A stretch of DNA of 34,810 nt from an uncultured Pelagibacteraceae bacterium (GTDB lineage Bacteria; Pseudomonadota; Alphaproteobacteria; Pelagibacterales; Pelagibacteraceae). Position numbers and translations under genes: made by a program. Location of the stretch: positions 25,001-59,810 of the forward strand of contig CABYDK010000002.1 in NCBI GenBank assembly GCA_902517735.1, given 5' to 3'. How positions within the stretch are numbered: the first letter of the stretch is position 1; every line of letters begins with the position of its first letter. Shown here one piece after another: positions 1 through 34,810 of this stretch. The notes below the pieces were generated by a model. The model did not search any database, was not told where the DNA came from, and was given only the letters and a program-made list of their open reading frames with translations.

Positions 1-246
1 AGTTGACCCTAGTACGAGAGGACCGGGTTGAACATACCACTGGTGGACCGGTTGTAGCGCCAGCTGCAGTGCCGGGTAGCTAAGTATGGACGAGATAACT
101 GCTGAAAGCATCTAAGCGGGAAACTCACCTCAAAACTAGTTCTTCCTATAGAGCCGTGGTAGACCACCACGTTGATAGGCTGGGTGTGGAAGCGCAGTAA
201 TGCGTGTAAGCTGACCAGTACTAATAGCTCAATTGGCTTGATTTAT
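1..246 (+). rRNA. 23S rRNA, 3' end (partial)
   Basis: Conserved 3'-terminal 23S sequence: 'agttgaccctagtacgagaggaccgggttgaacataccactggtg...ctgaccagtactaatagctcaattggcttgat'. The 3' boundary is approximate; the gene begins upstream of the window. Confidence 0.97.
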
Positions 247-347
247 GCACTGAAAAAAATTTTTATCTCAATAATTATATATTTATTAAATTATTAATAG
301 TTAGGTTCACGTCAAGTTTTGAACAAAAAAATTGCTTTAAATTTAAA

Positions 348-2153
348 ATGAAAACTTTCAAAAAACTTGTATTTCTCTTAACAACAAAAGATCGTAAAAT
401 AGCAACTCTTTTAATGTTCATGATTTTAGTCATGGCTATTTTAGAAACTCTTGGTTTAATTTCTATATTACCGTTCATGGCTGTATTAGCTAACCCAGAG
501 ATAGTCGAAACAAATAATTATCTCAAAAAAATTTATGAGTGGTCAGAAATTTTAGGCGTTGAAAGTACAAGACAATTTTTATTTATATTAGGGACTTTTG
601 TTTTTTTAACTTTAGTAGTATCACTTTCATTCAAAGCTCTTACTGTTTATGTGCAAATACTTTTTAGTACATTATGCAGATATAATCTAGAACGAAGAAT
701 GATAGAAGGGTATTTAAATCAGCCTTATAGTTGGTTTTTAAGTCGTCATAGCTCTGATCTTGGTACAAATATTCTTGATGAAGTTGGCACTGTTGTTAAC
801 AAAGGAATAGGACCAATGATGGATCTTATTTCTCGTATTGTTGTTTCTGCCACAATAATTTCTTTACTTATAATAGTTGATCCAAAACTCACATTTATAG
901 TTAGTTTCACTCTTGGTTCAGTATATGCTTTGATTTATTTTTTAAGTAATAATTTTATTAAAAATTTAGGTCAATCTCGTCTTAATGCAAACAGATTAAG
1001 ATTTAATGCAATAAGCGAAGCTTTTGGAGCTATTAAGGAAATTAAAATAGGTGGGCTAGAAAATATATATATCAAAAGATATTCTAAACCAGCAAGAAAG
1101 GTATCAAAAAATCAAGCTTCGTTCGGAGTAGTGAGCCTTTTGCCTCGATATGCACTTGAAATAATTGCTTTTGGGGGAATACTACTTTTAGTGCTTTATC
1201 TCATGGTAAAGACTAACAATTTTATAAATGCAGTGCCTATTATAGCATTATATGTTTATGCTGGATATCGTTTGATGCCTTTGTTGCAAGGAATCTACAA
1301 TTCTGCAGCCCAGCTACACTTTGTTGGTCCTTCGCTAGAGTCATTATATGAAGAATTAATAAAATTCAAAAAATCAAGTTCAGATCATACTAAAGATAAA
1401 ATAAGTCTTATGAAAAATTTAAGTCTAAAAAATATTTCATATCAGTATCCTAATTCATCAAAAATTATTCTAAATAATATAAATCTAAATATTTCAGCCC
1501 AAACAAGTATTGGAATAGTAGGAGTGACGGGGAGTGGCAAAACAACAATAGTTGATATCATTCTCGGTTTACTCGAAGCTCAAAAAGGTAGTTTAGAAAT
1601 TGATGATAAAGTAATTGATAAAAATAATATTAGAGCTTGGCAAAGATCAATTGGATATGTGCCTCAGCATATTTATTTAGCAGATGACACAATAGCAGCA
1701 AATATAGCTTTTGGTGAAAATGTTGAATCAATTGATCAAAAAGCAGTGGAACATGCTGCAAAGATTGCATGCATACATGAATTTGTTGTTAATGAATTAC
1801 CTTTAAAATATCAGACTAAGGTAGGCGAACGTGGAGTTAGGTTATCAGGTGGTCAGTTACAACGAATAGGAATTGCTAGAGCACTATATCATGCCCCACA
1901 AGTGTTAATTTTAGATGAACCGACAAGCGCTCTAGATAATTTTACCGAGCAGGCAATAATGGAATCTTTGCACAATATAAGAAGTGATTTGACGATTATT
2001 ATGATTACTCATCGTATTGATACAGTAAAAAAATTAGATAATATAATCTTAATCGAAAAAGGTAGCATCAAAGGTCAAGGAACTTATGAAGAATTGATTA
2101 ATAAGAATATCAATTTTATAAGCACAAAAGATAAAGGCAAAGAAATCATATGA
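348..2153 (+). CDS. ABC transporter, fused permease/ATP-binding protein (PglK/MsbA-like lipid-linked glycan flippase)
   Basis: N-terminal membrane domain; Walker A GVTGSGKTT, signature LSGGQLQRIGIARAL, Walker B VLILDEPTSALD, H-loop ITHRID. Lies in a glycan island. Confidence 0.88.
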   Translation: MKTFKKLVFLLTTKDRKIATLLMFMILVMAILETLGLISILPFMAVLANPEIVETNNYLKKIYEWSEILGVESTRQFLFILGTFVFLTLVVSLSFKALTVYVQILFSTLCRYNLERRMIEGYLNQPYSWFLSRHSSDLGTNILDEVGTVVNKGIGPMMDLISRIVVSATIISLLIIVDPKLTFIVSFTLGSVYALIYFLSNNFIKNLGQSRLNANRLRFNAISEAFGAIKEIKIGGLENIYIKRYSKPARKVSKNQASFGVVSLLPRYALEIIAFGGILLLVLYLMVKTNNFINAVPIIALYVYAGYRLMPLLQGIYNSAAQLHFVGPSLESLYEELIKFKKSSSDHTKDKISLMKNLSLKNISYQYPNSSKIILNNINLNISAQTSIGIVGVTGSGKTTIVDIILGLLEAQKGSLEIDDKVIDKNNIRAWQRSIGYVPQHIYLADDTIAANIAFGENVESIDQKAVEHAAKIACIHEFVVNELPLKYQTKVGERGVRLSGGQLQRIGIARALYHAPQVLILDEPTSALDNFTEQAIMESLHNIRSDLTIIMITHRIDTVKKLDNIILIEKGSIKGQGTYEELINKNINFISTKDKGKEII

Positions 2154-3946
2154 TAATACTAGGTATTCATGATGGACACGATGCATCAGCATGTTTAATG
2201 ATAAATGGCAAAATAATTGCTGCTAATCAAGAGGAAAGATTTAGTAAACTTAAGGGAGAATATGGTCTACCTTTAAAAGCAATAAAATGTTGTTTAAAAC
2301 AAGGAAATATCTCAATAAAAGATATTGATGAAATTGCTGTAGCTAGCCATAAACTAAATCCTGTTTTACTTTTTATTAAAAGAAATGCAAATTTTACTGT
2401 TAATGATTGGGTAAAAGAACAAGAGGAGTATTGGTATAATGTTTTTTATCTTAAAAAGAAAAAAATCAATTATTATAAAATTTTTAAAAATAGATTTAAA
2501 AAACTTGATAAGTACTATGATTTTAAAAGTTTAATTAATTTATATAATGACAAAGATTTAATAAAAAAATTTAAACAAATTCGTTTAGAGTGTATTTCTA
2601 AGAATTTAAATTTTCCTCAAAATAAAATAAAATTTTATACTCATGAATTTTGCCATATTTATTACTCATATTATTTTTATCCTGAAAGAAAAAAAGGAAT
2701 CGCTATCACTAGTGAGGGTATAGGAGATTTTTCTAATGGTTCGGTTGGAACTATTCGAAATGATAAATATAAATTAAACTCATATACTAAAAAAAATCAC
2801 TTAGGTCATATTTACCAATATATTACTTTACTTTTAGGAATGAAGCCAAATCAGCATGAATATAAAACTATGGGACTAGCACCCTATGCTTCATTTTACG
2901 AAATAAATAAAATATTTCCATTACTAGATAAAGTATTAAAAATTAAAAATTTAAACATTACTTTTAACAAAAAACCCAAAGATCTTTATTTCCATTTTAA
3001 AAAAGTATTTCATGGTGCTAGATTTGATGGTATCGCAGGAGCAGTACAAAAATTTATTGAATTAAAATTATTACAATGGTTCTTGATGTGTAAAAAGAAG
3101 TTAAGAATAAATAGATTTTATTTTTCAGGAGGTGTTGCACAAAATATCAAAGCTGCTATGTTTTTAAATAAGTCTAAAAAACTAGGAAAGATAATCGTAC
3201 CTCCAGCCGCGGGTGATAGTACTTTATCAATTGGTGCTTGTTATCATTCTATGCATTTAAAAAATCTTAATGATTACAAAAAAGTGAGACTATCTCCTAT
3301 AAAAACCATGTATCTTGGATATAAAAATAATTCTAAAGATATCGAAAATTATATTAGTAAGAATAGATTAAATAAAAAATTTAAAGTAATTAAGAATTAT
3401 AAACAAGATAGAGTTGCAAAGATAATTTCTCAAGGCAAAATAATTGGAAGATGTTGTGGTGGCATGGAATTTGGTTTAAGAGCACTTGGTAACAGATCTA
3501 TTCTAGCTGACCCAAGAAAATTTGAAACAGTAGCAAAAATTAATCAAAAAATTAAGAAAAGAGATTTTTGGATGCCTTTTACTCCTTCTATATTATTTGA
3601 AGATAGAAAAAAATTTTACAAAAATCCTAAAAATTTAAATGCTAAATTTATGAGTATGGCTTTTGAAACAACGGAGTTTGGTAGAAAAAATTTGAAAGCA
3701 GCAATTCATCCTGCTGATTTTACAATAAGGCCACAAACTGTAAAAAAAGAGGATAATAAAAGTTATTACGATCTGATTAAATCTTTTAAAAAAATTACCA
3801 AAATAGGCGCTTTACTAAATACCAGTTTAAACTTACATGGTATGCCGATAGCTTTAAATCACATAGATGCTTTGTATATTTTAAAAAATTCTGATCTAGA
3901 TGCAATGGTATTTGATAAAGTAATTGTTTTAAAAAAAAATCTATAG
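2150..3946 (+). CDS. carbamoyltransferase, NodU/TobZ/CmcH family
   Basis: N-terminal GIHDGHDASACLMINGKIIAANQEERFSKLKG and C-terminal CCGGMEFGLRALGNRSILADPR motifs; 598 aa. Confidence 0.9.
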   Translation: MIILGIHDGHDASACLMINGKIIAANQEERFSKLKGEYGLPLKAIKCCLKQGNISIKDIDEIAVASHKLNPVLLFIKRNANFTVNDWVKEQEEYWYNVFYLKKKKINYYKIFKNRFKKLDKYYDFKSLINLYNDKDLIKKFKQIRLECISKNLNFPQNKIKFYTHEFCHIYYSYYFYPERKKGIAITSEGIGDFSNGSVGTIRNDKYKLNSYTKKNHLGHIYQYITLLLGMKPNQHEYKTMGLAPYASFYEINKIFPLLDKVLKIKNLNITFNKKPKDLYFHFKKVFHGARFDGIAGAVQKFIELKLLQWFLMCKKKLRINRFYFSGGVAQNIKAAMFLNKSKKLGKIIVPPAAGDSTLSIGACYHSMHLKNLNDYKKVRLSPIKTMYLGYKNNSKDIENYISKNRLNKKFKVIKNYKQDRVAKIISQGKIIGRCCGGMEFGLRALGNRSILADPRKFETVAKINQKIKKRDFWMPFTPSILFEDRKKFYKNPKNLNAKFMSMAFETTEFGRKNLKAAIHPADFTIRPQTVKKEDNKSYYDLIKSFKKITKIGALLNTSLNLHGMPIALNHIDALYILKNSDLDAMVFDKVIVLKKNL

Positions 3947-4639
3947 CTTTTTTGCTTTTATAAAATAAAACTTCCTAATTATATTAAGTCCATTTGCTAA
4001 AACTTTTCTTCTATTCTGCTCATATAAAAAAAATGAACTCAGAGGATTTTTATTTTTTTTTAAATTTATTTTAGGTATAAATTTTTTTTTTGAAATCTTA
4101 TAGCCTTTTTTTTTAAGATATGACTCTATTTCATTCAATGAGTGCATATTAAGTCCTGGTTGTTTTTCCCCGTTTTTTAAATTGTATTTAACATACACAT
4201 TATAATTATTTTCACTAAAACCAGAAAACAAAGAAATTATCCCATTTTTATTTAAGTAACGATCCATTTTGTTTAAAAATTGTTTATAATTATCAAAAAA
4301 ACTTATTACTCCCCAAATTAGAATTAAATCAAATTTATTTTTACTTTTAAATTTTTGTATTTCTTGTTTTCTGAATTCAAAATTCTTATAATTATTTTTT
4401 TTATAAAATTGATTTGACATATTTATCATATCTTGATCATTATCTACCCCAAAGTAACTTCCATTGTAATTAAGTTTTTTTAACGCATATAAAGCTTGGC
4501 CGGCTCCACTACCTATATCTAAAATTTTATTTACTTTTTTTAAAGTAATTTCTTTAAAACCTTCTTTGATACGTTCATACCCTGCTAACTTTGGAATATT
4601 TGAATTTCCATATTTTAAATTTTTTATTTTGTTTTTCAT
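3941..4639 (-). CDS. class I SAM-dependent methyltransferase
   Basis: ILDIGSGAGQALYAL motif I; FDLILIWGVISFF; Rossmann-like pattern. Confidence 0.8.
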   Translation of the reverse strand: MKNKIKNLKYGNSNIPKLAGYERIKEGFKEITLKKVNKILDIGSGAGQALYALKKLNYNGSYFGVDNDQDMINMSNQFYKKNNYKNFEFRKQEIQKFKSKNKFDLILIWGVISFFDNYKQFLNKMDRYLNKNGIISLFSGFSENNYNVYVKYNLKNGEKQPGLNMHSLNEIESYLKKKGYKISKKKFIPKINLKKNKNPLSSFFLYEQNRRKVLANGLNIIRKFYFIKAKKL

Positions 4640-4641
4640 AG

Positions 4642-5493
4642 TTAATCCACTTTAAAACTTAATAACTTTAGCGAAGTATCTTTACAACCTAAAATTATAG
4701 ATCTTTTATTATATTTTATTGTTCCAGGTTTGATTTTTCTATTGAAAATTTTGGCTTTATTTATAATTATTTTTTTTTTACTGTTTATGAAATAAGGATG
4801 AGGATAAGGTTTTTTTAAAGCCTTTATCATTGCAAGAACTTTTAACGCGGGAGTTTCTTCGGGTAGAAATAAACTATCTTTTTCTGTTCTTTGGCTCCAA
4901 TATTTTGCATACTTATTATTTTGAGCTTTAAGTTTCTTATTTTTTTTTAAATCAAATATAGATTTCAAAACTAGCTTTGGAAAAATTGAATTGGAAATTT
5001 TGTGAACTTTTAAAATATCATAATTTTTATTTAAAAATTTTGTTTCGTTAATAATTTTACCTTTGTCTATTCCTTTAGAAACTTTTATAATAGATAAGCC
5101 TATATATTTTTCTCTATTAATAATTTGCCAATTGAGAGGGGAGCCACCTCTATATTTTGGTAATTTACCTGCATGGCAATTTATCATGCCGTATTTTGAT
5201 AAGTTTAAATAACTTTTTGGAAATATATAAGGAAAGCCACAAATTATAATTAAATCCATTTTTTTTATAAAGTTTTTGATATTTTTTTTTTTTAAATTTC
5301 TTATTATTTGATAGGGAATATCAAATTTTCTTATTCTTTCATAAATTTTTTCATTTAGGAACTTTTTTGAGAGAAAAATTTTATCAATTTTGATTTTTTT
5401 GTTTTTAAAAAACTTAATTAATTCAAATCCCCTTTCACCATTCATAAATAATGATATTTTGAAATGTATTTCTTTATTGAAATTATTCATCAT
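4642..5493 (-). CDS. formyltransferase family protein (methionyl-tRNA formyltransferase-like; probable sugar N-formyltransferase)
   Basis: MINCHAGKLPKYRGGSPLNWQI carries the N-x-H of the formyltransferase catalytic triad; GIDKGKII supplies the downstream Asp. Confidence 0.82.
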   Translation of the reverse strand: MMNNFNKEIHFKISLFMNGERGFELIKFFKNKKIKIDKIFLSKKFLNEKIYERIRKFDIPYQIIRNLKKKNIKNFIKKMDLIIICGFPYIFPKSYLNLSKYGMINCHAGKLPKYRGGSPLNWQIINREKYIGLSIIKVSKGIDKGKIINETKFLNKNYDILKVHKISNSIFPKLVLKSIFDLKKNKKLKAQNNKYAKYWSQRTEKDSLFLPEETPALKVLAMIKALKKPYPHPYFINSKKKIIINKAKIFNRKIKPGTIKYNKRSIILGCKDTSLKLLSFKVD

Positions 5494-5541
5494 GTGTCTT
5501 AATCATTAATACTATTTTAAAAAAAATAAATTAAAACCTTT

Positions 5542-6225
5542 TTGACTACAGCAATTATACAAGTGAGGCTTAATTCTAAAAGATTGCCTGGGAAGGCCTT
5601 GCTTAAAATCAACAATAAAACAATATTACAGAATATTATAGACAGATTAAAAAAATCTAAATCTATAAAAAAAATAATTGTATCAACTTCTGATAATAAT
5701 AGTGACTATCCGATAGTTCGTTTTTGTAAAAAAAATAAAATATTATTTTTTAAAGGATCATTAAATCATGTTTTCAATAGAGTAAAAAAGACCTCAAAAA
5801 AATTTAAATTAAACTATTTTTTAAGGGTTTGTGCTGACAGCCCGTTAATTGATCCAGTTTTAATTGATAGATGTATAAAAAAATATATCAATGGATATTA
5901 CGATATTGTTACTAATAAATTTCCAAGATCGTACCCAAAAGGACAAACAGTTGAAGTTATTAAGGTGAGTGCATTAAACAAAATTAATGAAAAAAATTTG
6001 ACTAGAAAACAAAAAGAGCATTTTACGAAATATTTTTATGATAACCCAAAAGAATTCAAAATTTATAATTTGAATTTTCCAAAACAAAAAAAATATGTTT
6101 CTATGGCATTAGATAACAAAACGAACTTTTATTTTTTGAGAAAATTAAGCAAAAAATATAAAAACAATATTAATAATTTGTCTTTAAATCGATTAATAAA
6201 AATTTATGAAAAAAAAAATATTTAA
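5542..6225 (+). CDS. cytidylyltransferase family protein (SpsF-like; probable CMP-nonulosonate synthetase)
   Basis: TTG start; TTAIIQVRLNSKRLPGKALLKI, VSTSDNNSD, RVCADSPLIDP; nucleotidyltransferase of the SpsF/NeuA/KdsB type. Confidence 0.82.
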   Translation: MTTAIIQVRLNSKRLPGKALLKINNKTILQNIIDRLKKSKSIKKIIVSTSDNNSDYPIVRFCKKNKILFFKGSLNHVFNRVKKTSKKFKLNYFLRVCADSPLIDPVLIDRCIKKYINGYYDIVTNKFPRSYPKGQTVEVIKVSALNKINEKNLTRKQKEHFTKYFYDNPKEFKIYNLNFPKQKKYVSMALDNKTNFYFLRKLSKKYKNNINNLSLNRLIKIYEKKNI

Positions 6226-7201
6226 TGCTGCAGTAATTGGTTTAGGTGTTGGTATACATCATGTCAATGCTTTAGAGAAACATTCTAACTGCCGAGTAAA
6301 AAAAGTTTATGATTTTAAAAAATCAATTCAAACCAAATTTAAAAAAAATTTTCCTTATATTGAATTTGCTAAAAACGAAAATGAAATTTTTCAAGATAAA
6401 GAAATTAACATAGTCTCTATAGCTAGCTACGATAATTTCCATTATAATCAAATAATAAAGTGTATTAAATATAAAAAAAACATAATTGTAGAAAAACCAA
6501 TTTGTTTAACTCAAAAACAATTAAGTTCTATTAATAACTTATTAAAAAAAACAAATTTAAAAATAACTTCAAATATGGTTTTAAGAACTACAGGTTTATT
6601 CAGAGAAATAAAAAAAAAAACTTTAAATAAAGATATAATTTCTATAGAAGCAGATTATTTATGGGGAAGGTCTCATAAGTTATATCAATGGAGATCCAAG
6701 ATAAATGATTATTCAATAATTCATGGATGTGCTATTCATGTTATTGATTTAGTTTTATGGTTATTAGAAAAAAAACCGATTAAAGTTTATGCAATAGGAA
6801 ATAATATTGGAGTAGATTCAAAAAAATTTAAGAAAAACTCTTATGTAATTATTCTTTTGAAATATAACAATAAATTAATTGTCAAAATTACAGCGAATGC
6901 TATCTCAGTGTTTCCACATTTTCATGAATTAAAAATTTACTCTAAAAATTCATCAATAATTCATAATTTACAAGGATCTATTGAAATAATAGGAAATAAA
7001 AAAAAGAAAAAATTATCTTCAAATTATCCCGACAAAAAAAGCAGGTTTAATATAATTCATAGTTTTGTAGACAATTTAAAAAATAGATATACTAGATCTA
7101 TAGTTGATAAAAAAGACATTATGAATTCTATGAGTATATCTTTAGCAGCTGAAAAATCTTTAAAAACAGGAAAAGAAATTGAAATAAAATATGAAAATTA
7201 A
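6206..7201 (+). CDS. Gfo/Idh/MocA family NAD(P)-dependent sugar oxidoreductase
   Basis: AAVIGLGVGIHHVNAL Rossmann start, IIVEKPICLT (EKP motif), HGCAIHVIDLVLWLL. Confidence 0.88.
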   Translation: MKKKIFNAAVIGLGVGIHHVNALEKHSNCRVKKVYDFKKSIQTKFKKNFPYIEFAKNENEIFQDKEINIVSIASYDNFHYNQIIKCIKYKKNIIVEKPICLTQKQLSSINNLLKKTNLKITSNMVLRTTGLFREIKKKTLNKDIISIEADYLWGRSHKLYQWRSKINDYSIIHGCAIHVIDLVLWLLEKKPIKVYAIGNNIGVDSKKFKKNSYVIILLKYNNKLIVKITANAISVFPHFHELKIYSKNSSIIHNLQGSIEIIGNKKKKKLSSNYPDKKSRFNIIHSFVDNLKNRYTRSIVDKKDIMNSMSISLAAEKSLKTGKEIEIKYEN

Positions 7202-8276
7202 TTTTTCAAATAATAAAATAAAAAAACAAGATATTAAACAGGTTGAAAAAATTTTAAAAAGCGGGTGGTTAACTCACGGCAAAAATACAATTAATTTTGA
7301 AAACGAATTTAAAAAATTTACGGGAGTCAAATTTGCAATTACTGTCTCAAGCTGTACCGCTGGATTGCACCTATCTTGCTTAGCATTGAATTTAAAAAAA
7401 GGTGATGAGGTAATTGTTCCATCACAAACTCATGTGGCTACTGCGCATGCAGTTAAATTAACTGGTGCTACGCCAATTTTTTGTGATGTTGATTATCTAA
7501 CAGGATTAATAAATCCTAATAAAATCAAAAAGTTAATTACTAAAAAAACTAAAGCTATAATAATAGTACATATCAACGGTTTTTCTTGTGATATTGAGGA
7601 AATAAAAAAAATTTGTAAATTAAAAAAGATAAAGATCATTGAAGATTGTGCACATGGTCTAGGTACCTTATATAAAAAGAAACATGTTGGAAATTTTGGA
7701 ATTTCAGGAGTTTTCTCTTTTTATCCAACAAAACAAATAACCACTGGAGAAGGAGGAATGCTTATAACGAATAATAAAGAATTTGCAAAAAAAATTAGAT
7801 CCATTAAAGCTTTTGGAATTGATAAGGATATAACCCAGAGAAAAATTCCTGGATACTATGATGTGAAGGAATTGGGAATAAATTATCGTATGACTGATTT
7901 TCAGGCTGTAATTGGCTATAAGCAATTAAAAAGATATCCTAAAGAACTAGTTTTAAGAAAAAAAAATGCGAAATATTTATATTCACTTTTACAAAATGTA
8001 AAAAATATAAAATTACCTAAATTTAATGAGGACTATTCTTATTTTATTTTTCCTATACATTCTAATTTGAGAAAAGATTTAATGGAGAAATTAAAAAAAA
8101 AAAAGATTGGTTTTAGTATTCATTACGCTAAAGCACTTAATCAAATGACTTATTATAAAAAAAAATCCTGTAAAATGGTAAATGCAGAAAAGTATGCTAA
8201 AACAAATATATCTTTACCAATTTATGGTGAGCTATCAAAAAAAAAATTAAATTATATTTTTAAGGTTTTAAAATGA
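7191..8276 (+). CDS. DegT/DnrJ/EryC1/StrS family PLP-dependent sugar aminotransferase
   Basis: SSCTAGLHLSCLAL, VIVPSQTHVATAHAVKLTGATPIFCDVD, IEDCAHGLG, FSFYPTKQITTGEGGM (PLP lysine), YRMTDFQAVIG. Confidence 0.94.
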   Translation: MKINFSNNKIKKQDIKQVEKILKSGWLTHGKNTINFENEFKKFTGVKFAITVSSCTAGLHLSCLALNLKKGDEVIVPSQTHVATAHAVKLTGATPIFCDVDYLTGLINPNKIKKLITKKTKAIIIVHINGFSCDIEEIKKICKLKKIKIIEDCAHGLGTLYKKKHVGNFGISGVFSFYPTKQITTGEGGMLITNNKEFAKKIRSIKAFGIDKDITQRKIPGYYDVKELGINYRMTDFQAVIGYKQLKRYPKELVLRKKNAKYLYSLLQNVKNIKLPKFNEDYSYFIFPIHSNLRKDLMEKLKKKKIGFSIHYAKALNQMTYYKKKSCKMVNAEKYAKTNISLPIYGELSKKKLNYIFKVLK

Positions 8277-9280
8277 AATCTAAGAAAAGAGTATTATTAG
8301 TTGGAGGTTTAGGATTTATAGGACACAATTTAGCACTTAAATTAAAACAAGATTTTGAACCTATTGTAGTTGACGGTTTAAATGTAAATAATTATCTAAA
8401 TTTTGCTGACCCAGATGTTAAAAATAGAGATCTATACTCAACAATTTTACACACAAGAATTAAATTGTTAAATAAAAATAACATTAAGATGATAGTGCAA
8501 GATGCTAGAGATTATCATCAGATGTCGAAAATTTATAATGAATATAAACCAAGTATTATTATTCACTTAGCAGCTGTATCGCATGCTAATAAATCCAATA
8601 AAGATCCACACAATACATTTGACCACAGTTTAAGAACACTTGAGAACACACTTGATATTGCTAAATCGAATAAAACACATGTAATATATTTATCTTCTAG
8701 TATGGTTTATGGAGATTTTAAGGGCGAGACGGCTGTAGAGAGTCAAAACTGTAACCCAATTGGTATCTATGGTTCTCTAAAAATGGCCGGAGAAATTATA
8801 GTGAAATCATATAATCAAGTTTTTAATTTGCCATACACAATAATAAGACCTTCAGCGCTATATGGTGAAAGATGTGTTAGCAGAAGGGTTGGACAAATCT
8901 TTATTGAAAATGCAATTCAAAATAAAGAAATAACAATTAACGGCAGTGGAGATGCAAGACTAGATTTTACCTATATTGATGATTTTATTATAGGTATAAT
9001 GCTTTGTTGCAAAAAAAAAAGTGCGAGAAATCAAACCTTTAATCTAACCTATGGTAATGGAAGAAAAATTTCTGATTTAATTAATATTATTAAGAAAAAA
9101 TACCCTAAAATAAAGATTGTAAAAAAAAATAAAGAGGCTTTTACACCTGAAAGAGGTACTCTTAGTATTGATAAAGCAAAAAAATTACTGGGATATAAAC
9201 CATCTTTTCCAATAGATAAAGGTTATAAAAAATATTTAAAATGGTACCAAACTTTTTGGAAAAATGAATTTTCTAAATAA
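8273..9280 (+). CDS. NAD-dependent epimerase/dehydratase (extended SDR)
   Basis: VLLVGGLGFIGHNLA, HLAAVSHANKS, SSSMVYGDF, YGSLK (YxxxK), RPSALYGERC. Confidence 0.92.
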   Translation: MKSKKRVLLVGGLGFIGHNLALKLKQDFEPIVVDGLNVNNYLNFADPDVKNRDLYSTILHTRIKLLNKNNIKMIVQDARDYHQMSKIYNEYKPSIIIHLAAVSHANKSNKDPHNTFDHSLRTLENTLDIAKSNKTHVIYLSSSMVYGDFKGETAVESQNCNPIGIYGSLKMAGEIIVKSYNQVFNLPYTIIRPSALYGERCVSRRVGQIFIENAIQNKEITINGSGDARLDFTYIDDFIIGIMLCCKKKSARNQTFNLTYGNGRKISDLINIIKKKYPKIKIVKKNKEAFTPERGTLSIDKAKKLLGYKPSFPIDKGYKKYLKWYQTFWKNEFSK

Positions 9281-10268
9281 ATTTAAAAAAATTAAAAAAC
9301 CTTTAATAATTGCCGAGATAGGAAACAATCATGAAGGAAGTTTTAAAAACGCTTTAAAATTAATTGATGCAGCAAAAAAGTGTGGTGTAGATGCTGTGAA
9401 ATTTCAGACATTTAAAACCCATCTTTATTATTCTAATCAAGACATTAAAAGACTAAAAAGACTTAAAAAATTTGAATTATCATTTGATCAATTTTCTAAA
9501 TTAGCAAAATACGCAAAAAAAAAGAATTTGATTTTTATATCAACACCTCTTGATTTTGAAAGTTTGGATCATTTAAAGAAAATTGTTGATATCATTAAAA
9601 TATCATCTGGAGACAATAATTTTTATGATCTAATTAAAAGTTCGGTAAATTCAAAAAAAGAGCTTATTATATCTACTGGGCTTACTTCATTAAAAGAAAT
9701 AAGAAATCTTAAAAAATTTATTAAAGATTTAAGTTATACTAAAAATTCTTACTTTTTACACTGTGTATCGAATTACCCAGTTTATACGAAAAATGCTAAT
9801 TTAAATTTTATATTAAAATTAAAAAAAATTTTTAAAGATAATATTGGTTATTCAGATCACACAATTGGTATTGATGCTTGTCTAATTTCTTTTTTATTAG
9901 GATCATCAATTATAGAGAAACACTTTACACTAGATAAATCATTCTCAAATTTTAGGGACCATTCTATTTCTGCTGATCCTAAGGATATGAGTTTATTAGT
10001 AAAAAAAATTGAAATGTATAGAGAATTGATCAATGATAAAAAGGTAAATTATTTAAATTGCGAAAATAATGAAAGAATATTATTTAGACGATCGTATTAT
10101 TTCAATAAAGACTTATCAAAAAATTCAATAATTAATGATAAAGACATTGTACCTTTAAGACCTGGTAATGGAATTCAATTAAATAAAAAACATTTAATCT
10201 TAAATAAAAAGATTATCAAAAATGTAAAAAAGGGATCAATAATTAAATTATCAGACTTAAAAAATTAA
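9264..10268 (+). CDS. NeuB/SpsE-family nonulosonic acid synthase with C-terminal SAF-like domain
   Basis: IAEIGNNHEG, VDAVKFQTF, ISSGDNNFYDL, HCVSNYPVYTKNANL, GYSDHTIG, IEKHFTLD; C-terminal antifreeze-like/SAF segment. Confidence 0.93.
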   Translation: MNFLNKFKKIKKPLIIAEIGNNHEGSFKNALKLIDAAKKCGVDAVKFQTFKTHLYYSNQDIKRLKRLKKFELSFDQFSKLAKYAKKKNLIFISTPLDFESLDHLKKIVDIIKISSGDNNFYDLIKSSVNSKKELIISTGLTSLKEIRNLKKFIKDLSYTKNSYFLHCVSNYPVYTKNANLNFILKLKKIFKDNIGYSDHTIGIDACLISFLLGSSIIEKHFTLDKSFSNFRDHSISADPKDMSLLVKKIEMYRELINDKKVNYLNCENNERILFRRSYYFNKDLSKNSIINDKDIVPLRPGNGIQLNKKHLILNKKIIKNVKKGSIIKLSDLKN

Positions 10269-10274
10269 TTTTAT

Positions 10275-12110
10275 ATGTGTGGAATAGCAGGTTTTTATGG
10301 ATCAAAATTGCCGACAAAAAACAATATTATTAAATCTAGTGAACTTATCAAACACAGAGGACCAGACGCTAGTGGGTCAGTAATATTAAAAAAAGATAAA
10401 TTAGTTTTTCTTCATCGAAGATTATCAATAATTGATATTGACAAAAGATCAAATCAACCGATGGAATATGATAACACTATTTTAATTTTTAATGGAGAAA
10501 TTTATAACTACATTGAAATTAAAAAAAAGTTAATTTTTATGGGGCATAAATTTAAAACAAATTCTGACACGGAAGTGCTTATTCATGCTTTAAAAGAGTG
10601 GAAAGAAAAAGCAGTAAATTTTTTGGAAGGTATGTGGGCGTTTGCTTGGTATGATAAGAACACAAAAACATTAATTTTATCAAGAGATAGATTTGGTGAA
10701 AAACCATTATATTATTTTTTCAAAGAAAAAGATCTTTTTTTTAGCTCTGAAATAAAATCTTTATCGGCGCTTTCTTCTAAAAAATTTAAAATTAATTTTA
10801 AAAAAATAGAGGATTTTTTGAAGAATGGATATAAATCCGCTTTTAAGGATAAAAATTTATTTTTTAAAGATGTAAAACAAATAAATCCAGGATCTCTTTT
10901 AATTATAAACAAAAATAAAAAAATAAAAAATATTGATTATTGGAAAAGAAAAACAAAATTTTTAAATAAAAAAATATCATATAAAAAAATAATAAATAAA
11001 AATAAAATTAATTTGATTAGATCTGTAAAACTAAGAACAAGATCAGATGTTCCAATTGGTTTTTGTATGAGCAGTGGAATAGACTCAAATGGATTAATTT
11101 CAATAGCCAAAAAACAGCTCAAACAACAAATAATTGGATATAATATTTATAGTAAAAATAAAAATTATGATGAGTATGATCTTACAAAAAAATCAGCAAA
11201 AGAACTCAATATTAGATTAAAATTAGTAAAAGTTCCTAAAGTAAATTTTCTTGAAAATTTAAAGAAAATAACTCATATCAGGGGATATCCGTTATTCACA
11301 ATATCCTATTTTTTACATTGGTTTATGATGAAAGAAATGAAAAAGGATGGAATTAAAGTCTCTATAAGTGGATCAGCTGCTGACGAAATTTATTCAGGAT
11401 ATATTGATCATTTTAATCAATTTTTATATCAGATTAAGAGTAACAAAGTACTTCTGAGTAAGACAAAATCTGATTGGCATAGGTATTTTGAAAAATTTGT
11501 TCAAAACAAAGATTTAAAAAAATATGATTTATATTTCAAAAATAAAAATTTTAGAAATCATATTTATGACAATTATCCAAATGAAATTTTTGTAACTAAA
11601 AAAAAATCAAGATTTTATGAAAAAAAATTTTCAGCAGATCTATTGAGAAATAGAATGATGAATGAATTATATTATGAAATTGTCCCAGTTTTACTTCATG
11701 AAGATGATTTAAATTCTATGAATTTTTCAATTGAAAACAGAACTCCTTATTTAGATAGAGAGATATATAATTTTATTCAAACAATACCAACAAAACATTT
11801 TGTAAAAAATGGATATCTAAAATCAATATTAAGAGACTCACTTAGTAAGATTACTCCAAATTTTATTATTAAAAATCGACAAAAAAAAGGATTTAATGCA
11901 TCAATATATGATTATATCGATATAAGATCAAAAAGTTTTAAATCAATTATTGAAAGCAAATCAAAAATATTTAACATTATTAAACGTAAAAAATTTTATG
12001 ATTTTATTTTAAAGAATAAATCACCTGAAAATAGTAAGCTTATTTTTCGTTTTCTTTCAGCAAAATTTTTTTTAGATCAAAATACCCAAATTGATAAAAG
12101 AACAAAATGA
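10275..12110 (+). CDS. asparagine synthetase B-like glutamine amidotransferase
   Basis: MCGIAGFYG N-terminal Ntn-glutaminase, IKHRGPDASG, FNGEIYNY, DTEVLIHALKEW, SRDRFGEKPLYY; PP-loop region FCMSSGIDSNGL. Confidence 0.92.
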   Translation: MCGIAGFYGSKLPTKNNIIKSSELIKHRGPDASGSVILKKDKLVFLHRRLSIIDIDKRSNQPMEYDNTILIFNGEIYNYIEIKKKLIFMGHKFKTNSDTEVLIHALKEWKEKAVNFLEGMWAFAWYDKNTKTLILSRDRFGEKPLYYFFKEKDLFFSSEIKSLSALSSKKFKINFKKIEDFLKNGYKSAFKDKNLFFKDVKQINPGSLLIINKNKKIKNIDYWKRKTKFLNKKISYKKIINKNKINLIRSVKLRTRSDVPIGFCMSSGIDSNGLISIAKKQLKQQIIGYNIYSKNKNYDEYDLTKKSAKELNIRLKLVKVPKVNFLENLKKITHIRGYPLFTISYFLHWFMMKEMKKDGIKVSISGSAADEIYSGYIDHFNQFLYQIKSNKVLLSKTKSDWHRYFEKFVQNKDLKKYDLYFKNKNFRNHIYDNYPNEIFVTKKKSRFYEKKFSADLLRNRMMNELYYEIVPVLLHEDDLNSMNFSIENRTPYLDREIYNFIQTIPTKHFVKNGYLKSILRDSLSKITPNFIIKNRQKKGFNASIYDYIDIRSKSFKSIIESKSKIFNIIKRKKFYDFILKNKSPENSKLIFRFLSAKFFLDQNTQIDKRTK

Positions 12111-13228
12111 AATTGAAATACTGTATTAAATGTTTAATGCCGAATACAAAATTGTATTTAAAATTTACCGGTGGTGTTTGTAATACATGTATTTACCATA
12201 AAGATTACAAAGATTCTAAACAAAAGATTGATTGGAAATTTAGACAAAAAGAATTTGATAAATTAATTAAAAAAATAAAAAAAATTAATGCACCAACTTT
12301 TGATGCTCTAGTCCCAGTGAGTGGTGGAAAGGATAGTATATATCAAGTTCATAGATTATTGAACAAAGGTTTGAGAATTTTAGCGGTAAATATTGACTAT
12401 GGAATAAAAACTAAAATTGGTTATTCAAATTTACAAATAATTCCAAGCATGGGTGCAACATTAATAACTGTCAGACCGAATTTAAGAATACACAAAAAAA
12501 TTTTAAAAATATCATTCTTAGAATATGGAGATCCAGATTTAATGAGTCACTGTATGCTTCATGCTTTTCCAATAAGACTTGCATTGAATTTAAAGATACC
12601 ACTTGTTTTACTTGGTGAAAATTCTGCAATTGAATATAGTGGATCAATAAGAAAATATGATGACAAAAAAATTGATAATAAATGGTTTAAAAAATTTGCA
12701 GCTAATTTTAACTTAACTCCAAAAATTTTTTCTAAGAGACATAATATAAAATATAAATTTTTAAAAAATTATGACTTACCCTCAAATAATGAATTAAGAA
12801 AAACCAACGCTGTATTTGCCAGTTATTTTTTTAAATGGGATTCTCAAATAAACTTAAAAATTGCAAAAAAATATGGTTTTAATTCTTTGAAAAAGCCTGG
12901 TGAGGGAACGTATAGAAACTTTGTAGGAATTGATGAAAAAATCAACAGGATTCATCAATATTTAAAATATTTAAAATTTGGATATGGAAGAGCCACGGAT
13001 CATGCTTGCGAAGATATAAGAAATGGTAAAATTTCAAGGATAAAAGGCCAAAATTTAGTCATAAAGTTTGATAGAGTTCCGATTTCAAAATATTATTATG
13101 AGGATTTTATAAATCTAATTGGAATTAATGAAAAAAAATTTTTTTCTACATTAAAAAAAAATACAAACAAAAAACTTTTTAATATTAAAGGAAAAAATTT
13201 TTTATTCAAATCTAAGAAATTTGATTAA
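12107..13228 (+). CDS. N-acetyl sugar amidotransferase (PseA/WbpG family)
   Basis: N-terminal Cys cluster YCIKCLMPNTK...GGVCNTCIYH; PP-loop LVPVSGGKDSIYQVHRLL; LLGENSAIEYSG. Confidence 0.87.
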   Translation: MKLKYCIKCLMPNTKLYLKFTGGVCNTCIYHKDYKDSKQKIDWKFRQKEFDKLIKKIKKINAPTFDALVPVSGGKDSIYQVHRLLNKGLRILAVNIDYGIKTKIGYSNLQIIPSMGATLITVRPNLRIHKKILKISFLEYGDPDLMSHCMLHAFPIRLALNLKIPLVLLGENSAIEYSGSIRKYDDKKIDNKWFKKFAANFNLTPKIFSKRHNIKYKFLKNYDLPSNNELRKTNAVFASYFFKWDSQINLKIAKKYGFNSLKKPGEGTYRNFVGIDEKINRIHQYLKYLKFGYGRATDHACEDIRNGKISRIKGQNLVIKFDRVPISKYYYEDFINLIGINEKKFFSTLKKNTNKKLFNIKGKNFLFKSKKFD

Positions 13229-13594
13229 ATGGTAAATAAAAAAGTCAGAAAATTTAATACTAAAAGTAAGTTAAATACCAAAATTACTTTAGTAAAAAAA
13301 ATTTTTTTAAAAGAAAATCAACAAATAACTTTTCTTGAAAAATTCAAACAAAAAAAGAGGGAATACGATGTGGTTAAAAAAAGGTGGGGTTATTACGCTA
13401 CACCTTCAATTAATAAAAGACTTAAGAAATTTAGTTATGAATGCGCAATAATCAAAAACAATAATAATAAATTTTTTATATGTTTAGTTAATAAGAATAT
13501 GAAAAAAGAATTTAAATTTTATTTAAAAAAAGATGATCAACATATTGTTTGCTGGTTAAATCTTAAAAATTTAAAATTAATTGAGAAATTGTAG
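13229..13594 (+). CDS. small conserved-looking hypothetical protein linked to the amidotransferase
   Basis: 121-aa ORF starting directly after the stop of the PseA-like gene; VVKKRWGYYATPSINKRLKKFSYECAIIKN. Confidence 0.72.
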   Translation: MVNKKVRKFNTKSKLNTKITLVKKIFLKENQQITFLEKFKQKKREYDVVKKRWGYYATPSINKRLKKFSYECAIIKNNNNKFFICLVNKNMKKEFKFYLKKDDQHIVCWLNLKNLKLIEKL

Positions 13595-13604
13595 TCAAAA
13601 TTAA

Positions 13605-14975
13605 ATGAATATTTATATTAAGGTTGAAGTGAAAAGAAGAGAGCTAGAGTCAAGGTTATTATTAGCAATGGCAGCTGCCGAAAGAGGACATGAAGTATTA
13701 CTTGGATCTACTCCTTTAACATTGGATTTGGTTAGAAAAAATTTTTTGAAGCCTGGGATTATTTTTGAAAAAAGCATAGTGCCATCTGAGCGAAGAATTA
13801 AGCAGCTAAATGCTTATAAAGATAATAATTGTAAAATAACTGTAATTGATGAAGAGGGTGGATTTATAAACAATAATTTTAAAGAATTTCTAGAGGAGAG
13901 ATTTTCTGCAAAATCTGTCAAATTAACCGATAAAATTTTCACTTGGGGAATTAGGGATTATAAAAAATTTACATCCTATTTTAGAAAATATAAAAATAGA
14001 TTTTCTGCAACAGGTAACCCAAGAGTTGATTTTTGGCGAAAAGAATTTGATTATTATTATAAACATCAAAAATTAAGTCAAATTAAAACAGGCGATGATT
14101 TTATACTATTAGCATCAAACTTTGGTGCAATGTTGCACGAACGTAGAATTTGGCAAGAGGTTAAAGTTTTAAGAGATAAAAAAAATTTTGAAAGAGGTCG
14201 TGATGAATTCTTATATTATGAATTTAAATCATACCAAATTAGATTGGCTGCTAAATTTGTAAAAATAATTAGAGAAATATCGAAAAAATTTAAAAAATTA
14301 AAAATTGTAATCAGACCCCATCCTACAGAAAGTGTTGATGCCTGGAAATCAATTATAGGTCATCATAAAAATATTTTTGTAATACAAGATGGATCTATTG
14401 GAAAATGGATAAGAAAAACAAAATTATTAATTCATAACAGTTGTACAAGTGGAGTGGAATCTTACGCATCAAATATACCAACTATTGCATATAGGCCCTT
14501 AAAATCAAGTTTTGAATTTAAATTTCCAAATTCATTGTCTACTAATGTATTTGATGAAAAAAATTTAATTAAAAAGATAAGCAAAATTCTTAAAAGAAAA
14601 AAAAATTTCGAAAGTCAAAAAAATGGAAATTTAAATAATTATTTTTGTAATTTAAAAAACAATTTAGCCTCAGACAATATTGTAAAAGAGTGGGAAAAAC
14701 TTGATGATGGAAAATTATCTAAAAAAAATAATCTTCTCAAGTTAAAAACTATCGCAAACTTAAAAGAGTTTAAAGGTAAGTTAGTAAATAAAAGTTTTAT
14801 GAATAATCATAAAAATTCAGATCATAATAGCGCAAAGTACAAATTTCCTAAAATTACAAATAATGAATTGGAAAAAATCACCAATAACTTAAGAATTACT
14901 TTGAAAAGATTTAATAATGTTAATGTAGAACAAATTTCAGATAGATTGATTTTAGTAAACAATAAAAATAATTAA
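13605..14975 (+). CDS. surface carbohydrate biosynthesis protein (GT-B/CDP-glycerol-transferase-like)
   Basis: IYIKVEVKRRELESRLLLAMAAAERGHEVLLGS, VIRPHPTESVDAWKSI, LIHNSCTSGVESYASNIPTIAYRP. Confidence 0.78.
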   Translation: MNIYIKVEVKRRELESRLLLAMAAAERGHEVLLGSTPLTLDLVRKNFLKPGIIFEKSIVPSERRIKQLNAYKDNNCKITVIDEEGGFINNNFKEFLEERFSAKSVKLTDKIFTWGIRDYKKFTSYFRKYKNRFSATGNPRVDFWRKEFDYYYKHQKLSQIKTGDDFILLASNFGAMLHERRIWQEVKVLRDKKNFERGRDEFLYYEFKSYQIRLAAKFVKIIREISKKFKKLKIVIRPHPTESVDAWKSIIGHHKNIFVIQDGSIGKWIRKTKLLIHNSCTSGVESYASNIPTIAYRPLKSSFEFKFPNSLSTNVFDEKNLIKKISKILKRKKNFESQKNGNLNNYFCNLKNNLASDNIVKEWEKLDDGKLSKKNNLLKLKTIANLKEFKGKLVNKSFMNNHKNSDHNSAKYKFPKITNNELEKITNNLRITLKRFNNVNVEQISDRLILVNNKNN

Positions 14976-15052
14976 ATTCATGATTAATTTTAGATACATT
15001 TTGAAAAGTCATAATTATAATAATTTTTTTCATTTTCAATATCTTTAGATTT

Positions 15053-16159
15053 ATGAAAACGATTAATTATATAACATTTTCATCAATTCCTTCACATCTT
15101 CCTAGCTCATTACAAATTATTAAAACTTGCGAAAGTTTATCAAAATACAATTATGATGTAACATTAATAAAACCTGGAACAGGAAATAAAAAAATTTCAA
15201 TTAAAAAATATTATGGTCTTAAATATAAAGTAAATATTAAGGAGTTTGTATATTTTAAAAATTTCCCTAAAGGTGTAAAATTCTATTTATATTGTTTTAG
15301 ATGTTTATTTTTTATTTTTAAAAGAAAAAATTCTATAACAATTACAAGAAATTATTTTGTATGTTATTTGCTTTTGTTATTTAGACAAAAAGTAATTTTG
15401 GAAATTCATCACGATACAAAAATTGAGGGAAGGATTACAAAATTTATATTAAAATATTCAAATTTTTTAAATAGTAAAAAATTAATTAATATTATTGCAA
15501 TCTCAAACTCAGTAAAAAATTTGTTTATTAATAAATATAAAATAATTTCTAAAAAAATTACAGTTTTGCCTAGTGGTAGTTCTATAAGAGTAAATTATTC
15601 ACACAAACTTAATAATAATAATAGAATAAAAGTCGGATATTTTGGATCAATTTCACCTTCAAAAGGAATTAACACATTATTAAAGTTATCAAAAATAGAT
15701 CTTGAAAATGACTATTATATATTTGGTGGTAATAAAAAATCTATATCTAAAATTAAAATTATGAATACAAATAAAAATTTGTTTATAAATGAAAGTATTC
15801 CATATGCATTTTTGCCAGAAGTTATGTTAAAAATGGATATACTGGTAATGCCATATAGTAAAATTATAAAATCCTCAGGTGAAGTAGATGATATTTCAAA
15901 GTATACATCACCACTAAAACTTTTCGATTATTTGGCTGTTGGTAAAATGATAATATCTTCAGATTTAAAAGTTTTAAGAGAGATTATAAGCCCTAAAAAT
16001 GCACTATTTGTTAATAATTATGAAAATGTTTATGAATGGAAAAAAAAAATTTCAATGGCTAAAAATGATAGAAAAAAAACTTTTATAATTAGTAAAAACA
16101 ATTTTAGATTATCTAAAAAGTTTGATCATTTAAAAAGAGTAAGAGAATACATAAGATAA
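15053..16159 (+). CDS. glycosyltransferase family 4-like protein
   Basis: ITVLPSGSSI, VGYFGSISPSKGINTLLKL, SKYTSPLKLFDYLAVGKMIISSDLKVLREII. Confidence 0.85.
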   Translation: MKTINYITFSSIPSHLPSSLQIIKTCESLSKYNYDVTLIKPGTGNKKISIKKYYGLKYKVNIKEFVYFKNFPKGVKFYLYCFRCLFFIFKRKNSITITRNYFVCYLLLLFRQKVILEIHHDTKIEGRITKFILKYSNFLNSKKLINIIAISNSVKNLFINKYKIISKKITVLPSGSSIRVNYSHKLNNNNRIKVGYFGSISPSKGINTLLKLSKIDLENDYYIFGGNKKSISKIKIMNTNKNLFINESIPYAFLPEVMLKMDILVMPYSKIIKSSGEVDDISKYTSPLKLFDYLAVGKMIISSDLKVLREIISPKNALFVNNYENVYEWKKKISMAKNDRKKTFIISKNNFRLSKKFDHLKRVREYIR

Positions 16160-16176
16160 ATCTGATATTTTTAAAA

Positions 16177-16953
16177 ATGAATATTAAACCATCAGTGACA
16201 ATTATAATTCCATATAAAAACAATATTAAATATTTATTTTCAACTCTCAATTCTGTTTTTAAACAAACTTATAAAAATTTTAAAATTTTGATTATTTATG
16301 ATGATGAGAATAGAGCTGATTTAATTAAGATTAAAAAATTCATAAATACTATAAAAAGTAAAAATTTTCCCTATATTAAAATTCAAATTAATAAAAAAAA
16401 TATAGGTGCAGGGTATTCCAGAAATATAGGAATGAAGAAAAGTAATACAAAATATGTGGCTTTTCTTGACTCAGATGATCTATGGGCAAAAAATAAACTT
16501 AAAACTCAAATTGAATATATGGAGAAAAATGATCAAGTTTTTTCTCACACATCTTATTATGTAATAAATGATAATGAACAAATAATTTCAACAAGAAATG
16601 CGAAATTGAAAATCACTTTTGATGAACTTGTGAAATCATGCGATATTGGCTTATCAACAGTTATTTTAAACTTAAACTTCGTAAAAAAAAATAAATTTTA
16701 TTTTCCAAAGATAAAAACCAAGGAGGATTTTGTACTCTGGTTAAAAATAACAAGAAAATTAAAGTTTATAAGAGGCATAAATAAGAAATTAACATATTAT
16801 AGAAAAACAAATGATTCACTTTCTTCTAATAAATTTACAAGTTTTATTAATGGTTATAAAGTTTATAGAAATTATATGAATTATAATATTATAAATTCTT
16901 TATATCACTTATTTATTCTCTCCATAAATTATTTAAAAAAAAATTTAAAATAA
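16177..16953 (+). CDS. glycosyltransferase family 2 protein
   Basis: PSVTIIIPYKNNIKYLFSTLNSVFKQTYKNFKILIIYDD, GAGYSRNIGMKKSNTKYVAFLDSDDLW. Confidence 0.92.
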   Translation: MNIKPSVTIIIPYKNNIKYLFSTLNSVFKQTYKNFKILIIYDDENRADLIKIKKFINTIKSKNFPYIKIQINKKNIGAGYSRNIGMKKSNTKYVAFLDSDDLWAKNKLKTQIEYMEKNDQVFSHTSYYVINDNEQIISTRNAKLKITFDELVKSCDIGLSTVILNLNFVKKNKFYFPKIKTKEDFVLWLKITRKLKFIRGINKKLTYYRKTNDSLSSNKFTSFINGYKVYRNYMNYNIINSLYHLFILSINYLKKNLK

Positions 16954-16965
16954 TGAATTAAATTA

Positions 16966-17994
16966 ATGCAATTTTATTTATCTTTTTTTATTTTATCAGT
17001 TTTTTATCTATTTGTGATTAATCTTTTTTTAAAAAAATTTGATATTAGTCTTGATAAAGAAGGAGTTGATGAAAAACATAAATCTCTTATAAGAAAAGAC
17101 AATTCCACTCCTTTGTCCGGGACTTTTTATTTTTTACCAATAATTTTGATATTATTTTTTAATTTAGATTCAAAAATAATAATTTGTTGTAGTTTATTAT
17201 TTATTTTAGGTTTGTTAGCTGACTTAAAAATTGTCACTTCATATAAATTAAGGCTAGTTTTTCAGTTTTTATTAATTTCATTAATTTTCTTAATTTCGAA
17301 AGATATAAAAATTGATACTAGAATACTATTTCTTAATGACTTAATGAATTATGAATTAGGAAGAATTTTATTATGTACTTTTTTTTTCATGGTTTTGATA
17401 AACGGTTTTAACCTAATTGATGGAACTAACTGTTTATGCACATTAAATTTTTTTATAATATCAATTTTCTTATACTTATTAATTAAACATTCAAATATTG
17501 ATTATTTAAAAGATGAACTAGTTATACTTATAGCCTCGTTGCTTATTTTTTTAATATTCAATTTTTTTGGCAAAAATTTTCTAGGCGATGGTGCCGCTTA
17601 CGGACTAGGATTTCTATTTGGATATTTTTTATTAAAAATTTCTTTAGCAAATAATAATATTTCTCCATATTTTATTGCTAATTTGCTTTGGTACCCTGCA
17701 TTTGAAAATTTATTTTCTATAGTAAGACGAAATTTTTCAAAAAGTAATAATTATTTACCTGATAATGATCATTTACATCAACTAATTTTTAAATTTTGTG
17801 AAAAAAAGAAGATTATAAAACATAATTTTATTCAGAGTTCGTTAATTGGAATATCTATTAACTTAATATTGACCATAAATTACCTTATTGGTTTTAATTA
17901 TTATAACAATTCAATAATACAAATTCTGTTGATTGTAAGTTCAATATTTCTTTATCTGATATCTTATTATTTTTTTAACAAAAAACTTAATTAA
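16966..17994 (+). CDS. MraY/WecA-like polyprenyl-phosphate sugar-1-phosphate transferase
   Basis: Multi-pass membrane protein; INGFNLIDGTNCL, NFLGDGAAYGLGFLFGYFLL, LPDNDHLHQLIF match family motifs. Confidence 0.82.
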   Translation: MQFYLSFFILSVFYLFVINLFLKKFDISLDKEGVDEKHKSLIRKDNSTPLSGTFYFLPIILILFFNLDSKIIICCSLLFILGLLADLKIVTSYKLRLVFQFLLISLIFLISKDIKIDTRILFLNDLMNYELGRILLCTFFFMVLINGFNLIDGTNCLCTLNFFIISIFLYLLIKHSNIDYLKDELVILIASLLIFLIFNFFGKNFLGDGAAYGLGFLFGYFLLKISLANNNISPYFIANLLWYPAFENLFSIVRRNFSKSNNYLPDNDHLHQLIFKFCEKKKIIKHNFIQSSLIGISINLILTINYLIGFNYYNNSIIQILLIVSSIFLYLISYYFFNKKLN

Positions 17995-18041
17995 TTTTTT
18001 TTAAAGAGTTTTTTCTTTATAACTAAGATAGTATAAATTTT

Positions 18042-19733
18042 ATGATTGATACAATAGTCTTTCTTCTATTTTTTTATTTATCGCTTATGTCTGTACTTGG
18101 TTTTGGATTATTGTTTCAAAATATATTTTTTGGAACCATAAAAAATCTTGAGGATCAAAAGATAATTTATATTGGGTTTTATGGATTATTTTCATTAACC
18201 TTAATTTCTCTTTTATCAAGTTTGTTTGTTCCACATAACTTTATACACAATATATTACTTCATTTTTTTGGTATTATTTTTTTTATATTTATTAAATTTG
18301 AAAATAAAAAAATATATTTAAAAACTATATTAATTATTTCTATTTTAATAATTGTAGCATTATTCATTTCTAAAACTCATGATGATTTTTCATATTATCA
18401 TCTTCCATTCACAAAATATTTAACTGAACACAAAGTTATTTTTGGTATGGGAAATCTTTTACATGGATATAAGTTATTATCTTCTTTATTTTTTTTAAAC
18501 TCAATATTTTATTTACCTTTAATTGAATTTTATTCTTTTCATTTTACTTCATTATTATTTTTAATTTTTTTTAATTTTTTTTTATATAAAGAAATTTTTT
18601 CAAAAAAAATTCATGAAGTTATAAAGTATTTGTATTTATTTACTTTTGTATTTTTTAATTTATCCTTTAATAGAATTGCAGAATACGGGACGGATAAAGT
18701 CGGTCAGCTATTAATTGTACTTTTAATTATTAAGATTTTTCAATTAACTTGTTTCGAAAAGAGGAAAACTAATTTTGATAATATTTTATTGTTAATGCCT
18801 TTAATGGCATTTTGTTTGACTCTTAAGACATATTTTTTACCTTATATATTAATAGGCTTAACAATAGTTTTTTTTAAAAAAAAAATTTTTAATATTTTGA
18901 TAACCATATGTTATTCAAAGTCTTTTTTTATTTTTGTATCTTCTTTATTTATTTATTTTTTTCATCACTTTATTTCGACAGGTTGTATAATTTCACCAAT
19001 TAGCGCAACATGTTTTGGTGACAATTTAAATTGGGCACAAAATAAAGCTCATTATGAGGGTTTATCAAACTGGTTAGAACAGTGGGCAAAAGCTGGTGCT
19101 GGACCAAATTTTAGGATTGATGATCCTATGACTTATATTCAAAATTTTAATTGGGTTCCTAGGTGGCTAGAATTTTATTTTATGGGAAAAGTTAAAGATC
19201 AATTATTAATACTCACATTAATTTTTTTAGTAATTTTCTTTTTATTTAAAAAATTAAGATATAGACCAAAAAATTTAATTATAAAAAAAGATATCATATT
19301 TTTTTACACTATAATTTTTGTGATATTTTCCATATGGTTTACTAATCATCCCCAGTTAAGATATGGAGGTTATTCAATATCTTTTTTAGTTATATCAATC
19401 CCTTTAGCTTTATTGTTTCAAAATTTTGAAAACAAAAATTTTTTTAAAAAAAAATTATCGTATTTAACAATTTTAATATTAGTCATTTTTAATTTGAAAA
19501 ATATCGTAAGAATAAATGATGAAATTCATAGAACAGACCACTATAAATATGACAATTTTCCATTTTTTGCTATTCCAGAAAAAAAATATATTTTTGAGGC
19601 TACTGAATCAGGTTTAATTGTTTACAAAACCAAAGGTCATTGCTGGAATATACCATCACCTTGTGTTCAGAGTTTGGGAAAATTAAAACTAAAAACTATA
19701 AAAAAAAATGGATATTATTTTTTTTATAAATAA
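18042..19733 (+). CDS. polytopic membrane protein, possibly GT-C-like / LIC_10190-like family
   Basis: Many TM segments; KTHDDFSYYHLPFTKYL after an early TM, HHFISTGCIISPISATCF, NWLEQWAKAG. Family assignment from memory of motif style only. Confidence 0.6.
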   Translation: MIDTIVFLLFFYLSLMSVLGFGLLFQNIFFGTIKNLEDQKIIYIGFYGLFSLTLISLLSSLFVPHNFIHNILLHFFGIIFFIFIKFENKKIYLKTILIISILIIVALFISKTHDDFSYYHLPFTKYLTEHKVIFGMGNLLHGYKLLSSLFFLNSIFYLPLIEFYSFHFTSLLFLIFFNFFLYKEIFSKKIHEVIKYLYLFTFVFFNLSFNRIAEYGTDKVGQLLIVLLIIKIFQLTCFEKRKTNFDNILLLMPLMAFCLTLKTYFLPYILIGLTIVFFKKKIFNILITICYSKSFFIFVSSLFIYFFHHFISTGCIISPISATCFGDNLNWAQNKAHYEGLSNWLEQWAKAGAGPNFRIDDPMTYIQNFNWVPRWLEFYFMGKVKDQLLILTLIFLVIFFLFKKLRYRPKNLIIKKDIIFFYTIIFVIFSIWFTNHPQLRYGGYSISFLVISIPLALLFQNFENKNFFKKKLSYLTILILVIFNLKNIVRINDEIHRTDHYKYDNFPFFAIPEKKYIFEATESGLIVYKTKGHCWNIPSPCVQSLGKLKLKTIKKNGYYFFYK

Positions 19734-19750
19734 ATAGAAATAAAATAATA

Positions 19751-20467
19751 ATGTTTTATTCCAAATTAATAATAGCAGTTTTGAACTTTTTTGATTATTT
19801 TCAACAAAAAAAAATTATAAAATTAATAGAAACTAAATTTACAAACCCAATAATTGTATTTGATATAGGAGCTCATTATGGAGAGACAATCAAACTATTT
19901 TTAAAGAAACTGAAAATTGAAAAAATATATTCTTTTGAAGCAAGTCCTAAAAATTTTCAAGTATTAAAAAAGAGAATTTCTAAAAATCCAATTAACAAGG
20001 TAGAAATTTATAATTTTGGCCTAGGGGATAAAATATCAGAAACTTATATTAACCAAGCAATAGAATCTTCCTCATCAACTTTGAACGAATTGAACAAAGA
20101 TTCGAATTATTTAAAAAAAAAATTGAGAATTCTAAACATCAAAAATAAAAATAATTTTTCTCATAAACTTCCAATTAAGATATTAACTTTAGACTCTTTT
20201 ATAGAAAAAAATGATATTAAAAATATAGATTTGTTAAAAATAGACACAGAGGGTTATGAGTTTAATATATTAAAAGGATTATCAAAATATATTAATATTG
20301 CTAGGTTGATATATTTTGAACATCATTATGACGACATGATAATAAAGAATTATAAATTTGGAGATATTCACAAATTTTTAATAAATAATCATTTTAAGAT
20401 GATTAAAAAAAGCAAAATGTTATTTAGAAAATCATTTGAATATGTTTATGAAAATCAAAAAGTGTAA
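19751..20467 (+). CDS. FkbM family methyltransferase
   Basis: VFDIGAHYGETIKLFLKK, IYSFEASPKNFQVLKKRI, IDLLKIDTEGYEFNILKGL. Confidence 0.92.
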   Translation: MFYSKLIIAVLNFFDYFQQKKIIKLIETKFTNPIIVFDIGAHYGETIKLFLKKLKIEKIYSFEASPKNFQVLKKRISKNPINKVEIYNFGLGDKISETYINQAIESSSSTLNELNKDSNYLKKKLRILNIKNKNNFSHKLPIKILTLDSFIEKNDIKNIDLLKIDTEGYEFNILKGLSKYINIARLIYFEHHYDDMIIKNYKFGDIHKFLINNHFKMIKKSKMLFRKSFEYVYENQKV

Positions 20468-20493
20468 AGTTTTATTGCAATTTATTATTCAAA

Positions 20494-21918
20494 TCACCTT
20501 TTCATTCTTAATTTATAATAAGCTATAAAGACAATACATAACATTCTCAAAGCATTTGAGATTACTGAAGTCATTTTAGTTTCATTTTCTTTTCTCTCAT
20601 AATATGTAACTGGTACTTCTGTAATTTTTAAATTGTTTTTATACGCACTAATTAAAAGATCAAAATCTCCCCATAAATCTTTCATTCCCCAACTAGAAAT
20701 ATCCTTTTTAATTTTAATCCAATCTTTTTTGTAAAAAATTTTTGTCCCGCATAAAGTATCAGTTATTTTTTTTCTAAATAACAAACTAAATAAACCTGCA
20801 AAAAAACTATTACCAATAAAGTTAGTAAATTTCATAGCACCATCTTTTTGGGGATAAATCATCCTGGTGCAGTTTATAAAATCCGCATTTGTTTTCTTTA
20901 ATACATTTATTGAGAATTCAATATCTTTAAAACTTACAGTGAGATCTGCATCATATATAACAATTATATCTCCATTTGAAAGATCAATACCTTTATAAAC
21001 ATTTTCAGATTTACATATACCAGGACCATTATATTTTATAATTTTATAATTATTTAAATTTTCTGATAACTTATCAATTTCATTTATTGTATTATCTGTG
21101 GATTCGTCATCACCAAACAAATATTCATTTGTTTGATTATTTTCTCTAATTTCTTTTTCAAATGTTTTTATGTTATCTTCTTCATTTTTACATGGAATTA
21201 TAAAAGAGACTTGCAATTTATTTTCTCCTGATAAATCTTGATCTTTTTTTTTTAATATTGTTATATTGGAAAGGCAAAAAACATTTAATAAAGGCAATCT
21301 AAATATTCTATTTAGTAAATTTGTAAAAAAAGGAATATAAATTGGTAGTGCTATAATTTTTTCATTTCTGATCACCTCTAAATTACAACTTGAATATAAA
21401 TTTTCCAAATAAGATGAAGGTAAAAAATTATTTTTTTTAGGAGAAAAATTTAAAAAAAATTTTAATAATTTTATTAAAATCATCCAAATCATATTTTTTG
21501 AGAGTATAATAATTTTCGCATCATTTTTTATAATTTTAGATAAATTTAATAAATTTGATGTAGGATTTGATTGATGTTCAATATCTGAAATTAATATTGT
21601 ATCACATTCAGGTAATATTTTTTGCCAATCGTTATTTATATATTGGATATTAGGATTATAGTCTATCTGATATTTTTCATCTATCTCTTTAATGTATATT
21701 TTTTTAGAATTAATATTTTTCCCTAAAATAGAATTACCAGCACAAAAAATAAAAATATCTTTCGTGTTATCTATGCAGTTATTAATGAAACTGGAAATTT
21801 CAGTAAATAAAAAATTTTTTTTTTTTAAAAAGTTAATTCTTTTTTCAAAATTTGATTTAAAAAATGAAATACTAGAATTCAAATAGTATTCGTATTTATG
21901 TAATTTGGAATTATCCAT
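20494..21918 (-). CDS. GT2 (DPM/DPG-synthase-like) glycosyltransferase with an N-terminal degenerate methyltransferase-like domain
   Basis: C-terminal half: QVSFIIPCKNEEDNIKTFEKEI, GDDESTDNT, IVIYDADLTV, LCGTKIFYKKDW. N-terminal ~230 aa resembles a Rossmann/SAM domain without a clear glycine-rich motif. Confidence 0.8.
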   Translation of the reverse strand: MDNSKLHKYEYYLNSSISFFKSNFEKRINFLKKKNFLFTEISSFINNCIDNTKDIFIFCAGNSILGKNINSKKIYIKEIDEKYQIDYNPNIQYINNDWQKILPECDTILISDIEHQSNPTSNLLNLSKIIKNDAKIIILSKNMIWMILIKLLKFFLNFSPKKNNFLPSSYLENLYSSCNLEVIRNEKIIALPIYIPFFTNLLNRIFRLPLLNVFCLSNITILKKKDQDLSGENKLQVSFIIPCKNEEDNIKTFEKEIRENNQTNEYLFGDDESTDNTINEIDKLSENLNNYKIIKYNGPGICKSENVYKGIDLSNGDIIVIYDADLTVSFKDIEFSINVLKKTNADFINCTRMIYPQKDGAMKFTNFIGNSFFAGLFSLLFRKKITDTLCGTKIFYKKDWIKIKKDISSWGMKDLWGDFDLLISAYKNNLKITEVPVTYYERKENETKMTSVISNALRMLCIVFIAYYKLRMKR

Positions 21919-22005
21919 AATTAATTAATTTTTTACAAAATTTAATACTTTTTTAAAGATATCATATATTTCTAATAAAGCAGAAAAATCAATAATATTT
22001 GATAG

Positions 22006-22033
22006 TTTACAATTCATATTAAATGTTTATAAA
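22006..22033 (+). promoter_or_regulatory. putative sigma70-type promoter for the orphan 5S rRNA
   Basis: TTTACA (22006-22011), 16-nt spacer, TATAAA (22028-22033); predicted +1 about 7 nt downstream at ~22040, which is the 5S 5' end. Confidence 0.5.
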
Positions 22034-22039
22034 CCCTTC

Positions 22040-22155
22040 TGCCGGTGATTATTGCGAAAGTGTTATACCCGATCCCATTCCGAACTCGGAAGTCAAGCCT
22101 TTCAGCGCCGATGGTACTTTGTCTTAAGATATGGGAGAGTAGGTCATTGCCGGCA
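22040..22155 (+). rRNA. 5S rRNA
   Basis: TGCCGGTGATTATTGCG...CCCGATCCCATTCCGAACTCGGAAGTCAAGCC...CAGCGCCGATGGTACT...GGGAGAGTAGGTCATTGCCGGCA; termini pair TGCCGG/CCGGCA. Confidence 0.95.
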
Positions 22156-22168
22156 TGAAAAAAATATT

Positions 22169-22294
22169 ATGAAAATCAAAAGCTCACTAAAATCTATTAA
22201 AAAAAGAGATCTCAATTCCAAGTTAGTAAGAAGACGTGGAAGAGTTTATATTATTAATAAAACTAATCCGAAATTTAAAGCAAGACAAAAATAA
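22169..22294 (+). CDS. rpmJ: 50S ribosomal protein L36
   Basis: [41 protein letters not shown], cysteine-free L36. The track ORF 22052..22294 over-extends into 5S; ATG at 22169 is the sensible start. Confidence 0.93.
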
Positions 22295-22298
22295 GTTT

Positions 22299-22409
22299 AT
22301 GGACAATGAAAACCATAAAAATACATGGAATAATTTTACCAAGTTTGTTTTATGGGGTACAGCTGCGGTAATACTAGTTCTTGTTTTAATGGCAATATTT
22401 CTTTTATAG
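22299..22409 (+). CDS. aa3-type cytochrome c oxidase subunit IV-like small membrane protein (not in supplied track)
   Basis: Translation read directly: MDNENHKNTWNNFTKFVLWGTAAVILVLVLMAIFLL*; one TM helix after a W-x-x-F-x-K-F leader; sits before pntA as in many alphaproteobacteria. Confidence 0.75.
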   Translation: MDNENHKNTWNNFTKFVLWGTAAVILVLVLMAIFLL

Positions 22410-22415
22410 TTGCCA

Positions 22416-23504
22416 ATGAATTTAGTTTCGATTTCAGAGAATAAAAATCTTGAAAAAAGAATAGCTATTACTCCAGAAATAGCAAAAAAATATATTAGTT
22501 TAGGTTTTAATTTATTTTTACCAAAAGATTATGGATCTCATTTAGGTTTTAAAGATAATAATTATAAAGATTTAGGAGTAAAAATTTTAGATGATGAAAA
22601 TGAAATTATTAGTAATGCAAATGTGATTATTCAATTAAATTTACCTGATGAAGAAAAACTTTCAACTTTAAAAGAAGATCAAACTCTCGTCGGGTCATTA
22701 AATACTTTTGTTAATAAAAAAAAACTAGACACTCTGAAAACTAAAAAAATTAATTGTTTTTCTTTGGAGCTCCTACCAAGGATAACAAGAGCTCAGTCGA
22801 TGGACATTTTATCGTCTCAAGCCAACTTAGCAGGATATAAAGCTGTGATAGAAGCATTTCAAATTTATGAGAGAGCAATTCCTATGATGATGACTGCAGC
22901 TGGTACTATACCTGCAGCTAAAGTTCTAATTGTTGGAGCTGGTGTAGCTGGTTTACAAGCTGTTGCAACTGCAAAAAGAATGGGAGCATTAGTATTCGCA
23001 ACCGATGTAAGAATGGCCTCCAAAGAACAGGTAGAAAGTTTGGGAGGAAAATTTTTAACAGTAGAAGGTGCTGAAAATTTAGAGACTGAAGGAGGGTATG
23101 CTAAAGAAGCATCGGAAGATTTCAAAAAAAAACAAGAAGAACTACTTTCGGAAACTTTAAAAAAAATTGATATAGTAATTTGTACTGCTTTAATTCCTGG
23201 AAAAGAAGCACCAAAAATTATTAAAGAGGAAATGTTTAAAAATTTTCAACAAGGCACAGTTATATATGATCTAGCAGCAATTCAAGGAGGGAATACAGTA
23301 TTTACAGAAGTTGATAAAATTGTAGAAAAAAATGGAGTTAAAATTTTAGGAGAAGCGAATATATTAAACAAATTACCAGTATCAGCTTCTAATTTATATG
23401 CTAAAAATATGTTTAACTTTATTTCTAATTTATATGATAAAGAAAATAAAAGATTAAATATTAACTTAGAAGACGAGATTATTGAAAAAACATTAATTAA
23501 ATAA
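22416..23504 (+). CDS. pntA: NAD(P) transhydrogenase subunit alpha part 1
   Basis: ISENKNLEKRIAITPEIAKKY, RITRAQSMDILSSQANLAGYKAV, VLIVGAGVAGLQAVATAKRMGALVFATDVR. ATG at 22416; the track start at 22410 is TTG. Confidence 0.95.
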   Translation: MNLVSISENKNLEKRIAITPEIAKKYISLGFNLFLPKDYGSHLGFKDNNYKDLGVKILDDENEIISNANVIIQLNLPDEEKLSTLKEDQTLVGSLNTFVNKKKLDTLKTKKINCFSLELLPRITRAQSMDILSSQANLAGYKAVIEAFQIYERAIPMMMTAAGTIPAAKVLIVGAGVAGLQAVATAKRMGALVFATDVRMASKEQVESLGGKFLTVEGAENLETEGGYAKEASEDFKKKQEELLSETLKKIDIVICTALIPGKEAPKIIKEEMFKNFQQGTVIYDLAAIQGGNTVFTEVDKIVEKNGVKILGEANILNKLPVSASNLYAKNMFNFISNLYDKENKRLNINLEDEIIEKTLIK

Positions 23505-23508
23505 AACG

Positions 23509-23817
23509 ATGGAAATAGACCCTTTTATATTTAGATTAAGTATTTTTATACTATCAATATTTGTTGGATACTATGTTGTTTGGAGTGTAACACCATCACT
23601 TCATACTCCTTTAATGTCAGTTACAAACGCTATCTCATCAGTAATAATTGTAGGTGCAATTATTGCAGCTTTATCGAGTGATGATGGAGTAGTATTTTCT
23701 TCATCTAGTGTTTATGGATTTTTGGCCATTGTTTTGGCGGCGGTAAATATTTTTGGTGGATTTCTAGTTACACAAAGAATGTTGGCAATGTATAAAAAAA
23801 AGAAAAAGGATAAATAA
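23509..23817 (+). CDS. NAD(P) transhydrogenase subunit alpha part 2 (membrane)
   Basis: FVGYYVVWSVTPSLHTPLMSVTNAISSVIIVGA, NIFGGFLVTQRMLAMYKKK. Confidence 0.95.
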   Translation: MEIDPFIFRLSIFILSIFVGYYVVWSVTPSLHTPLMSVTNAISSVIIVGAIIAALSSDDGVVFSSSSVYGFLAIVLAAVNIFGGFLVTQRMLAMYKKKKKDK

Positions 23818-23820
23818 ATA

Positions 23821-25218
23821 ATGTCAGCAAATCTTTCAGCAACAATATATTTAATTTCAGGCGTATTATTTATCTTAGCTTTAAGAGGATTATCTTCACC
23901 AGAAACTTCAAGACAAGGTAACTTATTCGGTATAATCGGGATGATAATTGCAATTTCAGTTACTTTTCTTTCAGTAGATAATTTTACATCTGGATTTATA
24001 TATGTATTAATATTTTTAGCTATTGGTGGAAGCATAGGTGCTTTTATAGCTTATAGAATACCCATGACGGCAATGCCTGAATTAGTAGCAGGGTTTCATA
24101 GTTTGGTAGGTTTAGCTGCTGTTTTTGTCGCAATATCCGCTTTTATAAATCCGGAGGCATTTAATCTTGGAACACCAGGAAACATTAAACTTGCTAGTTT
24201 AATTGAAATGACAATAGGAGCTGCTGTAGGTGCAATTACATTTTCTGGATCTGTTATTGCTTTTTTGAAACTTCAAGGAATAATGTCAGGGGCCCCGATC
24301 ACCTTTAAAGGTCAGCATATACTAAATGCGTTAATATTATTATCAATAATTGTTTTAATTTTTTATCTTTGTTCAACTCAATCATCCAATTTGTTTTGGA
24401 TTTTAATCGCTGTGTCTTTTCTAATTGGTTTTTTAATAATAATTCCTATTGGTGGAGCAGATATGCCCGTAGTGATTTCTATGTTAAATTCATATTCTGG
24501 TTGGGCGGCAGCTGGTATTGGTTTTACTTTAGAAAATACAGCTTTAATAATTACAGGTGCATTAGTAGGCTCTTCAGGTGCAATACTTTCCTACATAATG
24601 TGTAAAGGAATGAATAGATCATTTTTTAATGTTATATTAGGCGGCTTTGGTGGAACAGAACAAAGCAGTGGTAATAAAAATATAGAACAAAGGCCTGTCA
24701 AAAGTGGAAATGCAGATGATGCTGCTTTTTTGATGAAAAATGCATCTTCAGTAATAATTGTTCCTGGTTATGGAATGGCTGTAGCACAAGCCCAGCATGC
24801 ACTTAGAGAAATGGTAGATACTTTAAAAAAAAATGATATTAAAGTTACATATGCAATTCATCCAGTAGCAGGACGAATGCCAGGACATATGAATGTCTTA
24901 TTAGCAGAAGCGAATGTACCTTATGATGAGGTGTTTGAACTTGAAGAAATAAATAATGATTTTGTAAATGCTGATGTTGCTTTTGTAATAGGTGCAAATG
25001 ACGTAACAAATCCAGTTGCAAAAACGGATCCGCAAAGTCCAATTTACGGAATGCCAGTTTTGGATGTTGAAAAGTGTAAGTCCGTTTTATTTGTAAAGAG
25101 AAGTTTATCACCTGGATATGCTGGAATTGATAACGAATTGTTTTATAAAGAAAATACATTAATGTTATTTGCAGATGCAAAAAAAATGACTGAAGAAATT
25201 ACTAAAAATTTAGATTAG
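23821..25218 (+). CDS. pntB: NAD(P) transhydrogenase subunit beta
   Basis: MTAMPELVAGFHSLVGLAAV, GGADMPVVISMLNSYSGWAAAGIGF, VIIVPGYGMAVAQAQHALREMVD, AIHPVAGRMPGHMNVLLAEANVPYDEV. Confidence 0.97.
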   Translation: MSANLSATIYLISGVLFILALRGLSSPETSRQGNLFGIIGMIIAISVTFLSVDNFTSGFIYVLIFLAIGGSIGAFIAYRIPMTAMPELVAGFHSLVGLAAVFVAISAFINPEAFNLGTPGNIKLASLIEMTIGAAVGAITFSGSVIAFLKLQGIMSGAPITFKGQHILNALILLSIIVLIFYLCSTQSSNLFWILIAVSFLIGFLIIIPIGGADMPVVISMLNSYSGWAAAGIGFTLENTALIITGALVGSSGAILSYIMCKGMNRSFFNVILGGFGGTEQSSGNKNIEQRPVKSGNADDAAFLMKNASSVIIVPGYGMAVAQAQHALREMVDTLKKNDIKVTYAIHPVAGRMPGHMNVLLAEANVPYDEVFELEEINNDFVNADVAFVIGANDVTNPVAKTDPQSPIYGMPVLDVEKCKSVLFVKRSLSPGYAGIDNELFYKENTLMLFADAKKMTEEITKNLD

Positions 25219-25255
25219 TAATTATAATTATAAAAGACTATCAGTTTTAATAGCC

Positions 25256-26353
25256 ATGAAAAAAAACTTAATATTGTTTTACCCTTCTTTCGAGAGAGGT
25301 GGAGTCGAAAAGATATTAGAAAATTTAATTAAAAATAATAAAAAATTTAATATAAGTTTAATAAGCTCACAAAATGCAAAAAAAAAGATAGATTTAGATA
25401 AAATCAATTTTATTGAAGTTACAGAAAAAATAAAAATTCCATTTATTCATAAGCGATATTTATCTGCAATAAACGCTATGGTCATTTTATATAAATACTT
25501 AAAAAAAAATAAAAAAGATTATTTAATACATTCCATGCAAAGTAATGTCGCTGCAATAATAGTTAGTATGTTAAAAGGAAATAAAATTGTTATAAGAAAC
25601 TCTGAAAATCCAATATATTCATTTTTTTATGCGGAAAGTAAATTTTTTTCATTTATCTCACTATTATTAAAATATTTTTTTTATAATTTTGCAGATGGAA
25701 TAATAACAAATTCAAATGGTTCAAAAAAAAGTTTAGAAAAATTTATATTTAATAAAAACAAAATCAAAGCTATTTATAACCCTTACTTAGATAAAATTAA
25801 CAAAAAAAAAAATAAAAAGACCAAATACTTAATATCAATTGGTAGATTAAGAAAACAAAAAGATCATGAGACTTTACTTAATGCTTTTTACATATTTTCA
25901 AAGAAGAATAAAGAATATAAATTAATAATATTAGGTCATGGAAACTTAAAGATTAAATTAAAAAAATTAGCTAGAGACTTGAAAATAAATAATAGGGTAA
26001 TTTTTAAAGGCTGGGTAAAAAATACTTTAACATACTTAAAATTATCAAAAATTTTTGTTTTAAGTTCTGTATACGAGGGTTTAGGAAATGTTTTGATAGA
26101 CTCAATAAATTATAATACTCCATGTATATCAACAGATTGTCATAGTGGTCCTCGTGAAATTCTGTTAAATGGAAAAGGAGGTTATTTGGTAAAAGTAAAA
26201 TCTCCAGAATTATTAGCTGAAAAGATTAATTTTTGTGTAAATAATTATTCTAAAGCTTTGAAAAAAAATTTAATTGCTAAAAGAACATTAAATAGATTTT
26301 TAATAACCACTCAGTCTAAAAAATATTTTGATTATTTAACAAAACATAATTAG
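25256..26353 (+). CDS. glycosyltransferase family 4 protein
   Basis: FERGGVEKILENLI, YLISIGRLRKQKDHETLLNAF, VLSSVYEGLGNVLIDSINYNTPCISTDCHSGPREIL. Confidence 0.9.
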   Translation: MKKNLILFYPSFERGGVEKILENLIKNNKKFNISLISSQNAKKKIDLDKINFIEVTEKIKIPFIHKRYLSAINAMVILYKYLKKNKKDYLIHSMQSNVAAIIVSMLKGNKIVIRNSENPIYSFFYAESKFFSFISLLLKYFFYNFADGIITNSNGSKKSLEKFIFNKNKIKAIYNPYLDKINKKKNKKTKYLISIGRLRKQKDHETLLNAFYIFSKKNKEYKLIILGHGNLKIKLKKLARDLKINNRVIFKGWVKNTLTYLKLSKIFVLSSVYEGLGNVLIDSINYNTPCISTDCHSGPREILLNGKGGYLVKVKSPELLAEKINFCVNNYSKALKKNLIAKRTLNRFLITTQSKKYFDYLTKHN

Positions 26354-26362
26354 ATATATATT

Positions 26363-27061
26363 ATGAAGACAAAAATTTTTTGCGATATTGCAGATCTAAA
26401 GTTAATTAAAAAATTTAACAAAAAAAAAATTGTTGAGGGTTTTACTACTAATCCAAGCCTAATGAGGAAAGCGGGTGCAAAGGATTATAAATTTTATTCA
26501 AAAAAAATACTTAAAATATGCAAAAACAAACCTATTTCCTTTGAAGTATTTGCTGACAATCAAAAATTTATGATAGAACAAGGTATTAAGATTAACACTT
26601 GGGGAAAAAATGTTTATGTTAAAGTTCCTGTTGTTAATTCAAAGAATAAATTTTCAGCTAAAGCTATTAGAGAACTTAATAGGAAAAATATTAAATTGAA
26701 TGTTACTGCAGTTTATACCGCCATACAAACTAAAAAAATTTTGAATTCTATAAATAATAAAACAAATGTAATAATTTCAATATTCGCAGGGAGAGCAGGA
26801 GATACAGGAAAAGATCCTATACCAGAAATTGTAAAGAGTATTAAATTAGCAAAAAAATTTAAAAATGTTAAAATTTTATGGGCTAGCGTAAGAGAACCAT
26901 ATAATTATTTACAAGCAAAGCACTTGGGTTGTCACATTATTACTGTTCCTCCAAAAATAATAGAGAAGATTGAAAAATTTGGTAAAACATTTAATCAATT
27001 AACAAAAGAAACAGTAAAAACATTTCTTGATGATAGTAGAAAATCTAAATTTAAAATTTAG
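26363..27061 (+). CDS. transaldolase / fructose-6-phosphate aldolase-like protein
   Basis: KIFCDIADLKLIKKFNKKKIVEGFTTNPSLMRKAG, VYVKVPVV, LNVTAVYTAIQ, IISIFAGRAGDTGKDP. Confidence 0.88.
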   Translation: MKTKIFCDIADLKLIKKFNKKKIVEGFTTNPSLMRKAGAKDYKFYSKKILKICKNKPISFEVFADNQKFMIEQGIKINTWGKNVYVKVPVVNSKNKFSAKAIRELNRKNIKLNVTAVYTAIQTKKILNSINNKTNVIISIFAGRAGDTGKDPIPEIVKSIKLAKKFKNVKILWASVREPYNYLQAKHLGCHIITVPPKIIEKIEKFGKTFNQLTKETVKTFLDDSRKSKFKI

Positions 27062-27067
27062 TTGAAT

Positions 27068-27144
<77 letters not shown>

Positions 27145-27150
27145 GTATAC

Positions 27151-27357
27151 TTAAATTCTATTTTTAAGTTTATTTAATTTTTTAACTCTTTTAATGTTTT
27201 CTTGTAGAATTCTTTTTTTCTTCTCTGAGGGTTTTTCATAAGTATTTTTAAGTTTTATAACTTTAAAAAAACCATCTCTTTGAAGTTTTCTTTTTAAAAC
27301 TCTAAGAGCTTGTTCAACATTGTTATCTTTAACTTCTATTTTAATAATTACCTCCAA
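27151..27357 (-). CDS. rpsU: 30S ribosomal protein S21
   Basis: IKIEVKDNNVEQALRVLKRKLQRDGFFKVIKLKNTYEKPSEKKKR. The annotated start is TTG; the true start may be internal (see finding). Confidence 0.92.
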   Translation of the reverse strand: MEVIIKIEVKDNNVEQALRVLKRKLQRDGFFKVIKLKNTYEKPSEKKKRILQENIKRVKKLNKLKNRI

Positions 27358-27408
27358 AAAAGTGAGTAAGTAACACTTTTATTTTTTTATGTCTATTTAT
27401 TTTATTCA

Positions 27409-27990
27409 TTAGTTATTAATTTGTTGTGCAAGTTTTTCTTTTTCTTTTTGTTTCTTTTCTCTTTTTACTCTTCTTTCTGCTTTTTCAATTGCCTCAATTA
27501 AATCTTTTTGAGTAAATAGGTTTAAGGCCACCGGGTCTTTGGGATTTAAATTATTAAAATTCCAGTAACTCTTATTTCTTATAGAAGTAACTGAATTTTT
27601 TGTGATGCCTACTAATCTTGCAATTTGCGAGTCTTTAAGAATGTTATGCTGTTTTATTAACCACAAAGCTGAGTCAGGTTTATCCTGTCTTTTTGAAAGT
27701 GGAATATATTTTTTAATTTTTTTTTCATCATTTGAAATTTCAATATCAGTACTTTTGATTTGTAATGGTCTATTTCCATCTTTTGATGAAAGTTCAATTT
27801 CTTCTTTAGTTAACTGCCCAGATATAATTGGATTATAGGCTTTAATACCTTTAGCGACTTCACCATCAGCAATTCCCTGTATTTCCACTTCATGCAATTT
27901 ACAAAAGTCTGCAATTTGTTTAAATGTAAGAGTTGTATTTTCTACTAGCCATACAGCAGTTGCCATTGGCATTAAAGGTGCATTTGACAT
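27409..27990 (-). CDS. DUF1013 family protein (TrcR-like cell-cycle transcriptional regulator)
   Basis: SNAPLMPMATAVWLVENTTLTFKQIADFCKLHEVEIQGIADGEVAKGIKAYNPI is typical of alphaproteobacterial DUF1013; HTH-like KDSQIARLVGITKNSVTSIRN. Confidence 0.88.
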   Translation of the reverse strand: MSNAPLMPMATAVWLVENTTLTFKQIADFCKLHEVEIQGIADGEVAKGIKAYNPIISGQLTKEEIELSSKDGNRPLQIKSTDIEISNDEKKIKKYIPLSKRQDKPDSALWLIKQHNILKDSQIARLVGITKNSVTSIRNKSYWNFNNLNPKDPVALNLFTQKDLIEAIEKAERRVKREKKQKEKEKLAQQINN

Positions 27991-28221
27991 TTAATTTTTT
28001 TTTTCTGATTTAAAATTTTGGAATTTTTTATTAAATTTACTTATTCTTCCTTTATCCATCAGTTTTTGTTTGCCACCCGTCCAAGCAGAGTGTGATTTTG
28101 GGTCTATCTCTAATTTTAAAACTTCTCCCTCTTTCCCCCAAGTAGATTTTGTTTCAAACTGTGTACCATCAGTCATTTCAACTTTTATAGTGTGATAGTT
28201 TGGATGAATATTTTTTTTCAT
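27991..28221 (-). CDS. rpmE: 50S ribosomal protein L31
   Basis: [50 protein letters not shown]; cysteine-free alphaproteobacterial form. Confidence 0.94.
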
Positions 28222-28256
28222 GACGAGACTTATAGCAAAAGAATATTTTAAAACAA

Positions 28257-28997
28257 TTAAAAGTTATCCAATTTTTCAAGTAATTTTGAATTAATATCAG
28301 TGCTTGATGCAATAATTTTAATATTTTTATTTTCTGATAGATTAAAATTATTAACAATCCCCCCAGCTTCTTTAACTAAAATAATACCTGCTGCAATATC
28401 CCAAAGATTGAGATCGTGCTGGAAAAACCCATCATATCTTCCTGCTGCAACATAAGCCATATCAAGTGCAGCACATCCAGATTTCCTGTAAGATAATTCT
28501 GGTTCTTGTTTAATTTTACCTCCAGTTACAAATAAACAATTATTTAATTTATTTTTTTTTGAAACTTTTATTCTATGATTATTAAAAAAAGCCCCATTGT
28601 TTTTTTCTGCAAAAAAAAGTTCATTTTTAATAGGATCAAAGATTAGGCCTGAAATTATCTCATTATAAGATTTTAAAGCAATTGAAATAGCGAAATGTGG
28701 AATACCATGTAAAAAATTTATAGTTCCATCTATTGGATCAATAATCCAAGTATTATTTTTATCTTTATTATTTTCTATACCTTTTTCCTCGCTGATGATA
28801 GAATAATTAGGTTTAGCCTTTTTTAATTCTTCAATTATTATTTTTTCTACTTTGATATCTGCATTTGTTACAAAGTCTGAGGGTCCCTTTTTGGATACTT
28901 GTAGTTTTTCAATTTCACCAAAATCTCTTATAAGAATTTTTGAAGCTTTCTCACTAGCTTTTATCATTATATTAAGATTTGGAGAAATTGATTTCAC
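28257..28997 (-). CDS. suhB: inositol monophosphatase family protein (SuhB-like)
   Basis: [63 protein letters not shown]. Start proposed at GTG 28997; the track start at 29042 overlaps efp. Confidence 0.85.
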
Positions 28998-29001
28998 AGA
29001 A

Positions 29002-29562
29002 TTAAATTTTTTTGATGTATTCCAAGTTTCTTGTATCGACAATTACTTCATCGCCAGCCTCAATAAATGGAGGTACTTGAATACTTAGACCGTTATCTAA
29101 TTTAGCAGGTTTATAAGATGAGGATACTGTTTGACCCTTTAAAGCAACATCGGTTGTTTCAATTTTACAATTTACCTGATTTGGCAAATCTATAGAAATT
29201 GGATTTTCATTATAAAAACTAATTGAAACTTCTAAATTTTCAGAAAGCAATTTACCTTTATCTCCAACTATATTTTTTTTAACTTCTATTTGTTCAAATG
29301 ATTTTGGATTAATAAAATAATAGTTATTTTCATCTTTATAAATATAATTAAAATTAGTTTCTACTATAGAAGCTTTTTCAACAGTCTCATTTGATCTAAA
29401 TCTTTCATTTAACTTAGTATTTTTGTTTATACTTTTCATTTCAACTTGAGCAAAAGCACCACCCTTACCTGGTTTAACATGTTGAGTTTTTAGGACTTGC
29501 CATAAGTCATTTTTATATTCTAAAAGCATTCCAACTTTTATTTCATTAGCATTTATTTTCAT
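29002..29562 (-). CDS. efp: translation elongation factor P
   Basis: MKINANEIKVGMLLEYKNDLWQVLKTQHVKPGKGGAFAQVEMKSI; C-terminal IQVPPFIEAGDEVIVDTRNLEYIKKI. Confidence 0.96.
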   Translation of the reverse strand: MKINANEIKVGMLLEYKNDLWQVLKTQHVKPGKGGAFAQVEMKSINKNTKLNERFRSNETVEKASIVETNFNYIYKDENNYYFINPKSFEQIEVKKNIVGDKGKLLSENLEVSISFYNENPISIDLPNQVNCKIETTDVALKGQTVSSSYKPAKLDNGLSIQVPPFIEAGDEVIVDTRNLEYIKKI

Positions 29563-30173
29563 TTTAATTTATTAATTGCATCTATCGGTTTTAATTTCTT
29601 ATTATTCCAAATGTAACCTGAGATAGCTAAAAAGTCTGCTTTGTTCAACAAAAGTTTTTTGTAGTTTAAGTTATTAATACCCCCTATGGCTACTATGGGA
29701 ATATTTGAATATTTCTTGAGTTTTTTTATTATTTCAATATTTGCCTTATACTTTACTCTTTTTGTTTTTGATAAGTTAAATGCTCCAAAAGCTAAGTAAT
29801 CAGCACCACTTTTAACAGCTAATTTTGCTAATCTTAAAGAATTGTGACAAGTTATTCCGATAATTTTTTTTTTTAAAAGCTTTCTAGCATCATGAATATT
29901 CATATCCTTTTGACCCAAATGACATCCATCAGCATTTATCATTTTTGCTAATAAAGGATCATCGTTAATCAAAAATTTTACATTAACTTTTTTACATATA
30001 TCTTTAATTTTTTTACCAATCTGAACCTTTTGTTTTAATGTGTATTTTTTTAGTCTCATTTGAAAAAAACTAACTTTACCAGTCTTTAAAACTGTATTTA
30101 GGTTTTTATAAAAATTTTTAGATATTCTATTTGGTGAAATAAGATAAATTTTTTTTTTTTTATTTACTTTCAA
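29559..30173 (-). CDS. thiE: thiamine-phosphate synthase-like protein
   Basis: IYLISPNRI, FLINDDPLLAKMINADGCHLGQKDM, SGADYLAFGAFNLSKTKRV, IPIVAIGGINN. Start proposed at TTG 30173; the track ORF (from 30308) overlaps fba by ~150 nt. Confidence 0.75.
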   Translation of the reverse strand: MKVNKKKKIYLISPNRISKNFYKNLNTVLKTGKVSFFQMRLKKYTLKQKVQIGKKIKDICKKVNVKFLINDDPLLAKMINADGCHLGQKDMNIHDARKLLKKKIIGITCHNSLRLAKLAVKSGADYLAFGAFNLSKTKRVKYKANIEIIKKLKKYSNIPIVAIGGINNLNYKKLLLNKADFLAISGYIWNNKKLKPIDAINKLK

Positions 30174-31170
30174 GTTCGTTCGACCATTTTCCTTGAGCAG
30201 CCAAGCTACACATTTTTGCTCTATGATTAAAAGTGATTTGAGTGTCTTTAATATCTTTATTATTTTTTGACCATTTTTTAAGTGCGCTTTGCTGTAAAGC
30301 TCTCCCATAAGAAAAAGTCATTTTAAATTCAGTATTATTATTTTTATTTATCAAATCTAAATTTTTTGTTGCTTCAATTTCAGATTGTCCTCCAGATAAA
30401 AAAGCTATACCAGGCACTTCATTAGGAACCGAGTCTCTAAGGCATTGGACTGTTTTTTTTGAGACTTCTTCATTAGAGATTTTATTTTTTGACTGATTAC
30501 CAGCTAATATCATATTTGGTTTTAAGATTACTCCAGTAAGATCAATTTTATGAAAAATTAACTGTTCAAAACATCTTTTAATAACTTCTGATGTTTTACT
30601 TAAACAAACTTCAGCAGAATGGTCGCCATCCATTAATAATTCTGGCTCAACAATTGGCACCATACCACATTCTTGAACTAATGCAGAGTATCTTGCAAGG
30701 GCGTGAGCATTGCTGTAGATAGCTAGTTCGCTAGGATATTTATTGCTTATGGAATAAACCCCTCTCCATTTTGTAAATCTTGCTCCAAGTTTATAATATG
30801 TTTTTAATCTTTCTCTTAAGCCATCTAAGCCTTCAGTAATTTTTTCTTCAGATGAATTTGCAAGGATTTTTGCACCAGTATCAACTTTTATACCTGGAGT
30901 TGCACCTGTACTAGAAATTAAATCAGGAACTGACTTTCCAGAACTTGTAATTTGATTAATCGTTTCATCAAACAGAATAACACCACCAATACATTCCCTC
31001 ATGCTCTCTGAAGAAAAAAGAGTCTCTCTAAATAGAAGTCTATTTTCCGGAGTAGAAGTTACATTCACCGCATCAAGTCTTTTTGTCATAGTTCCATTGC
31101 TTTCATCAGCAGCAAGAATGCCTTTACCATTAGAAATTATTTGAAGTGCGATTTTATTGAGTTCTGTCAT
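30160..31170 (-). CDS. class I fructose-bisphosphate aldolase
   Basis: GKGILAADESNGTMTKRL, FTKWRGVYSI, MVPIVEPELLMDGDHS, GVILKPNMILAGNQS, IAFLSGGQSEIEATKNL. Confidence 0.95.
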   Translation of the reverse strand: MTELNKIALQIISNGKGILAADESNGTMTKRLDAVNVTSTPENRLLFRETLFSSESMRECIGGVILFDETINQITSSGKSVPDLISSTGATPGIKVDTGAKILANSSEEKITEGLDGLRERLKTYYKLGARFTKWRGVYSISNKYPSELAIYSNAHALARYSALVQECGMVPIVEPELLMDGDHSAEVCLSKTSEVIKRCFEQLIFHKIDLTGVILKPNMILAGNQSKNKISNEEVSKKTVQCLRDSVPNEVPGIAFLSGGQSEIEATKNLDLINKNNNTEFKMTFSYGRALQQSALKKWSKNNKDIKDTQITFNHRAKMCSLAAQGKWSNELESK

Positions 31171-31171
31171 A

Positions 31172-32350
31172 TCAGTTTAATGCGGTTATACCAGGAAGCT
31201 TTTTACCTTCAAGGTATTCTAAAAAAGCTCCACCAGCAGTTGAAACAAAATTAAAATTATCAACAGCATTTAAACTATTAAGCAACGAAACGGTATCTCC
31301 ACCACCGGCTACTGAAAAAATTTTATTTTTTATATTATTTTCAATTATCTTTTTTGCTATTTGAATACTTCCGTTTGCAAAATTTGGATTTTCAAAATAT
31401 CCAGCAGGCCCATTCCATAAGATTGTTTTGCTTTCATCAATAATTTTACTAATTTTGTTTACTGTTTTTGGCCCAATATCTAAAATCATTTCATCAGATA
31501 AAATTTCATTTAAATTTTTATTTTGTGGGGATCCATTAAAATTTTTTGCTACAAGAACATCTTCTGGATAAATTAACTTACATCCCTTTGTTTCTGAAAG
31601 ATCAATTATTTCCTTAACATTTGAAAAAGAATTTTCTTCTTTTAAAGATTTTCCAATATTATTTCCCTCAAATTCAATAAAATTATTAGCCATTCCGCCT
31701 ATTAGAATAATGTTATCAAACTTAGGGATTAAATTTTTAATAATTTTTATTTTAGTTGAAATTTTTGATCCTCCAATAATGCAAGTAATAGGTTTTGTGA
31801 TTTCCGAAGTAATTTTTGTTAGGGCATTAACTTCCAAATCTAACTGTAATCCAGAAAAGGACGGAAGAAATTTCGAAATTTTATGAATTGAAGCATGTTC
31901 CCGATGTGAGCAAGAAAAAGCATCGTTAACGTAAATATCTCCTAAACCTGCTAAATGCTCGGCGAAGTCATAATCATCTTCCTCTTCTTCTGCATAAAAC
32001 CTTATATTTTCTAACATTAAAATATCTTCACTAAAATCATCAAAAAAATTTTTGCTTTTTATTTCATTGATATTTTTTGTTATAAGTTTTACATTTAAGT
32101 TTAATTTTTTTTGTAATTCATTACTTATTGGTTTTAAAGAAAGTTCATTAACAATTTTTCCTTTTGGTCTTCCTATATGAGATAAAATAATTATTTTTGC
32201 ATTTTTTTTAATTAAAAAATTTAAAGTAGGAAGAATTTTATTAATTCTAGTTGTATCTTTTATTTTTCCATTATCTAGTGGAACATTTAGGTCTAATCTT
32301 AACAATATTTTTTTTTTTTGAAGATTAGTTTCGTCTTTAATACTTCTCAT
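31172..32350 (-). CDS. pgk: phosphoglycerate kinase
   Basis: KILLRLDLNVPLDNGKI, LSHIGRPKGK, NDAFSCSHREHASI, IIGGSKISTKI, WNGPAGYFENPNF, SVAGGGDTVSLL. Confidence 0.97.
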   Translation of the reverse strand: MRSIKDETNLQKKKILLRLDLNVPLDNGKIKDTTRINKILPTLNFLIKKNAKIIILSHIGRPKGKIVNELSLKPISNELQKKLNLNVKLITKNINEIKSKNFFDDFSEDILMLENIRFYAEEEEDDYDFAEHLAGLGDIYVNDAFSCSHREHASIHKISKFLPSFSGLQLDLEVNALTKITSEITKPITCIIGGSKISTKIKIIKNLIPKFDNIILIGGMANNFIEFEGNNIGKSLKEENSFSNVKEIIDLSETKGCKLIYPEDVLVAKNFNGSPQNKNLNEILSDEMILDIGPKTVNKISKIIDESKTILWNGPAGYFENPNFANGSIQIAKKIIENNIKNKIFSVAGGGDTVSLLNSLNAVDNFNFVSTAGGAFLEYLEGKKLPGITALN

Positions 32351-33357
32351 TAAGAGATTTTACGTATATTTTCTGCTAAATCACACATTCGATTAGCAAA
32401 ACCCCATTCATTATCATACCAAGCTGAAATTTTTCCCATATTTTTTCCTACAACATTAGTTAAAGAGGCATCAACTATTGCAGAAGCTGAATGGTGATTA
32501 AAATCAATTGAAACTAATTTATCATGAGTAATTTCTAATATTTTCTTGAGCTTTTTTTTTGACGCAAATTCAAAAGCATTATTTATTTTTTCTTTATCAA
32601 TATTTTTTTTTGTACAAAATACTAGCTCTATAAGAGAAACATTTGGCGTCGGAACTCTCATAGCAACACCTTCTAATTTACCTTTCAAGCTTGGAATTAT
32701 TTCTCCAATAGTTTTAGAAGCTCCTGTAGATGTTGGAACTATTGATAGACTAGCTGATCTTGCTCGTCTAGAATCTTTATGAGAGTTATCCAAAATTCTT
32801 TGATCACTAGTAAAAGCATGAATTGTTGTCATAAAACCTTTTTCTATTTCGAAATTTTCATTAAGCACGTGTACTACTGGAGCCAAGCAATTAGTTGTAC
32901 AAGATGCTGCAGATATTATTTTGTCATTTTTAGATAATTTATTATCGTTAACACCGATTATAATTGTCTTATCAGCATTTTTACACGGTGCTGAAACTAT
33001 TACTTTTTGTGCACCATTTTCGATGTGAGAAATTAATTTTTCTTTTGAATTAAATTTACCAGTACACTCTAAAACATAGTCGACATTAAATTTTTTCCAA
33101 GGAATATCTTCTATTTTTGAAAATTGTGAAAATGTTATTTTATTTTTATTTATGATTAGATGATCATCATCAAAATCAAGATTTGCATTTAACTTTCCAT
33201 GTATTGAGTCGTACTTAATTAACTTACAAGTAGTTTCTAAATTAGATTTATTGTTTATATGTTGTATTTTTAAATTCGTATTTTTGTTCTCAATTATTGA
33301 TCTAACTACCATACGGCCAATTCTGCCCATTCCATTAATTCCAATTTTGATTGTCAT
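32350..33357 (-). CDS. gap: glyceraldehyde-3-phosphate dehydrogenase
   Basis: IKIGINGMGRIGRMVVRSI, SAASCTTNCLAPV, TIHAFTSDQRILD, RRARSASLSIVPTSTGASKTIG, WYDNEWGFANRM. Confidence 0.97.
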   Translation of the reverse strand: MTIKIGINGMGRIGRMVVRSIIENKNTNLKIQHINNKSNLETTCKLIKYDSIHGKLNANLDFDDDHLIINKNKITFSQFSKIEDIPWKKFNVDYVLECTGKFNSKEKLISHIENGAQKVIVSAPCKNADKTIIIGVNDNKLSKNDKIISAASCTTNCLAPVVHVLNENFEIEKGFMTTIHAFTSDQRILDNSHKDSRRARSASLSIVPTSTGASKTIGEIIPSLKGKLEGVAMRVPTPNVSLIELVFCTKKNIDKEKINNAFEFASKKKLKKILEITHDKLVSIDFNHHSASAIVDASLTNVVGKNMGKISAWYDNEWGFANRMCDLAENIRKIS

Positions 33358-34810
33358 TTTTTATTTTTAACCAATTTTTTTGATTTATTAACAATATTTG
33401 CGCTTACTAATCCAAAATATTTAAAAATATCTTTATAAGGTGCACTCTTTCCAAAATCGTCAATTCCAAAGCTCATACCACTTTCTCCAACATATTTTTT
33501 CCAACAGCCAACAGATCCTGCCTCAATAGATATTTTAGATTTAGTTTCTTTTAAAATATTATTTTTATATATATTTGATTGTAAATCGAAAAGATCCATA
33601 CACGGCATTGAAACAACTTTAGAATATATTTTATCTTTGGCCAATTTATGACTAACTTCTATTGCTAAATCAACTTCAGAGCCACTTGCGAGTATAGTTA
33701 AGTGGATTTTTTTATTAGTTCTTAAAATTTCATATGCTCCAAATGAGCATTTATTAGTTTTTGAAAAAGTTTTTCGGATTGGATTTAAATTTTGTCTTGT
33801 TAAAGATAAAATACTAGGAGTCTTTAAACCTTTTAAAGCAAGTTCCCAACATTCTATTGTTTCAATTCTGTCAGCTGGTCTAAAGACATTTAAATTTGGA
33901 ATTGAGCGTAAACTTGAAAGTTGTTCAATTGGTTGATGAGTAGGGCCGTCCTCTCCAAGACCTATAGAATCGTGTGTCATTACATAAATAACCCTTTTCT
34001 TCATTATCGCAGATAATCTTATTGAAGGTTTACAATAATCAGAAAATATTAAAAAAGTTCCACCATATGGAATTAAATTACTATGAAGTGCAAGACCATT
34101 CATAATTCCACTCATAGCATGTTCTCTCACTCCATAGTGGATATAATTTCCACTAAAGTCCCCAGGTTTGATTATTTTATGATTTTTTGTTTTAGTATTG
34201 TTAGATCCAGCCAAGTCAGCAGAACCACCTATTAGAGTACTATTTTGTTTTGTTAAAGCAGTTAGAGTTAGTTCAGAACATTTTCTTGTAGCGAAACTTT
34301 TAGGTTCGTTCAAAGCATTTTTCTTTTCAGTTTTTAGTATATTTGTAAAATTATTTTTAAATATTAGATTTAATTTTTTATTTTTCTTCCTAAATAATTT
34401 GGTCCATTTTCTTTCTTTTTTTTCTCCTTTTTTTCCGATTTCTCTCCATTCATTTAATAATTTGTTAGGAATTTCAAAAGGTTTAAATTTCCAATTTAAT
34501 TTATTTCTTACTAAATTAATTTCTTTTAGACCTAAAGGACTACCATGAGAAGACGCTTTACCAGATTTGTTTGGTGAACCAAATCCAATTTTAGTTTTGC
34601 ATGAGATAACAGTTGGTCTTTTAGCATTTTGAACTTTTTTTAAAGCTTGAAATATTTCTTTTTGATTATGTCCATTAATATAAATATAATGCCAGCCATA
34701 ACCCTCAAATCTTTTTTTAAAATTATCTGAAACTGCTAGATCAGTTGGTCCATCTATAGAAATAGAGTTATTATCAAAAAGCATTACTAGATTTTTGAGT
34801 TTTAAATGAC
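33354..34810 (-). CDS. tkt: transketolase (5' end beyond window)
   Basis: SISIDGPTDLAVSDNFKKRFEGYGWHY, GGSADLAGSNNTK, YGVREHAMSGIMNGLALH, THDSIGLGEDGPTHQPIEQLSSLRSIP. The frame stays open upstream of the track Met (…HLKLKNLVMLFDNN) to the window edge. Confidence 0.96.
   Translation of the reverse strand, partial: HLKLKNLVMLFDNNSISIDGPTDLAVSDNFKKRFEGYGWHYIYINGHNQKEIFQALKKVQNAKRPTVISCKTKIGFGSPNKSGKASSHGSPLGLKEINLVRNKLNWKFKPFEIPNKLLNEWREIGKKGEKKERKWTKLFRKKNKKLNLIFKNNFTNILKTEKKNALNEPKSFATRKCSELTLTALTKQNSTLIGGSADLAGSNNTKTKNHKIIKPGDFSGNYIHYGVREHAMSGIMNGLALHSNLIPYGGTFLIFSDYCKPSIRLSAIMKKRVIYVMTHDSIGLGEDGPTHQPIEQLSSLRSIPNLNVFRPADRIETIECWELALKGLKTPSILSLTRQNLNPIRKTFSKTNKCSFGAYEILRTNKKIHLTILASGSEVDLAIEVSHKLAKDKIYSKVVSMPCMDLFDLQSNIYKNNILKETKSKISIEAGSVGCWKKYVGESGMSFGIDDFGKSAPYKDIFKYFGLVSANIVNKSKKLVKNKK

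Follow-up and report, generated by a model that had tools for sequence, protein, structure and literature searches.

An operon of SAR11 bacteria and other phyla that may encode an uncharacterized route to an N-acylated amino nonulosonic acid

The described systems closest to the operon analyzed here are the pseudaminic acid pathway (PseB/C/H/G/I/F, and its Pen/Pal variant in Bacillus thuringiensis), the legionaminic acid pathway (LegB/C/H/G/I/F, and the sps variant of B. subtilis; PMC7439481), the WbuX/WbpG/PseA amidotransferases acting with HisH-HisF, and the formation of 8-amino-Kdo by KdnA/KdnB. With the pseudaminic acid pathway the operon shares a PseC-like DegT aminotransferase, an N-acyltransferase, a NeuB-family synthase, and a CTP transferase, and the best profile match of its SDR in the PDB is Pal (6bwl). 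However, it lacks a PseB/Pen dehydratase and PseG, carries an extra Gfo/Idh gene, has an SDR without the RDF arginine, and has a NeuB belonging to another clade. An SpsF-type CTP transferase, an aminotransferase, and a synthase are likewise common to the legionaminic acid pathway, whereas a LegB-type dehydratase motif and LegG are not. Some Aeromonas nonulosonic acid (NulO) islands also contain a Gfo/Idh gene (PMC7874193). The operon resembles the WbuX system in having an N-acetyl-sugar amidotransferase (NASAT) that scores over the family cut-off and departs from it in that a 121-amino-acid protein, ORF121, stands in place of HisH/HisF. The idea of oxidation plus transamination is common to 8-amino-Kdo formation, but none of the operon's genes was identified as a Kdo gene. 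KdnB belongs to the iron alcohol dehydrogenases, not to the Gfo/Idh family of the enzyme found here, and no iron alcohol dehydrogenase occurs among the annotated proteins of the window, by which we mean the whole analyzed stretch of 34,810 nucleotides.

The window comes from a SAR11 genome that is 58% complete. The initial annotation had described eight of its genes, at 5542 to 13594, as an overlapping or near-abutting block resembling a nonulosonic acid operon, and all of the coordinates, families, and junctions were confirmed (Table 1). From SpsF to ORF121 the junctions are, in order, overlaps of 20, 11, 4, and 17 nt, a gap of 6 nt, an overlap of 4 nt, and a gap of 0 nt.

Table 1. Genes of the block and its immediate neighbors, in window coordinates
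Feature	Coordinates	Strand	Evidence and context
Formyltransferase (ArnA-N/Fmt-like)	4642..5493	-	PF00551/PF02911; divergent from SpsF
SpsF-like CTP transferase, putative CMP-nonulosonate synthetase	5542..6225	+	PF02348, E=1.3e-26
Gfo/Idh oxidoreductase, distinct subfamily	6206..7201	+	PF01408
DegT/PseC-like PLP aminotransferase	7191..8276	+	PF01041, 1e-111
Extended SDR, epimerase-like/Pal-like	8273..9280	+	PF01370/PF16363
NeuB-family synthase, FRDH clade	9264..10268	+	PF03102, 1.3e-61
AsnB-type glutamine amidotransferase (predicted tailoring)	10275..12110	+	TIGR01536, 387 > 267 cut-off
N-acetyl-sugar amidotransferase (WbuX/NASAT), predicted acetamidino tailoring	12107..13228	+	TIGR03573, 273.4 > 203.2 bits (subfamily cut-off)
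ORF121 (121 aa), new family	13229..13594	+	motif WG[YF]YATPS[IL]NxRL
TIGR04396 surface carbohydrate biosynthesis protein, context	13605..14975	+	10 nt downstream of ORF121

The block is a conserved operon and not a chance arrangement, since two relatives carry it and the same order is found in other phyla. One relative (L032) has the block at 75 to 97% identity, and a second relative (L033) has it at 72 to 89% identity, with the SDR relocated and only 56% identical and with NASAT and ORF121 absent. The recurrent order, seen in about 15 phyla, is SpsF, Gfo/Idh, DegT, SDR, GNAT or formyltransferase, NeuB, AsnB, NASAT, and the 121-aa gene. Many of the cross-phylum carriers are MAGs; they include one archaeal MAG as well as cultured strains, among them Afipia birgiae, Spirulina sp. 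CCY15215, and Azospirillum brasilense MTCC4039, in which the operon lies on plasmid p5 with the GNAT in place and with Gfo annotated as two segments. The cross-phylum scan used the SDR as hallmark gene and covered 74 loci, in which DegT stood at position -1 relative to the SDR in 63, Gfo at -2 in 54, SpsF at -3 in 44, and NeuB at +1 or +2 in 48; AsnB was present in 54. Where the operon is split (e.g., in the genomes of loci L091, L083, L073, and L057), a Gfo gene and a NeuB of the F[RK]DH type still occur, one or both at a distance from the SDR, and the SDR was found in all 13 SAR11 genomes with an FRDH NeuB, one copy being cut by a contig end. The pairing of this NeuB with the module is not absolute, because two genomes (G164 and G305) combine SpsF-Gfo-DegT-SDR with a NeuB that lacks FRDH. 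Phage records gave no match to the SDR at 1e-40. No earlier description of the operon was found in the open-licence literature, so one may exist beyond it.

The NeuB of the window is a genuine member of its family, with PF03102 and the SAF domain PF08666, and the metal-binding histidine pair H199 and H220 and the SAF arginine R299 are invariant. In a NeuB tree, the module proteins formed a separate clade (support, 94/91) marked by the motif F[RHK]DH, in which R231 is present in 34 and D232 in all of the 36 members. The window protein scored below the cut-offs of both the PseI model (210.6 against 340.25 bits) and the NeuB_NnaB equivalog (260.7 against 399.65), and the best of the 36 clade members matched the latter at E=6e-94. 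The initial annotation had suggested a nonstandard nonulosonic acid, and the phylogeny agrees in placing NeuB outside the sampled PseI, NeuB, and SpsE sequences, in a tree built without biochemically verified LegI. The clade signature suggests that the acceptor itself differs, i.e., that the changes come before condensation, and no specific support emerged for the analogy to 8-amino-Kdo drawn earlier.

No PseG, NeuC, or LegG is encoded in the window. A search of 19 genomes gave no PseG match over the cut-off, and module carriers showed only partial, weak stretches, with the exception of one (G110) that has a full-length PseG-like protein, below the cut-off, near a second NeuB. For LegG/NeuC, 11 of the 13 carriers searched had no Epimerase_2 match over the cut-off, and G292 and G248 have an Epimerase_2 protein elsewhere in the genome. 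The near-complete carriers with neither Epimerase_2 nor PseG over the cut-off are G066, G044, G048, G056 (97%), G125 (96%), G110 (94%), G139, G149 (92%), and G150 (91%). In module-bearing SAR11 genomes that are at least 91% complete, the absence first noted in the window holds genome-wide for NeuC/LegG and, at the level of the model cut-off, for PseG, and no recurrent hydrolase appeared among 120 neighbor proteins. Because PseG, LegG, and NeuC are absent, the NeuB acceptor is probably made without the usual nucleotide-sugar hydrolysis.

The initial annotation had also reported an acetyltransferase to be lacking alongside the hydrolase or 2-epimerase, and this half of the claim needs revision. 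There is no GNAT within the window, but a formyltransferase gene, overlooked at first, starts 48 nt from SpsF in the divergent direction, and its catalytic N-x-H and D residues, read from the sequence (INCHAGKLPKYRG ... GIDKG), are intact. Homologs lie between SDR and NeuB in four other loci (L105, L110, L121, and L127), and a GNAT or formyltransferase was detected in 36 of 42 non-SAR11 loci. Among the SAR11 loci, the majority had no recognized acyltransferase, partly owing to short contigs. With an intact formyltransferase adjoining the block, and with a GNAT or formyltransferase gene within the operon of other genomes, the acyltransferase is probably present after all, and the window formyltransferase is a candidate for the N-acyltransferase of the pathway. 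Its score and context favor a sugar formyltransferase over a housekeeping Fmt.

The Gfo/Idh protein keeps Lys97 of the EKP motif and His178, the aspartate of inositol dehydrogenases being replaced by an invariant Gly174 in a GGGIH loop; R155, K158, R163, H238, and H240 are invariant as well. In a structural search with its predicted model (pLDDT, 96), the nearest folds were inositol dehydrogenases and 1,5-anhydrofructose reductase, and GH109 was not among the top 50 matches. RgNanOx and YjhC, which are Gfo/Idh enzymes acting on sialic acids, were among the neighbors. The best NCBIfam match of DegT is PseC, below the cut-off (313 against 423 bits), and the PLP lysine K181 is kept. The SDR has SSSMVYG in place of the dehydratase TDE motif (SSSM in 34 of 34), which shares its methionine with the STCMVY motif of Pal, and L230 in place of the usual nucleotide-binding arginine of RDF. 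A 4,6-dehydratase function of the SDR was ruled out by motif, the dehydratase triad being missing, and a PseB 4,6-dehydratase is absent from the operon. Closely related DegT-SDR pairs occur without Gfo and without an FRDH NeuB in two SAR11 genomes, G017 (99% complete) and G301, so Gfo is not obligatory for the pair; G017 has no NeuB match at all. The substrate loop of DegT in these pairs differs (TPPEKRK versus [DN][KR]..R), which weakened an argument that the absence of Gfo there proves its independence from DegT.

ORF121 had no family match in the profile search and no PDB match with an E value below 0.7 in the fold search, and it represents a new protein family. It was seen exclusively together with NASAT (26 of 26) and never with HisH/HisF (p ~ 1e-6). 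Nine sister loci keep HisH/HisF, which 26 loci replace with ORF121 and which are absent from the window.

We hold with moderate confidence that the block encodes an uncharacterized pathway to a CMP-activated, amidine-tailored N-acyl-amino NulO that lacks the hydrolysis step of the known routes. As we infer the enzymatic steps, Gfo/Idh and the SDR would interconvert hydroxyl, keto, and stereo centers of a hexose-derived precursor, the PseC-like DegT would add an amine, and a GNAT, or in the window the adjoining formyltransferase, would N-acylate it. The FRDH-type NeuB would then join the product to PEP, and SpsF would form the CMP-NulO. AsnB and NASAT with ORF121 would tailor the NulO, NASAT converting an N-acetyl to an acetamidino group, and the tailored sugar would go into the surface polysaccharide encoded around the operon. 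If the NulO is di-N-acylated, the computed mass of the free sugar would be 334.138 for a 5,7-diNAc, 9-deoxy form, 320.122 with one formyl, 333.154 with an acetamidino group, and 350.133 for a 9-OH form, should no dehydration take place. As to the release of the sugar, the intermediates may not be nucleotide linked, as the SDR without the usual nucleotide-binding arginine might suggest, or an atypical enzyme may free the sugar, Gfo being the only candidate in the core.

Oxidation and transamination before condensation, a pairing that the initial annotation had proposed for Gfo and DegT, is a more specific form of this explanation and not wholly separate from it. Gfo would oxidize one hydroxyl, DegT would aminate the same carbon, and the SDR would set the stereochemistry, the NulO bearing that amine. 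WbpB/WbpE, GnnA/GnnB, and NtdC/NtdA are known pairs of the Gfo/DegT type that oxidize and then aminate one carbon; in the window Gfo lies directly upstream of DegT and overlaps it, and the two are adjacent in most loci. An SDR without dehydratase residues makes Gfo the most obvious maker of the ketone, and the altered DegT loop of the two Gfo-less pairs fits as well. However, those same pairs lack Gfo. The carbon on which the known pairs act is C3, and a hexose C3-N would become C6 of the NulO, the ring-oxygen carbon. The hydrolase gap would also go unexplained unless the substrate is not nucleotide linked. The proposed pairing is plausible, with Gfo no longer an obligatory part of it, and we rate this specific form as possible, somewhat short of an even chance.

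It is unlikely that Gfo takes the place of a hydrolyzing 2-epimerase, freeing a C2-epimerized sugar for NeuB by oxidation, NDP elimination, hydration, and reduction. To our knowledge, no Gfo/Idh-type enzyme cleaves NDP-sugars, and GH109 lay outside the top structural matches, behind inositol dehydrogenases and 1,5-anhydrofructose reductase. The models for such a reaction would be the NAD-dependent glycosidases GH109 and SqgA, which have the fold of the window Gfo, and there is precedent for redox-assisted glycoside cleavage in that fold, with an active-site lysine contacting the C3-OH (PMC10755693). That lysine led us to drop the argument that the EKP lysine bars Gfo from cleavage. The absence of hydrolases and the loss of the inositol dehydrogenase aspartate to glycine would fit, as would the observation that Gfo, SpsF, and NeuB are the only NulO-specific genes of the core, the DegT-SDR genomes without FRDH NeuB being without Gfo. 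These are, however, just two cases with close homologs, and their DegT differs. An undescribed NulO route in bacteria and one archaeon, in which Gfo/Idh would replace the nucleotide-sugar hydrolase by freeing and epimerizing the sugar (oxidation, elimination, hydration) and ORF121 would replace HisH/HisF as partner of the amidine enzyme, seems to us, as a whole, rather improbable.

Equally doubtful is modification after condensation, in which NeuB would make a plain NulO that Gfo, DegT, and the SDR then alter, as KdnAB do with Kdo. The sialic acid enzymes RgNanOx and YjhC among the structural neighbors of Gfo are consistent with it. Precedent comes from EpaA/EpaB, which modify C8 of Pse, and includes a CTP_transf_3-AKR fusion (PMC12053666). 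Against it, the module-specific NeuB clade suggests an acceptor that is already different, G017 has DegT-SDR in a genome without a NeuB match, and NeuB would still require a free sugar. An ordinary legionaminic or pseudaminic acid operon with its hydrolase and dehydratase encoded elsewhere, which the incompleteness of the window's own genome and the PseC-like DegT might suggest, is largely contradicted by the near-complete carriers without NeuC/LegG or over-cut-off PseG, the position of NeuB outside the sampled characterized clades, and the lack of a recurrent hydrolase among the neighbor proteins, and is very improbable.

The operon raises the questions of how NeuB is supplied with its sugar without PseG, LegG, or NeuC and what role ORF121 has in acetamidino formation. 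Genome-based predictions of sialic-acid-like sugars look for Pse, Leg, or Neu genes, and such models would miscall or miss this operon. Since its carriers include abundant ocean bacteria and members of many other phyla, the repertoire of surface sugars, which bears on phage receptors, adhesion, and EPS, would be undercounted.

The genome is a single genome of the SAR11 order (Pelagibacterales), 684 kb and 58% complete, whose close relatives bear the name Ca. Pelagibacter. The 34.8-kb window is a surface-polysaccharide region, with a PglK-like ABC transporter, a carbamoyltransferase, glycosyltransferases, a WecA-like transferase and an FkbM methyltransferase, adjoined by PntAB and other housekeeping genes. 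The block of eight overlapping or near-abutting genes described in the initial annotation is present; its junctions, in order, are overlaps of 20, 11, 4 and 17 nt, a gap of 6 nt, an overlap of 4 nt and a gap of 0 nt. The carbamoyltransferase beside the cluster is of the NodU/NovN type and has relatives in three module loci (L080, L059 and L095), and may O-carbamoylate the glycan.

Coordinates of the module and related features
Feature	Location	Remark
Module	window 5542-13594	SpsF, Gfo/Idh, DegT, SDR, NeuB, AsnB, N-acetyl-sugar amidotransferase (NASAT), 121-aa ORF (ORF121)
ORF121	window 13229-13594 (+)	
Carbamoyltransferase	window 2150-3946	
ORF121-methyltransferase fusion	L063:2089-3300	SAR11
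ORF121-methyltransferase fusion	L126:15703-16908	
Formyltransferase and polysaccharide deacetylase	L099:12912-14530	after NeuB
DegT-SDR, no Gfo or module NeuB	L130:8815-10943; L115:8889-10996	glycosyltransferase flanks; DegT loop changed (TPPEKRK)
Gfo of Azospirillum brasilense MTCC4039 p5	NZ_CP032350.1:6675-7681 (L160)	annotated as two overlapping pieces

The module NeuB falls outside the sampled PseI, NeuB and SpsE synthases. In the tree, a branch with 94/91 support separates module NeuBs from the canonical NeuBs of SAR11, from four synthases in the PDB and from three genes on plasmids that are annotated pseI/neuB. The window NeuB scores below both equivalog cut-offs. Module NeuBs of many phyla share an F[RHK]DH motif that the structures of PseI, NeuB and SpsE lack at this site; of 36 sequences, 34 keep R231 and all keep D232. 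Two genomes, G164 and G305, are exceptions, pairing other module genes with a NeuB lacking FRDH.

A NeuB search of 297 SAR11-order genomes gave two relatives at 84% and a group at 42 to 52% that stands apart from many canonical NeuBs. SpsF, Gfo, DegT, SDR and NeuB occur together in most of this group, and the SDR is the best conserved of the five (51 to 97% identity). An SDR profile scan of 84,980 species genomes found 298 relatives, for 80 of which the loci were fetched (74 with an SDR match above 200 bits). These come from SAR11, other Alpha-, Beta- and Gammaproteobacteria, Desulfobacterota, Nitrospirota, Cyanobacteria, Verrucomicrobia, Chloroflexi, Planctomycetes, Bacteroidetes, Omnitrophota, Neomarinimicrobiota and others, and one is from a methanogen MAG. 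Counted from the SDR, 63 loci have DegT at -1, 54 have Gfo at -2, 44 have SpsF at -3, and 48 have NeuB at +1 or +2. A strong SDR was found in 15/297 SAR11-order genomes versus 2/398 other genomes of the Pseudomonadota sample, a patchiness that suggests horizontal spread. Plasmid p5 of the cultured A. brasilense bears the module; its SpsF and DegT lack annotation in strain MTCC4039 and were found by tblastn. A UDP-sugar 6-dehydrogenase lies directly 5' of SpsF in several loci (L053, L065, L067, L068, L109, L113 and others).

The SDR motif SSSMVYG (34/34) occupies the site at which dehydratases have TDE. Aligned PDB SDRs have the RDF-motif Arg, usually a contact to the nucleotide diphosphate in this family, at a position held here by Leu or Ile. 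Among PDB entries, the SDR best matches Pal of Bacillus thuringiensis, a CMP-pseudaminate enzyme, which shares the Met. Gfo retains Lys97 and His178, and an invariant Gly replaces the catalytic Asp of inositol dehydrogenases.

ORF121 occurs in 26 of the 38 NASAT-bearing loci, adjoining NASAT in 22, and never without NASAT. It never accompanies HisH/HisF, which occur in nine other NASAT-bearing loci (Fisher p = 1.3e-6, uncorrected for phylogeny). Given this distribution, ORF121 is a candidate partner of the amidotransferase. AsnB is found in both classes and is therefore not simply a HisH substitute. The predicted ORF121 model is of high confidence (pLDDT 91) but had no fold match in the PDB, and the protein has no conserved Cys suited to a glutaminase. 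In two lineages it is fused to a SAM methyltransferase.

The supposed lack of an acyltransferase probably does not hold. The window itself has an ArnA/Fmt-like formyltransferase, its catalytic residues intact, that starts 48 nt upstream of the module on the opposite strand, and a GNAT or formyltransferase lies within relatives' operons. Most loci outside SAR11 have a GNAT of ~247 aa between SDR and NeuB; a formyltransferase takes this slot in some others, and a deacetylase-formyltransferase pair lies 3' of NeuB in further loci (L099, L065, L085, L090, L104, L113, L116 and L120), as if N-acetyl were swapped for N-formyl. Where any acyltransferase was recognized in SAR11 loci, it was a nearby formyltransferase or small GNAT. 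This context makes it probable that the amine carries an N-formyl or N-acetyl group.

The sugar-releasing hydrolase or 2-epimerase (PseG/LegG/NeuC) is missing as first suspected, with no match over cut-off in near-complete module-bearing SAR11 genomes. No PseG exceeded the cut-off in the 19 genomes searched; module carriers gave partial weak stretches only, except G110, which has a full-length PseG-like protein below cut-off (96.6 bits) near a second NeuB. No NeuC/LegG (Epimerase_2) exceeded it in nine carriers that are 91 to 97% complete (G066, G044, G048, G056, G125, G110, G139, G149 and G150), compared with 3/6 canonical-cluster genomes. Nor was a hydrolase family among the 25 commonest families of 120 unassigned neighbor proteins in non-SAR11 loci.

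The first-step chemistry is open to more than one reading. Oxidation by Gfo to a ketone, followed by transamination by DegT, is the most likely specific mechanism. Alternatively, Gfo itself possibly performs the missing sugar-freeing step, and its distribution does point to a role specific to nonulosonic acids, because it accompanies the F[RHK]DH NeuB and both are absent from the DegT-SDR pairs of G017 (99% complete) and G301. Those pairs adjoin glycosyltransferases, and in G017 also a GNAT. Per locus, with many loci on short contigs, both genes were found in 52, neither in 3, only Gfo in 16 and only NeuB in 3. Split-operon genomes (e.g., those of L091, L083, L073 and L057) keep both Gfo and an F[RK]DH NeuB, one or both sited away from the SDR. 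However, the DegTs of Gfo-less pairs differ in their substrate loop, and oxidation-transamination therefore stays the most likely mechanism. The non-standard operon originally proposed is a real, conserved variant of nonulosonic-acid biosynthesis, apparently undescribed so far.
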